This document shows positions 1 to 64,000 of a DNA stretch of 64,000 nucleotides, in pieces. The DNA comes from an uncultured Bacteroidales bacterium (GTDB taxonomy: Bacteria; Bacteroidota; Bacteroidia; Bacteroidales; UBA932): positions 1 to 64,000 of the forward strand of contig CASFGK010000018.1 of assembly GCA_949294195.1 (NCBI GenBank), written 5' to 3'. The position numbers and the translations under genes were made by a program. Within the stretch, counting starts at the first letter, position 1. Each line of letters starts with the position of its first letter. A model generated the notes under the pieces. The model saw only the letters and a program-made list of their open reading frames with translations, did no database searches and had not been told where the DNA came from.

Positions 1-119
1 AAAGGTAAACATACCGCCGCATTGCTTGCATTTATAACGTTGGTGACCTCTCTGCCTACCCCATTTTGTCACTTTTAGTGAGCCACAGTGCGGACATCTT
101 TCATAACGAGTTTTTGACA
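1..119 (-). CDS. Transposase N-terminal zinc-finger fragment (cut by window edge)
   Basis: On the minus strand an ATG at 119 opens a frame to the window edge. Its 40 visible residues begin MSKTRYERCPHCGSLKV and continue with a second CxxC pair (CKQCGG). A C-x2-C...C-x2-C ribbon with a basic WGRQRGHQRYKC stretch between is the usual N-terminal zinc-binding head of several bacterial IS transposases (InsA-like or ISL3/IS1595-like heads). The catalytic part lies outside the window, so neither the IS family nor its intactness can be told. It is too short to rule out a stand-alone zinc-ribbon protein, but the context of a palindrome directly at its start favours an IS end. Confidence 0.6.
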
Positions 120-124
120 TAAAA

Positions 125-160
125 AATAACTTTGATGAAAACCTTTTCATCAAAGTTATT
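125..160. repeat. Perfect 17-bp palindrome next to the transposase start
   Basis: Bases 125-141 and 144-160 are exact reverse complements separated by two bases (CC). The palindrome sits 5 bp upstream of the transposase ATG at 119 and overlaps where its ribosome binding site would be. It may be an IS end structure that hides the start codon in read-through transcripts, or an intrinsic hairpin between the IS and pyrF. A downstream A/T-rich stretch exists on both sides but there is no clear U-tract. Confidence 0.7.
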
Positions 161-253
161 GTATCTAATTGTTTATTAATTAATTATACAGGTTTTGCCA
201 ACTATTTTTGGCAATTATACCTTGTTTGATTGTTCTTATAAACAGACCGGCTG

Positions 254-1099
254 CTACTGCAGTGAGGCGGTGGATGCGGCTGCACGGGCTGCTGCCTCTG
301 CGAAGTCACTGCCTGACGATGCGTACAGGATACCGCGCGAGGAGTTGATCAGAAGGCCGCCTTTGTCGTTGGCTCCGTATCTGATGACTTCTTCCGCAGA
401 GCCTCCCTGGGCGCCGACTCCAGGAACGAGAAGGAAGTTGTCGGGGCAGAAAGAACGGATTTCGGCCAGTTTGTCCGCCTTGGTCGCACCTACCACGAAC
501 ATCATGTTGTCCGGTGTGGAGATGGACATCATCTCTTCCATGACTGCCCGGTAAAGAGGCTTTCCGTCCTTGACAGCCGTCTGGAACTGGTAGGCGGAGG
601 CATTGGATGTCAGAGCCAGGACTATCGACCATTTGCCTTTGTATTCAAGGAAAGGTGTCACACTGTCGGCGCCCATATAGGGGGCGAGGGTGACAGCATC
701 GAAGTCCATTGTCTCGAAAAACGCTTTTGCATATCTTTTGGCGGTGTTCCCGATATCACCGCGCTTTGCATCCGCGATGAGGAACATTTCAGGATAGCGG
801 CTTCTGATATAGTCTACCGTGATTTCCAGAGCCTTGATACCGTCTTTGCCATAGCATTCATAGAATGCAAGATTCGGCTTGTAGGCAATACAGTGAGGGG
901 CCGTGGCATCGATGACAGCTTTGTTGAACTCCACTACGGAACGCGCCTTCCCCTTGAAGAACTCGCCCCCGACTGCTATCGGCTCGTCTTCCGCCAGAGC
1001 CTTGACCGGAGCCGGCATTTTCTCGAAATCCACGTCAAGGCCTACGCAGAGCATGGATTTTTTCTTGAGTATCTGCTGGTATAATGCTTCTCTGTCCAT
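254..1099 (-). CDS. pyrF: Orotidine-5'-phosphate decarboxylase (PyrF, group 2)
   Basis: The 281-residue product decarboxylates OMP to UMP, the last step of de novo pyrimidine synthesis, in the cytoplasm. Visible signatures are the N-terminal LCVGLDVDFEKMP segment, the substrate-loop lysine/aspartate block DAKRGDIGNTAKRYAKA (about residues 108-124), and the C-terminal phosphate-binding PGVGAQGG. The length matches the longer (group 2) PyrF common in Bacteroidota. The M20 peptidase stops only 5 bp upstream of this start, so the two are very probably cotranscribed from the promoter near 2490. The C-terminus is alanine-rich (EAAARAAAS). I see nothing broken. Confidence 0.95.
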   Translation of the reverse strand: MDREALYQQILKKKSMLCVGLDVDFEKMPAPVKALAEDEPIAVGGEFFKGKARSVVEFNKAVIDATAPHCIAYKPNLAFYECYGKDGIKALEITVDYIRSRYPEMFLIADAKRGDIGNTAKRYAKAFFETMDFDAVTLAPYMGADSVTPFLEYKGKWSIVLALTSNASAYQFQTAVKDGKPLYRAVMEEMMSISTPDNMMFVVGATKADKLAEIRSFCPDNFLLVPGVGAQGGSAEEVIRYGANDKGGLLINSSRGILYASSGSDFAEAAARAAASTASLQ

Positions 1100-1104
1100 A
1101 TTAT

Positions 1105-2457
1105 TTATTTTTGGTAATATCTGTAGAACAATGCTATTGCTTCCATGCCCATGAAGAGCTGGCTGAGAAGGTAACTCTCGTTCGGAGAATGTATCGTATC
1201 CCTTTCAAGGCCGAATCCCATCAGAAGCGGGTCGATTCCCAAAATGCGCTGCAGGTCGGCAAGGATAGGGATACTTCCTCCTCCCCTGCTCGGCACAGGT
1301 TCGATACCGTAAACTTCCGTCATGGCTCTGGAAGCGGCCTGATATGCCGGAGACGATATAGGTATAAGGAAGCCGTTTCCGCCATGGCAGGGCGTTACCT
1401 CTACTTTCACATAGTCCGGAGCGATGGACATGAAATGCTCGGTAAAAAGGCGGGTTATGGTCTCGCTGTCCTGGTTCGGGACCAGACGCATGGAAATCTT
1501 CGCATGGGCTTCGGACGGGAGAACGGTCTTGGCTCCCTCGCCTGTATAGCCGCCCCATATTCCGTTGACGTCCAGACACGGGCGGATGCCTGTCCTCTCC
1601 AGGGTGGTATACCCTTTCTCCCCTTTCACTTCCCTTATATCCAGGAAAGACTTGTATTCTTCCAGATCAAACGGAGCCCGTGCAAGTTTCGCACGGTCCC
1701 CGGCTGAAAGCTCCACCACGTCGTCATAGAATCCTTTGACCGTAATGTGTCCGTCCTTGTCGATGAGGGATGAGATCATGTCGCACAGGACATTGACTGG
1801 ATTGGCGACAGCTCCGCCGTAATGGCCGGAATGAAGATCCTTGTTCGGACCTGTCACCTTGACTTCCACGTATGAAAGTCCGCGCATTCCGCAGTTGATC
1901 GAAGGAACTTTCTCTGAAATCATGGTAGTATCGGATACCAGTATGATATCCGCTTTCAGAAGGTCCTTATGGCTTTTTGCCCAGGCTGCAAGCGAAGGGC
2001 TGCCGATTTCCTCCTCTCCTTCGAATATGAATTTGACATTGTGCTTCAGGCCGGCTTCCCTGACCATGTATTCAAACGCCTTGATGTGCATGAACAGCTG
2101 GCCCTTGTCATCGTTGGCACCTCTCGCGTAGATGGCCCCTTCTCTGATTTCAGGCTCGAAAGGATCCGATTTCCAGAGCTCTATAGGGTCTACGGGCTGG
2201 ACATCATAGTGTCCGTATATCAGGACGGTCGGCAGAGAAGGATCTGTTTTCCTTTCTCCGAACACCACCGGATGCCCTTCTGTCGGGTAAACCTCCGCCG
2301 TGTCGGCTCCTGCTTCGAAGAGAAGCTCTGTCAGGCGGTCAGCGCATCTTTTCATATCCGGCTTGTGCTCTTCAAGCGAGCTTACTGACGGGATTCTCAA
2401 TAGTGAATACAGTTCCTGAAGGAACCTTTCCCTGTTCTTTTCAATGTACTGTTTCAT
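1105..2457 (-). CDS. M20 family metallopeptidase (dipeptidase/carboxypeptidase)
   Basis: The 450-residue protein carries the di-zinc motifs of the M20 family in order. YGHYDVQPVDP (about residue 83) gives the first metal His/Asp, ARGANDDKGQ the bridging Asp, EGEEEIGS (about 146-153) the general-base Glu and a metal Glu, and a C-terminal His lies in ERDTIHSPNE. A dimerisation lid domain is inserted around residues 190-330. There is no signal peptide, so it is cytosolic and probably cleaves di- or short peptides. It is the usual Bacteroidota 'dipeptidase' length. It precedes pyrF by 5 bp. The exact substrate cannot be told from sequence. Confidence 0.88.
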   Translation of the reverse strand: MKQYIEKNRERFLQELYSLLRIPSVSSLEEHKPDMKRCADRLTELLFEAGADTAEVYPTEGHPVVFGERKTDPSLPTVLIYGHYDVQPVDPIELWKSDPFEPEIREGAIYARGANDDKGQLFMHIKAFEYMVREAGLKHNVKFIFEGEEEIGSPSLAAWAKSHKDLLKADIILVSDTTMISEKVPSINCGMRGLSYVEVKVTGPNKDLHSGHYGGAVANPVNVLCDMISSLIDKDGHITVKGFYDDVVELSAGDRAKLARAPFDLEEYKSFLDIREVKGEKGYTTLERTGIRPCLDVNGIWGGYTGEGAKTVLPSEAHAKISMRLVPNQDSETITRLFTEHFMSIAPDYVKVEVTPCHGGNGFLIPISSPAYQAASRAMTEVYGIEPVPSRGGGSIPILADLQRILGIDPLLMGFGLERDTIHSPNESYLLSQLFMGMEAIALFYRYYQK

Positions 2458-2486
2458 GCGGTCTTTCTGTTTTATGCCAAATTTTA

Positions 2487-2517
2487 CAAATTTAACATTA
2501 TTTTTCTGTCCGGCAAC
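2487..2517 (-). promoter_or_regulatory. Putative Bacteroidota promoter for the M20 peptidase-pyrF pair
   Basis: On the minus strand TAAATTTG (2494-2487) matches the TAnnTTTG -7 consensus. A GTTG lies 19 bp upstream (2517-2514), where the -33 TTTG-type element is expected. The predicted transcript would start near 2480 and leave a leader of about 20 bp before the ATG at 2457. Confidence 0.55.
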
Positions 2518-2591
2518 TTATACAGTTCCTTCGCTACATCCGCCGCTCCTTCTCATTGTGAAAGGCCGCAGTATCGGGACATGCCGAAAGT

Positions 2592-2627
2592 AAAAAAAGA
2601 GGATGGAGAAACCGCTTCCCCATCCTC
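2592..2627 (-). terminator. Rho-independent terminator after the PCMD lipoprotein gene
   Basis: Reading the minus strand, GAGGATGG (2627-2620) pairs with CCATCCTC (2606-2599) and is followed by seven T residues (2598-2592). It lies about 25 bp after the stop codon at 2651 and ends the lipoprotein transcript. The rest of the 2458-2650 gap holds the promoter above and nothing else recognisable. Confidence 0.85.
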
Positions 2628-2650
2628 TCATGTCTATAAGTGGTAAGGTT

Positions 2651-3745
2651 TTAGTAAACCCACTCGAAATCGTCTACCCAAAGTTCATTGGCCGAGCAGC
2701 CGGTAAGGTAGTCCCCGCGGTTGCTTGTAGCGCATGAAATCACGACAGAGTAGTTTCCTTCCGCAGGCTTTGCTACAGTGTCATACCACACAAAAGGAAT
2801 CTCTACGTCAGTGAATTCTGCCTGGCTTGCAGTAATGTCCAGTGAAGCGTAACCGATGATGGCGCCTTCATCAAGACTGCTGGCAGCAGCAGGGTCCCAC
2901 ATTCCGGTTGGAGAAGTGAGTCCTGATGTCACCCCGTGCTGGGCGGTCCAGTCAACGACTACGGCATAGATACGGGTAATGTCCTGGCTGCCTTTATATG
3001 AATCGCCGTCCGGATCAGAACTGCCGACCTGGTCTATGATCCCTACATTTGCCTTGTATGAAACTTTCAGTGCGGAAGGGCGTGCCGTCCAGGAGTAGAC
3101 CTTTCCGAAATTTGCTGTTCCTGTAAGACCATCCATGATGAAATCGCCTGTATACATGTTTCCAGGAGCGAACACGGCTCCAAGGACCATATTGGCCTTC
3201 AAGTATGCGACTCCTTCAGGATCCTGCTGGCAGAGATTGGCTCCGAACAGTGCGGACATACTGTTGTTGCCGCTGTCCCAGAAACTCTCTCCTTCAGCAT
3301 TGGGATATGGAAGGGAACCGTCTTTCACCGACCAGCCTGACATGTCTCCGTTCGGAATCACATCGCCCTCTCCGGCAGTATATTCCGCTCCGGCTACAAT
3401 CTGACCGTCCGCCTGGAACTCATAAGTATTGCCGGCAAAAATACCGGTCCCTTCTACAAGGGAATAGACAGTAAGACCGGCACCGTTCTGTGACTCTGTC
3501 CATACTGGCGCAACAGTGAACTCTCCGTCAATGATTTCCGCATCATGCCAGGTATCCGTACCTTTCACTCTATACGAAACGGCAGCAGGAGCAGCGTCCC
3601 CGAAAGACAGGCTTGCAGTATTCGCCCACATGTCAACATCCGAAACTTCCACTACACTGACGGCTATATCCTCACTCTTTTTGTCACAGGACACCATAAG
3701 CGCCGCCATGCACAATACAAGTGCAACGTCAAGAATCTTTTTCAT
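2651..3745 (-). CDS. PCMD-domain surface lipoprotein (putative carbohydrate-related)
   Basis: A lipoprotein signal (MKKILDVALVLCMAALMVSC, with lipidated Cys at about residue 20) is followed by an Ig-like N-terminal region. The C-terminal half resembles the PCMD family (putative carbohydrate metabolism domain): an asparagine/glycine-rich FWDSGNNSM block, a LTGTANFGKVYSWTARP-like segment, and the typical ending SANELWVDDFEWVY. PCMD proteins are common in Bacteroidales envelope loci but have no firmly known activity. The gene starts 13 bp after the preceding lipoprotein gene, so they form a two-gene unit closed by the terminator at 2592. Export to the outer membrane is inferred from the signal. 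Confidence 0.75.
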   Translation of the reverse strand: MKKILDVALVLCMAALMVSCDKKSEDIAVSVVEVSDVDMWANTASLSFGDAAPAAVSYRVKGTDTWHDAEIIDGEFTVAPVWTESQNGAGLTVYSLVEGTGIFAGNTYEFQADGQIVAGAEYTAGEGDVIPNGDMSGWSVKDGSLPYPNAEGESFWDSGNNSMSALFGANLCQQDPEGVAYLKANMVLGAVFAPGNMYTGDFIMDGLTGTANFGKVYSWTARPSALKVSYKANVGIIDQVGSSDPDGDSYKGSQDITRIYAVVVDWTAQHGVTSGLTSPTGMWDPAAASSLDEGAIIGYASLDITASQAEFTDVEIPFVWYDTVAKPAEGNYSVVISCATSNRGDYLTGCSANELWVDDFEWVY

Positions 3746-3758
3746 CTGATTCTGTCAT

Positions 3759-4658
3759 TTATTTTACCACTCTGAATGTGCAGGTCTGAGTGAATTCAGT
3801 GCCGTTGTTGTCGGTAATGGCAAGAGTGAACGAATGCTCGGTGCCGTTTTCCGCCAGACTTGGAATAAGTGCGACAAGAGAAGTAATGTTGAACTCTACG
3901 CTTGTCTGGTCAAGCAGCTGGTCTCCTGTCGGAACGCCCATTCCGCCAAGTACAGCAGCTACATTAGGGTCGTTGATCAGATCCATTTCACTTGACAATC
4001 CAATCATTGCAAGCATAGGAGCAAGACTTTCGGAGTCTACGCTTACTGTGAATGTCCTGATTCCCGCAGGGGCGTTCACAGTCAGAGTCGCATCAAGGTC
4101 TTCGGTAATATCCACAGTAGCGAAGTCGGGATTCGACGGCCACTCTACAGAAGGGCCGGATACTCCTACTCTGTGGAAAGTACATGTAGCCTCGTCAGTC
4201 TTGCCGTTGTTGTCGGTAACGTTGATTATAAAAGTGTGGTTGCCGTCCTCCATGGTAAGACTGTTGATCATCTGCACAAGGGTGGAAATGTTGAAGTCGA
4301 CCTCTGTCTGGTTGAAAATCCTGTCTCCTGTAGGAAGACTCGGATCTATCATGGCAAATGCGCCGATGAGAACCTTGTCATTGATGAAATCAAGTTCCGT
4401 GTCAGTAATACCGAGAAGCTGAAGTGCTGCTGCCAGCAGGTCTGACTGTACTTCGACTGTAAGGCCTTTGATGCCGGCTTCTGCAGTGACTGTCAGAGAT
4501 GCATCGAGATCTTCGGTGATATCCACAGTAGCGAATGAGGAGTTGGCAGGCCATTCGATAACAGGGCCGTCGAGTTCCTCTACAGGATTGTTTTCCTTAC
4601 ATGAAGAAAGTGCAAAGATGGCAGATACTGTCATCAGTGCGGTTAAAAATCTTTTCAT
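3759..4658 (-). CDS. Lipoprotein with two tandem copies of an unknown ~130-residue domain
   Basis: I chose the ATG at 4658 because MKRFLTALMTVSAIFALSSC is a clean lipoprotein signal; an in-frame ATG 24 bp earlier adds eight non-signal residues. The mature part is two homologous units. Each opens with (P)xxEWPxNxxFATVDITEDLDA, has a central N-rich FNIS/FNIT segment, and ends in a beta strand of type TDNNG...CTF. The repeats are also alike at DNA level (for example around 4090-4120 and 4510-4540), pointing to a fairly recent internal duplication. I do not recognise the domain. It is likely an exported beta-sandwich partner of the PCMD protein encoded 13 bp downstream. The clpX stop lies 34 bp upstream, so read-through from the clp operon is possible. 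Confidence 0.7.
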   Translation of the reverse strand: MKRFLTALMTVSAIFALSSCKENNPVEELDGPVIEWPANSSFATVDITEDLDASLTVTAEAGIKGLTVEVQSDLLAAALQLLGITDTELDFINDKVLIGAFAMIDPSLPTGDRIFNQTEVDFNISTLVQMINSLTMEDGNHTFIINVTDNNGKTDEATCTFHRVGVSGPSVEWPSNPDFATVDITEDLDATLTVNAPAGIRTFTVSVDSESLAPMLAMIGLSSEMDLINDPNVAAVLGGMGVPTGDQLLDQTSVEFNITSLVALIPSLAENGTEHSFTLAITDNNGTEFTQTCTFRVVK

Positions 4659-4692
4659 TGTTGTAAGATTTAAATTAAACATTTATTGATAG

Positions 4693-5907
4693 TTAAGATT
4701 TTCCGATATGGGTCTTTGCGTAATCCAGGGTCAGATCGAAGACCTTTTTCCTGGATGACGGGGCCTCGTACATGGCGTCCGTCATTATCTGCTCGCAGAT
4801 GGAACGCAGGCCTCGGGCGCCGAGCTTGTTTTCTATGGCAGTATCGACTATCAGGTCTAGTACACCAGGCTCTATCCTGAGCTGCATGCCGTCCATCTCG
4901 AACATCTTCTCGTACTGCCGTATGATAGCATTCTTCGGCTCTGTCAGTATCCTCAGAAGGGCCGGCCTGTCAAGCTGGTCCAGATATGTGATCACCGGCA
5001 GCCTGCCTATTATTTCAGGAATGAGCCCGTAAGCCCTCAGATCCTGGGCCGAGACATACTGGAGAAGATTCTCCTTGTCCACCTTCTGCCTGTTGTTTGC
5101 ACCGTAACCTATGACCTGGGTATTGAGCCTCTGGGCAATACGTCTCTCAATACCTTCGAATGCGCCTCCGCAGACAAACAGGATGTTCTGTGTATTCACC
5201 TGTATGAACTCCTGCTCGGGGTGCTTGCGGCCCCCCTTCGGCGGCACGTTGACAACATTGCCTTCAAGCAGCTTCAGCATGGCCTGCTGAACTCCTTCAC
5301 CGGAGACGTCGCGCGTAATGGAAGGGTTGTCGCTCTTGCGGGCTATCTTGTCTATCTCGTCTATGAAGACTATACCCCTTTCCGCGAGCTCCACATCATA
5401 GTCGGCTTCCTGAAGAAGCCGTGTAAGGATGCTTTCGACATCCTCGCCCACATATCCGGCTTCCGTGAGGACAGTAGCGTCAACGATAGTGAACGGAACC
5501 TTGAGAAGTCTGGCTATTGTCTTGGCCATCAAAGTCTTTCCGGTACCTGTAGGTCCCACCATCAGGATATTCGACTTTTCAAGCTCGAGGTCGCGCGTGT
5601 CGTCAAGGTTGTGGTTTATGCGCTTGTAATGGTTGTAGACAGCAACGGAAAGCAGTTTCTTGGCTCTGTCCTGACCTATTACATACTGGTCTAGATACGC
5701 ATGTATTTCCTTTGGCTTCAGGATCTTTTCCAGTTTTCCGTGCTTCTGGGGAGAAGCCGGTTCCATGTTTGCTATGTAGTCATGGCACAGCTTCACGCAA
5801 TCGCTGCAGATACATGAGTCAAGGCCCTGCAGCAGAAGCGGGACTTCAGACTCGCTCCTGCCGCAGAACATGCAGTATCTTTCGTTGTCGCTTTTTCCTT
5901 TAGACAT
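4693..5907 (-). CDS. clpX: ClpX, unfoldase subunit of the ClpXP protease
   Basis: The 404-residue AAA+ protein begins with the zinc-binding domain ([11 protein letters not shown]...CSDCVKLC, residues about 12-41). Walker A is [10 protein letters not shown] (about 117-126), Walker B VFIDEID, and the sensor/pore regions include GYVGED. It recognises tagged substrates and threads them into ClpP in the cytosol. The length is normal for ClpX. The start shares one base with the clpP stop (TAATG), so translation is probably coupled. Order tig-clpP-clpX is the classic arrangement. Confidence 0.97.
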
Positions 5908-6581
5908 TACTGTTTCTTCTTCTTGGTAAGGATTTCGTCGATCATGCCATATTCGAGAGCCTCTGTGGAATTCATCCAGTGATCACGGTCACCGTCAGAG
6001 ACAATCTGCTCAAGCGGCTTTCCAGTATGCTCCGATATGATTCCGTAAAGTTCGTTCTTGATCTTGACGATTTCCCTGGCAGCTATCTCTATGTCAGACG
6101 CCTGACCCTGAGCTCCCCCAAGCGGCTGGTGTATCATCACCCTTGAGTGGGGAAGGGCCGAACGTTTTCCGGCGGCGCCGGCACACAGAAGGACAGCGCC
6201 CATGGAAGCGGCCATGCCGGTACAGATGGTAGCCACATCAGGATCCACGAGCTGCATGGTATCGTAGATACCCAGCCCTGAAGATACCGAACCTCCGGGT
6301 GAATTGATATACAATGATATGTCCGCTGTGCTGTCTGTCGATGCCAGATAAAGCAGCTGTGCCTGTATGATATTGGCTACATCATCATCTATCGGGACAC
6401 CAAGAAAGATAATCCTGTCCATCATCAGGCGGCTGAACACATCCATCGATGCGACGTTCAGCTTACGCTCCTCTATGATAGTCGGATTTATATATGCGTC
6501 ATACACGGACCGGTAGCGATGCATCGTCAGCGAACTGACGCCATGCTCCAGACGGGCGTACCTGTCAAAATCCTTTTCCAT
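5907..6581 (-). CDS. clpP: ClpP, serine peptidase subunit of the Clp protease
   Basis: The 224-residue product has the catalytic Ser in [12 protein letters not shown], the His in [11 protein letters not shown] and the Asp in SDGDRDHWM, so the triad is complete. The N-terminal extension of about 30 residues before [11 protein letters not shown] is longer than in E. coli but common in this phylum. It forms the proteolytic barrel that works with ClpX encoded directly downstream. The start follows the trigger factor stop by 6 bp. Confidence 0.97.
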
Positions 6582-6587
6582 GCCAGA

Positions 6588-7904
6588 CTATTTCAGCTCC
6601 CTGAACTCTTCTACGGAAACAGACTTGGTGTCAAGTGTGACTGCACCGCGTACCGCTTCGAGGGTCTTCTGGTCTTCTACCTGCTCAAGCACACGCCTGC
6701 CTTCCTTCTCCTGTGACAGAATGCCCTTTGCGTAGGTCTCAAGCTGGTCGTCAGGGACATTACCTATTCCATACATTGCAAACTGGTATGCAGCAAAAGC
6801 CTTTGCACTTGCAAGGAGGTCAGATTCCTCCACTTTCACCTGATATTTGTCCATCAGAAAGCCACGTACCATGTTCCACCTGAAATCCTCAAGGAAGAGG
6901 TCGAACTCCTTCTCGATTTCCTCCATAGTGAACTTGCCTTCATTGGCAACGAAAATCCATCTCTTGAGGAACTTCTCCGGAAGTGCGATACCGGCTTTCT
7001 TCACCAGATACTCCTTGGCGTCCTTTGAGAAACGGAACTCCGATTCCTGGGTATATTCAGCCTGGAGACGCTCTGCAACCTTGGCATCGAACTCCTCTTC
7101 GCTTTTCACGTTTCCGGCACCGAAAATCTTGTCGAAAGTTTCCTGGGTCATCGGAGCGGAAACAAAAGTCTTCACGTTCCTGACAGTCATCCTGAACATA
7201 GGATCAAGGCCTGCAAGCTCTTCCTTCTTCACCTTGAGCATTGACGCACGGTCAGACTCGTTGGTGAAAGCCTCGTTGACGTTGATTTCACGTGTCTCAC
7301 CCGGTTTGATGCCGACAAATGAATCCCTTACAGCCTCGTCGATATTGCGGATAGCCACATAAGTACCCTCGACTTTCATGTCTCCCTGCTCGAAATCCAC
7401 GATAATGAAGTCATCCGCCCCGGCTTCCTGTCCTTCTTCAAGGGAGCCGTACTGTTTCAGCAGGTTTTCCTTCATCTCCGCCTTTGCGGCGTCCTTCACT
7501 TCTATATTATAATACGGTATCCTGTCATCCTTCGAAAGCTCCATCACCACTTCCGGTGTGGTAGCCACATCGAACCTGAATGTAAAGTCATTTCCGTTGA
7601 CCCACTCTGTCTGCGGCTGGTCCTCGCTCGGGAGCGGCTCGCCTACCACTTTCAGATTGTTTTCCTTGATGAAGCCGTTCAGGGAATCGGCAATGATATC
7701 GTTGACTGAATCTACGAGGGCAGACTGTCCGTAAATCCTCTCTATCAAAGACATGGGAACCATGCCTTTTCTGAATCCCTTGATTTCTGCCGTTCTTCTG
7801 TGCTCGTTCAGTTTCTTCTTGCGGCGGTCCGCATAATCCTCCTTTCCGATTGAAAGGGTCAATTCAAGGTTGAGATCGTCAACCTTATTCTGTGAAATGT
7901 TCAT
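6588..7904 (-). CDS. tig: Trigger factor, ribosome-associated chaperone
   Basis: The 438-residue protein has the N-terminal ribosome-binding domain with a GFRKGMVP signature (about residues 41-48, the Bacteroidota form of the GFRxGxxP motif), a diverged central FKBP-like region (about 150-240) and a helical C-terminal chaperone domain. Bacteroidota trigger factors often have weak PPIase motifs, and that is also the case here. It binds nascent chains at the tunnel exit and is encoded with clpP and clpX, linking folding and degradation. A strong promoter sits directly upstream. Confidence 0.93.
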   Translation of the reverse strand: MNISQNKVDDLNLELTLSIGKEDYADRRKKKLNEHRRTAEIKGFRKGMVPMSLIERIYGQSALVDSVNDIIADSLNGFIKENNLKVVGEPLPSEDQPQTEWVNGNDFTFRFDVATTPEVVMELSKDDRIPYYNIEVKDAAKAEMKENLLKQYGSLEEGQEAGADDFIIVDFEQGDMKVEGTYVAIRNIDEAVRDSFVGIKPGETREINVNEAFTNESDRASMLKVKKEELAGLDPMFRMTVRNVKTFVSAPMTQETFDKIFGAGNVKSEEEFDAKVAERLQAEYTQESEFRFSKDAKEYLVKKAGIALPEKFLKRWIFVANEGKFTMEEIEKEFDLFLEDFRWNMVRGFLMDKYQVKVEESDLLASAKAFAAYQFAMYGIGNVPDDQLETYAKGILSQEKEGRRVLEQVEDQKTLEAVRGAVTLDTKSVSVEEFRELK

Positions 7905-7945
7905 ATATTGCTGTTATTTTATATTTTTCTTTTCCGCAAAGGGTG

Positions 7946-7977
7946 CAAAGATAGGAAATTCCGTTGACATTTTCAAA
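7946..7977 (-). promoter_or_regulatory. Near-perfect Bacteroidota promoter for tig-clpP-clpX
   Basis: On the minus strand TTTG (7977-7974) and TATCTTTG (7953-7946) are separated by 20 bp, which fits the -33 TTTG / -7 TAnnTTTG consensus of Bacteroidota housekeeping promoters exactly. Transcription would start near 7939, giving a leader of about 35 nt to the ATG at 7904. The -33 element touches the pgpH stop codon. Confidence 0.8.
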
Positions 7978-7978
7978 A

Positions 7979-10048
7979 TCAATCATTTTGACGAGGACCG
8001 CGGTCAGGCAGATTCCTCTTCGGATAGACCACACGGGCATGGTGCATCTGCTGGATATAGTCTTTCAGCACGCCTTTGACCGTATTCAGGTCCTTCATTG
8101 TAATGTCGGCATCTTCAAACTGGCCTGCTGCCATTTTGGACTTGACCACCCCTTCCACAAGATCCGATATGCTTTTCGGAGTATAGTCCTTGAGCGTTCT
8201 GGATGCGGCTTCAAGCGTGTCGCAAAGCATCACGATTACCTGCTCAGGAGTCTTGGGTTTTATGCCTTTGTAAAAGAAGTCATCGGCCTTGTCCGGATCA
8301 CCTCCCGCATTGAGGTATTTGTTGTAGAAATACGCTGTGCACGTGGTACCGTGATGAGTGACAATGAACTGCTTTATCTCATCCGGAAGGTTGAATCTGT
8401 CGGCCAGCGAAAGTCCGTCAGGAACATGCTTTATGATTTCGCGAGCGCTTTCCTGGGGCGTGAGGCCCTGGTGATAGTTGGTACCGGTCGAATCGTTTTC
8501 AATGAAACACTGCGGATTGGACATCTTGCCGATATCATGGTAAAGCGCTCCGGCCCTGACAAGAGGGACATCGGCGTCAATAGCCTTGGCAGCCGCATCC
8601 GACATGTTCATCACCTGAAGGCAGTGCTGGAATGTCCCCGGAGCCTTATGGGCGAGCTCCAGAAGCGGCTTGCTGTTGGTATCACTCAGATCCACAAGTC
8701 TTGAACTGGATACAAGCATGAATATTTTCTCGAACAGATAGACAAGAGGATAGCCTGCCACTATCAGGAATGAACCGAGGAACATGAAGAATATGGTAGT
8801 ATAGTCGTCGAATCCCTTGACGCCGTCAATCAGCCTGAATCCCATGTACACGATCAGCAGTGTGACGAAAATGCAAAGGGCGGTGACGAACTGCTGCCAT
8901 CCCTTGTTGAAAAACATGAAGACATAGATGGCCACTACTCCGGCTACAAGATTCATGACAAACAGTTCCAGCCCGTTATGGGAAAACACCAGCAGCGGCA
9001 ACAACGATATGATATATACCGGAAGGACGACCCTTTTCTTGAAGAATGCCCTCAGATACAGCGCTATCAGCACGAATGGTGTCAGATACAGGAAGCCCGG
9101 ATCCGCCTTTTCGACAAATATCGCCATCATGAACGAAATGAGGAAAATGACCAGCAGGTAGATGTATTTGTTGAAAGACGCGGGGTTGAAAATGGTCCAG
9201 TTCGTATAGTACAGTGACAGGAAAAGAATCACCACCAGAGCAAGAGCTATCAGGACGTTCCCAAGCCAGAGCAGCACCATCGGTCCGGAATAGCCGAAAC
9301 TGCTTTCATATTCGGCTTTATACGAGTCCAGGAGCTGTTCTATCTCGGAAGTGATCATCTCCCCTTTGGAGACAATCAGCTGTCCTGACGTGACCACTCC
9401 AGATGTCGGCGAGATGTAATTCACGGACTCTTCGTGCACCAGATCGGTTGTCTGTCTGTCGAAAATCAGGTTGGGAATCAGCAGGTCATATATTCCGGAA
9501 TACCGGCACAGGGAATCCACATTGCAGTCAGCCACGATCCTGGCAGCCTCCAAAGCAAAGCGCTGTTTTGCGGTTTCCTGAGTAAATACCTCTGAGGCAG
9601 GCACTTCTGTCGCCCGTTTCTCTTTCTGGACAAAAATAACGTCATCTCCTGACGGAACGGACTGTCCGGATGCGGCAGAAATGTTCTCGACAATCCCCTT
9701 CTCGTAGATTCCCGCCATTATCCCTGAAAGGTCGGACTTCAGAGCGTCATATTTCCCGAGGCCGGTAGCGCGGAGCGCCTCCTGGGCTTCGTTTACTATG
9801 TTCTCCGAATATCTGTAATAAGGCACCACGCTGGAACTTGCCTGCTCCTTCTCCGCCTGCAGCTGCGCGCTTGTCTTCAGGACAGGGAAATCAAACTGCG
9901 CGACAAGCGTTTCGTACATCCACGGCATGCCTTTCTTATAGTCATAGTTGAACTTCCCGCTTTTCGGCATGATAAGGACAAATATCACTAACAGGACTAT
10001 GAGAGGGGCATAGACCTTCCACCCTTGAGGTAATTTGGCTTTATCCAT
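7979..10048 (-). CDS. PgpH-type membrane HD phosphodiesterase (7TM-HD family)
   Basis: The 689-residue protein starts with one membrane helix (APLIVLLVIFVLIMP), then an extracellular domain of about 220 residues, a seven-helix membrane block (about residues 265-450), and a C-terminal HD domain. The HD domain starts with a metal His in FQHCLQVMNMSD, continues with GALYHDIGKM (about 495-504), and has further His in IVTHHGTT. This is the architecture of PgpH, which hydrolyses cyclic di-AMP in Listeria and other bacteria. Cyclic di-AMP as the substrate here is inferred from family. It overlaps the upstream acyltransferase-like gene by 8 bp, so it belongs to the putative lipid-pathway operon. Confidence 0.88.
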   Translation of the reverse strand: MDKAKLPQGWKVYAPLIVLLVIFVLIMPKSGKFNYDYKKGMPWMYETLVAQFDFPVLKTSAQLQAEKEQASSSVVPYYRYSENIVNEAQEALRATGLGKYDALKSDLSGIMAGIYEKGIVENISAASGQSVPSGDDVIFVQKEKRATEVPASEVFTQETAKQRFALEAARIVADCNVDSLCRYSGIYDLLIPNLIFDRQTTDLVHEESVNYISPTSGVVTSGQLIVSKGEMITSEIEQLLDSYKAEYESSFGYSGPMVLLWLGNVLIALALVVILFLSLYYTNWTIFNPASFNKYIYLLVIFLISFMMAIFVEKADPGFLYLTPFVLIALYLRAFFKKRVVLPVYIISLLPLLVFSHNGLELFVMNLVAGVVAIYVFMFFNKGWQQFVTALCIFVTLLIVYMGFRLIDGVKGFDDYTTIFFMFLGSFLIVAGYPLVYLFEKIFMLVSSSRLVDLSDTNSKPLLELAHKAPGTFQHCLQVMNMSDAAAKAIDADVPLVRAGALYHDIGKMSNPQCFIENDSTGTNYHQGLTPQESAREIIKHVPDGLSLADRFNLPDEIKQFIVTHHGTTCTAYFYNKYLNAGGDPDKADDFFYKGIKPKTPEQVIVMLCDTLEAASRTLKDYTPKSISDLVEGVVKSKMAAGQFEDADITMKDLNTVKGVLKDYIQQMHHARVVYPKRNLPDRGPRQND

Positions 10049-11357
10049 TGTCTTCTGCTGTTTTTTCAGGTGAATAACTTATCTGGGTAAACTGGTATCT
10101 GTCAGAAACGAATGCCGGAATGTCGTGCCGGTTCAGCAGTTCCGCAAACCTGGCTGCAAGGTTGTCTTCAGGGACTCTGTCCGTTACAGTTATCACGATG
10201 TCTCCTTTGAAGTTCACTACCGAAAGCGAACTTGCATAGCTGCCGGCAGGCACTATGGGATATAGCTCTGTCATGTACTGAAGAAGCGAGTCCGGCATTG
10301 CTATGTTGCCGACATTGCATATAGAGAAAGTTGCAGTCCGGGAAGCCGCGTCCATACTTTTCCCCGCACGCGCCAGTTTTTCCGAGAACGGCACTTCCTC
10401 CTGACAGGCATGTTCCACGGTCTCTATCAGTCTCTTGGCACTGTACGCAATGGCATCCTGCTTGAGCTGCGCGTCAAGAAGCTTCTTCTGCGACATGAGG
10501 ATGGTTCCGAAAGGGTATTCGTCCACTTTCCTGTTGTACGCAAGCGAAACAGGAGAGAAATACGACCTCAGGGATGCAGTAGGAAAATGCGGTCTCAGGT
10601 TTTCCTTGATGGCCGATACGATATATTCGCCCTGACGGATTTCAGACGAATACCTCTCGTAAAGAGCATGCGCGAACAGAGGGGAAATGAACGACTCCGG
10701 CTGGGTCAGATACTCGCGGACCTGACCTTTGACCTTTACGACAGGTATCCTTACCTGAGTCACATGGACTGTATCAGGACCAGTACCGCTGTCCTGCGGA
10801 AGGCAGAACGCCTTTGCGTCCATATACCACAACGGTCTTGATGCGGGTATGTCATCAAGTCTTTCAAACGGGTCCATCCCTTCGACCGCATTGGCGGACT
10901 CATCCGCTTCCTTGACCGTGCCGTCATTGGCTATCGGGAATCCGCATAGCTGGATATACCTGAATATAACCGCCTTGACAAATTCAAGCATTCCCTTGCC
11001 GTCAGACAGGGACAGATGCCAGTCAAAAAACACTGTCTTGTGCAGGAAAGATATCCTGAACAGATATCCGGCAAGCCCTTTGCTGCCGGCAGCCGGCAGT
11101 TCCTCCTCCATACCGCCGGCTCCGGACACAGGGACCGGAGTGTCCAGCCGGACAAACTCAAGAGCCTCGCCGGACTTTCTGACACCTACGGAAAAATACG
11201 GAAACCGCGGCATCAGCTCCCTGACAGCCTGCTCCAGCACTTCTTTCTGCACATGCATGGTAAGAGTGGCCACAAAACGGTGCACAGACCCGGATTTCCT
11301 GCTATCCTGGTATAGGAAAATTTCTCCGGCAGTACCGGGTGTAAGATCAATCTGCAT
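10041..11357 (-). CDS. Condensation-fold (acyltransferase-like) protein of unknown function
   Basis: The 438-residue soluble protein resembles the chloramphenicol-acetyltransferase/NRPS condensation superfamily, including alcohol acyltransferases. It has the DWHLSLSDGKGM segment with H114 and D119, placed like HHxxxDG but with Leu instead of the second, catalytic His. A later SYFSPVSLAYNRK segment and an SICNVGN block (family: DFGWG-like region) follow. No signal peptide or membrane helix is seen. It sits 18 bp after the SDR gene and overlaps pgpH, in the order synthase, reductase, this protein. By context it could N- or O-acylate the long-chain base made upstream, but the missing His makes catalysis uncertain. 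The fold call itself is moderate. Confidence 0.6.
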   Translation of the reverse strand: MQIDLTPGTAGEIFLYQDSRKSGSVHRFVATLTMHVQKEVLEQAVRELMPRFPYFSVGVRKSGEALEFVRLDTPVPVSGAGGMEEELPAAGSKGLAGYLFRISFLHKTVFFDWHLSLSDGKGMLEFVKAVIFRYIQLCGFPIANDGTVKEADESANAVEGMDPFERLDDIPASRPLWYMDAKAFCLPQDSGTGPDTVHVTQVRIPVVKVKGQVREYLTQPESFISPLFAHALYERYSSEIRQGEYIVSAIKENLRPHFPTASLRSYFSPVSLAYNRKVDEYPFGTILMSQKKLLDAQLKQDAIAYSAKRLIETVEHACQEEVPFSEKLARAGKSMDAASRTATFSICNVGNIAMPDSLLQYMTELYPIVPAGSYASSLSVVNFKGDIVITVTDRVPEDNLAARFAELLNRHDIPAFVSDRYQFTQISYSPEKTAEDNG

Positions 11358-11375
11358 AGGCTACGGCTCGCAATA

Positions 11376-12206
11376 TCATTTTTTATGGAACGGACTGTCC
11401 GGCTCTTTAGCCATATAGCTGAATTCCAGACGGTCTGTAAGTCTCGGCAATATTTTGTGCATGAATACGGTAAGCTTGCCTATAGGCGTAAGTATCATCT
11501 CTGACTTGCGCTTTGCAAGCCCTTTCGCCATATATCCGGCCACTTTTTCCGCCGTCATCATCTTACCCTCGTCCCTTGGTGTCCTTCCCTGCCGGTGACC
11601 GTCGGCTGTCAGGGCTGCGTTGCGGACATTCGATGCCGTAAAACCCGGGGCAAAGACCATGACGTGCAGTCCGTCATACAGATGCTCTATCCTCAGAGTG
11701 TCAAGGAAACCTCTGATGGCATACTTCGATGAAGAATAGCCGGTACGGCCAGGAAGGCCCGCAAAGCCTGCTATCGAGATCACACCTACAACAGAGCCCC
11801 TGGACTGCAGAAGATAAGGAAGGGCGTATTTTGTACAGTACACCGTTCCCCAGAAATTGACATCCATGAGCGTCCTGATGACGGAAAGGTCAAGGTCCCG
11901 GAACATCGCCCTCATGGAAAGCCCGGCGTTGTTTACCAGTATGTCTATTCTCCCGAACTTCTCCACAGTCTTCTCTACCAGAGCTTTACAGTCAGCCTCG
12001 ACAGACACGTCGGTCTTTACGCACAGGATATCCTTTTCCGGATCGGAAGAAATCCTGGAAGCCAGAGCCTCAAGTTTGTCTTCAGACCTTGCGGCCAGCG
12101 CCAGTCTGGCTCCGAGAGAGGCGAATAATTCGGCAGAAGCCAACCCGATTCCCGAGCTGGCTCCCGTTATAATCATTACTTTACCTTTAAAGTAATCTTT
12201 GTTCAT
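11376..12206 (-). CDS. Short-chain dehydrogenase/reductase, likely 3-keto lipid reductase
   Basis: The 276-residue SDR has the NAD(P)-binding TGASSGIG (about residues 14-21), NNAG (about 92-95), and the catalytic Tyr/Lys as YSSSKYAIRGF (about 156-166), so it should be active. The C-terminus (TVFMHKILPRLTDRLEF) is hydrophobic or basic, as in membrane-associated 3-ketosphinganine-type reductases. The position 31 bp after an alpha-oxoamine synthase and 18 bp before an acyltransferase-like gene suggests that it reduces the 3-keto product of that synthase. A generic SDR role cannot be excluded. Confidence 0.8.
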   Translation of the reverse strand: MNKDYFKGKVMIITGASSGIGLASAELFASLGARLALAARSEDKLEALASRISSDPEKDILCVKTDVSVEADCKALVEKTVEKFGRIDILVNNAGLSMRAMFRDLDLSVIRTLMDVNFWGTVYCTKYALPYLLQSRGSVVGVISIAGFAGLPGRTGYSSSKYAIRGFLDTLRIEHLYDGLHVMVFAPGFTASNVRNAALTADGHRQGRTPRDEGKMMTAEKVAGYMAKGLAKRKSEMILTPIGKLTVFMHKILPRLTDRLEFSYMAKEPDSPFHKK

Positions 12207-12237
12207 TTCAAATGTTTCTTAAAGAATCATTCCGGAT

Positions 12238-13500
12238 TCAAGCGTTGATGTGCATGTCGGGAATTTCGTCTCCCTCGTATTCGCCCCTGTGAAGCTTCTC
12301 CACTATCTCCTTGAAAGTCTTTAGAGTATAGTTTACATCTTCCATGGAATGGGCTGCAGTAGGTATGATCCTGAATATGATCATTCCCTTAGGAATGACA
12401 GGATATACGACGATAGAGCAGAAGATTCCGTAATTTTCGCGAAGATCCTTGGCCATCTTGGTAGCCTCCACTACGCCTCCCTTGATAGCGACAGGGGTGA
12501 CACATGCCTCTGCAGGCCCGATTTCAAGACCGAGCTCGCGGAAGCCGTTCTGAAGGGCGCGGGTGACAGTGAAGAGCTTCTTGCGGAGCTCGTCTCCTTC
12601 TGCGCTGCGGATGATTTCAAGTCTCTTGAGTCCTCCTTCCACGAAAGCCATAGGAAGGGATTTCGCATAGATCTGCGACCGGAGGTTGTAGCGGAGATAG
12701 TCGATGATGACTTTCGGTCCTGCGACGAAACCTCCGATACTTGCCATTGACTTTGCGTATGCTCCAATATAGAGGTCTACCTCATCCATTACGCCGAAAT
12801 GCTCGGAAGTACCGCGTCCGTGAGGTCCCATCACTCCGAAACCGTGCGCGTCATCTATGAGGATTCTGAATTTGTATTTCTTCTTGAGAGAAACTATCTG
12901 GTCGAGGTTTCCGAGTGCTCCGGTCATTCCGTACACGCCTTCGGTAATGAGAAGGATTCCCCCGCCAGTCTCTTCACAGAGCTTGGTGGCTCTCTTGAGT
13001 GTAGCCTCGCAGCTTTCTATATCATTGTGACGGTAAGTCATCCTCTTTCCCATATGGAGACGGGCTCCGTCGATAAGGCATGCATGGGCCTCCGAATCAT
13101 AAACGATGACATCGTGCCTGTCCATAAGGGCATCGATGGTGGAAATGATACCCTGGTATCCGAAGTTGAACAGGAAAGCATCTTCCTTCTTCTCGAAATC
13201 CGCAAGCTCCCTTTCAAATTTTTCATGAAGCGAAGTGTGGCCTGACATCATACGGCTTCCCATAGGATATGCAAGTCCCCATCTTGCCGCAGCTTCGGCA
13301 TCTGTCTTTCTGACCTCAGGATGATTTGCAAGTCCGAGATAGTTGTTCAGGCTCCAGCAGAGCACATCCTTTCCGTTGAACTTCATGTGCGGACCGAGTT
13401 CTCCTTCAAGTTTCGGATACATGTAGTATCCAAATGCTTTCTGTCTGTACTGGCCGAGCGGGCCACCTGAATCTCTTGCGATTCTGTCAAAAATATCCAT
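12238..13500 (-). CDS. Alpha-oxoamine synthase (serine palmitoyltransferase / cysteate acyltransferase-like)
   Basis: The 420-residue PLP enzyme belongs to the family that condenses an amino acid with an acyl thioester (SPT, KBL, AONS, and the cysteate-using enzyme of sulfonolipid synthesis). Visible are the substrate/PLP region SLNNYLGLANHPEVR, the SRMMSGHTSLHEKFE block, the PLP ring Asp/His pair in IDDAHGFGVMG, and the Schiff-base lysine K250 in AYAKSMASIGG. The sequence is of the Bacteroidota type with a charged C-terminal tail (residues about 400-420), different from the ~395-residue Bacteroides SPT. With the SDR 31 bp downstream it should make a 3-keto long-chain base. Whether serine (sphinganine) or cysteate (capnine) is the substrate cannot be told by eye. 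Confidence 0.82.
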   Translation of the reverse strand: MDIFDRIARDSGGPLGQYRQKAFGYYMYPKLEGELGPHMKFNGKDVLCWSLNNYLGLANHPEVRKTDAEAAARWGLAYPMGSRMMSGHTSLHEKFERELADFEKKEDAFLFNFGYQGIISTIDALMDRHDVIVYDSEAHACLIDGARLHMGKRMTYRHNDIESCEATLKRATKLCEETGGGILLITEGVYGMTGALGNLDQIVSLKKKYKFRILIDDAHGFGVMGPHGRGTSEHFGVMDEVDLYIGAYAKSMASIGGFVAGPKVIIDYLRYNLRSQIYAKSLPMAFVEGGLKRLEIIRSAEGDELRKKLFTVTRALQNGFRELGLEIGPAEACVTPVAIKGGVVEATKMAKDLRENYGIFCSIVVYPVIPKGMIIFRIIPTAAHSMEDVNYTLKTFKEIVEKLHRGEYEGDEIPDMHINA

Positions 13501-13524
13501 AATCTATTTTAAATTTTAGTACTA

Positions 13525-15534
<2,010 letters not shown>

Positions 15535-15543
15535 ATAATTTTA

Positions 15544-17313
15544 TCACAAATTCAAGCAGATTCCGGCCGTAAAGTTTATTCCGCTCTCGGCATACATAGG
15601 GGTACGCTGGACTGTCATGTCAAGCAGGTTCCCTCCCCTTACCCAGAATGAGACCAGTCCGGTCGCACGGACCTCCACATACACACCTAGATCGGCATAA
15701 CCGGCAAGAGAGCACAGGGTGCTCTTTCTTGCCATAGAGAAATCACAATCAGCTCCAGCATAGACTCTGCGGCGCCAGTTGTAGACAGCCCTTATATCGC
15801 CAGAGAATCCGGCAGGAGCGAAGAAGGCCATCTGTTCATTCCGCGCGGTAATGAGTGTTCCGGCTTCCTGCATGTCCGTATGCCTCCACGTAAAGTTTCC
15901 GTCCAGAGAGAAGTCCGCTGACTTCCATCCGTAGTCAAGAGAAGCGTAGAACATCTGGAAACCCGTATATGACATAGTGGTAAAGAATCCGTCGGCAAGG
16001 TTCCCCGTTCCGGAAACCACTGCATAAAGAGGGGCGGACGCGAAGTTGCGGTAGCCGGCCTTCAGGTCATAGCTGAATCTGGATGAAATATTTCCGCGGA
16101 AACCTAAGGCGGCGGAAACGCGCTCCACGGTGTTTTCAAGCAGAGGGGTCTGAAGTCCCGATGTATACAGAGGATGTATGAAATGACTCTTTTCCAGAAG
16201 GTCCGAGTACCTTCCGATCTTTTCCCCTCCGCCTATGTCCGCGTAAAGCTCCAGATGATTCCGAACGGCTTCAAATCCGACCGATACGTCAGGATACACG
16301 TACTGTCCTTTCCGCGCATTCTGTTCCGGAAGAAGGCCCGGAAGACCTCCATGGAACATGGCCGAGAACTTCACTCCAAGGTCAAGGTTCCAGCGGCCCT
16401 TATCCAGGGAATATACCGGATTCACAACGACTCTTCCGGCATCCGTCCCGAATATGCCGGCATAAGAAACCATGTCCAGGCCAAGGCCTACTGCAAGTCT
16501 CTGCTGCCGGGAGAATACGGGACCGATATACGATGCAAACGAAAACTCGTGACCGAAAAGGCCGCTGTCGCAAGTTGTCAGGAGAGGGGACTCAAGGTCA
16601 TCGGCCCCGTACCTGTAATCAAGGGCGATATCATAGAAGAGGTATCTGTCGCGGTTGTCATTGGAACGGACTCTGAGCCTTGCATCCAGTGCATTGTAGC
16701 CTCTGGACAGAGAAGTATCCCTGGCCGCAAGTCCGTAATATCCCACATCGAACGTGAAAAGACCCCTGTTCCAGTTGAGTCTGCCGTTGACTCCCGCCCT
16801 TGTAAGGAAATCACAGCCGTTCCAGCCGCCGGCGCCACCTTTCGGCGAATCCAGGCAAACCTGTCCGGAACCGGCGTCCGCCACAGGAGATATGTTCCTG
16901 TATTTCCCTATATATGAGCGATGTTCCGCATATACTCCCATGCGGAACTTTCCCTTAAAGTCCGGAGACCAGACCAGATCGAATACAGGATGAAGCGGAT
17001 ATCCTGCACCGGCTCTGACAAACAGCCGTCTTCCGGACCATGCTCCGGGCTGCGGCTTCAGGTCCTGTACATAAGGGATGAATTCATCGGTCCCCCTGTA
17101 CGGACTGTCGAATACCGAATAGTCGAAATCAAGGTCGAAGCGGGTCACGCTGTCCGGGATCTGCATCTCAAGTACAGGTTTGTGTACTTCCATCATCTTT
17201 CCCTGATATGTGCGGGAGACCTCTACTGTCGGGTCTATCTCCTGTGAAAATGCAGGCAATGCTGCAGCAAGCAGGGAAATAACAGTTGTCGTATATAATC
17301 TTATATCACGCAT
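15544..17313 (-). CDS. Outer-membrane beta-barrel protein (TonB-receptor-like barrel, no plug seen)
   Basis: The 589-residue protein has a signal peptide (MRDIRLYTTTVISLLAAALPAFSQ) and then long runs of alternating aromatic/polar strands typical of outer-membrane barrels, ending INFTAGICLNL. I see no carboxypeptidase-like domain or TonB plug, and no long plug-sized region before the barrel begins near residue 100. Substrate unknown. It lies 13 bp downstream of the 1000-residue TPR gene and is probably cotranscribed, suggesting an envelope pair in which the TPR protein works in the periplasm. The barrel call rests on strand pattern only. Confidence 0.7.
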   Translation of the reverse strand: MRDIRLYTTTVISLLAAALPAFSQEIDPTVEVSRTYQGKMMEVHKPVLEMQIPDSVTRFDLDFDYSVFDSPYRGTDEFIPYVQDLKPQPGAWSGRRLFVRAGAGYPLHPVFDLVWSPDFKGKFRMGVYAEHRSYIGKYRNISPVADAGSGQVCLDSPKGGAGGWNGCDFLTRAGVNGRLNWNRGLFTFDVGYYGLAARDTSLSRGYNALDARLRVRSNDNRDRYLFYDIALDYRYGADDLESPLLTTCDSGLFGHEFSFASYIGPVFSRQQRLAVGLGLDMVSYAGIFGTDAGRVVVNPVYSLDKGRWNLDLGVKFSAMFHGGLPGLLPEQNARKGQYVYPDVSVGFEAVRNHLELYADIGGGEKIGRYSDLLEKSHFIHPLYTSGLQTPLLENTVERVSAALGFRGNISSRFSYDLKAGYRNFASAPLYAVVSGTGNLADGFFTTMSYTGFQMFYASLDYGWKSADFSLDGNFTWRHTDMQEAGTLITARNEQMAFFAPAGFSGDIRAVYNWRRRVYAGADCDFSMARKSTLCSLAGYADLGVYVEVRATGLVSFWVRGGNLLDMTVQRTPMYAESGINFTAGICLNL

Positions 17314-17326
17314 AATAATCTCGTTT

Positions 17327-20300
17327 TTACATTGTCCCTGTGGAATCGGCCGGCTCGGATAGCATGATTTCCAGTCTGGAAAGTCTCATTTTCACATTGT
17401 CCAGGACATCGTCTCCTCCAGGTCCGGGGGTATATCCGTCCAGAATGCTCCGGAATGTGGCCTGTGCCTGTTCGAGTTCACCCCTTTCCGCAAATGCATC
17501 TCCGAGAACCATGAACGCCTTGGCCAGCCAGTAAGTCTGTCCGGTCCCGGCATCAGAAAGGTTGTAGACCTTGCTTTCCACTTCGTCGAAAGCGCCACGG
17601 TCATAGCAGTCCTGGATAATGAGCCATGCCGCCTCAGCCCCTTCTGACGTATAAGGGTCGGAAGCCAGATTCTCCAGAATGACGAATGCTTCGTCCCTGC
17701 GGCTTGTCGCCAGATACGATTTCGCCCTTATCCAGTCAGCCTCCCTTATTGCATTCCCGTCACTGCGGCTGTCGGACTTCACCTCCGATGCATACTCAAG
17801 CGCTTCGGGGTATTTGCGAGCCATGAATGCGGAGCGCATCATTCCGACCAGAGCAACATATCTGTTGTTCTCGAGTACGGCCGACTCCTTAAGAGACGCA
17901 TAGCCTCCGAGCGCATCTTCGTAGCGCTGGAGATCATATGAAATCCTTGCATAGTTAAGCACAGCCAGCTCTCTGAAAGAGCCTGTTCCGTCATTGACGA
18001 CCTTGGCGTAATAGTCGCAGGCCTTTTCAAGACTGCCTACATTCCTGTAGCACTCAGCCATGTAGAATTCGGCCTGGCTGACCCTCATTCCCATAGGGTA
18101 CTTGTCCAGATATGACTGCAGGGAAACGATTGCCCTCTGGTAATTCTCCGACAGGTAAATCTGCTCGGCAGCGTTGAAAATCATCATCTCCTTCTCGTCT
18201 TCCGTCTTTATCGAAGACTTGCCGATACTGTCAATATAGGCAAGATATTTCTCCGGCTCGTTCGACGACTGGTATACCGACTCGATGGCAAGCAGGGCAT
18301 CATCAGCATATCCGGACAGAGGCAGGTCCTCCACCACTTCCTTGAAATACTGTAGAGCCTTCCCGTTGTCCCCGGCATTTCTGCTTATCATGCCCAACTC
18401 TATCATGGAACGGGCGATAAAGGTGCTGTCCTTTACAGTCCCGATAAGTTTGTCGAAACATTCGACGGCATTGTCCGGCTCCTCGGCAACGACATATGAA
18501 CGGCCGAGTTCGAACAAAGCTTCCGGATAGAATGCCGATGAAGGATCAGCCTTTTTCACATCAGACAGCAGTGAAATCTTCCTGGCATTGTCCCCCTCAA
18601 GCCCGTATGCTATGGCCGCCCTGTAATAGGGATAAATGTCATTCACGTCGGAATAATCCTCAAGGACAGCATTGTATGCCCTGATAGCAGAAGCGTAGTC
18701 CGCCAGCATGAAATAACAGTCGGCATACCGGACCGAGGCCTCTTTCCTGTAAATAACAGACTCTCCGGACAAATATTCCCTGAACCATTTTGCCGCCTGG
18801 GTGTAATTTTCTTCCTTGAAGTAGCAGTATGCAATATTATATGGGATAAGATACCCTTCCTTCATACGGTAAAGCGCCGAAATATTGTACAGCTCCACAT
18901 ACAGGTCGCGTGCCTGGTCATACTGGTCGTTCCTGTAGAATGACTCCGCCACCCAGAAGCGCGCCAGCTGGTTGAACATGGTCTTTCTGTCCGAATAGTA
19001 TGCCGCCGCCTTGAGATATGGTATTGCATCCCTGTATGATCCGCTCCTGATGAGCTGGGAAGCTCTCAGATAATTGGCTTTCATATAATTGAGCGTCATA
19101 TCCGTATCCATGTCGTCTATCTTTCCGTATGCGTCTATTGCCGTTTCGTAGTCATGCCCGTAAAGAGCGGCCACGGCGATGTAGCTGTTGATCTTGTCGC
19201 CCCTTTCCAGATCAGCGTATTTCTTGAGGTAGGCATTGAAGACAGACGCGTCATCGTTCAGGTCAAAAGCCAGCTTGGCATAGTTGAAATATGCGTCTTC
19301 AGTAATGTCGGCATCAAAATCCACGGAAGCGGCGTCCCTGAAAGCATCCATTGCAGCGACCTTGTTCTTGGTCTGGATATAGCAGTACCCGAGGTGGTAG
19401 TTGGCTATCTGCCCGATGGAGTCCGTGCGCTCCGTCATCATCGAATACTTGTCGATAGCACCCTGATAGTCATCCACGGCATACAGGAGGGAGCCCGCAT
19501 AGAAATAGTCGCTGCGTGTGCGCAGCTCGGACGACTCGATATTCCGGTCAAACCAGTATCGGGCCTTGTCCGCTTCTCCGAGCACAAGCCATGACTCCGA
19601 TATGAGCCTCATGACATGCGGCCTCCTTTCCTGAGGAATCCCCGGCAGCAGCTCAGGCGCCCGGCTGCACACTGCCTCGTGGTCTCCGAGCATGAAAAGG
19701 CACTCGACTATATAATAGTCCGACATGGCAGTGAAACGCCCGTCCACGGCGGCAAGCGTAAACCATTCGAGGGCTTCTTCGAAATCCTTGCGGGTATAGC
19801 AGATATATCCGGAAGCATATCTCGCAGGAGCGGTATAATCCGATGCCGGGCGGTTCTCGAACGCCTTGAACCTCAACAGCGCCCTGTCATAATCCCCAAG
19901 ACTGAAATCGCAGTACGCCCTCTTGAAGAGGAACTCGGGGACCTGCTCCTTATACAGCCCGTATCTGGACAGATGGCCGAACTCTTCAAGGGCTCCGGCA
20001 TAATCATCGGCGTCAAACAGGTTGAGTGCATGCTGGTAACGTATCTGAGGGACAAGCCATGAGCCGGGATGTTCCGTGACATACCGTTCCACCATGTTCC
20101 CGTATCCGGCACTCCTGAGCTTCGCACTGCACAGAACGGCGTAACCTTCAGCCTGACGGTCTTGATATTTCCCGGACAATTCGCTGAATATGGCCAGCGC
20201 CCTGTCATACATGCCCCGGTCAAAAAGACCGACAGCATGCCTGAAATCCTCTCCAGCCTGTCTGTCAGCGCCGTATGAGAAATCTTCCGCAGCCATATCC

Positions 20301-20359
20301 GGGACTGAAAGCAGAAGGAAAGCCCCCAGACAGAAAGCTGCAAAACCCGTTTTTATCAT
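17327..20359 (-). CDS. Large periplasmic tetratricopeptide-repeat protein
   Basis: I chose the ATG at 20359 (MIKTGFAAFCLGAFLLLSVPDMAA) because it starts a proper signal peptide; an ATG ten codons earlier adds a basic stretch and would sit upstream of the likely promoter. The remaining ~985 residues are TPR or TPR-like helical hairpins throughout, with repeated Y...A...Y/F cores such as YDRALAIFSELSGKY and GKALQYFKEVVEDLP. No enzymatic domain is seen. TPR proteins of this kind assemble complexes; the neighbouring barrel gene 13 bp downstream suggests a periplasm/outer-membrane assembly or export role, which is inference. Confidence 0.8.
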   Translation of the reverse strand: MIKTGFAAFCLGAFLLLSVPDMAAEDFSYGADRQAGEDFRHAVGLFDRGMYDRALAIFSELSGKYQDRQAEGYAVLCSAKLRSAGYGNMVERYVTEHPGSWLVPQIRYQHALNLFDADDYAGALEEFGHLSRYGLYKEQVPEFLFKRAYCDFSLGDYDRALLRFKAFENRPASDYTAPARYASGYICYTRKDFEEALEWFTLAAVDGRFTAMSDYYIVECLFMLGDHEAVCSRAPELLPGIPQERRPHVMRLISESWLVLGEADKARYWFDRNIESSELRTRSDYFYAGSLLYAVDDYQGAIDKYSMMTERTDSIGQIANYHLGYCYIQTKNKVAAMDAFRDAASVDFDADITEDAYFNYAKLAFDLNDDASVFNAYLKKYADLERGDKINSYIAVAALYGHDYETAIDAYGKIDDMDTDMTLNYMKANYLRASQLIRSGSYRDAIPYLKAAAYYSDRKTMFNQLARFWVAESFYRNDQYDQARDLYVELYNISALYRMKEGYLIPYNIAYCYFKEENYTQAAKWFREYLSGESVIYRKEASVRYADCYFMLADYASAIRAYNAVLEDYSDVNDIYPYYRAAIAYGLEGDNARKISLLSDVKKADPSSAFYPEALFELGRSYVVAEEPDNAVECFDKLIGTVKDSTFIARSMIELGMISRNAGDNGKALQYFKEVVEDLPLSGYADDALLAIESVYQSSNEPEKYLAYIDSIGKSSIKTEDEKEMMIFNAAEQIYLSENYQRAIVSLQSYLDKYPMGMRVSQAEFYMAECYRNVGSLEKACDYYAKVVNDGTGSFRELAVLNYARISYDLQRYEDALGGYASLKESAVLENNRYVALVGMMRSAFMARKYPEALEYASEVKSDSRSDGNAIREADWIRAKSYLATSRRDEAFVILENLASDPYTSEGAEAAWLIIQDCYDRGAFDEVESKVYNLSDAGTGQTYWLAKAFMVLGDAFAERGELEQAQATFRSILDGYTPGPGGDDVLDNVKMRLSRLEIMLSEPADSTGTM

Positions 20360-20377
20360 CTTGCAAAAATTTTTCTG

Positions 20378-20385
20378 CAAATGTA
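20378..20385 (-). promoter_or_regulatory. -7 element for the TPR gene
   Basis: TACATTTG on the minus strand matches TAnnTTTG 18 bp before the chosen ATG at 20359. No TTTG is found at -33. It lies back to back with the plus-strand element at 20399, so the two transcripts diverge from the same 70 bp. Confidence 0.5.
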
Positions 20386-20398
20386 GCAATTTAATGCT

Positions 20399-20406
20399 TA
20401 ACTTTG
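20399..20406 (+). promoter_or_regulatory. -7 element for ftsE
   Basis: TAACTTTG matches TAnnTTTG. Transcription would begin near 20413, so the ATG at 20415 would be virtually leaderless; this is one reason to prefer the ATG at 20427 for ftsE. No clear -33 TTTG is present. Confidence 0.5.
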
Positions 20407-20426
20407 GAAGTTAAATGCATTTACAG

Positions 20427-21260
20427 ATGGAAGACAGCAGAGATACAGTGATCTCGTTCGGGAATGCTGACATTGTCAACGGGGAAAATACAGTAATCTA
20501 CGGACTTGACATGAATGTACACAAAGGAGACTTTGTCTACATAATCGGGAAGGTCGGCTCAGGAAAGACTTCGATAATAAGGACCATCATAGCGGAAAAC
20601 CCTCTCTATGCCGGAGAAGGCACCGCCTGCGGATATGACCTGAAAGGCATCAGGGAGAAGGACATACCGTACCTGAGAAGAAAAATGGGTGTGGTATTCC
20701 AGGACTTCCAGCTTCTGATGGACAGAAGCGTGGAAGAGAACCTTTCCTTCGTTCTCAAGGCGACAGGATGGAAGGACCAGACCGGAATCGAGGAAAGGAT
20801 TTCAGAGGTCCTGAAAGCCGTAGGCATGTCCAGCAAGGCCCACAAGATGCCGCACCAGCTTTCCGGAGGAGAGCAGCAGAGAGTTGCCATCGCACGATCA
20901 CTTCTGAACAACCCTGATGTAATAATAGCAGACGAGCCTACAGGAAACCTGGATCCCGATACAGCGGACGGTATCATGCAGCTGCTCACCGGTATCAACA
21001 GGGAAAGGGGCACGGCAATAGTGATGGTAACGCACAACAAGTCAATAGTAGAGAAATATCACGGACGCGTATTCGTCTGTGCCGGAGAAGAATGCAGGGA
21101 GCAGCTCCCTTCCCTGCAGGAGAGCGGGCAGACCGGAAGAGCGGCAGAAGGACTTCCCGGACAGACATCCGGGCCTGAAGGCGGACAAGCCTGCGAAAAG
21201 GGAACCGAATCCGGAAAAGTGGAAGACAATGAAAACGGCGCAGAAGAAAATGAACAGTGA
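20427..21260 (+). CDS. ftsE: FtsE-like ABC ATPase with an extra acidic C-terminal tail
   Basis: The ATPase has Walker A GKVGSGKTS, a Q-loop in VVFQDFQLL, the signature LSGGEQQRVAIARSLL, Walker B VIIADEPTGNLDPD and the switch His in VMVTHNK. The overall sequence is of the FtsE/LolD type. FtsE with FtsX transmits the cell-division signal to peptidoglycan hydrolases at the septum. The normal family length is about 220-230 residues; here about 50 more follow, low in complexity and rich in Glu, Gly and Gln. The tail overlaps the nth start. No ftsX is adjacent. An upstream ATG at 20415 is possible. Confidence 0.82.
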   Translation: MEDSRDTVISFGNADIVNGENTVIYGLDMNVHKGDFVYIIGKVGSGKTSIIRTIIAENPLYAGEGTACGYDLKGIREKDIPYLRRKMGVVFQDFQLLMDRSVEENLSFVLKATGWKDQTGIEERISEVLKAVGMSSKAHKMPHQLSGGEQQRVAIARSLLNNPDVIIADEPTGNLDPDTADGIMQLLTGINRERGTAIVMVTHNKSIVEKYHGRVFVCAGEECREQLPSLQESGQTGRAAEGLPGQTSGPEGGQACEKGTESGKVEDNENGAEENEQ

Positions 21261-21906
21261 ATCAAGGAAAGATCTGTACACGGGCATACTTTCATGGTTC
21301 AGGGACAATGTCCCCGCTCCGACTACCGAGCTTCACTATGACACACCTTTCCACCTGCTGATATCGGTAATCCTGTCGGCTCAATGCACCGACAAGAGGG
21401 TGAACATGTACACCCCTGCCATTTTCCGGGAGTTCCCCGAACCGGAAGACCTTGCCGCAGCGTCCTTCGAAAAGGTATACGGCCTGATAAAATCGATATC
21501 GTTCCCGAACAACAAGGCAAGACATCTTATCGGAATGGCGCAAATGCTGGTCAGCGACTTCGGCGGCAGGGTACCGGACAGTCCGGAGGAACTTGTAAAG
21601 CTTCCGGGAGTAGGACGCAAGACTGCCAACGTAATAGCTTCTGTAGTCTACGACAAGCCTGTAATAGCAGTAGACACCCACGTATTCAGGGTATCCCGCA
21701 GGCTCGGTCTTTCAGACGGAAAGACAGTGGAGGCGGTAGAAAAAGACCTCACGGAAAACATACCCGCCGAATCAAGGGCCACAGCCCATCACTGGCTGAT
21801 ACTGCACGGAAGATACATATGTACTGCACGGAAACCCAAATGCCATGAATGCGGCCTGAAAGAATGGTGTACGGAATACAGGGCCGCAAATGTAAAGATA
21901 CAGTAG
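21250..21906 (+). CDS. nth: Endonuclease III (DNA glycosylase/AP lyase)
   Basis: The protein (about 218 residues from the ATG at 21250) removes oxidised pyrimidines in base excision repair. Visible are the helix-hairpin-helix LPGVGRKTANVI with the catalytic Lys, the catalytic Asp in AVDTHVFRVSRRLG, and the C-terminal four-cysteine iron-sulfur loop (CTARKPKCHECGLKEWC). The ATG at 21250 has an A/G-rich stretch before it; ATG 21229 would add seven residues. Both starts lie inside the end of ftsE, so translation is probably coupled. Confidence 0.94.
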   Translation: MNSESRKDLYTGILSWFRDNVPAPTTELHYDTPFHLLISVILSAQCTDKRVNMYTPAIFREFPEPEDLAAASFEKVYGLIKSISFPNNKARHLIGMAQMLVSDFGGRVPDSPEELVKLPGVGRKTANVIASVVYDKPVIAVDTHVFRVSRRLGLSDGKTVEAVEKDLTENIPAESRATAHHWLILHGRYICTARKPKCHECGLKEWCTEYRAANVKIQ

Positions 21907-21933
21907 ACAATAAGATTTTCAACAGGCAAGACA

Positions 21934-23406
21934 ATGCATTTCACATCAGAAAACATCCTCCTCATCAGCTCGGTACTGATATTCTGCAGCATACTCATAA
22001 GCAAGGCAGGATACCGGTTCGGTCTTCCTTCCCTGCTGCTGTTCCTTGTGGCGGGAATGCTGTTCGGCAGCGACGGGCTGGGGCTGCAGTTCAACAACAT
22101 GAACCATGCCCAGTTCATCGGTATGATCGCCCTGTGCGTCATCCTGTTCACCGGCGGCATGGAGACTAAGTTCAAGGAAATCAAACCTGTTCTCGGAGAA
22201 GGTCTGGCCCTCTCCACAATAGGTGTCCTGCTCACGACAGTGTTTACAGGACTTTTCATCTTCCTTCTTTCGGAGTGGGACATGGCCCCTATCTCCCTGC
22301 CTCTGGTAACATGCATCCTTCTGGCTGCCACCATGTCTTCAACTGATTCGGCTTCCGTATTCAACATCCTGAGAAACAGCAGGATGAAACTGAAAAACAA
22401 CCTTCAGCCGCTTCTGGAACTCGAGAGTGGAAGCAACGACCCGATGGCCTATATACTTACAATCGTCCTGATCCAGATAGCGAACACCCTGTCCGGAGCC
22501 GGCGGCATCGATGCCTGGGCAATCACTGCAGATGCACTCAAGACGCTCCTGCTGCAGTTCGGAGTCGGAATAATCGCAGGCATAGTCATGGGCTACTTTG
22601 CCGTATGGGTGCTCAACAAAGTACATCTGACCAACGCCCCTCTCTATGCCATCCTGCTTGTCAGCATCGTATTCTTCACATTCACCGTAACGACGAAACT
22701 CTATGGCAACGGTTATCTTGCTGTATATCTGGCAGGAGTCATCATAGGGAATCACAAGATCACTTTCCGCAAGGAAATATTCTCCTTTCTTGACGGAATG
22801 ACATGGCTCGTGCAGATAGTGATGTTCGTGGCGCTCGGACTTCTTGTCAACCCGCACGAAATGCTGCAGGTGGCCCCGATCGCCCTGCTGATTGGACTGT
22901 TCATGATTCTTGTCGGCAGACCGCTGTCGGTATTCCTGACGCTGATCCCGTTCAGGAAGGTCTCGCTCCCGTCAAAGACATATATTTCCTGGGTGGGGCT
23001 CCGCGGAGCCGTTCCGATAATTTTCGCAACCTATCCGGTTATCGCCGAGGTCGAAGGTTCCGGTCTCATATTCAACATCGTGTTCTTCATCACACTGATG
23101 TCCCTGATAATACAGGGAAGCACCATTACCTCCGCGGCAAGGAAACTGCAGTTGAGCCTCCCCGTACCTGATGACGACAACAAATTCGGAGTGGAAGTCC
23201 CCGAAGAGGCAGGCAAGCTGGTGGAAGTGACCCTTACGGAAGAGGCGCTGCAGCTCGGCAATACCCTCAAGGAAGTGAAACTGCCGGAAGGAATGCTGGT
23301 GATGATGATAAAAAGAGGGGAAAAGTTCATCGTCCCCAACGGCAGCGTGGAACTGCATGCCGGAGACAGGCTTCTGATAATATCCGAGAACGATGACGAG
23401 GACTGA
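21934..23406 (+). CDS. CPA1-type K+(Na+)/H+ antiporter with C-terminal RCK_C domain
   Basis: The 490-residue protein has about 12-13 membrane helices. These include the antiporter core with TDSASVFNILRNSRM and LESGSNDPMAYILT (the conserved ND pair of electroneutral CPA1 exchangers, about residues 158-159). The last ~75 residues form an RCK_C-like domain (EEALQLGNTLKEVKLPEGMLVMMIKRGE...GDRLLIISEND). This is the NhaP2/CvrA layout, which exports K+ or Na+ in exchange for H+. The ion is not certain. It lies 27 bp after nth and overlaps the next gene by 14 bp, so the four genes from ftsE on look like one operon. Confidence 0.9.
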   Translation: MHFTSENILLISSVLIFCSILISKAGYRFGLPSLLLFLVAGMLFGSDGLGLQFNNMNHAQFIGMIALCVILFTGGMETKFKEIKPVLGEGLALSTIGVLLTTVFTGLFIFLLSEWDMAPISLPLVTCILLAATMSSTDSASVFNILRNSRMKLKNNLQPLLELESGSNDPMAYILTIVLIQIANTLSGAGGIDAWAITADALKTLLLQFGVGIIAGIVMGYFAVWVLNKVHLTNAPLYAILLVSIVFFTFTVTTKLYGNGYLAVYLAGVIIGNHKITFRKEIFSFLDGMTWLVQIVMFVALGLLVNPHEMLQVAPIALLIGLFMILVGRPLSVFLTLIPFRKVSLPSKTYISWVGLRGAVPIIFATYPVIAEVEGSGLIFNIVFFITLMSLIIQGSTITSAARKLQLSLPVPDDDNKFGVEVPEEAGKLVEVTLTEEALQLGNTLKEVKLPEGMLVMMIKRGEKFIVPNGSVELHAGDRLLIISENDDED

Positions 23407-25093
23407 CGACCCTCTGGTGCACAGGTTTGATACCGGGGAGAACGGAATGCCTCTCCCGGAAAGATTCAACAATCCGTTCAGATACGCTACCGCTCAGGTC
23501 ATCTCCGAAGCTGCGAAGACTGTACTCGGGTACATCTCCTCCTCGGAGCGGCTTGTGCATGCCTTTTCCGAAGGGAAGATGCTGGGCGTGCTGGCAGTAC
23601 GTGACTCTGAAGGGAAGACCGGATTTCTTGCAGGGTTCTCCGGACTTGCCGGAGGGCGTAGCGTGCTGCCGTATTTCGTGCCTCCGGTACTTGACCTGAC
23701 TGATCCGACCGGGTATTTCAGACAGGAAGAAGCCAGGATAAACGGCATCGGCTCTTTGATAAAAGAGGCGGAAGCAAATCCGGAATTCGGATCTGCCATA
23801 CGGAATGCAGAGGCTGTAAAGACCGGATGTGAAAAAAAGATAAGGCAGTGGAAAGAGAGAATGGCGGAATCGAAAGCCAGGCGGGATGCACTGCGACTTT
23901 CAGGAGCGGACAAAACAACACTTGAATCCCTGATAAAGGAAAGCCAGTTTGAAAAGGCTCAGCTGAAACGGATTTCCGCAGAGTGTAAGGCCGCCGTTGA
24001 GGATGCGGCATCAGTATGCAGGAAGTTTTCCGACAGGATTGCCACATTGAAACGGCTGAGGCAGGAAAAATCAGAGAAACTGCAAGAATGGATATCCAGG
24101 AACATGGTGGTAGAGAATGCACTGGGTGAAAAGAAAAGTGTCTGGCAGATATTCTCGGAGCAGGGACTGGTTCCGCCCGGAGGAACCGGAGAATGCGCAG
24201 CGCCAAAACTGCTGCACTATGCCTATACGCACGGTCTGGAACCTGTGGCCATAGGCGAATTCTGGTACGGGAAAGACCTCGGGAACGAAGTCAGGCAGCA
24301 CGGAAGATTCTACCCCTCATGCAAAGGCAAATGCGGACCGCTTCTGAAATTCATGATGCAGGGACTGGATATGGAAACGGAACATCCGGAACCAGTTTCA
24401 GGAACTGCGGACTGCAGCGCAGCCATCCCGGCTGTCATATACGAAGACAGCGACATCATAGTAGCCGACAAACCTTCGGGCATGCTCTCCACACCAGGAA
24501 AAACCGGAGAAAAATCCCTGATTGAAATCCTGTCCGAAAAACTCGGGACCGGTCTTCTGGGGGTACACAGACTGGACATGGATACATCCGGAATCATAAT
24601 ATACGCGAAAAATCCCTGTGCGCAGAAAAACCTGCAAAGGCAATTCGAAACGGGTGAAGTCAGAAAAGAATACATCGCACTTCTGGATACTGCCGGCAAT
24701 GGCACTCCTGATGCCGTCAGCGGCCTACCGGTTTCCCGGAAAGCGGCAACGGACCTGAGCGGAACCATATCCCTTCCGCTTGCCCCGGACTATCTAGACC
24801 GCCCCCGCCAGAAAGTGGATTCCGGGCACGGAAAAAAAGCTGTGACCGGATACGAGGTCATAGGGACCGGCGAAGGATGGGTGAAAGTCCTGTTCCGCCC
24901 GATCACCGGACGGACCCACCAGCTGAGGGTACACGCAGCACACCGGCTGGGACTCGGCTGCCCAATCAAAGGAGACAGATTATACGGCAGTGCAGGTACT
25001 GCAGGGAGGCTGTGCCTGCACGCCTCCCGCATCAAATTCAGGCATCCTGTAACAGGCCTCCCGGTGGAATTGGCATCCGATCCGGAATTCTGA
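23393..25093 (+). CDS. RluA-family pseudouridine synthase with long coiled-coil N-terminal extension
   Basis: The C-terminal ~220 residues are an RluA-type catalytic domain: YEDSDIIVADKPSGMLSTP, the catalytic-Asp motif HRLDMDTSGI, KEYIALL, and FRPITGRTHQLRVHAAH. The N-terminal ~340 residues contain an alpha-helical, Lys/Glu/Arg-rich region (about 120-235) likely to form a coiled coil, flanked by short conserved-looking parts. It isomerises a uridine in rRNA or tRNA; the target site is unknown. Bacteroidota do carry such long RluA homologues of ~550 residues. The start ATG overlaps the end of the antiporter gene (translational coupling). Confidence 0.88.
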   Translation: MTRTDDPLVHRFDTGENGMPLPERFNNPFRYATAQVISEAAKTVLGYISSSERLVHAFSEGKMLGVLAVRDSEGKTGFLAGFSGLAGGRSVLPYFVPPVLDLTDPTGYFRQEEARINGIGSLIKEAEANPEFGSAIRNAEAVKTGCEKKIRQWKERMAESKARRDALRLSGADKTTLESLIKESQFEKAQLKRISAECKAAVEDAASVCRKFSDRIATLKRLRQEKSEKLQEWISRNMVVENALGEKKSVWQIFSEQGLVPPGGTGECAAPKLLHYAYTHGLEPVAIGEFWYGKDLGNEVRQHGRFYPSCKGKCGPLLKFMMQGLDMETEHPEPVSGTADCSAAIPAVIYEDSDIIVADKPSGMLSTPGKTGEKSLIEILSEKLGTGLLGVHRLDMDTSGIIIYAKNPCAQKNLQRQFETGEVRKEYIALLDTAGNGTPDAVSGLPVSRKAATDLSGTISLPLAPDYLDRPRQKVDSGHGKKAVTGYEVIGTGEGWVKVLFRPITGRTHQLRVHAAHRLGLGCPIKGDRLYGSAGTAGRLCLHASRIKFRHPVTGLPVELASDPEF

Positions 25094-25216
25094 TGCCGAA
25101 GTTAATATCCCGAAGCCGAGGGATCTGCATGTTTTTTTAGTCATGTTTCTCCGCTTCCTTCTGTCGGTCGAAATGACAAAAAGGTGGCAGGTCTCCGACA
25201 AACCATTAAAAACATA

Positions 25217-25370
25217 TGCACACCTGCAGTTGGCATTTTCTTGGATATAGATGATTACCAACACATTACATGTCACACTCAACCCCAGGTGTAACATTTT
25301 CAGGCACACCTGCGGTAACGGATATGCCTCTGAATGCCGTAGAAAGCCGTTCTGCTACTGCAGGTGTGCA
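25217..25370. repeat. 14-bp perfect inverted repeat with two further inner half-sites
   Basis: TGCACACCTGCAGT at 25217-25230 is repeated as its exact reverse complement at 25357-25370. Inside, CAGGTGT (25286-25292) and ACACCTG (25306-25312) form another opposed pair, so four copies of the ACACCTG core alternate in orientation within 154 bp. This could be a repetitive extragenic element, a miniature mobile element, or alternative RNA stems. Confidence 0.6.
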
Positions 25371-25459
25371 GGAGAGGAACGTCAGCATCCGCATTTGCAG
25401 GAATCCAGTAATCAAACATTTGCCCGTATGATGTATTCCCAAGTCGTACCTGAGAGATG

Positions 25460-25575
25460 ATTGCCTGCCGTAATTGGTTCGGACGGCGTGGCCGCCCGTG
25501 GCCTTGTGAACGGGAGGGGCCCGCACTGAAAGTGTGGGAGGGATTTACTGTCCCGAACTGATTATGGCAGGTAAT
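25460..25575 (+). ncRNA. Structured RNA: 25-bp closing helix around two hairpins, plus strand
   Basis: Bases 25460-25484 pair with 25550-25575 over 25 base pairs with a single bulged C. Four of the pairs are G-U wobbles. The enclosed loop has a CCCGT/ACGGG hairpin (25495-25499 with 25510-25514) and a CCCGCACT/AGTGTGGG hairpin with a GAA loop (8 bp including one more G-U). All five wobbles are G-U only if the plus strand is transcribed; on the minus strand they would be A-C mismatches. This is strong evidence of a plus-strand RNA with a three-way junction. No family is recognised; it shows no RNase P, tmRNA or SRP signature, while a 6S-like or Bacteroidales-specific RNA remains possible. No clear promoter is seen; the ends beyond the helix are open. 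Confidence 0.72.
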
Positions 25576-25593
25576 AACTATAAATATAACGAT

Positions 25594-25618
25594 CGGTATA
25601 AACTAATGACTTATACCG
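25594..25618. other. 8-bp hairpin just downstream of the structured RNA
   Basis: CGGTATAA (25594-25601) and TTATACCG (25611-25618) are perfect complements around a nine-base loop. There is no U-tract after it on the plus strand, so termination is doubtful; it may be the last element of the RNA above or a protein-binding palindrome. Confidence 0.5.
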
Positions 25619-25682
25619 GACAATATTGATAATGATACGATTATTTCTTGAAAGGCATAAATTCAGATAGTGATTATGCGAA

Positions 25683-25746
25683 AAAACAAATAGGACGAAG
25701 TATTTCATGTCAAGCTTAACGCAGAAATAGCCGTCCTATTTGTTTT
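25683..25746. terminator. Bidirectional terminator between the RNA region and ndk
   Basis: A 15-bp perfect stem (25683-25697 with 25732-25746) has A-runs at one side and T-runs at the other, so it can stop transcription both of the minus-strand ndk operon (stop codon at 25749) and of the plus-strand RNA. The loop of 34 bases is unusually long and contains a further GCTTAACG...TAGC stretch. Confidence 0.75.
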
Positions 25747-25748
25747 AT

Positions 25749-26216
25749 TTACTTCTCGTCTGGAGCGTAAAGGTACTGATTCAACGGTGAAGGATACTCG
25801 CAGTAATCCTCCGGAGAAAAGAACCTGTCAAGCTCAATCCTGGCATTTTCCAGAGAATCAGACGTATGGACGATGTTCTCCTGTGCACTGAGGGCATAGT
25901 CTCCGCGGATAGTACCAGGTACAGCCTTGCGCGCGTTTGTCGCTCCCGCCATTTCCCTCACTACCTTTACGGCCTCGAATCCTTCCCAGCAGCAGAGGAT
26001 TACAGGAGCCGCTGTCATGCCGCTGCATAGCCACGGAAAAAACGGCTTGTCCTTAAGATGGGCATAATGTACGTCAAGTATCGCCTGGTCCAGCTGTTTC
26101 ATTTTGAGGGCGACCAGTTTGAGCCCTCTTTTCTCAAAACGTGAAATGACTTCACCTACAAGTCCCCTCTGTAGGGTCCCGGGTTTCAATATCACCAGTG
26201 TCCTTTCCATAATCAA
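25749..26216 (-). CDS. ndk: Nucleoside diphosphate kinase
   Basis: The 155-residue enzyme equalises nucleoside di- and triphosphate pools through a phosphohistidine. The active-site segment is ENIVHTSDSLENA with the phosphorylated His at residue 117 when the ATG at 26216 is used, the same number as in the E. coli enzyme, which supports this start over the Met two codons later. The nucleotide-binding N-terminus (ERTLVILKPGTLQRGLVGE) and ATNARKAVPGTIRGDY are intact. It lies 41 bp after the DUF1080 gene, with a strong terminator 3 bp behind. Confidence 0.95.
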   Translation of the reverse strand: MIMERTLVILKPGTLQRGLVGEVISRFEKRGLKLVALKMKQLDQAILDVHYAHLKDKPFFPWLCSGMTAAPVILCCWEGFEAVKVVREMAGATNARKAVPGTIRGDYALSAQENIVHTSDSLENARIELDRFFSPEDYCEYPSPLNQYLYAPDEK

Positions 26217-26257
26217 GTGGTTTTATTAAAGTTAGTTTAGTTGTTAACAATATTGTC

Positions 26258-27538
26258 CTACAATGTCGTGAGACGGAGATTCCGCCAGTAGACCTTGATA
26301 CCTCCGCCGTCATGGATCTGGAGTGCGATTCGCCCCTTGCCTTTGCCTATTTCAGAATCATTGATGTCTGCCATCTCCTGACCGTTGAGCCATGTCCGGA
26401 CATTGTCACCCTGCACTTTTATACGGAGGGTATTCCAGTCACCGAACTTCAGTATGGTCTCTTTCTCGTCCGGAATCCGGACAAGCCATCCCCGTCCATA
26501 GGACTCATAGATACCTCCGGTATCGCAGTTGGACGGAGCTACCTCTACCTGCCAGCCGTGCACCCTTGCCACCGGCTCGACCCATGAGCGGATGAAAACT
26601 CCGCTGTTGCCGTTGGCCTCCTGCCTGAATTCCACGGTAAGGTCGTAATCGTCATAGTATTGGCGTGTAGCAAGATAGCCATAGCCCTTGTCCGGACCGC
26701 TTTCGCACACAAGCAGACCGTTCTCGACATACCATTTCTCGGTGCCGTAGGCTTCCCATCCGGTCAGATCCTTGCCGTTGAACAGATACACGGTCTTCCC
26801 TGCCTTGCGCGGAAGTTCCTTTATCTTGATGTTCCTGAACGAAGCGGGATAGCCATGATCCTGCAGGCAGATCACACCTTTGCGGGCAAGTCCGTATTCA
26901 GGGGCATGCGCCCATTTGCCGCTGTTTTTCCGGGCGAACCAGTCGTCGGTCCAGGCCTCGAACTCCAGGATTTTCTCACCGTTGAGCCAGTGCTCGACAT
27001 GACCGTTATCAAAGACTATCATCGAGTTGTTCCACTTCCCGTAAGGGTTGGCCTTCATCTTGGACTTGTCAGGCAGATACATGGCATAGTCCACACCCAG
27101 TTTCTGCCACTCTTCCAGCTTTTCAGGGAAATTAGGCTCGTCAATCAGCTGGTACTCCGGGCCTGTAACGTACGGGACATCGAACTCCGGCCTTTCGACC
27201 ACATGGTAGAGCATCCCGCTGTTGCCGCCTTTGGAAAGTTTCCAGTCCCAGGAAAGGATGAAATTTTCATATTCCTTGTCGGTCACGATATATCCGCTGG
27301 CATCGCTTCCGGATCCCTTGGCCTGGATGCAGCCGTCCACGACATGCCACGGGACAGTAAGTTCAGTCCCGTTATAGTCACGCCAGCCGTCCAGGTTCTC
27401 TCCGTTGAACAGGAGCTCCCAACCTTCCTCTTTTTCTTTGTTTGTAAGTGTGTTGTCCCTGCTTGTACAGAAACAAAAGAGCATTGCGGATGCCCCTGTC
27501 ACGACACCCGCAATGAAAGTTTTTTTCTTTATGGACAT
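26258..27538 (-). CDS. DUF1080 lipoprotein with two LamG-like domains (3-keto-glycoside hydrolase family)
   Basis: A lipoprotein signal (ASAMLFCFCTS, Cys at about residue 24) leads into two DUF1080 domains. The first spans about residues 37-235 (WELLFNGENLDGWRDYNG...), the second about 245-426 (VYLFNGKDLTGWEAYGTEKW...). The fold is a concanavalin-like beta sandwich; members of this family have been linked to cleavage of 3-keto-glycosides in Bacteroidota. The duplicated arrangement is seen in the family. It starts 8 bp after the phosphohexomutase gene and is probably cotranscribed with it and with ndk; the metabolic link is not clear. Location at the outer membrane is inferred. Confidence 0.82.
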   Translation of the reverse strand: MSIKKKTFIAGVVTGASAMLFCFCTSRDNTLTNKEKEEGWELLFNGENLDGWRDYNGTELTVPWHVVDGCIQAKGSGSDASGYIVTDKEYENFILSWDWKLSKGGNSGMLYHVVERPEFDVPYVTGPEYQLIDEPNFPEKLEEWQKLGVDYAMYLPDKSKMKANPYGKWNNSMIVFDNGHVEHWLNGEKILEFEAWTDDWFARKNSGKWAHAPEYGLARKGVICLQDHGYPASFRNIKIKELPRKAGKTVYLFNGKDLTGWEAYGTEKWYVENGLLVCESGPDKGYGYLATRQYYDDYDLTVEFRQEANGNSGVFIRSWVEPVARVHGWQVEVAPSNCDTGGIYESYGRGWLVRIPDEKETILKFGDWNTLRIKVQGDNVRTWLNGQEMADINDSEIGKGKGRIALQIHDGGGIKVYWRNLRLTTL

Positions 27539-27546
27539 AACTCCTG

Positions 27547-29217
27547 CTATTTAATGAACTGCCCGCGGAGCCTTTCTATCTTGGCATCGGCAGAATCACC
27601 TTTCGCACCGAAGTAGAACTTTATCTTAGGCTCTGTACCTGAAGGTCTTACAGATACAACATCTCCTTCTTCGCTGAAGAACTGGAGTACATTGGACTTA
27701 GGCAGACCTGTCTCCTCCGGTTTGTTGTAGTCGACAACCTTCACCACAGGAGAGCCTGCAAGGTCTTTCGGAGGATTGTTCCTCATGTCTGTCATGATGG
27801 CAGCAATCTCTTCGACTCCGGCCTTACCCTTACGTACGAGAGAAGTAAGGGACTCCCTGTAATAGCCGAATTCCTTGTATATCTTCTGCATGAGCTGATA
27901 TAGTGTAAGACCCTGCTCTGCAGCCCAGCAAGCGCACTCCGCAACCATCGAGCAGGCTATAACGGCATCCTTGTCGCGGACATATTCACCGACATTGAAA
28001 CCGTAGCTCTCTTCGCCGCCGCAGATGAATTCGCCCTTGCCCTCGTTCTGCTTTACTATTTCGGCTATATACTTGAATCCTGTGAGAACATTGTAGACCT
28101 TCACTCCGAATTTCTCCGCGATAGCACGGATAAGCTCGGATGTGACGATAGTCTTGACAACATATTTGGTAGAATCCAGCTTTCCGAGCTCCTTCCATCT
28201 GTTGAGGATATAGTATGTAAGCATCGAGCCGGTCTGGTTTCCGTTGAAAAGCACCATCTTCCCGTCATTGTCACGTACAGCGATACCCATACGGTCCGCA
28301 TCAGGGTCAGTAGCAAGTACGATATCGGCATGCTCGCGGTCCGCCGCCTCCACTGCCATCTTCAGGGCAGAAGGCTCTTCCGGGTTAGGAGACATCACTG
28401 TAGGGAAATCGCCGTCATTGACATCCTGCTCCGGGACATGGATCACATTCTCGAACCCGAGTCTCTTCAGAGCCATAGGCACCAGACGGACACCAGTACC
28501 GTGAAGCGGAGTATAGACTATCTTGAGGTCCTTGTGCTTTTCCCTTGCTTCAGGAGAGAGCATGAGGGAAAGGATATCGTCGAGATATGAGTTGTCAACC
28601 TCTTCTCCCATGATTTCAATCCTGCCGGCACCTTCTCCAGGCACGAATTTCACCATTGAAGGATCAGATATGGCGTTCACCTCGGCTACAATGTCCTTGT
28701 CGACAGGAGAAGTGATCTGTGCGCCGTCTGACCAGTATACTTTATAACCGTTGTATTCCTTCGGATTGTGGGAGGCCGTAACCATCACTCCCGACTGCGC
28801 TCCTTTTTTCCTGATGGAATAGCTGAGTTCAGGTGTAGGGCGGAGGCTTTCAAAAAGGTAGACATGGAGGCCGTTGGCCGAAAAGACATCGGCGGTAATC
28901 TTTGCGAATTCCTTGCTGTGGTTCCTGCAGTCATAAGAAACACATACTTTTATGTCATCTCCGGTGCAGTGCTTCCTGATATAGTTGGCAAGCCCCTGGG
29001 TTGCCATACCTACCGTATATTTGTTCATGCGGTTGGTTCCTACTCCCATCACGCCGCGAAGTCCGCCTGTACCGAACTCAAGGTTGCGGTAAAATGCATC
29101 TTCAAGCCCGGCAGGGTCGTTTTCCATAAGCGCCTTCACCTCGCTCTTGGTCTGCTCGTCATAGTTCCCGTCAAGCCAGCTCTGGGCCACCTGTCTGAAA
29201 TCTCTTGTAGTTTCCAT
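27547..29217 (-). CDS. Phosphoglucomutase/phosphomannomutase (alpha-D-phosphohexomutase)
   Basis: The 556-residue enzyme has all four signature regions: the phosphoserine loop TASHNPKEYNGYK, the Mg-binding DPDADRMGIAV, the sugar-binding GGEESYGFNVG, and the C-terminal phosphate-binding RPSGTEPKIKFY. The size and sequence fit the PgcA-like long phosphohexomutases of Bacteroidota and Firmicutes, which interconvert glucose-1-P and glucose-6-P (or mannose). It is the first gene of a run with the DUF1080 lipoprotein and ndk; the promoter at 29287 lies upstream. The precise sugar specificity is not readable. Confidence 0.92.
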   Translation of the reverse strand: METTRDFRQVAQSWLDGNYDEQTKSEVKALMENDPAGLEDAFYRNLEFGTGGLRGVMGVGTNRMNKYTVGMATQGLANYIRKHCTGDDIKVCVSYDCRNHSKEFAKITADVFSANGLHVYLFESLRPTPELSYSIRKKGAQSGVMVTASHNPKEYNGYKVYWSDGAQITSPVDKDIVAEVNAISDPSMVKFVPGEGAGRIEIMGEEVDNSYLDDILSLMLSPEAREKHKDLKIVYTPLHGTGVRLVPMALKRLGFENVIHVPEQDVNDGDFPTVMSPNPEEPSALKMAVEAADREHADIVLATDPDADRMGIAVRDNDGKMVLFNGNQTGSMLTYYILNRWKELGKLDSTKYVVKTIVTSELIRAIAEKFGVKVYNVLTGFKYIAEIVKQNEGKGEFICGGEESYGFNVGEYVRDKDAVIACSMVAECACWAAEQGLTLYQLMQKIYKEFGYYRESLTSLVRKGKAGVEEIAAIMTDMRNNPPKDLAGSPVVKVVDYNKPEETGLPKSNVLQFFSEEGDVVSVRPSGTEPKIKFYFGAKGDSADAKIERLRGQFIK

Positions 29218-29286
29218 ATTATTAATCGGTTAAAGTTAATTTTCTGTTTTTACTGACAACTGTAACACGTTCAGCTGCAAATCTTA

Positions 29287-29294
29287 CAAATTTA
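29287..29294 (-). promoter_or_regulatory. -7 element for the phosphohexomutase operon
   Basis: TAAATTTG on the minus strand, about 70 bp upstream of the ATG at 29217, matches TAnnTTTG. A good -33 TTTG is not found; the region is very A/T rich. Confidence 0.45.
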
Positions 29295-29339
29295 AAAAAC
29301 AATCGGATAAATACCTATAATCCGGAACAAAATTTCAAT

Positions 29340-29347
29340 TATTTTTG
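29340..29347 (+). promoter_or_regulatory. -7 element for the PG_1098-like methyltransferase gene
   Basis: TATTTTTG matches TAnnTTTG 12 bp before the ATG at 29360; a start at 29354 or so would leave a very short leader. An ATG at 29345 overlaps the element and is therefore unlikely to be used. Confidence 0.5.
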
Positions 29348-29359
29348 TATCTGCAAAAT

Positions 29360-30724
29360 ATGGACAGGATGAAAACAGAAGAAAAAGGGCGGAACATTTT
29401 CTCCCGGTTTGTGCTGGATCATGAAAATGATGATCCCGCAAAGCTTCTGCTCGCCGGAAGAAAGTGGGACGGAATCGATATTGACCTGGCAGTCAACACT
29501 ATAATCTCACGCAGAAAACTCAGGGGCAAGGTCCCGGAGTGGTATTCCGAGCCAGAGCTGGTCTTTCCGGCAAGAATATCGGCCGAGCAGTGCAGTTCGA
29601 CTCAGACAGCCGGGTACAAAGCAAGCCTCGCACTCAGACTGTTCCATGAATTCGGGACAGGAAGCGGGAGAAAAGACGTCCGGGACAGGGGAATGCGGAT
29701 CGCTGACCTTACAGGAGGTCTCGGAGTAGACAGCTGGGCCTTTTCAAAAGTGTCCGGGGAAGTACTGTACAATGAAATGAATCCTGTCCTGGCTGAGGCA
29801 GCCGCGCACAATTTCCATGTCCTGGGCACCGGAAACATCCGGATCAGATGCAAGGAGCTGAAGCCAGGATCGCTGAAGGAAATTCTCTCGGGCCGGGCTG
29901 AGGAACCGGTTTCCGCTGTCCTTGACGGCGGAAACCGGAAAGGAAACACAGAGCCTTTCATTCCGGACATAGTCTATCTGGACCCTGCCAGGCGGGATTC
30001 CGAAGGCAGAAAGGTCTTCCTGCTGGAAGACTGCAGTCCGGATGTACTGGCCCTGGAAGACGAACTTCTGGATGCTGCAGCTTATGCTATAGTAAAGCTT
30101 TCTCCGATGGCGGACATGACAATGGTCATGAAAAGGCTCGGGGACCGGTGCAGGGAACTGCACATAGTGTCATGCGGAGGAGAATGCAAGGAACTGCTGG
30201 CAGTGCTTGACAGGAATTTCCACGGGGATTGCCTGGTTTCCGCTGTCGGCGAAGCCGGAACCGAATCTTCCGGACAGGGAATCTTTTCATTCCATATGGA
30301 AGACGAACGCAGGGCATCTGCGCGTTATATTTCGGGAGAAGATGAAGTCAGGAACTCGGAATATCTTTTCGAGCCGGGGAAATCACTCATGAAATCAGGT
30401 GCTTTTAACTTGATTTCCAGCACATTCAATATCACCAAACTATCCAGGAACACACATCTGTACTTTTTCAGCGGAGAGGCTGTGGCTGACAGATTGTGCA
30501 CTCTTGGGAAAGTGTTCCGGATACTGGATGTTTTCCCGATGACAGGCTGCGGAATCCGCAAAGCCGGAGCAGAATATCCTGAAGCGGAGGTAACTGCACG
30601 GAACATACGCATGACCAGCGAACAGCTGCGCAAGAAACTGGGGAGCAGGCCAGATGACAGACATCATATCTTCGGGGCCGAGTATCTGATTGTCACCGAA
30701 AGGAGGGACGTGCCGGGCAAATGA
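29360..30724 (+). CDS. SAM-dependent methyltransferase of the PG_1098/THUMP-like type
   Basis: The protein (about 454 residues from the ATG at 29360) has an N-terminal helical part, a class I methyltransferase core with DLTGGLGVDSWAF as the SAM-binding loop, EMNPVLAEAA as the acidic second motif and VYLDPARRD as the catalytic DPAR motif, then a C-terminal region of the type seen in the PG_1098 family. These are common in Bacteroidota and have been suspected to act on RNA; the substrate is unknown. It stands alone on its own promoter, with the LRR lipoprotein 90 bp further behind a second promoter. Confidence 0.8.
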   Translation: MDRMKTEEKGRNIFSRFVLDHENDDPAKLLLAGRKWDGIDIDLAVNTIISRRKLRGKVPEWYSEPELVFPARISAEQCSSTQTAGYKASLALRLFHEFGTGSGRKDVRDRGMRIADLTGGLGVDSWAFSKVSGEVLYNEMNPVLAEAAAHNFHVLGTGNIRIRCKELKPGSLKEILSGRAEEPVSAVLDGGNRKGNTEPFIPDIVYLDPARRDSEGRKVFLLEDCSPDVLALEDELLDAAAYAIVKLSPMADMTMVMKRLGDRCRELHIVSCGGECKELLAVLDRNFHGDCLVSAVGEAGTESSGQGIFSFHMEDERRASARYISGEDEVRNSEYLFEPGKSLMKSGAFNLISSTFNITKLSRNTHLYFFSGEAVADRLCTLGKVFRILDVFPMTGCGIRKAGAEYPEAEVTARNIRMTSEQLRKKLGSRPDDRHHIFGAEYLIVTERRDVPGK

Positions 30725-30751
30725 CTGCAAGTCCCGGGATGCGGGCTTCCT

Positions 30752-30783
30752 CTTGTAAAATTTCAAAACAGTTTATAAGTTTG
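30752..30783 (+). promoter_or_regulatory. Bacteroidota promoter for the LRR lipoprotein
   Basis: CTTG (30752-30755) and TAAGTTTG (30776-30783) are spaced by 20 bp, close to the TTTG / TAnnTTTG consensus. Transcription would start near 30790, about 25 nt before the ATG at 30815. Confidence 0.65.
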
Positions 30784-30814
30784 CCGGACGGAACCGATAC
30801 AAATCAAGGAAACC

Positions 30815-31567
30815 ATGAAAAAAATCATTATATTCCTGCTGCCGGTCGCGGCGCTTCTCATTTCTTCATGCAAGAAGGACAAGATAACCGTATGGTATGA
30901 CGACAGTCCCATAATCGAATTCCAGGACCCGAGATTCCTGAAGGCCCTGATGGAGATTTCCGACATGTACGGAGACTATCCGCATGCCGACGGAAACAGT
31001 ACATACACCACATTCAAGGACATGAACGGCGACGGGAAGGTATCGGAGAACGAAGCCGCGAGAGTGCAGTTCCTCGACCTGAACGGATATAAGATACGGA
31101 ATCTTGATGAACTGAAACATTTCCAGTCTCTTGAAATCCTGTACTGCCAGAACAACGCCCCGATCAGCGGAACAATCAATATAGGCAAGAACAGCATGCT
31201 CAAGGAATTCAACTGCATGAGCAACGGACTTTCATCTCTGGATCTGGACAAGAATACCGCACTGGAAACCATAAACTGCAGCAACAATGACCTGGGTTCT
31301 CTTGACGTGACTCCATGCAAAGAGCTGAAATCCCTGGACTGCAGCAACAACAAGATACGCACTCTGAACGTATCCGAGTGCGTGCAACTGACTTCACTCA
31401 ACTGCAGCAGGAACCTGATTTCCACACTGGATCTGGGCAGGAACAAACTTCTGGAAAACATCTCTATCACAGACAATCCTATCGAAAGCATAATTGTCAA
31501 TGTGTATTACAGTCTTCCAGAATCATTCATAGACTCATACAGCAGTTACATATCCTACGTGGAATAA
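30815..31567 (+). CDS. Leucine-rich-repeat surface lipoprotein with an EF-hand-like loop
   Basis: The 250-residue protein has a lipoprotein signal (IIIFLLPVAALLISSC). Residues about 69-80 read DMNGDGKVSENE, an EF-hand/dockerin-type calcium loop (D-x-N-x-D-x-K...E). From about residue 90 it has five to six repeats of the Bacteroidota internalin/BspA-like type with LxxLxCSxNxLxxLDLxxN consensus (for example ALETINCSNNDLGSLDV). Such proteins usually stand on the cell surface and bind proteins or host ligands; which ones is unknown. It is monocistronic between its promoter and a hairpin at 31572. Confidence 0.82.
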   Translation: MKKIIIFLLPVAALLISSCKKDKITVWYDDSPIIEFQDPRFLKALMEISDMYGDYPHADGNSTYTTFKDMNGDGKVSENEAARVQFLDLNGYKIRNLDELKHFQSLEILYCQNNAPISGTINIGKNSMLKEFNCMSNGLSSLDLDKNTALETINCSNNDLGSLDVTPCKELKSLDCSNNKIRTLNVSECVQLTSLNCSRNLISTLDLGRNKLLENISITDNPIESIIVNVYYSLPESFIDSYSSYISYVE

Positions 31568-31571
31568 CCGA

Positions 31572-31603
31572 AAGGGTGGCCCGAAGCATTCCGGACCACC
31601 CTT
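31572..31603. terminator. Hairpin between the convergent LRR and macroglobulin genes
   Basis: AAGGGTGG (31572-31579) pairs with CCACCCTT (31596-31603), with partly paired CCGAA...TTCCGG inside. It lies 4 bp after one stop and 16 bp before the other. There is no T-run, so it may act with Rho or only as an RNA end-stabiliser. Confidence 0.5.
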
Positions 31604-31619
31604 CGTCAAGAATATGGCA

Positions 31620-34600
31620 CTACCGCGCCTCCGGTACTCTCACAGGAGGAAGATATGCGTCATTGGCCCTGTAATGAGGGGCATACAGGCAAATGACCTC
31701 TGCTGCCGGAGACGAATATGTACCTTCACGGACTACATGGAATTCCTCCTCTATAACGGTCGTCTCTTCAGGAAGCAGGTCGAAATAGTATTCTGTCCTG
31801 TCGTCAGTCACATTCCTGTATGCTCTTGCGGCCGGATACCTTCCCAAGACACAGGACGCAGGCCCCCTCCACCATCCAGAAAGTCCCGACACCTGATCTG
31901 CCGGCCGGAATGATGCGTGATGCGGAACCGAAAGCCTTACAAAGCTTCTGTTCTCAGCGCTCCATATCTCATATCTGCATACAACCCTGTCCCCCACCGA
32001 AAGAGTATCTCCCGGCTGCAGTTCGGCCAGTGTCTCTCCTGAAACCGAATCCGGAGAAGGGACTCCGATATAGAAACGTCTGGTCACTTTGAAACCGTTT
32101 CCGGAAGCCGCAATCTGTCCGAACGGCTTTTCATACTGCTTGGACATGACTGCTATCCTTGTAGAAAGGACTTCATCAGAACCGTCAAGTACAGAGGCCA
32201 TTGCCCGTACACAAGACGGATCTTCATCCCACTGCTGCGTTTCTTTCTGAATCATCATCCACAGTCTGACCCCGTCTGCGACACCGGCAGCCTTGGCAGA
32301 CAGGGCAGGATCACGGCGTATACTGCCTGAGCCCTGCCATGAGGCATAATCCCTCAGCACATCGCAGATAAGGGAATGAGTATAAAGCTCGCTGTCCAGA
32401 AGACCCCGGAACGGCATCACTGCGTTAGGGAAATACACGCCCCCGGAAGCATGCTCCACGGCATAGCCGCACAGCGAAGCGACATCTGCCTCCATCATCC
32501 CGGCAGCCTTGCGCATGACAGCATTTCCAAGCCCAAGACATTCCGGATAAGCGGCGCCCTCCTCAAGAAAAGCCATTGTCACAGACACCCGCCGGGCCTT
32601 GTCTGCCATCTTCCCGTCAAATCCGTCTGCACCTGTAGGACAGGTAAGATAGGATTTCACAGCCTTCCCGAGCGACTTCAGTATTCTGCGTCCGTCAGGA
32701 AAATCTTCCGGCAAGCCAAGCGGTATCAGGCTGAATTTGCTGCGGACATACAGATATTCAGGGACAGTAAGGCCTGCCGTTCCGGGTAATCTGCCAGTAG
32801 CTCCTCCGGTTTCAAGGAATCCGGCATCCAAATATTCAATAGCGGCCTGCACCTGTTCTTCTGTCAGGATCTCAACATGTGCCCTGTCCGATATTTCAGC
32901 CGCCCTTTCAAGCAGCTGTGCGGTAATCACCGGAGACGAATCCATACCGCTGAACCAAGCGAATCCCCCGTCTCTGTTCTGGCATGCCGCGATTTTTTCT
33001 GCCAGAGACTCCACAGCCTCTCCTGACACACAGCCTGTCAGTATCATTGTGAACAGAGCGTCAGACATTGACACGGCATCCTTTCCGGCGGATCCGGACT
33101 TCCCGGGAATAGCCGACTTGACCATGTCAAGTAATGAAATTTCCGTTGTGACCGCCCCGTAAGGGAGAGTATTCACAAATCTCCCGGCCAATGCCGTTTC
33201 CAGCGAATCAGCATCCATACCGGGCAGAAGTACGGAAGAATGGGTTTCCCTCAGAATCTGGGTGTCAGGAAGTACCTTTACGGTAAAGAACATCCCGTCA
33301 GACCACTGCCGGATATGCTCTGAAGTCCCGGATGCCTCAGAAGAAGAAGTCTCACCTTCAAACACAAGTCTGAAGCCGAGCAACCCGGTACCGGAAGGCA
33401 CATCGAGTACGAATGAAGCCGTCTCCGACTCACGGTCACCTACAGACACAGGAGCCGACCTGACAACCAGCGGACAGGCATTATCATAATCTTCCGTATC
33501 GTAAACAAACAGTTCAAGAACTCCTGATATGTCTTCTCCGGTATTGTTGGACACAGGAGCCCTGAGTACATACCTGTCGCCTTCCCGGAGGAACTGCGGC
33601 CCGGCAACCGATACCATAACAGGCTTGGACACTGTCATTTCCCCGGTTACAAGACCATTATGTACGGACTTGTCATGAGCGAACACAGATACCCTGTAAG
33701 TGGAAAGTTTGTCCGAAGTCCGGAATGAAACTGAAACCGAACCGTCGTCTTCAGATTTCACAAACGGAATGAAAGCCAACGTATTGCCAAAGTAGGAACG
33801 TATATATCCGGACTGCACGGACAGCATTCCCGATGCTTCGTCCGCAGCAGAAGCGTCTTCCATCATCATACCGGAAGCGAACCCGGCCTCCTGTGTCACC
33901 GAAGTGGCGCCGTTTGCTGCCGGAGCCGCTTTGGATACTGCGGTATAAACAGGGGTTCCGCCTCTCAGATACAGATGGCGGCAGCCTGTAAACCCGTTCC
34001 CGGCGAAAATCCTGACATACGGGACACGGCTCCGTCGGTATATGCCGTGCCAGTTGTTCGGCATGATCTGTTCCGTACCCTTGTCAAATACCGATATCAC
34101 GGCTTCGGTCCCGGGAGCGGTCTTCAGGGAAAGCGTCACATCTGTCCCCGGTCCGGCAGTATCTGTAAACGAAACGAATTCAAGCGGCAGGTCAAGTCCG
34201 GACTGTTTTCTGTCATACACCGCACTGTATCTGCAGTCTTTCCCTCCCCTGAACCAGAATACCTCAAGTCTGGTCTCATCAGGATACGAGTCCTCATACT
34301 TGTACCGCAATTCCTTCAAAGAACCGTCCTTGCCTCTCTCTCCTGCAAGCCGGACCATATCGGCAAGGAGAGGTGTATCCGGATCTTCACCCCACAGCTC
34401 GACTACAGCCCACATCGGTCCCGATGCAGTACCTGCCTGCAGTACTATATCGTCATCTTCTATTACTTTGAACAGATGTTCCACACCGGCATCCAGAGCA
34501 GTATCTCCTGCCGATGTCCTTACAAGGTCATATATATACCGGTACACTATCAGGGAATCAGTCCCGTCAGGCAGTTCCATGACAGCGGATGCTTCCGCTT

Positions 34601-37043
34601 CCACACGGTACGTTCCCGAGCCGTCTCCCGTCAGACGCACATCAAGGGAATCTCCGGAAAATACCCTTCCGGCCTGAATGAGTTCGTCTGAATGGTATAC
34701 GGCGTAGTCCACAGGGACATCATCTACCGGGATATAATCGGTATTTCTGACTGTAAAACACAGCCTTGCGGTATTTCCTTCCGTCAGCGACATGCTGTAT
34801 CCTGTCATAGGAGAATATTTCCACGGCTCAGATGGCGATACAATCCCGTCAGGCTCATTGTCCAGGCTTGCGTCCATGGTGAATACAGGAGCCGCAGAAA
34901 TGCTTTTGCCGAATTCCAGTGTCTCTCCGGCAGCATCGGTGACTTTCACCTTTATGTTATAATAAGAATAGCCGTCATTGTCCTCTGTCCTGAATCCGAA
35001 CGAAAAACGTCCGTCCCCGCTGATGTCGGCCTTGCCGCCCGCCTTAAAGTCCCTGCCGTCCGCCTGCCACAGCAGTTCCGCCGAAGAAAGACTGTGACCC
35101 GTATGGCTTGTAACCGTACCTTCCACTATGATGCTGTCTCCCGGGAAGTGCAGTGTCCTGTCTTCATCGAATTCCAGACTGTATGTCGGGATATCTATAT
35201 CTCCGGCAATCAGGGATGATGAAGCCACCTGGCTGCTTGAGTAATATGCTTCAAGGAAATACCGCCCGCCCAAAGCTCCGGCAGGAATAGTGAAAGCACC
35301 TGAGACCGAACCGAATCCGTTTGTACACAGCAACAGGGAGTCTCTGACCTGATTCCGAGGTCCGGACAGGACCATCGTCACTTCCTCTCCTGCAGGAAGG
35401 ACCTCAAGTCCCGTAGCCGAACCGGACTCTCTGAAAAGTACGGTCTTGAAATACAGCGTATCTCCCGGATTGTACACTCCCCTGTCCTTGAATATTTCAG
35501 CCGATACTTCTTTGGCATAGTCCGTTCCGCCCGACACCGGCAAATCGAGAGACACCTTTCCGGAACTGCGGAGCCGTCCGTCCGCATCTCGGCAGGAACA
35601 TACCAGACTGTAGGCATAGGGATTTTCCGTATCTCTGATGAAATCCGCAGGTATCGGCACGAATCCCCTGTCAAAGGACAAGTCTTCTACGGACAATACA
35701 AGAGAATCACCTTTGAAGAAACGGACTCCGGCTCTTTCAAGAGGCTTCCCGCTCTGGCTGTCGGCAGCATACACGGCGATCCCTCCGCCGCTTGTCCTGT
35801 ATGCGGCAGAGACCGTGTACTGCCTATATACTGCAGATGTTTTCCCACTTTCCGAGAAGCATTTTACAAGGTATTCACCGTCATCAAGTTCCGGCAGGGC
35901 GACCTTCACCGTATCCAGGATGTAAAAGCTGTTTTCCGGATTCCTGACATCAGCCATGAAAACAGGTTCCGGGTCTTCTTTTGCCGAGGGACGGACCTCT
36001 ATCCTGAATCCGTCAGTATTCCTGAGCAGGACCGAAAGGGTATCGCTGCTGCCCTCCACCCTTATCGTCTTGGAGTCCAGCCTGTTTATAATATCCTTCA
36101 CACGCGTACATACGGCGGCGATATCTTTCTCTTTGCCTGAAAAGGACTTTCGCATCTTCTCAAAATCCGCGCACTCCTGCCTGAGTTTTCTGAAACCAGC
36201 CGATGAGGGCTTCACATCCGACTGGAGCATGTCATTCATCCTGAGCGAGAGCAGGTCCTGAAGCGCGTAGCACGCCACGGCCCTTCCTTCATGCTTTTCC
36301 GCAAAAGCCTCCAGGGCCGCACGCTTCCCGCTGCCGTCAGCCGGTCCGGAAGATGCCATACAATATTCCATATAAGGTTCTGACGGATATCTGCCGGAAA
36401 CCGACTGAGAAAGCATCAGACGTATTTCATCGTCCATACCTTCCGTTTCAAGGAACAGTGTCCAGAGTATGTATTCGTAATCATTGGCGATATCCTGTAT
36501 TACCGGACTCGGAATACAGTTCCAGGCACTGCCGGGGACAGTATTGTATCCCTCGCCATAGAACCGGCTGTTTCTGACTGTCTTGAGTCCGGCAGCGTTT
36601 ACCTTCAGATTCTCCAGCATTCCGGACACGTCCGTCCTGTTGCGGAAAATGGCTCTGTCAACGGCAAAGGTCACTACCGGTTCACCGAACTGCCTGACAG
36701 ATTCAGCCAAAGAAGAATCCACGGTTTCACGCCGCTTCCAGTCTCTGGACAGAACCGAATTCCTGTATTCCTTCCACGCTTCATAGAAATCCCATGCAAC
36801 ATGCCTGTCTTCAGCCTTGGCAATAATCTTTTCAAGTACTGCCTCCTCCCTGTCGGGACGGTCTTCTTCCTGCATTTTCCTGTATTCCTTCCATAGGGAA
36901 ACAAGTTCATTTCCCCGGCCATCAGTCCCGGCTGTTTTGCTTTCACGTGATTCAGCCGGAACCTGCAGGCAGGCCAGCACCAGAAAAGCCACGGAAAAAG
37001 AGACAGCAGAAATTTTCCTGCAAATGAAATCCGTCATTGTCAT
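31620..37043 (-). CDS. Alpha-2-macroglobulin family protein without thioester motif
   Basis: I chose the ATG at 37043 because MTMTDFICRKISAVSFSVAFLVLACLQ forms a signal peptide; the frame opens 14 codons earlier. The protein of about 1807 residues has the MG2-type region (KDRGVYNPGDTLYFKTVLFRE, about residues 510-530), further Ig-like MG domains, the bait-type stretch, an A2M core (FASGMMMEDASAADEASGML...FRTSDKLSTYRVSVFAHDKSVH), and a helical toroid domain (about 1350-1600). I find no CGEQ/CLEQ thioester in the toroid, so it cannot bond covalently to proteases like human A2M; many Bacteroidota homologues also lack it. Periplasmic protease trapping is the inferred role. It is divergent from the DUF4838 gene. 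Confidence 0.88.
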   Translation of the reverse strand: MTMTDFICRKISAVSFSVAFLVLACLQVPAESRESKTAGTDGRGNELVSLWKEYRKMQEEDRPDREEAVLEKIIAKAEDRHVAWDFYEAWKEYRNSVLSRDWKRRETVDSSLAESVRQFGEPVVTFAVDRAIFRNRTDVSGMLENLKVNAAGLKTVRNSRFYGEGYNTVPGSAWNCIPSPVIQDIANDYEYILWTLFLETEGMDDEIRLMLSQSVSGRYPSEPYMEYCMASSGPADGSGKRAALEAFAEKHEGRAVACYALQDLLSLRMNDMLQSDVKPSSAGFRKLRQECADFEKMRKSFSGKEKDIAAVCTRVKDIINRLDSKTIRVEGSSDTLSVLLRNTDGFRIEVRPSAKEDPEPVFMADVRNPENSFYILDTVKVALPELDDGEYLVKCFSESGKTSAVYRQYTVSAAYRTSGGGIAVYAADSQSGKPLERAGVRFFKGDSLVLSVEDLSFDRGFVPIPADFIRDTENPYAYSLVCSCRDADGRLRSSGKVSLDLPVSGGTDYAKEVSAEIFKDRGVYNPGDTLYFKTVLFRESGSATGLEVLPAGEEVTMVLSGPRNQVRDSLLLCTNGFGSVSGAFTIPAGALGGRYFLEAYYSSSQVASSSLIAGDIDIPTYSLEFDEDRTLHFPGDSIIVEGTVTSHTGHSLSSAELLWQADGRDFKAGGKADISGDGRFSFGFRTEDNDGYSYYNIKVKVTDAAGETLEFGKSISAAPVFTMDASLDNEPDGIVSPSEPWKYSPMTGYSMSLTEGNTARLCFTVRNTDYIPVDDVPVDYAVYHSDELIQAGRVFSGDSLDVRLTGDGSGTYRVEAEASAVMELPDGTDSLIVYRYIYDLVRTSAGDTALDAGVEHLFKVIEDDDIVLQAGTASGPMWAVVELWGEDPDTPLLADMVRLAGERGKDGSLKELRYKYEDSYPDETRLEVFWFRGGKDCRYSAVYDRKQSGLDLPLEFVSFTDTAGPGTDVTLSLKTAPGTEAVISVFDKGTEQIMPNNWHGIYRRSRVPYVRIFAGNGFTGCRHLYLRGGTPVYTAVSKAAPAANGATSVTQEAGFASGMMMEDASAADEASGMLSVQSGYIRSYFGNTLAFIPFVKSEDDGSVSVSFRTSDKLSTYRVSVFAHDKSVHNGLVTGEMTVSKPVMVSVAGPQFLREGDRYVLRAPVSNNTGEDISGVLELFVYDTEDYDNACPLVVRSAPVSVGDRESETASFVLDVPSGTGLLGFRLVFEGETSSSEASGTSEHIRQWSDGMFFTVKVLPDTQILRETHSSVLLPGMDADSLETALAGRFVNTLPYGAVTTEISLLDMVKSAIPGKSGSAGKDAVSMSDALFTMILTGCVSGEAVESLAEKIAACQNRDGGFAWFSGMDSSPVITAQLLERAAEISDRAHVEILTEEQVQAAIEYLDAGFLETGGATGRLPGTAGLTVPEYLYVRSKFSLIPLGLPEDFPDGRRILKSLGKAVKSYLTCPTGADGFDGKMADKARRVSVTMAFLEEGAAYPECLGLGNAVMRKAAGMMEADVASLCGYAVEHASGGVYFPNAVMPFRGLLDSELYTHSLICDVLRDYASWQGSGSIRRDPALSAKAAGVADGVRLWMMIQKETQQWDEDPSCVRAMASVLDGSDEVLSTRIAVMSKQYEKPFGQIAASGNGFKVTRRFYIGVPSPDSVSGETLAELQPGDTLSVGDRVVCRYEIWSAENRSFVRLSVPHHASFRPADQVSGLSGWWRGPASCVLGRYPAARAYRNVTDDRTEYYFDLLPEETTVIEEEFHVVREGTYSSPAAEVICLYAPHYRANDAYLPPVRVPEAR

Positions 37044-37128
37044 GTTTTTTTGAAAAATTGAAATAAGACGATTACTGACATACAATTACAGTACCATCAT
37101 ACAATGACGAATATAGGATTATTATCAT

Positions 37129-37136
37129 TATATTTG
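37129..37136 (+). promoter_or_regulatory. -7 element for the DUF4838 gene
   Basis: TATATTTG matches TAnnTTTG 21 bp before the ATG at 37157. The -33 position does not contain TTTG. Confidence 0.5.
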
Positions 37137-37156
37137 GCCGGCAAAAACGACTTTTC

Positions 37157-39385
37157 ATGAAAAAAACATCCGGTACCGGATTTTTCCGGACAAGTTTTAT
37201 TGCAGGCGCAGTATTGCTCCTCTTTTCATGTGTGGAAGCAGAAGCACAGGTGACAATTGCGGACAAGGGCAAAAGCTCCGGCAGAATCATTGCAGCAGAA
37301 AGTGCTGCCGAACAGGAAGCGGCCTCTCTTCTGCAGGACTTCATTCTGCGGATAAGCGGGGCGCAGATGCAGATTCTCCCTTCCGGGACGGCTTCCGGGC
37401 CAGGAGACATCATAATCCTTGGAACCGTTCCGGATTCGGGTCTGTCTGAAGATGCGTTCCGGATAAATGCTTCTGACGGGAAAATCTTCATCACCTCAGG
37501 AGGAGACAAAGGCTCCGTATATGCTGCAGTCACATTGCTTGAAAAATATTTCGGAGTGCGGTACTATGCTGCCGACGCCCTTTACTACAGCCGCATGGAG
37601 ACTCTTTCCCTGCCGGAGGATCTTGACATCAGGCAGACACCGGCATTCAGATACAGACAGACACAGTCTTATTCCCTGAAAGACCCTCTGTACAAGACAT
37701 GGTACAGGCTTGATGAACCTGCCGACGTGTTCGCCGGCAACATGTGGGTGCACACTTTCAACCGGATTCTCCCGGCGTCAAGGTTCGGGAAAGACCACCC
37801 GGAATACTACTCTTATATAAACGGGGAAAGGCGTCCGGGAAAAGCCAGCCAGTGGTGTCTGACAAATCCCGAAGTACTGGAGGCGGCATGCCGGCAGATC
37901 GACTCGATTTTCAAGGCCGATCCGGACAAGAAAATGATTTCAGTAAGCCAGAACGACGGGAACGACACCTACTGCCAGTGCCCTGAGTGCATGGAAGTGA
38001 TAAAGCGTGAAGGAGCTGTATCAGGCCTGTACATCGAATTCCTCAACAAGATAGCGTCCCGCTTCCCGGACAAGGAATTTTCCACGCTCGCATACCTTTT
38101 CACGATGATGCCTCCGGAGCATGTGAAACCTCTTCCCAATGTGAACATAATGCTGTGCGACATCGACTGCGACAGGGAAGTACCCCTGACCGACAATGCC
38201 TCCGGCCGGCATTTCATGAAAGCCCTGAGCGGCTGGTCAGAGATTTCAGACAACATCTTCGTATGGGACTACGGTATCAATTTCGACAATATGGTGGCTC
38301 CTTTCCCGAATTTCCACATCATACAGCCGAACATCAGGACATTCCGCGACCACCATGTCACCATGCATTTCTCGCAGATCGCCGCGACGCTCGGTACAGA
38401 CCTTTCAGAAATGAGGTCTTACATAGTATCGAAACTCATGTGGGACGCCGATGCGGACATGGACTCGCTCATCTGTGAATTTACCGACGGGTACTACGGA
38501 GCCGCCGGCAAATATATCCGCCAATATAAAAAAATGCTGGAGGGAGCTCTCCTTGCTTCCGGGCAACGGCTATGGATATACGACTCGCCTGTCAGCCACA
38601 AGGACGGTATGCTGAACGAAGCATGCAGAAAAGCCTTCAACCGGATTTTCGATGCTGCAGAGGCCGCCGTGGCCGGACAGACAGAGTATCTGGAAAGGGT
38701 GAGGCGCTCCCGCCTGCCGCTGCAGTATTCGGAACTTGAAATAGCACGTGCCGAGGGGCGTACAGCTGAACCTTGGGTCAAGGACGCACTGGAGCTGTTT
38801 GAAAAAAGGACCCGTGAAGCAGGGATACCGGTTCTGAACGAAAGGAACAATTCTCCTGACGAATACTGCCGGCTGTACAGGGAAAGGTATATGCCCGGGG
38901 AAACAGCCAACAAGGCTGCGGGAGCGTCTGTCAGCTGGATTGTGGAACCTACTGCCGAGCGTTACAGGGCTCTCGGTAAGACTGCCCTGTCAGACGGAAT
39001 CTACGGAGGATCCACATTCGTGGAAAGCTGGGTCGGATGGGAAGGAGCGGACGGGGCTTTCGTTATGGACCTCGGGAAGGAAACGGAATTCACTTATGCA
39101 GGGTGCGACTTCCTGCACCAGCTCGGGGCATGGATACTGCTGCCCAAAGGCATAAAAGTGTCGGTGTCTTCCGACGGACGCAGTTTCAGGGATTTCGGCT
39201 CGGAGACAATCCCTGAAGACGACTCGCCGCAAGTCAAATTCGTCAAGATCGGATGCAGATCGCAGTCTCCCGTGTCGGCAAGATACATCAGGTTTGACAT
39301 CGAGGGGACAAAAGTCTGTCCGACATGGCATTACGGCATAGGGCAGCCATGCTGGTTCTTTATAGACGAAGTCGAAGTATATTGA
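37157..39385 (+). CDS. DUF4838 glycoside-hydrolase-like exported protein with C-terminal discoidin-like domain
   Basis: The 742-residue protein has a signal region (FIAGAVLLLFSCVEAEAQ; lipoprotein or SPI cleavage are both possible). An N-terminal alpha-glucuronidase-type domain (about residues 35-150: AAEQEAASLLQDFILRISGAQ) is followed by the DUF4838 TIM-barrel-like part (about 190-490) with SVSQNDGNDTYCQCPEC, PNVNIMLCDIDCDRE and IFVWDYGINFDN. A C-terminal galactose-binding/F5-8 type domain (about 610-742) contains FRDFGSETIP and ARYIRFDIEG. DUF4838 members are regarded as polysaccharide-active but not well characterised. Its 3' end overlaps the convergent folC by 26 bp. Confidence 0.8.
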   Translation: MKKTSGTGFFRTSFIAGAVLLLFSCVEAEAQVTIADKGKSSGRIIAAESAAEQEAASLLQDFILRISGAQMQILPSGTASGPGDIIILGTVPDSGLSEDAFRINASDGKIFITSGGDKGSVYAAVTLLEKYFGVRYYAADALYYSRMETLSLPEDLDIRQTPAFRYRQTQSYSLKDPLYKTWYRLDEPADVFAGNMWVHTFNRILPASRFGKDHPEYYSYINGERRPGKASQWCLTNPEVLEAACRQIDSIFKADPDKKMISVSQNDGNDTYCQCPECMEVIKREGAVSGLYIEFLNKIASRFPDKEFSTLAYLFTMMPPEHVKPLPNVNIMLCDIDCDREVPLTDNASGRHFMKALSGWSEISDNIFVWDYGINFDNMVAPFPNFHIIQPNIRTFRDHHVTMHFSQIAATLGTDLSEMRSYIVSKLMWDADADMDSLICEFTDGYYGAAGKYIRQYKKMLEGALLASGQRLWIYDSPVSHKDGMLNEACRKAFNRIFDAAEAAVAGQTEYLERVRRSRLPLQYSELEIARAEGRTAEPWVKDALELFEKRTREAGIPVLNERNNSPDEYCRLYRERYMPGETANKAAGASVSWIVEPTAERYRALGKTALSDGIYGGSTFVESWVGWEGADGAFVMDLGKETEFTYAGCDFLHQLGAWILLPKGIKVSVSSDGRSFRDFGSETIPEDDSPQVKFVKIGCRSQSPVSARYIRFDIEGTKVCPTWHYGIGQPCWFFIDEVEVY

Positions 39386-40799
39386 CGGCTTCTGCCACCA
39401 CATAGGTGCTCCCGCCGATATAGATCAGCGGTTTCACTGACTCCCTGCCGCCGGAAGAGGAGTTTGCGGCTTTTGCATCACCGTACATGCCGATTGCCAT
39501 GTTCAGTGCATCCTCTACGGAAGAAGTCTCATATACGTTTTCCGCCGGTCTGCCGGCCAGACTGCAGAACTCCATGTATTTCCGTTTCAGTTCCCCGGAA
39601 GGAAGGGCCCTCCTTGACGGAGCGTTGGTGAATATATAGGATGCGTTCTCCGGCATAAGAGGGAACACGGCAGCGTAATCCTTGTCAGAAACAGAGCCGT
39701 AGACGATTATCAGAGAAGAGCATTCACCCTCGGCCAGCATCATGCCGAGCTGGTGGAAGTTGTATCTGAGTCCGTGGGCATTGTGTCCGATATCGCATAT
39801 GATGTAAGGGTCATCGGAAAGTTTCTCCCATCTTCCGTGGAACCCCGTCCTTTCGGCAGTATGTACGATGGCATCGCATATCTTGTCTCCGGACAGGCGG
39901 AGATCCATGACATCCAGGGCAGCGAGGACCGTCCTGAGGTTTTTCTTCTGGTACTCGCCGCCGAGATCCATCTTTCGGAGGATTTCCTCATGGTCCTCCC
40001 ACAGCCGGGGCTCAATCCTGTCCGCAAATGTCAGCAAGGACATTATTTTCGTGCGGTCGCCCATGAACGCTGAAGAAGGAAGGTTGGTATACAACACCTT
40101 GCGTTCAAAGACAGGATCCGTTTCAGGGTCGCTCTCCCCTATCACCGCCGGGACTTCCGGCTTGATGATTCCCGCCTTTTCGAAAGCGATCTCAGGGAGA
40201 GTGTCCCCAAGTATGTCACAGTGGTCAAATCCGATATTGGTGATGACGCTCAGCTGCGGAGTGATGATGTTCGTGCTGTCGAGCCTGCCGCCAAGCCCGG
40301 TCTCTATGACGGCGACATCCACATCCATGTCCGCAAACCAGCTGAAAGCCATCGCTGTCGTTATTTCGAAAAATGACATTTCCAGATGATCGAAGGTCCC
40401 TCCCCACTGCTTCACGTAATTCCAGACATACTCCTTGGATATATATTCCGCAGAAGGTTTTCCGTCAGGGGTGGCCTTTCCTGAAACAATCCTCATGCGC
40501 TCACGGAAATCAAGGATGTGAGGCGAAGTATAAAGGCCGGTTTTCAGGCCTGAAGATGCGAGTACGGATGCAATCATATTGGCCACAGAGCCTTTGCCGT
40601 TTGTTCCGGCAACGTGTATTGTCCTGTACTTTCTGTGCGGATGTCCGGCAAGGGAATCAAAGAATTCCATTCTGTCGAGCCCGGGTTTGTATGCACCCGA
40701 TCCGGTTTTCTGAAAAGAAGGGAATCTGACGAACAGTTCCTCTATCATCCCGGCATAATGCTCTTCCGAAAATTCCTGTCCTTTTATAAGATTTTCCAT
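39360..40799 (-). CDS. folC: Folylpolyglutamate synthase / dihydrofolate synthase
   Basis: The 479-residue Mur-ligase-type enzyme adds glutamate to dihydropteroate or to folates. The P-loop is HVAGTNGKGSVANMIASVL (about residues 63-81), then SPHILDFRERMRI, the Mg-binding ETGLGGRLDSTNII (about 165) and NIGFDHCDILGDTLPEIAFEKAGI, and the C-terminal domain DIGHNAHGLRYN. It is of normal length. The only oddity is the 26-bp tail-to-tail overlap with the DUF4838 gene. Whether it carries out both reactions or only one cannot be decided here. Confidence 0.93.
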   Translation of the reverse strand: MENLIKGQEFSEEHYAGMIEELFVRFPSFQKTGSGAYKPGLDRMEFFDSLAGHPHRKYRTIHVAGTNGKGSVANMIASVLASSGLKTGLYTSPHILDFRERMRIVSGKATPDGKPSAEYISKEYVWNYVKQWGGTFDHLEMSFFEITTAMAFSWFADMDVDVAVIETGLGGRLDSTNIITPQLSVITNIGFDHCDILGDTLPEIAFEKAGIIKPEVPAVIGESDPETDPVFERKVLYTNLPSSAFMGDRTKIMSLLTFADRIEPRLWEDHEEILRKMDLGGEYQKKNLRTVLAALDVMDLRLSGDKICDAIVHTAERTGFHGRWEKLSDDPYIICDIGHNAHGLRYNFHQLGMMLAEGECSSLIIVYGSVSDKDYAAVFPLMPENASYIFTNAPSRRALPSGELKRKYMEFCSLAGRPAENVYETSSVEDALNMAIGMYGDAKAANSSSGGRESVKPLIYIGGSTYVVAEAVNILRLRL

Positions 40800-40829
40800 A
40801 AAAAATCAATGCAATTTCTGAATTGACGC

Positions 40830-40837
40830 CAAATTTA
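40830..40837 (-). promoter_or_regulatory. -7 element for folC
   Basis: TAAATTTG on the minus strand matches TAnnTTTG 30 bp before the ATG at 40799. No TTTG at -33 is seen. Confidence 0.45.
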
Positions 40838-40867
40838 ACTAATTTTACAGAAGATTCTCTTTTGCCC

Positions 40868-42058
40868 ATGAAAGACATTGACGCCATCCTGCATTCACAA
40901 TATATCATTGACGGTCAGAGAATGGATGCCACGCCGGCCCAGATGCTGAGCGAGTGCATGACTTCCGTCACTGCAGAAAAGCCGGCAACCGACTATCCGC
41001 CTATCGTGGACGAACCTTCGGATCCGATTCCCGGTTCTGCCAGATTCGACATAAGCAATATAAAGGAATATATTGCAGCCCTGGAAGATACGAATGACTG
41101 CCAAAGGGAGATCCCGCCAGAGTATTCCGGACAGATGACCAGACTCGAAATCGCCAGAGTCCTTCTGGAAACACTGTGGAAAGGCGGACATTTCACTCTG
41201 GAAAACATTGTGGCAGGGATAACATGGAAATGGAACTGCGGTCCCGTCGGAAGCATGGCAGCCTTCTATTTTTCCGCCGAGGCGGCAAGCCAGTATCTGT
41301 ACGATCTCGGAGTACAGCTTTCCGGCTATTCCATTTCCGGCTCCGAAGGCGGGAACAGAATCTGTCTTGACAGTCTTGAAATCAGGGACAGCTCACTGTT
41401 CACAGCAGTCTCGGAAAACCCTGAACCCGTAATCGGGGACGACTGCGAAGACGCTGCGTCAGAGTATCCGGAATATTCGGAAAGGGAAAGCAGGATACCG
41501 GAGAAAAGGGAATGTCCGGACACGGTCCTGCCGGACAGGAAAAGCTGGCTGATATACATTCCGTTCGACACATGCCCGTTCAAGCTTGGAGGTTCCCTTC
41601 TGGCCGGCAAGTTCGGCAGCAACGGAGACAATGCTCCCGAAATAAAGGATCCGGACTATTTCATAGACTGCTATGAAGTCCTCCGGGAACTGGTCGAGGA
41701 CGGGGTCATCGTCAGCGGAGCCACGGTGTCAGGCGGAGGTCTGGCTTCAGCAGCCTGGCGCATGTGCAGGGACACCGGATGCATGATAGACATGAAAGGT
41801 CTGGAATCGGCATACATGGAGAAGGATATGGTACGCATACTTTTCTCTGAAGTACCTGGAGTCATAATCCAGATACGGGACAGCGACTACGACTATGTAG
41901 ACAGCCAGCTCCTGCTTCAGGACGTGGCCTACTACCCGCTCGGCCATCCTGATCCTGAAACAAAAGGAATCAGCATATCCGAAGGCAGCAGACCGGACGT
42001 GTTTTCCATTCTTGAGGCCATCATCAACAGCCCTACCGCATCAGAAGGAGAAGACTAG
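40868..42058 (+). CDS. Diverged PurL/AIRS-like orphan protein, function unknown
   Basis: The protein is about 396 residues from the ATG at 40868 (an in-frame ATG lies at 40823). It has no signal or membrane segment. The part around residues 225-310 reads WLIYIPFDTCPFKLGGSLLAGKFG...DCYEVLRELVEDGVIVSGATVSGGGLASAAWRM. That is the layout of the AIR-synthase-related C-terminal domain in PurL (LGGS...L..L...G.V....DVSDGGLA...), but the Asp-rich phosphate/ATP residues are replaced (SGGGLA in place of SDGGLA). The N-terminal half is diverged and rich in acidic residues. I infer an ancient paralogue of FGAM synthetase that has lost catalysis or taken a new substrate. It sits 22 bp before phoH. Confidence 0.5.
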   Translation: MKDIDAILHSQYIIDGQRMDATPAQMLSECMTSVTAEKPATDYPPIVDEPSDPIPGSARFDISNIKEYIAALEDTNDCQREIPPEYSGQMTRLEIARVLLETLWKGGHFTLENIVAGITWKWNCGPVGSMAAFYFSAEAASQYLYDLGVQLSGYSISGSEGGNRICLDSLEIRDSSLFTAVSENPEPVIGDDCEDAASEYPEYSERESRIPEKRECPDTVLPDRKSWLIYIPFDTCPFKLGGSLLAGKFGSNGDNAPEIKDPDYFIDCYEVLRELVEDGVIVSGATVSGGGLASAAWRMCRDTGCMIDMKGLESAYMEKDMVRILFSEVPGVIIQIRDSDYDYVDSQLLLQDVAYYPLGHPDPETKGISISEGSRPDVFSILEAIINSPTASEGED

Positions 42059-42080
42059 AAAACCATTTGACCGCATAATC

Positions 42081-43463
42081 ATGACACAGTACGCCAATAT
42101 TCCCGAAAAAGGGCAGAAAGGGAAGCTGCCCAAGATATTCGTGCTGGACACAAACATTATCCTGCATGACTACAGAGCTATACGGCACTTTCAGGAAAAC
42201 GACATAGTCATCCCGGTTGCAGTGCTGGAAGAGCTTGACAAGTTCAAGAAAGGCAACGACGCCCTGAGTTTCAATGCCAGAGGGTTCATGAGAGAAATAG
42301 ACAAGCTCTCCGACCGCCGAATGTTCGGAAAAGACGGAGTGCCTGTAGGCCCACATCTGGGGAATGTCAAGGTAGAACTTTACCATCCTTTCCCCGACGA
42401 GCTGAAAAACTGTTTCCAGGATGACACGCAGGACCACAGGATACTGGCTACGGCGATGTGGGTGAAAAAGCAGCATCCCGGCAGGTTCGTGGCTCTGGTA
42501 ACCAAGGACATAAACCTGAGAATGAAAGCCAAGGCCGTCGGGATGGAAGCCCAGGACTATCTCACGGACAGGATAGAGGAATCAAGGGTCGAATACACGA
42601 AAAACGAGGTGATCATAGTCTCCGACATGCCTCAGGAGAAAATCCAGAGCCTTGCATACGGACAGGGAGGGCTTGACTGTCGCGATGTCAGCAAGGAAGA
42701 ACCGAAACCGAACCAGCTGTACAAGTTCAGATGGGAGAAAGGGGAGAATTCCTACTGCACCTGTGCAAGATACAATGCCGCAAGCCGCAAAATCGTTCTG
42801 GTAAAGGAACGCCATGCATACGGAATATCCCCGCGCAACGACGAACAGAAATTCGCCCTGGACGCATGTCTGAATCCGGATATAAGACTGGTTTCCCTTA
42901 CAGGCGGTGCAGGAACGGGAAAAACGCTGCTGGCTCTGGCTGCCGCCATGGAACAGGAACGGGACTATGACCAGATAATCCTGTCCAGGCCGACCGTAAT
43001 ACTAGGAAACCAGGACATAGGGTTCCTTCCCGGAGACCAGAAGAGCAAGATGGGACCGTTCGTCCAGCCGCTTATGGACAACCTCAACGTAATCCGCGGA
43101 TGCTTCAAGGAAGGCAGCCGGCAGGCAGACAGAATCGATGCCATGCTCAATGAAGAAAAGCTTCTCATATCTCCTCTTGCGTACATACGAGGACGCAGTC
43201 TGGGGAAAGTGTATTTCATAATAGACGAAGCGCAGAACCTCACTCCGCATGAAGTGAAAACCATAATAACACGTGCCGGAGAGGGGACCAAGATGGTTTT
43301 CACTGGAGATATATTCCAGATAGACCAGCCGTATCTGGACATGTACTCAAACGGACTGACGCATCTGGGCGAGAAGATGTCAGGACAGCCTCTGTTCGAA
43401 CACATAAACCTCAAAAAGGGAGAAAGAAGCGAATTGTCCGAAATTGCGAGCAGATTGTTATAA
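42081..43463 (+). CDS. PhoH-family ATPase with N-terminal PIN domain (PhoH2)
   Basis: I chose the ATG at 42081 because conservation starts with the PIN domain right after it (KIFVLDTNIILHDYRAI with its first catalytic Asp, then LEELDKFKKG). The PIN nuclease part spans about residues 10-150; the PhoH P-loop ATPase (LTGGAGTGKTLLALAAA, Walker B FIIDEAQNLTPHE, VFTGDIFQID) spans about 245-455. PIN-PhoH2 proteins act as RNA helicase/nucleases and are often toxin-antitoxin linked in actinobacteria; here no antitoxin-like small gene is present, and the partner directly upstream is the PurL-like protein. The total length (461) is typical. Confidence 0.92.
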   Translation: MTQYANIPEKGQKGKLPKIFVLDTNIILHDYRAIRHFQENDIVIPVAVLEELDKFKKGNDALSFNARGFMREIDKLSDRRMFGKDGVPVGPHLGNVKVELYHPFPDELKNCFQDDTQDHRILATAMWVKKQHPGRFVALVTKDINLRMKAKAVGMEAQDYLTDRIEESRVEYTKNEVIIVSDMPQEKIQSLAYGQGGLDCRDVSKEEPKPNQLYKFRWEKGENSYCTCARYNAASRKIVLVKERHAYGISPRNDEQKFALDACLNPDIRLVSLTGGAGTGKTLLALAAAMEQERDYDQIILSRPTVILGNQDIGFLPGDQKSKMGPFVQPLMDNLNVIRGCFKEGSRQADRIDAMLNEEKLLISPLAYIRGRSLGKVYFIIDEAQNLTPHEVKTIITRAGEGTKMVFTGDIFQIDQPYLDMYSNGLTHLGEKMSGQPLFEHINLKKGERSELSEIASRLL

Positions 43464-43466
43464 TTA

Positions 43467-43500
43467 TTTCAGCATTCAATGAAATTTTTTAGTAAATTCG
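43467..43500 (+). promoter_or_regulatory. Weak candidate promoter for ppdK
   Basis: TAAATTCG at 43493-43500 differs from TAnnTTTG by one base and TTTC at 43467-43470 lies 22 bp upstream of it. The intergenic gap of 88 bp before ppdK is A/T rich. This is the best candidate only. Confidence 0.3.
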
Positions 43501-43551
43501 CCACGATTCTTTATAACCTGAATTTTAATTAACTAAACAAGAATATAATTT

Positions 43552-46281
43552 ATGGACACCAAGAAAAAAAGAGTCTATCGTTTCGGCGGCAAAAACGCCG
43601 AAGGCGACGGAACCATGAGAAATCTGTTGGGCGGTAAAGGAGCCAATCTGGCTGAAATGTGCAGACTTGGAATACCTGTACCTGCAGGATTCACGATAAC
43701 CACTGAATGCTGTGCCGAATATTATGAACTTTGCGGAGGATACCCTGATGCACTGAAAGAGGAAGTGGCGGAAGCCCTCAAGGCAACCGAAGCCATCATG
43801 GGCAAGAAGTTCGGGGACAAGACCGACCCGCTTCTTGTCAGCTGCCGTTCAGGTGCCCGCAGTTCAATGCCGGGAATGATGGATACTATCCTCAATATCG
43901 GTCTCTGCTCGGATACAATCCCGGGAATGATCAAGAAAACCGGCAATCCGCGCTTCGTATATGACGCATACCGCCGCCTGATCATGATGTACTCCGATGT
44001 CGTGATGGAAAAGGCGGAAGGCATCGAGCCGGCCGACGGACAAGGCATCCGCCAGCAGCTTGACAGGATGATGGAAACCCTGAAGAAAGAAAAGGGCTAT
44101 GCATCCGACACAGACATCACTGCCGACGAGCTCAAGGACCTGTGCGAGAAATTCAAGGCAAAGGTAAAGGAAGTTCTCGGTGTGGATTTCCCTGACTCTG
44201 CAGAAGCCCAGCTCTGGGGAAGTATCGGCGGAGTATTCAAGTCATGGAACGGCAAGAGAGCCATCGCATACAGGAAAATAGAAGGCATTCCTGACGACTG
44301 GGGTACAGCTGTAAATGTACAGTCAATGGTATTCGGCAACATGGGCAACACTTCCGCAACAGGAGTGGCATTCTCACGCAACCCGGCAAACGGTGACAAC
44401 AAATTCTACGGAGAGTGGCTCATCAATGCCCAGGGAGAGGATGTCGTGGCAGGTATCCGTACTCCAAACCCTCTGAACGAAGCTACTAAAAATCCTCACA
44501 ACGCACATCTCGAATCCCTCGAGAAGGCCATGCCTGAAGTATACAAGGAGCTTGACGCAATACGTATCCATCTTGAAGACCATTTCAGGGACATGCAGGA
44601 CATCGAGTTCACCATCCAGGACGGCAAGTTGTGGATGCTCCAGTGCCGTATCGGAAAGAGGACCGGTCTGGCTGCACTCAACATGGCTATGGACATGGTC
44701 AAAGAAGGCATGATCGATGAAAAGACAGCTGTAATGAGAATATCTCCGGCACAGCTCGATGAAATCCTCCACCCGATCCTTGACCCTGCTTCCGAGAAAA
44801 AGGCGAAGGCTGTCGCTACAGGTCTTCCGGCAAGCCCGGGCGGAGCTGTAGGAAAGCTCGTCTTCACATCAGAAGACGCCATGGCACTCAACGCAAAGGG
44901 AGAGAAGGCGATTCTTGTCAGAGAGGAGACTTCCCCTGAGGATGTTGAAGGCATGAGAGCCGCTGCAGGTATACTTACGGCAAGAGGAGGTATGACCTCA
45001 CATGCAGCTCTCGTCGCACGCGGCTGGGGCAAATGCTGTATAGTAGGATGCGACACCATGACCATTGACCTCGCAAACAAGGTCCTGAAATTCAAAGGCG
45101 CAGAGTTCCATGAAGGAGATGTCCTGAGTCTCAACGGATCAAAGGGCCTGGTATACGGATGTGCCATCGACACAATGGATGCTACGGAGAACCCTCGCTT
45201 CATCCAGTTCATGCATATGGTGGACAAATTCCGCAAACTCGGCGTAAGGACAAATGCCGACACTCCGGAGGATGCAGAAAGGGCTCTGAGTTTCGGAGCT
45301 GAAGGTATCGGACTGTTCCGTATCGAACACATGTTCTACGGCAAGAACTCCGAGACCCCTCTTGCCAAACTCCGCAAGATGATCCTTTCAAAGAGCGATG
45401 ACGAAAGACGCAGCGCACTCGCAGAACTGGAGCCGTTCATCAAGGCTTCCGTAAAGAGCACCATGAGGGTAATGGACGGCAAGCCGGTAACATTCCGCCT
45501 TCTTGACCCGCCTCTTCACGAATTCGTGCCTCAGACTACAGAAAAGAGGGAAGAGCTTGCAAAAGAACTCGGAATATCAGAGGAGGACATCGAAAAGAGA
45601 GGGGAATCGCTCCACGAAGTGAACCCTATGATGGGACACAGAGGAGTACGTCTCCATATCACGTATCCTATGATCTCGGAAACCCAGTTCAGGGCAATCT
45701 TCACAGCTGCAGCGGAGCTTATCGAGGAGGGTCTCCACCCTATGCCTGAAATAATGATTCCTGTAACTATCTCAGACAGGGAGCTTATCTTCCAGAAAGC
45801 TATCTGCGACAGAGTCAAGGCAGAAGTCGAGGGAGCTACCATCAGAAGACCTCTTGACTACAAATACGGTACAATGATCGAAATCCCTCGCGCAGCCCTC
45901 ATTGCAGACAGGATGGCCAGAACTGCAGAGTTCTTCTCATTCGGAACCAATGACCTTACGCAGATGACATTCGGTTTCTCACGTGACGATGTGGGAACTT
46001 TCATGGGCGACTACCTCGGCAACAAGATTCTCGATGCAGATCCGTTCCAGACCATCGACAAGAAAGCGGTTGGAAAGCTCATCGAAATCGGTGTCAACGG
46101 AGGACGCAGCACCAGACCTGACCTCAAGGTCGGAATCTGCGGCGAGCACGGCGGTGATCCTGCATCTGTAGAGTTCTGCTACAAGATCGGTCTCAACTAT
46201 GTATCCTGCTCACCGTTCCGTGTGCCTATCGCACGCCTTGCCGCGGCGCAGGCTGCCATCAAAGAAGAAGCCGGAGAGTAG
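43552..46281 (+). CDS. ppdK: Pyruvate, phosphate dikinase
   Basis: The 909-residue enzyme interconverts pyruvate, ATP and Pi with PEP, AMP and PPi and serves gluconeogenic or glycolytic flux in anaerobes. Domains: N-terminal ATP-grasp (RFGGKNAEGDGTM, GGKGANLAEM; residues 1-390), the phosphohistidine domain with H484 in GGMTSHAALVARGWGK, and the C-terminal PEP-binding TIM barrel with C863 in VGICGEHGGDP. Lengths and motifs are as in Clostridium symbiosum. Codon choice looks more biased (a highly expressed gene) than in the neighbours. It is followed by an unusual pair of hairpins and a strong terminator. Confidence 0.97.
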   Translation: MDTKKKRVYRFGGKNAEGDGTMRNLLGGKGANLAEMCRLGIPVPAGFTITTECCAEYYELCGGYPDALKEEVAEALKATEAIMGKKFGDKTDPLLVSCRSGARSSMPGMMDTILNIGLCSDTIPGMIKKTGNPRFVYDAYRRLIMMYSDVVMEKAEGIEPADGQGIRQQLDRMMETLKKEKGYASDTDITADELKDLCEKFKAKVKEVLGVDFPDSAEAQLWGSIGGVFKSWNGKRAIAYRKIEGIPDDWGTAVNVQSMVFGNMGNTSATGVAFSRNPANGDNKFYGEWLINAQGEDVVAGIRTPNPLNEATKNPHNAHLESLEKAMPEVYKELDAIRIHLEDHFRDMQDIEFTIQDGKLWMLQCRIGKRTGLAALNMAMDMVKEGMIDEKTAVMRISPAQLDEILHPILDPASEKKAKAVATGLPASPGGAVGKLVFTSEDAMALNAKGEKAILVREETSPEDVEGMRAAAGILTARGGMTSHAALVARGWGKCCIVGCDTMTIDLANKVLKFKGAEFHEGDVLSLNGSKGLVYGCAIDTMDATENPRFIQFMHMVDKFRKLGVRTNADTPEDAERALSFGAEGIGLFRIEHMFYGKNSETPLAKLRKMILSKSDDERRSALAELEPFIKASVKSTMRVMDGKPVTFRLLDPPLHEFVPQTTEKREELAKELGISEEDIEKRGESLHEVNPMMGHRGVRLHITYPMISETQFRAIFTAAAELIEEGLHPMPEIMIPVTISDRELIFQKAICDRVKAEVEGATIRRPLDYKYGTMIEIPRAALIADRMARTAEFFSFGTNDLTQMTFGFSRDDVGTFMGDYLGNKILDADPFQTIDKKAVGKLIEIGVNGGRSTRPDLKVGICGEHGGDPASVEFCYKIGLNYVSCSPFRVPIARLAAAQAAIKEEAGE

Positions 46282-46295
46282 TCAAGGCTTCCATA

Positions 46296-46330
46296 CAGGT
46301 CAGTTGATTTACCCTGACCTGCAAATCAAC
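46296..46330 (+). other. Two interlocking, mutually exclusive hairpins after ppdK
   Basis: CAGGTCAG (46296-46303) can pair with CTGACCTG (46314-46321), while GTTGATTT (46303-46310), in its loop, can pair with AAATCAAC (46323-46330). The connecting loops (0-1 and 1 nt) are too short for both stems to form fully as an H-type pseudoknot, so they read as alternative structures, sited between the stop codon at 46281 and the terminator. Confidence 0.5.
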
Positions 46331-46333
46331 AAG

Positions 46334-46370
46334 AAAAAAGGATTCACCCGTGAGAGTGAATCCTTTTTTT
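46334..46370. terminator. Strong bidirectional terminator between ppdK and GH51 gene
   Basis: GGATTCAC (46340-46347) pairs with GTGAATCC (46356-46363); flanking A-run (46334-46339) and T-run (46364-46370) extend the stem to 14 bp. It serves the plus-strand ppdK transcript and, in the opposite sense, the minus-strand arabinofuranosidase gene that stops at 46380. Confidence 0.88.
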
Positions 46371-46379
46371 GAAATTTCC

Positions 46380-48905
46380 TTACTTATGTACTACCGGTAT
46401 TCTGAAAATTGTCAACGAGTGCGGAGGACATTCCACAGGAGTACGCATGCCGCCGAGCCGGAACGGACTTTCCTTCCCCGAAACCTTGAAAGGTTCTTCA
46501 AAAGAATTCTCGTCAGTAGCGGAGTCTGATGTGAGAAGAATTCTTTTAGCATCAGCGGAAGCAAGTTCCGTTCTCTTCAGCACAAGCGAAGTATTCCACG
46601 GAGTTTCGGACCCGTTCACAAGTTTTACTATGAGTTCTCCTGCATCCCTGTCTATTCCCGCGACTGCATAGTGTTTGTTAACTATCCTGTAATCATACGT
46701 ATACACAAGTCTCCCGTCCATATAGCATTTCCAGACATTGCCGTCTGTCACCACTTTCACATCATACCATCGGTCTTTCAATACAGGCTCCTGATTCCTG
46801 TAGTCGAACAAAGAGACTGAACCGTTGTCCCCAACCTCTCTGAAAATTACAGATTCGTTGGTATGACTGCCGATATCAGCCATGAAATAATGTCCGGCAT
46901 CCTTCATCCCGAAGACCACCTTGAACCCTTCTCTCCCCTCCAGCTTCCTGGCCTGCAAAGAGATTTCGCAATCCGAAAGGCGCACCCCGTCAAGAAATGC
47001 CAGTGCATCCCCATCGGAAGTTTTCTGGCACAGAGTCCCGTTTCCGGATTTCCAATCTCCTCTTACAGTCTTCCACCGGTAAGCGAAATCGCCGAAATCC
47101 GAAGATTCATAAACAGTCCGACCGCCGCAGGAGACTTTGAAATTGCGGAATTCCGCTGATGTTCCTGCCGTACCGAGTCCGACATAGCCTTCAGGAACAT
47201 ACGGTACTGCTGTCTTTTCTCCCTTTATCTCAACCGCGACATTCACATCAGGCCTGTTTTCAGAAAAGAGCTTCATCACATGATAGTTGGAACGGCCGTA
47301 GCTGCTCTCATTATCAAGTACAATGAGATGGTTCGTATTGAAATGGGCATTTGCGATAAGCGGAGCGTATGACACCAGACACACCTTGTCGGCATTCCTT
47401 TCCACGCCTGTAAGATATGCAGCCTCGGCAAGGGAAGAATACAGATCAGACCTTCCTACGGCAGCATACTCACCGACGTACACTTTATAAGGAGTCCGGC
47501 GGGACAGCCTGTCGTAGACGTCCGCATTGTTATAGAACCAGTCTGAAGTCTCATAATAATGAGGATCAATCATTTCGACTTCATCCAGTCTTTCAATGTC
47601 CTTGCTGAACATAAGGGCTGTAATTACAGTTATCTGCGGATATTTCTCCTTGATGGCCTTATGGAATCTGTTGTAGTTTTCAGCATAGCGCCGGAAAACA
47701 TTCTCGTTGCCCACTTCAACATATTTCAGAGGGAAAGGCTCCGGATGTCCGTTTCTGGCACGCTCTTTCCCCCAGCGAGTCGTCTCAGGGTCACCTATAG
47801 CATACTCGATCGCATCCAGAGCATCCTGTATCAGCGGCTCAAGCTCTTCGCCCCGGACATAATCCCCATTGCGGAACAAACACGACATTCCGGCATTGCA
47901 TACGAACATGGCATCGGAGCCGATATCCTCGCAGAACTGGAGGAACTCATGATATCCGAACCCGTATGTACTTCTGTAGCCCCACAGGTTGTATTCCCCG
48001 GGACGTGTGACCGGATCTCCTATGGTCTCCTTCCATTTTACCCTGTTGTCAAGAGTCAGACCCTCGACGATGCATCCGCCCGGCCAGCGGATGAAAGCCG
48101 GATGCAGGTCTGCGATAAGTGTAGCGACATCCTTTCTGAGACCATTGGCGCGTCCGTTAAATGTGTCTTCGGGGAAAAGCGAAACATAATCCAGCCAGAC
48201 CTGCCCTTTCGGAGGAAAGGCAATCTGAAGCGTATTGTCCGTCCGGGAGACGGACGGTTTGAAGCTGACGGTATAGCGGTGCCACTGCCCGTCCTGCTTC
48301 AGTGCGACATGTTCCGAGGCTATCTTCTCGCCGGAGCATGATACTATGGATGCACGGCACCACGGAGTAGCTTCAGTCCTTATATAGAATTCCAGATTGT
48401 ACCTCTCTCCGGCCCTGACCGCAAGGCCCCAGTACCCGGTATTGACCGCACTCACTCCACCTCTCGCATGACTGAGATCTATAGATAAGGAATGCGGAGT
48501 CGCAGAGTTAAGAGGGAATTCGTCGGTTATGTGAGACAAAGCCTGGGAACCGTCGTCATACTGGACCCGCCATGCTGTCATCGGAAGGTCAGGACTCCAT
48601 CTGACCCTGAAGCAGTTGAGAGAATCATTCGAGTAGCAATGCCTGTGAGGAGCAGCGGCATACCCGTCATCGTCAAGTGTGCATCCGGAAGGAAGTACTC
48701 CTTCCTCGAATCCTCTGTTGCGTACCATTTCGGCATATAGGCCTCCGTCTCCGGCCCCGGTGATTTCTTCGAAGAAAACGCCATAAAGAGATGACGGCAC
48801 TTCGGCTCCCTTTTTTCCCATGTCTATTACCACCTCTTGGGCGGACAAAGGCACTACGCCCACAATCATGGCCGCAGCAGCCAGTATCTTACCGAACTTT
48901 TTCAT
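46380..48905 (-). CDS. GH51 alpha-L-arabinofuranosidase with inserted lectin-like domain
   Basis: The 841-residue exported enzyme has a signal peptide (ILAAAAMIVGVVPLSAQ). An N-terminal CBM4/9-like sandwich (about 75-235) precedes the GH51 TIM barrel (about 250-540), with acid/base E401 in VEVGNENV and nucleophile E479 in YVGEYAA. The C-terminal GH51 sandwich is interrupted by a concanavalin-type module (about 570-735: VYESSDFGDFAYRWKTVRGDW...YYDVKVVTDG-like) that may bind sugar. It removes arabinose from hemicellulose or pectin in the periplasm. It is not in a Sus-type locus; the preceding btuD stop is 56 bp away. Confidence 0.9.
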   Translation of the reverse strand: MKKFGKILAAAAMIVGVVPLSAQEVVIDMGKKGAEVPSSLYGVFFEEITGAGDGGLYAEMVRNRGFEEGVLPSGCTLDDDGYAAAPHRHCYSNDSLNCFRVRWSPDLPMTAWRVQYDDGSQALSHITDEFPLNSATPHSLSIDLSHARGGVSAVNTGYWGLAVRAGERYNLEFYIRTEATPWCRASIVSCSGEKIASEHVALKQDGQWHRYTVSFKPSVSRTDNTLQIAFPPKGQVWLDYVSLFPEDTFNGRANGLRKDVATLIADLHPAFIRWPGGCIVEGLTLDNRVKWKETIGDPVTRPGEYNLWGYRSTYGFGYHEFLQFCEDIGSDAMFVCNAGMSCLFRNGDYVRGEELEPLIQDALDAIEYAIGDPETTRWGKERARNGHPEPFPLKYVEVGNENVFRRYAENYNRFHKAIKEKYPQITVITALMFSKDIERLDEVEMIDPHYYETSDWFYNNADVYDRLSRRTPYKVYVGEYAAVGRSDLYSSLAEAAYLTGVERNADKVCLVSYAPLIANAHFNTNHLIVLDNESSYGRSNYHVMKLFSENRPDVNVAVEIKGEKTAVPYVPEGYVGLGTAGTSAEFRNFKVSCGGRTVYESSDFGDFAYRWKTVRGDWKSGNGTLCQKTSDGDALAFLDGVRLSDCEISLQARKLEGREGFKVVFGMKDAGHYFMADIGSHTNESVIFREVGDNGSVSLFDYRNQEPVLKDRWYDVKVVTDGNVWKCYMDGRLVYTYDYRIVNKHYAVAGIDRDAGELIVKLVNGSETPWNTSLVLKRTELASADAKRILLTSDSATDENSFEEPFKVSGKESPFRLGGMRTPVECPPHSLTIFRIPVVHK

Positions 48906-48961
48906 AATTTAACGTATCTATTTGAAAGTGTATGCAAATACAGGCAGAACGCGGCGGTCTC

Positions 48962-49672
48962 TCATTCATCGAACAGCCTGCCGGCAACGTCCCTGATATC
49001 TGAAGAAAGAGCGCCGGTAAGAAAGGCCTTTCCGCCATCGACGGTCAGGACAAAGCCGGGGCACTCTACGGCAGTCTCTATATCATGTGTCGACCATATT
49101 ACAGTCCTGCTTCCTTCAGACGACAGGGTTTTCAGGATACGCGCGACCTTGCGTCTGTTAGTAAAATCCAGAAAAGCCGTAGGTTCGTCAAGAATGATGA
49201 CCGGCGTGTCCTGCGCTATGGCCCGTGCTATTCCTGCCATCTGACATTCTCCGTCAGACATCTTATCCAGTTTCCTGTCCGAAAAATCCTCCATGCCGAC
49301 AACTGCAAGAGCCTCGCTGACAGCAATTTCATCGTCCGGAGAAAGCCGCCCTTTCCAATCCGTATATGGAGCCCGTCCCAACGATACCAGCTCACGGCAT
49401 GTCATGCCTGCGATACGGAGTCTCCCAGTACTGACGAACGATACAATGCGGGCCTTTTTCCGGACCGGAACGGCAGACAGCTCCGTCCCGTCATACAGGA
49501 CACGCCCTCCATGAGAAGGGAGCAGACCCGCCAGCGTACGCAACAAAGTACTCTTTCCCGATCCGTTCCGGCCGATTACGGCCACAAGAGAAGCGGACGG
49601 GATTTCCATGTCTATTCCGGAAAGCACAGTATGGCGCCCGTAGCCTGCGGAAAGATTCTCAAGTCTGAGCAT
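48962..49672 (-). CDS. btuD: ABC transporter ATP-binding protein, corrinoid/siderophore type (BtuD-like)
   Basis: I chose the ATG at 49672, three bases after the btuC stop, where conserved sequence begins (MLRLENLSAGYGRHTVLSGI). The open frame upstream is not conserved. The ~236-residue ATPase has Walker A VIGRNGSGKSTLLRTL, the signature MSDGECQMAGIARAI (variant LSGGE), Walker B VIILDEPTAFLD and the switch His in WSTHDIE. It is of the FepC/BtuD/HmuV type that energises a BtuC-like permease. It is the last gene of the btuG-B-F-C-D unit. Confidence 0.9.
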   Translation of the reverse strand: MLRLENLSAGYGRHTVLSGIDMEIPSASLVAVIGRNGSGKSTLLRTLAGLLPSHGGRVLYDGTELSAVPVRKKARIVSFVSTGRLRIAGMTCRELVSLGRAPYTDWKGRLSPDDEIAVSEALAVVGMEDFSDRKLDKMSDGECQMAGIARAIAQDTPVIILDEPTAFLDFTNRRKVARILKTLSSEGSRTVIWSTHDIETAVECPGFVLTVDGGKAFLTGALSSDIRDVAGRLFDE

Positions 49673-49674
49673 AA

Positions 49675-50685
49675 TCAATGGTATTGTCTGTTTTTCAATA
49701 CTATCCATATAACCATCGGCACACCGACAAGGGAAGTCACTATATTGACCGGCAATGCACAAAGGCGCGACGCGATATCACATGAAAGCATCAGGATGCT
49801 GCCTGTGAGTGCCGTATACGGGAGAAGTTTCCTGTGGTCGGAAGTCCCGGACAACAGCCTCGCGATATGCGGAGACGCCAGTCCCAGAAAACCAATAGGG
49901 CCGCAAAAGGCAGTAACTGTTCCCGCAAGCAGTACGGTAGCCGCATATATGACATACCTGGCTTTTCTCACATCCAGGCCCATAGTTTCCGCATATTCCT
50001 CTCCGAGCAGCAGCAGATTCAATGACTTCACGGAAATTCCGGCCAGAACCAGTCCGGCAAATACCGCCCCGGCCAGAAGCGGCAGCTGGCCTGATGAAAC
50101 GCTTCCTGGCGACCCCATAGTCCACAGCACGTATGACTTCAGAGCCGGACTGTCTCCGAAAAACTGCAGGACCTGCACCATTGCATCGATTCCTGCGCCG
50201 AACATCATACCCAGTATCAGCACCATCATGATGTCCCTGAGCCTGCGGCTTGCAAAAGCGACAAGGAGCATTACCCCTCCGGCACCGGCCCATGCGGCGC
50301 CCGCCAGGCCAAGATCAGCGAACAGCTGTCCTCCTGCAGACGGAAGGAACGGAACTCCGAGAACGAACATGGCAGCCCCGAGAGAGGCGCCCGAATTTAC
50401 GCCAAGTACATACGGCCCGGCAAGAGGATTCCTGAACAGGGTCTGCATCAGCAGTCCGCATACAGAAACAGACATTCCTGAAACAAGGGCGGAAACCGTC
50501 CTTATTCCTCTGATTTCCCAGATTATTGTCCTGGTCCCGGGTGACACGTCTCCACCTGTCAGGGCTCTGAAGACCTCTCCAGCAGCCAGATCAGCCGGGC
50601 CTGTGGCAAAACCGGCAATCAGAAGTCCTGCAAGCACGGCTGCCGATACGCTGAAAAAAACGGTATTTCTGTATCCTGTCTTCAT
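49675..50685 (-). CDS. btuC: ABC permease of the FecCD/BtuC family
   Basis: The 336-residue permease has about ten membrane helices and the FecCD family signatures: RTVSALVSGMSVSVCGLLMQTLFRNPLAGPYVLG, GVNSGASLG, and GPIGFLGLASPHIAR with the cytoplasmic coupling region. It carries corrinoid (or a heme/siderophore) across the inner membrane. The first four bases overlap the btuF stop (ATGA), so translation is coupled. The neighbours point to B12. Confidence 0.92.
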   Translation of the reverse strand: MKTGYRNTVFFSVSAAVLAGLLIAGFATGPADLAAGEVFRALTGGDVSPGTRTIIWEIRGIRTVSALVSGMSVSVCGLLMQTLFRNPLAGPYVLGVNSGASLGAAMFVLGVPFLPSAGGQLFADLGLAGAAWAGAGGVMLLVAFASRRLRDIMMVLILGMMFGAGIDAMVQVLQFFGDSPALKSYVLWTMGSPGSVSSGQLPLLAGAVFAGLVLAGISVKSLNLLLLGEEYAETMGLDVRKARYVIYAATVLLAGTVTAFCGPIGFLGLASPHIARLLSGTSDHRKLLPYTALTGSILMLSCDIASRLCALPVNIVTSLVGVPMVIWIVLKNRQYH

Positions 50686-51824
50686 TCCAGCCTCCTGTAA
50701 TAATACAGCCCGCTGCCATCCTCTGCTGTCTCCGGATGGAAAATACCGATAAGATCCTTCAGGACAAGATCGGGCCTTGCAGAAGAAGTCTCCCAGAATT
50801 CATTCCCTCCTCCCGGACTCATACGGGCATCGTTGTTGAATACCATCCCGTTTCTGAAGCATTTTACGGACGAGAAGCCAGGACATGCCCTGCCAAGTTC
50901 ATCCAGAGACCCTATGCTGCCGGTATCCAGCCAGATATCAGCTTCGGATGCCAGCTGGAATGCTTCCTCTCTGCTGACCGGAAGCGGCTTGTTGGTATAG
51001 TTGTCCTTGTAAATGTACTCTCCTCCTGCATCCTCTATCATTTTCACTATGGCGCTTTCCGCGGAAGACATGTACCAGACATCGCCGTAAGGAGCATTCA
51101 GCATCACTGCCGGCCGATGATCGGACGGAAATGAGGCGGCAAGGGTCTTCAGAGAGTCATAGCGCCCGGCTATCTCCCTGAAGACAGCTTCGCCCTTTTC
51201 CCTGTCGCCGAGGATTTCAGACAGGACTACCATCCATTCGGCCCGGCCAAGCGGATCAGGTTCCAGATACTCACCCATATACATATACGGTATACCGAGC
51301 TCTTCAAGCTTGGCTTCCATCGGGCTTCTGGACGCCACTCCGTAAATCAGGGCCAGATCGGCCTCCACAGCGAGCAGGCCTTCATAATCAGGAGCCGAAT
51401 CACTGCCTGTCTCAACGATTTCATCCGACCGGGACCTTATCGTCACATCGGATATGAAATGTTTCCCGGAGACAGCGGCCACGCTGTCACATGCACCGAG
51501 ACAGGCCAGAAACCCCACATAAGACGATGACATTACCGCAAGCCGTGAAGCATGGTCCTCAATCACCTGTCCGGAGAATCCTTCAGGGGGCCTTTCACCG
51601 CCTCTTGCGAGGAACAGTTCCATTGCCGATGAATCTGCTTCCTGCCATCCGGCATACACCCTTATCACACGACTGCAACTGTCCTTCCAGCCGGCGATAT
51701 CGAATCCTGACGCGAACTCAGGCCTGTAATATACGGTATCATACCTGTTCCCGGAGCCTGCAGATGACACGCAGGAAACAGCAAGGGCAAGACATGCCGA
51801 CAACACAATGCAGATTCTTACCAT
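50682..51824 (-). CDS. btuF: Periplasmic substrate-binding lipoprotein of the BtuF/FepB family
   Basis: The 380-residue protein has a lipoprotein signal (VLSACLALAVSC) and the class III periplasmic binding fold: first lobe with SRLAVMSSSYVGFLACLGACDSVAAVS, then VEADLALIYGV and the inter-lobe helix LEELGIPYMYMGEYLE. It hands the captured ligand to BtuC. It overlaps the end of the receptor gene by 7 bp. Ligand identity (cobamide versus iron compound) is inferred from the operon. Confidence 0.87.
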   Translation of the reverse strand: MVRICIVLSACLALAVSCVSSAGSGNRYDTVYYRPEFASGFDIAGWKDSCSRVIRVYAGWQEADSSAMELFLARGGERPPEGFSGQVIEDHASRLAVMSSSYVGFLACLGACDSVAAVSGKHFISDVTIRSRSDEIVETGSDSAPDYEGLLAVEADLALIYGVASRSPMEAKLEELGIPYMYMGEYLEPDPLGRAEWMVVLSEILGDREKGEAVFREIAGRYDSLKTLAASFPSDHRPAVMLNAPYGDVWYMSSAESAIVKMIEDAGGEYIYKDNYTNKPLPVSREEAFQLASEADIWLDTGSIGSLDELGRACPGFSSVKCFRNGMVFNNDARMSPGGGNEFWETSSARPDLVLKDLIGIFHPETAEDGSGLYYYRRLE

Positions 51825-53869
51825 TTCGGAGTTATCCCTATAAAAAATTCATAATTTATTCCAGGCATGGGGCGGGACAGCACGGTCTCGTAATTCTCGT
51901 CGAACAAGTTCCTTACGGCAAGTGAAAGAGAGATGTCGGCACGGCGGAATTCCAGACCTTTCGACAGTGTCACACCGTTCATCAGATACGGAGGAACGGA
52001 TCCAGTCGGCCCGCTGTCGTTGCTTGACATTGTATACCGCCTGCTGTACCAGCACCATTTGTACAGCAGTTTCCATGATCTGAAAGCCAGGGACGCCATG
52101 AGTGACGCGGAATGTTCAGGCACATACACGAGCTGCTTGCCGGCAGACGTGTCCCCTTTCCGGCCTGTCCCGTAAACATTTATTGACGGAGACCATGTAT
52201 AATTCCCTACAAGCCTCAGATTCAGGTCATCAGTCACATCCCATCCTAAATCAACTTTCTGCTCCACGCCATATGCATGCACTTCCTGCAGGTTGACCGG
52301 AGTGTAGTAGTTTTTCCCTGTCCCGTACGGGAGCCACAGTATCCAGTCGTCAATATATGAGTCATACCATGCTCCTTCCGCCGACAAAGATACTCTGTTC
52401 CATCTTTTTGAAAAAGAATAACCGGCATCATACGAAACCCCTGTTTCCGGTTTGAGGTCAGGATTCCCGCCAGGAAGGAAATACATGTCATTAAGCGTAG
52501 GATAACGGTAATTTCCCGATACCGAGCCTCTGAAATAAAGGCCTGCCTCCCGCCAGAGTAGCAAGCCGGCATTGAGGGACGGGACAGGAAAAGAAATGGC
52601 ATTCCCGGCAAGATCCTCTCTTACGGACAATGAAAGGCCGAGGCGCTCAACCGGCTTCCAGTCCACAGACAGGAAAACACCGGCATCGGTTCTGGCTGCA
52701 TCATATCCCTGATGTGATATGATGTCTTCAGAGCTGACTATATAATTGTATAACGAAATATCCGACCGGAAAGTCCATCCGCCGGGAAAATTCCAGTCGG
52801 CGCCGCATCTGAAAAACAGAGTGTTGGCACGGCTGTCTGAATTGCTTATATACGTCCAGTGCCCTTTCCCGGCATCAAAAGCATGGTCATAGCCGAGTTC
52901 GGTACCGGAATATCCTGCGGATGCGTGTACCTTCACTCTGCTGAAATCCCTCTTGTATGCGAGAACCGCCCTGAGTGTATTTTCATTCCGGTCATTGATG
53001 TATCCGTCCTGTTCGGAATAGTCCACAGCAAGCCGCGGCATCTGGCGGTATGCCCCCAGATACCATACAGACAGAGTGAATCTGCCACCGGAAGATGTCC
53101 TGTATCCGGACTCAAGCAATATATGGTAATCCCTGTATTTCCCGTTCTCGTTGTATTCTGCCGGATGGTATGTCGAAATGATTTCCATATTCTCGTCATA
53201 GATGTTCTCCTTCTTTTTCATGTTGACATACCTGAAACGGTTCGGAGAATATGAAAATACGGCACGCAAGGAGACGGAAAAGCGGTTTTTCCCGTAATCA
53301 AGTCTCAGAAAATCGTCCACTGTCGCGAATGACCCGATTCCCTGGACAAACTGCATGGAAAAGCCTTCCTCCGTCCCCGGTCCGGAATGGAGCAGTACGG
53401 CTCCGCCCAGTCCGCCTGAAACTGCCTGAAGGGAGGACGGGCCGTGCAGAAGTTCCGCCCGGTCAGCAATGAATGCCGGAATCGTGGAAAAATCAGTCAT
53501 TCCGAGCATAGGAGAATTGATTTTCATACCGTTCCACAATACCTGGGTGTGAGAAGGGGATGTGCCGCGGAACGAGACGGTCGATAAAGCAGCCCTGCCG
53601 TACTGCTTCACAAAGAGAGATGAGTTGTATGCAAGGATATCTGCAAATGAAAATGATATGTTTTCCCTGAGTCCCGTACTGTCCAGCGGAGTTCGGTATA
53701 TGCCCGTGCCGGCAAGAGAGCGGAATCCGGAAACCGAAGCGGCGGCAATCCTTACGGATGAAGAGTCCGCGCCGGCGACAGACACCCCGTCTGAAGCGGA
53801 AGCTCTTCCTGGTACCGCAAGCATGATAGCGGATAAAAGCAGGCAGACACAGGTCGGACAATTTTCCAT
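51818..53869 (-). CDS. btuB: TonB-dependent receptor, BtuB-like
   Basis: The 683-residue protein has a signal (MENCPTCVCLLLSAIMLAVPGRA), a plug domain (about residues 60-170) with FADILAYNSSLFVKQYGRAALSTVSFRGTSPSHTQVLWNGMKI and PSSLQAVSGGLGGAVLL, and a 22-strand-type barrel ending NYEFFIGITPKW with terminal aromatic. Its small size and lack of the carboxypeptidase-like N-terminal extension separate it from SusC proteins and suit a B12 receptor. It lies 16 bp after the btuG-like gene, which in Bacteroides makes a surface lid on BtuB. Confidence 0.87.
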   Translation of the reverse strand: MENCPTCVCLLLSAIMLAVPGRASASDGVSVAGADSSSVRIAAASVSGFRSLAGTGIYRTPLDSTGLRENISFSFADILAYNSSLFVKQYGRAALSTVSFRGTSPSHTQVLWNGMKINSPMLGMTDFSTIPAFIADRAELLHGPSSLQAVSGGLGGAVLLHSGPGTEEGFSMQFVQGIGSFATVDDFLRLDYGKNRFSVSLRAVFSYSPNRFRYVNMKKKENIYDENMEIISTYHPAEYNENGKYRDYHILLESGYRTSSGGRFTLSVWYLGAYRQMPRLAVDYSEQDGYINDRNENTLRAVLAYKRDFSRVKVHASAGYSGTELGYDHAFDAGKGHWTYISNSDSRANTLFFRCGADWNFPGGWTFRSDISLYNYIVSSEDIISHQGYDAARTDAGVFLSVDWKPVERLGLSLSVREDLAGNAISFPVPSLNAGLLLWREAGLYFRGSVSGNYRYPTLNDMYFLPGGNPDLKPETGVSYDAGYSFSKRWNRVSLSAEGAWYDSYIDDWILWLPYGTGKNYYTPVNLQEVHAYGVEQKVDLGWDVTDDLNLRLVGNYTWSPSINVYGTGRKGDTSAGKQLVYVPEHSASLMASLAFRSWKLLYKWCWYSRRYTMSSNDSGPTGSVPPYLMNGVTLSKGLEFRRADISLSLAVRNLFDENYETVLSRPMPGINYEFFIGITPKW

Positions 53870-53885
53870 ACGGCATGCTGCAGGA

Positions 53886-54941
53886 TTACCGGTACCAGCA
53901 GAAAGCTCCCGGGCATATTCCGGCAGGAAACTCGTCTTTCAAGTGTCCGTCAGAAGAGTATCTGTATACTTTCCCGTTCTGGGAATAGTCTATCGCGTCT
54001 GAAACGAATATATCACCGTCATATGGACTTGAGGACAATGCATAATATGCCGTTCCCGAATCTTCGGCTATAAACGGGGCCGACGGGAGGACTTCTGAAG
54101 ACACATCCATTTTCCACACACCGGAGCCGAGCCAGTAAAGGGTATCCCCTTCCGCATCTGAGACAAGCTCTGAAACCGGGACGAAACCGTCGAATACAAA
54201 CTCCCGCTCTACTTTGAATGCAACCGGATCTACTGCCAGCAACGCCGGTTTTTCATATCCTGCCGGATTGCCTTCCCAGCCTCCGCCGTCAGTCAGGATC
54301 CACAGTTTCCCGTACCGGTCCATGGCCATACTGCAAGGCTGGACCCCCACTTCCAGTCTGTCCGCAATCTTGTCCGATGACAGATCAATCTTGAGTATCT
54401 CCGAACCGGAAGACCAGCTGTTCACATACATGAATCCGTCCGAGATGATCATCTGCTCCGTGGAGCATCCGGTTTCCACCTCACCGCAAATACGGTATGA
54501 GCGAGGATCGACTATCGAGATTTTCGTATCATAAAGATCTGTGACATAGGCTTTTGAATCTGACACAAACTGAATATGCCTTGGTGAGGCAAATCCTGTT
54601 ATCCTCCCTTTTTCCGTCATGTCGGAAAGCGAGACGGAAAAAATGACCCCGGAATTGTTCACTACAATCCATCCCCTGTCTCCATATATAGTCATAGACT
54701 GGGCCACGTCTCCGAGCGGGACTCCGTTGGCCCTGTAGAAAAGGTTGTCTTCGGTCCCGCCTGTCTCTACGTTATAGTATGATATGGAAGCGTTCCCGCT
54801 TCCGAAACTGCCTTCATTGACTATGAAAAGACCATCGGGTCCGATATCCGGACTCTCATGCACCGGCGGCTCTTTCTCCATGCATGAGACAAGACAGAAG
54901 CACAGTAAAATTACCGATGCAAAAAGTGAAAAACGTCCCAT
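53886..54941 (-). CDS. BtuG-like surface beta-propeller lipoprotein (YncE/DUF5074 type)
   Basis: I chose the ATG at 54941 since MGRFSLFASVILLCFCLVSC is a lipoprotein signal; the frame is open upstream to 55043 but that part is not signal-like. The mature ~330 residues form a propeller with repeats of YVTN/YncE sort (for example GLFIVNEGSFGSGNASISYYNVETG, SKAYVTDLYDTKISIVDPRSYRICGEVETG, GKLWILTDGGGW). In Bacteroides thetaiotaomicron a similar surface propeller, BtuG, binds cobalamin with very high affinity and passes it to BtuB. Gene order here (propeller, BtuB, BtuF, BtuC, BtuD) gives the same inference. No cobalamin riboswitch is found upstream. Confidence 0.78.
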   Translation of the reverse strand: MGRFSLFASVILLCFCLVSCMEKEPPVHESPDIGPDGLFIVNEGSFGSGNASISYYNVETGGTEDNLFYRANGVPLGDVAQSMTIYGDRGWIVVNNSGVIFSVSLSDMTEKGRITGFASPRHIQFVSDSKAYVTDLYDTKISIVDPRSYRICGEVETGCSTEQMIISDGFMYVNSWSSGSEILKIDLSSDKIADRLEVGVQPCSMAMDRYGKLWILTDGGGWEGNPAGYEKPALLAVDPVAFKVEREFVFDGFVPVSELVSDAEGDTLYWLGSGVWKMDVSSEVLPSAPFIAEDSGTAYYALSSSPYDGDIFVSDAIDYSQNGKVYRYSSDGHLKDEFPAGICPGAFCWYR

Positions 54942-54964
54942 AATATAAAATAAGGACGGGTATG

Positions 54965-54985
54965 AAAAGACCGGCCTGAAGCCGG
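54965..54985 (-). terminator. Short GC hairpin with T-rich tail between glyA and the btuG-like gene
   Basis: On the minus strand CCGGC (54985-54981) pairs with GCCGG (54975-54971), followed by TCTTTTC. It is short and might be a partial terminator or attenuator for glyA read-through. Confidence 0.4.
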
Positions 54986-55036
54986 ACCTCCCTGAAGACA
55001 TGCCGGAGCGGCAGGCTTCCTTCCCGTCAAACTGTT

Positions 55037-56365
55037 CTACCACCTGTTCAGCGGCATGCCGCTCATCTTCATACGGACTTTCTTTTTCACCGCTTCAAGG
55101 ACTGCATCGTGTTCAGCCTTGCCTTCTTCCGATTTCCCTGTCACATAATCAAGATGGACGGCGGCACTTGCAAGAACAGTGTCTATGAACTTCACGACAG
55201 ACTCCATATCTTTCTCCAGAAGTCCTCTGGAAGTGATGGCCGGAGTACCGACCCTTATGCCTGATGTCTGGAACGGAGAACGGGTATCGAACGGCACCAT
55301 ATTCTTGTTTACGGTAATATCCGCCTTCACCAGTTCCCTTTCCGCAACTTTGCCTGTAAGCTCAGGGAACTTGGTCCGGAGATCGATCAGCATGAGATGG
55401 TTGTCCGTACCGCCTGACACTATCTTGTATCCTCTCTCTGAAAAAGCCTCGGCCATTGCAACGGCATTTGCTACCACCTGTTTCTGATACTCCTTGAACT
55501 CAGGCTGGAGAGCCTCATAGAATGAAACGGCCTTGGCGGCTATACAGTGCTCCAGCGGACCTCCCTGCTCCCCTGGAAAAACGCTTGAATTTATTATCTG
55601 GGACATTTTCTTTACCGCTCCCTTCGGCGTTGTAAGTCCCCACGGATTGTCGAAATCCTTCCCTATAAGGATTACACCGCCACGCGGGCCGCGCAGAGTC
55701 TTGTGCGTAGTCGATGTGACGATATGCGCGTATTTTACAGGATTGCTCAGAAGACCTGCCGCTATAAGGCCTGCAGTATGGGCCATGTCCACCATGAACA
55801 GCGCCCCGACCTTGTCGGCAATCTCCCGCATCCTGGCCCAGTTCCATTCTCTCGAATATGCTGATGCTCCGCCGATTATAAGTTTCGGTCTGTGTTCAAG
55901 AGCAAGCTGTTCCATCCTGTCATAGTCCACCATTCCCGTCACCTCGTCCAGGCCGTATGAAACCGCATTGTAAAGGATTCCGGACATATTCACAGGAGAA
56001 CCGTGTGTAAGATGGCCTCCCTGGGCCAGGTCAAGTCCCATGAAGGTATCACCGGGCTTCAGGCATGCCATCATCACGGCCATGTTTGCCTGGGCTCCGG
56101 AATGAGGCTGGACATTGGCATATTCCGCTTCAAACAGCTGGCACAGCCTGTCTATTGCAAGCTGCTCTATCTGGTCGACAATCTCGCATCCTCCGTAATA
56201 TCTGGCACCGGGATATCCTTCCGCATATTTATTTGTACATACAGACCCCAGCGCAGAAAGGACCTGGTCACTCACATAATTTTCTGACGCGATCAGTTCT
56301 ATGCCTGTTGTCTGCCTTTCTTCCTCTTTCCTGATAAGATTAAAAATCTGAAGATCCTGTTTCAT
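55037..56365 (-). CDS. glyA: Serine hydroxymethyltransferase
   Basis: The enzyme (443 residues from the ATG at 56365) makes glycine and methylene-tetrahydrofolate from serine. I use the second ATG because [18 protein letters not shown] is the normal GlyA start; the frame is open 21 bp earlier. Motifs: [30 protein letters not shown] lysine K222 in [14 protein letters not shown], and [10 protein letters not shown]. The C-terminus is slightly long. Promoter element at 56415. Confidence 0.97.
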
Positions 56366-56414
56366 ATATATGATTTTAATTGCCAAAGTTCGAGGTCAGG
56401 TCAAGTGTAACAGG

Positions 56415-56422
56415 CAAAAGTA
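56415..56422 (-). promoter_or_regulatory. -7 element for glyA
   Basis: TACTTTTG on the minus strand matches TAnnTTTG about 50 bp before the ATG at 56365. It is back to back with the plus-strand element at 56442. A -33 TTTG is not found. Confidence 0.5.
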
Positions 56423-56441
56423 GTCAATTTTTTATTTTTAC

Positions 56442-56449
56442 TACCTTTG
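56442..56449 (+). promoter_or_regulatory. -7 element for the trmH-type methyltransferase gene
   Basis: TACCTTTG matches TAnnTTTG 30 bp before the ATG at 56480, giving an expected start near 56456. Confidence 0.5.
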
Positions 56450-56479
56450 TGTTGATAACTTTTTTCGAAATATTGTCAA

Positions 56480-57031
56480 ATGGAACAAAAAAACAGGAAA
56501 CTTCTCAACATAGAGCTCGGAAGGATGACTCCGGAACAGTACAAGGATGCACCGGAATCCGGTCTGGTCCTGATACTTGACAATATCCGCAGCGCACACA
56601 ACATCGGTTCGGCATTCCGGTCCGCAGACTCTTTCAAGGTAGACCGCATATATCTCTGCGGCATCTGTGCCACACCTCCGTCAGCGGAAATACACAAGTC
56701 GGCATTGGGTGCGGAATTCAGTGTCGGATGGGAATATTCAAAGGAAACGCTTCCTGTCATAGCCGGACTCAAGGAACAGGGCTATACCGTTGTAAGCGTA
56801 GAACAGACAGTAAATTCGGTTTCCCTTGAAAGGTTCTGCCCGGATCCGGGAGCAAAATACGCATTCGTATTCGGCAACGAAGTTTCCGGTGTAAGCCAGC
56901 AAGCCGTGAATGCGTCCGATTTCTCTCTTGAAATCCCCCAATACGGGACAAAGCACTCTCTCAACGTATCAGTCTCTATAGGAATTGTCCTGTGGGCAGT
57001 CCACAGGGGAACCAGAAGACAGAACCCGTAA
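56480..57031 (+). CDS. SpoU/TrmH-family RNA 2'-O-methyltransferase
   Basis: The 183-residue SPOUT enzyme has motif 1 LDNIRSAHNIGSAFRSAD (about residues 34-51), motif 2 FVFGNEVSGVSQ (about 130-141) and motif 3 EIPQYGTKHSLNVSVSIGIVLW (about 150-171), the knot that binds SAM. The enzyme lacks an extra substrate-binding domain and so is of the short TrmL/TrmH kind. The tRNA or rRNA target is unknown. The start lies about 110 bp from glyA, transcribed divergently. The NAD(P)HX dehydratase gene follows after 5 bp. Confidence 0.9.
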   Translation: MEQKNRKLLNIELGRMTPEQYKDAPESGLVLILDNIRSAHNIGSAFRSADSFKVDRIYLCGICATPPSAEIHKSALGAEFSVGWEYSKETLPVIAGLKEQGYTVVSVEQTVNSVSLERFCPDPGAKYAFVFGNEVSGVSQQAVNASDFSLEIPQYGTKHSLNVSVSIGIVLWAVHRGTRRQNP

Positions 57032-57036
57032 CTGCC

Positions 57037-57963
57037 ATGTATGAATCTGTAGAAGAAACAAGCAGACGCGCCGCAGGATATGATTTCATCCTTACGGACC
57101 GCACAGTAATATCATCCTTGCTGAAAAGCCGGGATGAGGACAGCCACAAAGGCACATACGGACATGCTCTCCTGATAGCCGGCTCGACAGGTATGATGGG
57201 AGCGGCCGTTCTGGCCACGGGCGGAGCACTTAAGTCAGGATGCGGGCTTGTGACCGTACATGTCCCGTTCCAGGAAAGACAGACAATACATATTTCACAT
57301 CCGTCTGCCATAGTAGACTGCGACCAAGAAGCCGTTTTTTCTGTAATTCCGGACAATCTGATGAAATACAGAGCCATAGGCGCCGGATGCGGACTTGGCC
57401 AGTCTCCGGAAACATCCGAAGCTATCGGAGATCTGCTTTTACGGCTGTCCGGAAACAGCAGTGCACCGGCTGCCATACTCGACGCCGATGCACTCAATAT
57501 CATATCATCCCATCCTGAAATGTTCGGGACAATTCCCCGGGGAAGCGTGCTTACGCCCCATCTCGGAGAGCTTTCAAGGCTTGTATCCTCCGCAGTTTCT
57601 TCAGGCATAATGGAAAACAGATGCTATCCGTGGACATGCAGCGCGGACATCACTGTTCTGGCACGCAGCCTGGCGGAAACTCTCGGTTCCATTGTGGTAG
57701 TCAAAGGGCCTGGCACCATGATCTGTCCGCCGTCAGGACAGCTCTATTTCAACGGCACCGGAAATCCCGGAATGGCCAAAGGAGGCAGCGGAGACGTCCT
57801 GACAGGACTCATTACAGGACTGTGTGCAAGAGGTTATGCGCCATTGGAAGCCGCAATCCTGGGGGTATGGTTTCACGGAAAGGCAGGAGACGATGCAGCC
57901 GCATCCATAGGAATGGAATCGATGTGCGCTTCCGACATATCAGATAACATCCATGTCATCTGA
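57037..57963 (+). CDS. ADP-dependent (S)-NAD(P)H-hydrate dehydratase, stand-alone domain
   Basis: The protein (309 residues from the ATG at 57037) repairs hydrated NAD(P)H. Signs of the ribokinase-like dehydratase (CARKD/NnrD) domain are GHALLIAGSTGMMGAAVLA (about residues 41-59), SGCGLVTVHVP, ILDADALNII, VLTPHLGELSRL and the catalytic GNPGMAKGGSGDVLTG. The epimerase domain (NnrE), usually fused in front of this in Bacteria, is absent. The first ~35 residues are variable. The gene follows the RNA methyltransferase by 5 bp and its 3' end overlaps the convergent batD-batE gene by 24 bp. Confidence 0.9.
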   Translation: MYESVEETSRRAAGYDFILTDRTVISSLLKSRDEDSHKGTYGHALLIAGSTGMMGAAVLATGGALKSGCGLVTVHVPFQERQTIHISHPSAIVDCDQEAVFSVIPDNLMKYRAIGAGCGLGQSPETSEAIGDLLLRLSGNSSAPAAILDADALNIISSHPEMFGTIPRGSVLTPHLGELSRLVSSAVSSGIMENRCYPWTCSADITVLARSLAETLGSIVVVKGPGTMICPPSGQLYFNGTGNPGMAKGGSGDVLTGLITGLCARGYAPLEAAILGVWFHGKAGDDAAASIGMESMCASDISDNIHVI

Positions 57964-60573
57964 GCGTATCCAGCCCTGACGTCCGTCAGCAAGCTCGACA
58001 TTCCTCCAGTCTCCGACAGCATCCAGTATCCTGACCTTGGTCCCCTCGTGGAGAATGAAAAGATCCTTGGAAACTTCTTCAGAAGGGGAACTTTTCACGG
58101 AAGTGACCGGGACCATGACAATTGCGCTGTCCGCCCTCATATAGTCATTCTTCTGCCATACCGAGAAAGAGAATGAAGCCGCAGTGAAAACCGCAAAGAC
58201 GACGGCAAGGGCAAATCCAGTCTTCCTGCCCGCTCTTGACCCCGAAAGCAGAAACAGCAGCAGCATGGAAACCGCAACAGCCAGAAAAACCAGAGCCGAC
58301 CATGCCCATGCATTGGAATCCAGCATATAGCATACCGACCTTGTCCAGCTTTTAAGGACAAACTCGGGAACCGGATCTATTTTATCCTGGACAAATCCGG
58401 ACGCCACCTGCAGATTGTATCTGGCATCAGAACACGACGGGTCAAGCTTGAGGGCCTTTTCATAATAAAGAATCGCATGCGGATAGTCCTGCGACTTGAA
58501 AAAGGCATTGCCGATGTTGCAGTACAGGTACGGGGATTCAAGACCCAACCTGTCGATCGAAGTATAGACTGACAGTGCCTTCTCCCAGTCCCCGTCAGCA
58601 TAATACTGTCCGGCCTGTGTCCACAACGAATCTACATAACTGTCAGCAGCGGATGAAGACACTGAAGGTATTGCCATCAAAAGCAGTATGGCAAGTGCTG
58701 CCGGGGCGGAATTCCTGTGATTCTTCTTGTTTTTCATGCTCGAATCTATTGATGAAATGACATCCAGAGCCTCCTGATAATGTTTCTTCATGGCTTCATG
58801 TCCCGCATCAGGAGAATATCTGGCAAACTCACATGCATCCATGATATTTATGAGAGAGCCGACAAGTGCACTGTCCACTCCGCCGTCAAGCAATATTCCG
58901 GATATCTTCTCCTTGGAGAAATCAGCGACGGAAATATTCAGTTTGTCAGAAATGAAACCGAGTACGGCCTTGTGGAGTTCTTCATAGAAAGCGGAATAAA
59001 GATTCCTGTCAAGATAGTTCTCTGCAGCCTTAAGCCGTTTCATTGCCATCTTGGTGGCACGTCTGGTCTTGGTACCTGCAATATCGGCCTTTCTTGCCGC
59101 AGCTCTCATCAACAACACCCAAATGGCGGCACCTGCAGCCAGAATGGCGGCAAACAGTATCCAGAACAGGGAAGAGTCCACAAAGAAATTCCCTTTCGGT
59201 GAAAAGGCAGGCAGCTTGGTACGGATATATCTGACATCCTCGCCGAGACTCTTCACACCCTGCCTGCTTACAGAAGGGACAGATACGGCAGATACTCCCT
59301 GCTCCTTGTCCTGGGTATTGCCTCTCTTTACATGCAGATTTATCGGGTCCGTTGCCAGTGTCACATATTTGCCTGCATCTATATCGTAATACGAATACCT
59401 GATCGGTTCAATGGTAAAATCTCCGTGACTTCTCGGAATGAACGGATACTCGAACACCTTGCTTCCTGAAGTGCCGCCGGAAGCTTTGGATGTGTTTTCT
59501 GAAGTCTTGGTATCATATACCTCGAAATCAGGCGGGAAGCTGACTGACGGAGACTCCAGCAGAGACACGTTGCCCTTTCCTGAAACGGTCACCACCAGGG
59601 AAGAGGCCTCATGTGTTGTCAGCGAATCCTTGCCAAGACCGGCAGTAATGGAAAACTTGCCTACACCGCCTCCGAAAGAAGACGGAGCTCCGGAAGGAAG
59701 GGAAGAAACCTTCACCTGACAGGCAGAAGAAGTCACTCTTTTGCGGATTGTCCTGTAATCATCAAAGAATCCGTCGAATATACTTGCACCCCCTCCTGGG
59801 GAAATCCTGATATTGACAAGACAGACAAGCTCCGCAGGGTCGATGCTGATAGTTCCTGTCTGCTGTGGAATAAGTACGTATTTCCTGAGAACAGCGGTAT
59901 TGTATATCTTGTTGTCATAACTTTCCCTTCTGAACTCTATATTGGTCGGAGCTTCGACTTCCTGACTCCAGAATCCGTTGAACGAAGGGAATCTCGCATC
60001 TTCGAAGCCGGCGATATTGACTCTCTGGTACAGTTTCAGTGTTGCCGTTATCGGCTCTCCTATGACAACGTTTGTCCTGTCCAGAGTCAGCCTGAGAAAG
60101 ATGTCATCATCCGAAATCCCGGTGACATTGCCGGCGGAAGATCCCCGTGACGGAGAAGAAGCCGTCTGCGAATTCCCGCTTCCGGAAGAATTCTGCACGA
60201 CCTCAATGGTAACACCGGATGAAGTCAGTTCCTTTCCTTTGACCTTGGCAGATGCACGCGGCAAAGTGAATGTGCCGGTCTTTTTCGGAAGCAGGATATA
60301 CGTATAGGTATACTGTGTGGATTTTGACCTCTTGCCATTGATTATCTGCAGACTTGTGGAACGGCCTTCCTGAGGGCCCCATACAAGCTGGAAATCGTCA
60401 CCCTGGCTCCACTGGAAATCAGACGGGGAATCCTCCCCTTCAATTATGAATGTGATATTGAACTGTTCGTCGGCTGCGACAACATTGGGGGCCTCAACCC
60501 TCATTGAAGTCTGGGCCTGCAGCACAGCTGCCGCAAAAAATACAGGAAACAATATAGCTAACAGCCTTTTCAT
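57940..60573 (-). CDS. BatD-BatE fusion: aerotolerance protein with TPR and SH3 parts
   Basis: The frame runs without a stop for 877 residues from the ATG at 60573 (MKRLLAILFPVFFAAAVLQAQ, signal). Residues 1-470 are BatD-like (MRVEAPNVVAADEQFNITFIIEG..., DRTNVVIGEPITATLKLY), then a membrane helix (about 470-495: LFWILFAAILAAGAAIWVLLM) and a cytosolic helical stretch. At about residue 613 a second complete signal-like segment begins at an in-frame ATG at 58737 (MKNKKNHRNSAPAALAILLL...), followed by TPRs, two helices and an SH3-like end (FILHEGTKVRILDAVGDWR...GWIRSDD): BatE. The two usual genes appear joined by loss of the batD stop. The role in oxygen tolerance is known for the Bacteroides bat operon. 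Confidence 0.87.
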   Translation of the reverse strand: MKRLLAILFPVFFAAAVLQAQTSMRVEAPNVVAADEQFNITFIIEGEDSPSDFQWSQGDDFQLVWGPQEGRSTSLQIINGKRSKSTQYTYTYILLPKKTGTFTLPRASAKVKGKELTSSGVTIEVVQNSSGSGNSQTASSPSRGSSAGNVTGISDDDIFLRLTLDRTNVVIGEPITATLKLYQRVNIAGFEDARFPSFNGFWSQEVEAPTNIEFRRESYDNKIYNTAVLRKYVLIPQQTGTISIDPAELVCLVNIRISPGGGASIFDGFFDDYRTIRKRVTSSACQVKVSSLPSGAPSSFGGGVGKFSITAGLGKDSLTTHEASSLVVTVSGKGNVSLLESPSVSFPPDFEVYDTKTSENTSKASGGTSGSKVFEYPFIPRSHGDFTIEPIRYSYYDIDAGKYVTLATDPINLHVKRGNTQDKEQGVSAVSVPSVSRQGVKSLGEDVRYIRTKLPAFSPKGNFFVDSSLFWILFAAILAAGAAIWVLLMRAAARKADIAGTKTRRATKMAMKRLKAAENYLDRNLYSAFYEELHKAVLGFISDKLNISVADFSKEKISGILLDGGVDSALVGSLINIMDACEFARYSPDAGHEAMKKHYQEALDVISSIDSSMKNKKNHRNSAPAALAILLLMAIPSVSSSAADSYVDSLWTQAGQYYADGDWEKALSVYTSIDRLGLESPYLYCNIGNAFFKSQDYPHAILYYEKALKLDPSCSDARYNLQVASGFVQDKIDPVPEFVLKSWTRSVCYMLDSNAWAWSALVFLAVAVSMLLLFLLSGSRAGRKTGFALAVVFAVFTAASFSFSVWQKNDYMRADSAIVMVPVTSVKSSPSEEVSKDLFILHEGTKVRILDAVGDWRNVELADGRQGWIRSDDMDVI

Positions 60574-60585
60574 ATATATTCTCAT

Positions 60586-61347
60586 TTACCAATTCTTCTC
60601 TTTCTGTCTTGACTTGAGGACCTGCGCCTTCTCCCTGTTCACTTTATCCTGAGTCTCCTTTTCCTTCGCCTGTATCGCCTGGAGCATCTGCTGGGCTGCC
60701 TGCGGAGTTATTTTCGGCTGCTGCCCGTTCTGCTGTCCCCGGCTGTCATTCCGGTTGTCCTCATTCCTGTCCTGCCGGTCATCATTCCGGTCATTGTCCT
60801 GCCGGTCCTCATTCTGATTCTGATCCTGATTCTGCTGATTCTGCTTATCCTGATCTTTGCCGTCCTGATTGTCCTGGTTCCTGTCCTGCTGTTCTTTCAG
60901 CTTGAGCTTCGCATAAATGTAGTTTTCCTTGGCATCCATATCGGAAGGATTCCTCAGAAGGGACTGCCTGTAGGAATCCACCGCGGCCTGCCAGTTTTCC
61001 GAGTCTGCCGCCACATTACCCACATTGTAGTAATAGTCTGCCGCATACGGAGAAACCGGAGCTGTCCCACTGAGCTTTTCATATATTTTCCCGGCCTGCT
61101 CCTTATCTTCCATCCTGTAAAGGGTGTTGCCCAGGTTGTAGCCAGCGGCAAAAGACGTGGAATCCTTGACCAGAGCTTTCCGGTAATCGATTTCGGCAGC
61201 TTTGTAATCCTCTTTCCTGAAATCCCGGTTTCCCTTCCGCACGTCCCTGCGGTCCGGGTTCTGGGCAGAAACGGACAGACCTGACATCACGGCAAGCAAG
61301 GCTGTCAGGAACAGATATTTGATCGGTGCAGTCATAACTTTACTCAA
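60586..61347 (-). CDS. BatC-like TPR protein with Q/N/D-rich tail
   Basis: The 253-residue exported protein (signal YLFLTALLAVMSGLSVSAQ) has three TPR units (about residues 30-150: RKGNRDFRKEDYKAAEIDYRKALVKD...) and then a region of about 70 residues made almost entirely of Gln, Asn, Asp, Arg and Lys (about 155-220), with the DNA as degenerate repeats at 60747-60885. The C-terminal Lys-rich tail is typical of BatC. It links the Bat complex in the periplasm. The start overlaps the batB stop by 4 bp, so translation is coupled. Confidence 0.85.
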   Translation of the reverse strand: MSKVMTAPIKYLFLTALLAVMSGLSVSAQNPDRRDVRKGNRDFRKEDYKAAEIDYRKALVKDSTSFAAGYNLGNTLYRMEDKEQAGKIYEKLSGTAPVSPYAADYYYNVGNVAADSENWQAAVDSYRQSLLRNPSDMDAKENYIYAKLKLKEQQDRNQDNQDGKDQDKQNQQNQDQNQNEDRQDNDRNDDRQDRNEDNRNDSRGQQNGQQPKITPQAAQQMLQAIQAKEKETQDKVNREKAQVLKSRQKEKNW

Positions 61348-62345
61348 TTAAACAGATGCCTCTTGGATTTCCTCTCCCCTATCAGCATCTCCATTACCAG
61401 AAATACCAGCGCAATGGCGAAAAAATACATATACTGTTCATCGAACTCTTCAAACACCACCGAACTGAATTTCTCTTCATCCATCTTCTTGATACTGTCT
61501 ACAATAGGATTAAGTCCGAATTCACTGTTGCCGGCCTTTACATAAACGCCGCCTCCCGCTTTTGCAACATTTTCCAGCACGGCTTCATCCAGTCTGGTCA
61601 CAACTATATTTCCGTCCTTGTCCTTGAGCAGACCTCCATCCATCGGAATCGGTTCGCCTTCCGGAGAACCGACACCTATTGTATATACGCGTATACCCAT
61701 GTCATATGCCTGTTTTGCGGCGGCGACAGGATCATCTTCATGATTTTCTCCATCCGTTATGACGATGACAGCCCTGCTTTTTTCGCTTTGGGCGCTGAAA
61801 CTTCTGACAGCAGTATTGATAGCGTCACCCATAGCCGTACCCTGTATAGGGACTGACTCTGTGGAAATGGTATTGAGGAACATCTTCGCGGAAACATAGT
61901 CCGTAGTGATAGGAAGCTGTACGAACGGACTCCCGGCAAAAACAATCAGGCCGATCCTGTCGTCCCTAAGCTTGTCGACAAGTCTGGAAATAGCCAGTTT
62001 GGCCCTCTCCAGCCTGTTGGGAGAATAATCTTCCGCAAGCATGGAATTCGACACATCCAGAGCTATCATTATTTCCACACCCTCTGTCCTGTGTTCCTTC
62101 AGCTTGGCCCCGATCTGCGGTCTGGACATGCCTATAGAGAAGAAAAAGAAGGCAATGGAAAATATCACAAGTTTCCACCAGCCTTTCGAGCGCGATACGG
62201 ACGGCATGAGTCTGGAAACCAGCCCCGCATCACCCAGCTTGCGGATCTTTTTCCTTTTCATGTGAAGCAGCAGTGCATAAGCTGCGAAAAAGAACGGAAT
62301 CAGCAATATCAGGAAAAGATACTGTGCCTGTGCGAAATTAATCAT
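61344..62345 (-). CDS. BatB-like von Willebrand factor A membrane protein
   Basis: The 333-residue protein has two N-terminal membrane helices (LILLIPFFFAAYALLL and LVIFSIAFFFFSIGM), a VWA domain with the complete MIDAS sequence ALDVSNSML (D-x-S-x-S, about residue 93) and TDGENHEDD, and a C-terminal helix (YFFAIALVFLVMEML). It is the second VWA protein of the Bat set, beside BatA encoded 16 bp upstream. Metal-dependent protein binding is the known role of such domains. Confidence 0.92.
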   Translation of the reverse strand: MINFAQAQYLFLILLIPFFFAAYALLLHMKRKKIRKLGDAGLVSRLMPSVSRSKGWWKLVIFSIAFFFFSIGMSRPQIGAKLKEHRTEGVEIMIALDVSNSMLAEDYSPNRLERAKLAISRLVDKLRDDRIGLIVFAGSPFVQLPITTDYVSAKMFLNTISTESVPIQGTAMGDAINTAVRSFSAQSEKSRAVIVITDGENHEDDPVAAAKQAYDMGIRVYTIGVGSPEGEPIPMDGGLLKDKDGNIVVTRLDEAVLENVAKAGGGVYVKAGNSEFGLNPIVDSIKKMDEEKFSSVVFEEFDEQYMYFFAIALVFLVMEMLIGERKSKRHLFN

Positions 62346-62361
62346 CTCATTTCCTCCCTCA

Positions 62362-63348
62362 TTATGGCAATCGCCTTATTACAAACAGTTTGAAAATCAG
62401 CTCAAGCATCAATGCCATCAGAGCGATCAGGGCATACGTACCGAAAAGCTCCTTATACACCGGAAAACTGTCAATCGATGTACGTGCCTTTTCCATCTTG
62501 TTGATCTCGCTGTATATCTCCATCAGTTTGGTGTTGTCAGTCGCTCTGAAATACCTTCCTCCTGTAGTTTCCGCTATCTCGGCAAGCAGGTCTTCGTCAA
62601 TCTCCACACGAACATTCTGGACATCCACACCCCACGGAGTCATTACGGGATACGGTGCCGTCCCCATAGCTCCGACTCCTATCGTATAGACCCTGACACC
62701 GTAAGTCCCGGCTATCTCGGCAGCTGTCTGGGGTGTGATTTCCCCCCTGTTGTTCACACCGTCCGTAAGGAGAATGACCACTCTGCTTTTGGCATCCGAA
62801 TCCTTGAGTCTGGCCACTGCAGTAGCAAGACCGTTTCCTATGGCAGTTCCGTCTTCAATGAGATCTGTCTGGACTTCTTTCATAAGGTTGATGAGAGTCG
62901 CCCTGTCGGTAGTAAGCGGACACTGTGTGTAGCTCTCGCCGGCAAACACCACTATGCCTATCCTGTCGGAAGGCCTCTGTGATATGAACTCTATCGCGAT
63001 ATCCTTCGCCGCACTGATACGGTCAGGCTTGAAATCCCTGGCAAGCATACTGGTAGAAACATCCATCGCAAGCATTATGTCGATTCCCTCGGTATCGACT
63101 CTTTCCATCGCTTCTGACGACCGGGGTCTGGCAATGGCTATTATAATCATCACCAGAGCCAGAATCCTGAGCACGAACGGGAAATGTCTCAGCCAACCCA
63201 TCACCGACCCTCCTGACAGCTTCCATGGAGTAGAAACGGATACCCGCAGATGCGGATTCCGCTCTGCAAGCTCCAGATAGAGATAGTGCAGTATAAGCAG
63301 TACCGGGATTATCTCCAGGAACAGTATTTTCGGATATTCAAAATACAT
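62362..63348 (-). CDS. BatA-like von Willebrand factor A membrane protein
   Basis: The 328-residue protein has an N-terminal helix (FLEIIPVLLILHYLYL), a second (VLRILALVMIIIAIARP), a VWA domain with MIDAS AMDVSTSMLARDF (about residue 95), LLTDGVNNRGEITP, and a C-terminal helix (YALIALMALMLELIFKLFV). It is close in layout to BatB. With BatB, BatC and BatD-E it forms the Bacteroidota aerotolerance complex in the inner membrane; moxR and a DUF58 gene would be expected further upstream, outside the window. Confidence 0.93.
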   Translation of the reverse strand: MYFEYPKILFLEIIPVLLILHYLYLELAERNPHLRVSVSTPWKLSGGSVMGWLRHFPFVLRILALVMIIIAIARPRSSEAMERVDTEGIDIMLAMDVSTSMLARDFKPDRISAAKDIAIEFISQRPSDRIGIVVFAGESYTQCPLTTDRATLINLMKEVQTDLIEDGTAIGNGLATAVARLKDSDAKSRVVILLTDGVNNRGEITPQTAAEIAGTYGVRVYTIGVGAMGTAPYPVMTPWGVDVQNVRVEIDEDLLAEIAETTGGRYFRATDNTKLMEIYSEINKMEKARTSIDSFPVYKELFGTYALIALMALMLELIFKLFVIRRLP

Positions 63349-63356
63349 AATACAAA

Positions 63357-64000
63357 TTATTTACTGTCAGCACTCCCTGTCCCGTTTTCCGAATCTATTT
63401 CGCTCTGGTATGTCTGGGTGACGAACTTTACGGCGACAGGTACGGCAGACGCATTTTCCTCCTCTGTGGCTACATACTTCGCAAACTTCACGAAATCCGC
63501 CCTTTCAAACAGAGCTTTCACTTCACCGAACAGGTCTGCAGGAATATCCTTTCTTTCCAGACCGTCGAAAATCTCCTTGGTAGTCATCTCCATGGCAGAT
63601 ACGCCATACCGGGAGACAATGTATTCACGCAGGGCGTCAGTCACACCTGAATAGAAAATCTTCTGCTTGTCTGCCCCCCAGTATTTGTTGCCGCGCAAAT
63701 GATCAAGTTTTCTGAGAGCGACAATATGTGCCGGCTCCTTGCGGAGCAGTCCGGCAAGGGCTTTCTTCCTGCGTTTCAGTATCAGCCAAACCGCCAGAGC
63801 AATAAGTCCCGCACCAGCCGAAGCGGCTAGAAGATACGGAAAGATTTCCCTGAAAGTCAGAGGATAGCGTATCTGTCCCTTGATATCATGGAGCTTGAAT
63901 GAAGAAGTATCCACAGGTATCGTCTTCACCTCAAGCACCTGAGGGTCGAAGACCAGAGTGTCGACAGAGCCGCTACCGTTCTGCCTCAGTACCGAAATCG
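63357..64000 (-). CDS. Bat-locus membrane protein, 5' end beyond the window
   Basis: The minus-strand frame is open from 64000 to the stop at 63357 (no ATG before the edge), so the gene is cut. The visible ~214 residues are an extracytoplasmic part (VLRQNGSGSVDTLVFDPQ...), one membrane helix (LLAASAGAGLIALAVWLIL), and a cytosolic part (RRKKALAGLLRKEPAHIVALRKLDHL...VTDALREYIVSRYGVSAMEMTT). A GTG at 63938 is possible as a start but the ORF continues upstream of it. The layout matches the protein encoded between the DUF58 and batA genes in many Bacteroidota (DUF4381-like). It is 8 bp from batA. Confidence 0.75.
   Translation of the reverse strand, partial: ISVLRQNGSGSVDTLVFDPQVLEVKTIPVDTSSFKLHDIKGQIRYPLTFREIFPYLLAASAGAGLIALAVWLILKRRKKALAGLLRKEPAHIVALRKLDHLRGNKYWGADKQKIFYSGVTDALREYIVSRYGVSAMEMTTKEIFDGLERKDIPADLFGEVKALFERADFVKFAKYVATEEENASAVPVAVKFVTQTYQSEIDSENGTGSADSK

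Follow-up and report, generated by a model that had tools for sequence, protein, structure and literature searches.

The window analysed here, i.e., the whole stretch of 64,000 nucleotides, carries at positions 25460 to 25575 of its plus strand a palindromic element, called E below, whose limits come from its fold, from repeat searches and from a count of its pairs. E is flanked by two convergent open reading frames (ORFs) encoding a pseudouridine synthase (PF00849) and a nucleoside diphosphate kinase, ndk (PF00334), with the plus-strand ORF ending at 25093 and the minus-strand one at 25749. As stated in the initial annotation, this interval of 655 bp is the only long gene-free gap of the window, being the sole one above 300 bp in a simple scan for ORFs of at least 150 codons. 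No tRNA or tmRNA was found within the window. The whole window also gave no Rfam match at gathering scores, in agreement with the earlier statement that no family is recognised, and the three weak matches obtained near E below gathering (E-values of 0.84 to 2) all concern unrelated families, which speaks against the 6S-like RNA put forward at that time. A perfect 15-bp inverted repeat (AAAACAAATAGGACG/CGTCCTATTTGTTTT), found at 25683-25746 near the 3' end of ndk, resembles a two-way terminator.

The closing stem of the window copy, P1, pairs a 5' arm (25460-25486) with a 3' arm (25548-25575) delimited by pair count and alignment, which bears a single bulged C at 25554. It comprises 27 pairs, 22 of them Watson-Crick and five G-U (25463/25572, 25470/25565, 25475/25560, 25476/25559 and 25485/25549), with no other pair type. 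The long helix with a single bulge reported in the initial annotation is thereby borne out, although it had been counted as 25 bp, and its five non-Watson-Crick pairs are indeed all G-U on the plus strand. The sequence of the 5' arm often varies between sites, with complementarity retained. Folding of 25440-25600 gives -66.6 kcal/mol versus -47.9 (standard deviation 4.14) in 200 shuffled sequences, none of which equals it (z of -4.52).

The helix does enclose further structure, as had been proposed, but the two inner hairpins of the earlier description are better described as an H-type pseudoknot followed by one hairpin. Strand A of the pseudoknot (CGTGGCC, 25487-25493) pairs with A' (25500-25506), with an internal T.T mismatch in the window copy, while strand B (CCCGT, 25495-25499) pairs with B' (ACGGG, 25510-25514), A' and B' being placed from alignments. 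The hairpin P3 (CCCGC...GTGGG) spans 25520-25538 and includes a conserved G.U/G.T pair and an inner stem that covaries. It is followed by a conserved linker, AGGGATTTA (25539-25547), where many other copies form an additional mini-hairpin, P4, often GCGAAGC. In the clade of the window, E is preceded by the upstream portion of a larger repeat unit (25217-25459, plus strand) with inverted CACACCTGC/GCAGGTGTG motifs, from which some 85 bp separating two GCAGGTGTGC repeats are missing in the window copy. This upstream repeat has an iteron-like look and precedes E in G000, G029, G077 and G092.

Distribution and folded core of E

A 161-bp stretch of the window has seven matches in its own genome, window copy included, and matches 27 of 61 genomes (60 relatives and the own genome), every one of the same genus, with no match in the 24 searched genomes from other families. 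The exact core, CCCGTGGNNNNGTGAACGGG, is present in 137 of 300 genus genomes, with up to 21 copies (G272), and a reversed-pattern control gives none in all 300. A covariance model, R1, was made from 63 of 79 listed sequences, among them the window copy, which it matches at 25479-25565. R1 detects E in 124 of 151 genus genomes and in 53 of the 63 of good quality, with 1 to at least 29 copies per carrier, 29 being a floor because 29 candidates were scored per genome. Over 295 genomes of the order, R1 finds E in five, i.e., the own genome and four outside the genus, one of another genus in the same family (G424) and three of other families (G326, G476 and G506). G424, G476 and G506 carry variants of their own, whereas G326 does not, and the genomes being metagenome assemblies, a binning error is possible for single cases such as G326. 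At least 120 matching stretches lie in named genomes; the matches listed are Bacteroidales/Bacteroidia metagenome genomes, several of them named Candidatus Cryptobacteroides or Merdivivens, and we infer that the genus carrying E is Cryptobacteroides.

Four contigs of the own genome (L003, L004, L005 and L006) terminate in a block of about 140 bp that includes E and is 96-97% identical to a copy in the genome of another family (L054, L383; G326), owing to either recent transfer or binning error. In G476, five loci (L369, L370, L371, L373 and L376) carry two R1 matches each, one per strand and separated by about 50-120 bp, so that copies in this genome seem to come in inverted pairs. Carriage as phage or plasmid cargo was considered and rejected, since a search of 72,556 plasmid and 50,697 phage records gave no match and the viral contigs do not contain the exact core. 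Searches of an open-licence library gave no paper describing E, which is not proof of absence.

Homologues with covariation, the check asked for in the initial annotation, were found in relatives. Two alignments (31 and 25 copies) support four main helices, namely P1, A-A', B-B' and P3. A-A' pairs CRTGGCC with GGCCNYG and B-B' pairs CCCGT with ACGGG, the latter crossing the former and thus making an H-type pseudoknot. In the two alignments, 93.7% and 96.3% of cells are paired and 104 and 54 cells carry double changes; none of 500 shuffles reaches the observed values of paired cells, double-change cells or covariation score in either one, and sliding the partners by 1-3 columns lowers pairing to 32-57% in both. 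Other controls are less clear, as the number of pairs with a double change is reached by 0 and 2 of 500 shuffles and that of further pair types by 130 and 16. A-A' varies as GGCC/GGCC, AGCC/GGCT, GGTC/GACC, CG/CG and CA/TG, to which inspection by eye adds TGCC/GGCA. B-B' is invariant in the 56 genus copies (31 and 25), but since copies were chosen by core pattern, the constancy of B, like that of the outer CCC/GGG of P3, follows in part from how they were selected. The copies from outside the genus offer an independent look, and in these B-B' covaries (CCCTC/GAGGG and CCCAC/GTGGG, by eye). The core of E is an H-type pseudoknot with short hairpins, supported by covariation.

It is the plus strand that is under selection, as the initial annotation held, on account of an excess of G.T in the arms and of a P3 pair that is never A.C. 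Indeed, isolated arm mismatches throughout the family comprise 66 G.T, 29 A.C and 57 of other kinds (binomial p of 0.0002), and 48 copies lean to G.T, 17 to A.C and 57 to neither, these copies being related and thus less independent than apparent. The P3 pair in question is G.U in 36, A-U in 17, G-C in three and A.C in none of 56 sequences. The wobble pairs do not in themselves decide for RNA, because G.T also pairs in single-stranded DNA and the loop counts point at least equally to DNA. P3 loops are C(GNA)G in 28 of 99 distinct hairpins (28 of the 37 C-NNN-G triloops) and C(GNNA)G in 11, of which just one conforms to GNRA, an RNA motif; no hairpin has C(UUCG)G. These are raw counts on related copies, without a null set of loops. 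Of 219 copies, 149 contributed the 99 distinct sequences, 13 of which formed no hairpin, and the 70 others were set aside because of a differing architecture. C-GNA-G and C-GNNA-G loops are unusually stable in DNA, and a pseudoknot with loops of 1 and 3 bases fits RNA geometry better. The plus strand is stabler than the minus strand in 63 of 63 copies with DNA energies and in 50 of 63 with RNA energies. Folded single-stranded DNA fits the data about as well as RNA.

Arms, core inversion and gene context

The arms of E are complementary within a copy and often unlike between copies. Scored against its own 3' side, the 5' arm reaches a median of 46 and at least 24 in 122 of 133 copies, whereas 200 cross-copy pairings average 16.2 and five of them reach 24 or more. 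Eleven of the 133 copies fall below this limit, and seven of the 133 were graded LOW for little arm pairing. In G154, all 13 fetched copies differ in their outer arms, with a weak inner consensus visible and 21 inner bases common to L188 and L189. Closely similar arms are found in 11 of 13 copies of G089 and in seven of seven of G291, in both as after recent amplification, and also in the clade of the window, so that part of the arm variety is lineage-wise.

Eight pairs of orthologous sites match in both flanks at about 88% or better, and in four of them the core is inverted relative to its flanks. The inverted pairs are L002/L223, L310/L192, L312/L186 and L226/L295, and those of same orientation L001/L158, L020/L195, L075/L145 and L315/L319; a further pair, L305/L184, has one flank matched only. 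Among inverted pairs, the arms are alike in the first three and differ in L226/L295, and in L312/L186 the inner arm ends flip together with the core. Arms may also change on both sides at once, with two A-T to T-A exchanges in L020/L195 and a small block in L075/L145. Over nine ortholog pairs, including L043/L134 with just two usable positions, 41 arm pairs changed, six by double change, 13 via G.T, 19 by other one-sided changes and three otherwise.

Template switching is reported to homogenise arms and invert spacers (PMC8604942), and to make and keep hairpins (PMC8794818). Based on the sequence patterns described above, we infer that the arms of E are rewritten by template switching during replication, although the predominance of changes other than double ones among the 41 speaks against it. 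The same process could, by mutation instead of selection, account for the compensatory changes of P1, though less readily for those of the short pseudoknot helices.

With simple ORF calls, convergent placement is the commonest single context of the 122 copies with clear arms (35 copies). Thirty others lie within a long ORF, five between divergent genes, 21 in gene rows running against the plus strand and five along it, and 26 have one flank without a called ORF. In the 26 same-direction contexts the plus strand is antisense 21 times, so that read-through of the genes mostly does not produce it. A scan of the 133 copies for stop-to-stop frames in which E is flanked on either side by 60 codons or more gave 41 frames from 31 loci, and some of these frames will have arisen by chance. 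Many of the copies within ORFs are nevertheless genuine insertions. As read from the sequences, the hosts of such in-frame copies are presumably AroB, AroE-AroK, RibF and FolC, as well as what we take to be a SpoU-type methylase, an MtaB-like radical-SAM enzyme, a penicillin-binding protein and UvrD. Six of seven E-containing proteins scanned with Pfam have recognised domains on both sides of E; in the remaining one, which is FolC-like, the Mur_ligase_C match ends at E, with no domain recognised past it. In AroE of two species (L105, L109), E sits at about the same place in opposite orientations.

In RibF, E is found by R1 in the same loop in 13 of 30 fetched loci (12 clear and one weak, 14.8 bits), antisense in 11 and sense in two. 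The RibF frame is open through E in all 13, which argues that E is translated rather than removed. In species without E at this place (L402, L403 and L408), the loop contains other short palindromes or tandem repeats, and it is a hot spot for several repeat families. Between mnmG and ruvA, 14 of 20 fetched relatives have a gap of at most 53 bp and no E, four have longer gaps from which the exact core is absent, and E is present in G023 and G071 in opposite orientations and with different arms. A second long inverted repeat with another core and arms GGAGGTGATATAGGGGCAGCGC lies between mnmG and E in L190 (about 690-930), with partial matches elsewhere in G154 and in G001. Directly after mnmG, seven of the 20 relatives (L285, L288, L291, L295, L297, L298 and L303) show a GTTCCACGTGGAAC palindrome, which we take to be parS-like. 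A clean empty site was met neither in the ndk region (three relatives aligned and six more viewed), nor in mnmG-ruvA (the 20 fetched relatives and L190), nor in RibF (30 loci, 10 of them read by pattern), nor in the G001 and G029 stretches, because the sequence has diverged or other repeats occupy the site.

Nature of the element and related systems

E combines a covarying pseudoknotted core and a preference for one strand with many sites and either orientation at orthologous sites. It is probably a non-autonomous, selfish palindromic mobile element of about 105-250 bp, with template-switched arms and a putative mover supplied in trans. The folded plus strand, as single-stranded DNA or RNA, would be the form recognised and moved by this factor. 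After insertion, template switching during replication would keep the arms complementary, may spread complementarity into the flanks of E and may flip its core. Between its convergent neighbours, the pseudouridine synthase gene and ndk, the window copy is probably just tolerated and without function for them, and some other copies could have a host function. A bolder reading, which we offer tentatively, is that of a new class of mobile elements whose identity lies in a folded single-stranded core (pseudoknot and mini-hairpins), not in ends of a given sequence, with inverted repeats copied from, or homogenised with, the target; such ends would let the same core fit many gene loops, in either orientation and in-frame.

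That E acts as a structured non-coding RNA, or as an RNA control element working from its own putative transcript, is unlikely. Its pairing favours the plus strand, and H-type pseudoknots with short loops that covary are typical of RNA. Yet E is dispersed at unrelated genes in either orientation, within coding regions in both senses, and the prevailing antisense placement of its plus strand (21 of 26), together with the near absence of RNA-type P3 loops (C(UUCG)G in none and GNRA in one of the 99), fits such a role poorly. A stand-alone RNA gene would further lead one to expect a conserved single locus; the order-specific RNA suggested in the initial annotation, the interpretation of which is partly supported overall, is instead many dispersed copies, several of them inside protein genes and in either orientation. 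A terminator, insulator or mRNA-stabilising hairpin useful to the host at gene ends would account for the frequency of convergent placement (35 of 122), but leaves both the conserved pseudoknot and the copies inside coding genes unexplained, and the short mnmG-ruvA gap is free of E in the 14 relatives cited above, all of which makes this role improbable. A site-specific invertible switch is a very doubtful reading, even with four of eight orthologous cores inverted, as the arms of different sites often have no common recombinase-like consensus and as the inner arm ends that flip with the core in L312/L186 are those expected of exchange within arms.

Among candidate movers, neither Y1 transposases nor RVT_1 reverse transcriptases track E. 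Movement of a REP-like element as single-stranded DNA by a Y1 (RAYT/IS200-type) transposase would suit the higher stability of the plus strand, clearer with DNA than with RNA parameters, and the GNA-type loops, and Y1 matches are present in 110 of 151 genus genomes, with a weak E (27.3 bits) about 1 kb from one of the two Y1 matches of the own genome. However, R1 finds no E in 34 other Y1 loci, 30 of which also lack the exact motif, and at an E-value of 0.001 Y1 has no match in G013 (96% complete, with 10 exact copies of E), in the four carriers outside the genus, G424, G326, G476 and G506 (96-99% complete), or in G291 (60% complete), so that this mover is improbable as well. Still less probable is an intron- or retron-like RNA element reverse-transcribed by an RVT_1 enzyme: a strand-specific folded core enclosed by paired ends may resemble that of retron RNAs, but RVT_1 (PF00078) is found in four of 14 chosen E-carrying genomes versus five of 10 without the exact core, and in none of the four carriers outside the genus. 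An ORF of L185 that is Y1-like by a short motif was discarded, having no Pfam match at an E-value of 0.01. A larger autonomous form, suspected from a transposase beside L147 that is presumably IS1182-like, looks like an insertion of its own, since L322 has the same flank by E without it.

To our knowledge, palindromic elements inserting in-frame into proteins have been described mainly from Rickettsiales. With its many copies in many species of gut and rumen Bacteroidales, among them 13 RibF cases, E, taken as a mobile palindrome, forms a second large natural series, in which the movement of such elements and their accommodation by proteins become testable. If its active form is single-stranded DNA, E would be a natural dispersed DNA pseudoknot under covariation. 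It also carries a warning, as covariation and compensatory changes, which are usually taken to prove a functional RNA, can also appear in mobile palindromes, the arms of which may be maintained by DNA replication errors.

Several known systems share features with E. Like Rfam structured RNAs (6S and others), E has a covarying secondary structure, but it has no match at gathering scores and is dispersed, with copies inside genes. REP/BIME sequences with RAYT are likewise hairpins found at the ends of genes and may be active as single-stranded DNA; unlike them, several E-rich genomes are without a Y1 match and the repeats do not lie beside the gene (none of 34 Y1 loci), apart from the one weak case at about 1 kb in the own genome. 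MITEs and ERIC/RU are described as small and dispersed, intergenic and intragenic, and with open reading frames (PMC2759123). E resembles them in being small, dispersed and located both between and inside genes. It differs from MITEs in having no fixed terminal inverted repeats across copies, although copies of one lineage can share arms (G089, G291), and no parent transposon was found. The sites compared for a target duplication gave no clean empty counterpart from which to read it.

The closest known kind is that of the Rickettsia palindromic elements, which are dispersed palindromes of about 150 bp, lying both outside ORFs and in-frame within unrelated metabolic genes (PMC10969869). Compared by features, E works like them, being a short palindromic repeat in many dispersed copies that inserts in-frame into unrelated protein genes. 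It departs from them in that it encodes no single conserved peptide, being read in several frames and on both strands, in its conserved pseudoknotted core with arms largely free in sequence, in its flips between species and in its Bacteroidales host. Wolbachia has equivalents of the Rickettsia elements, and we know of no mover of their own for the latter. E is not filed as a member of this group, since the one-peptide feature fails and the comparison is by features rather than by sequence. Itself without match in Rfam and not met in the open-licence library searched, E is best filed as an element widespread in its genus and akin to the palindromic mobile elements tolerated by proteins.
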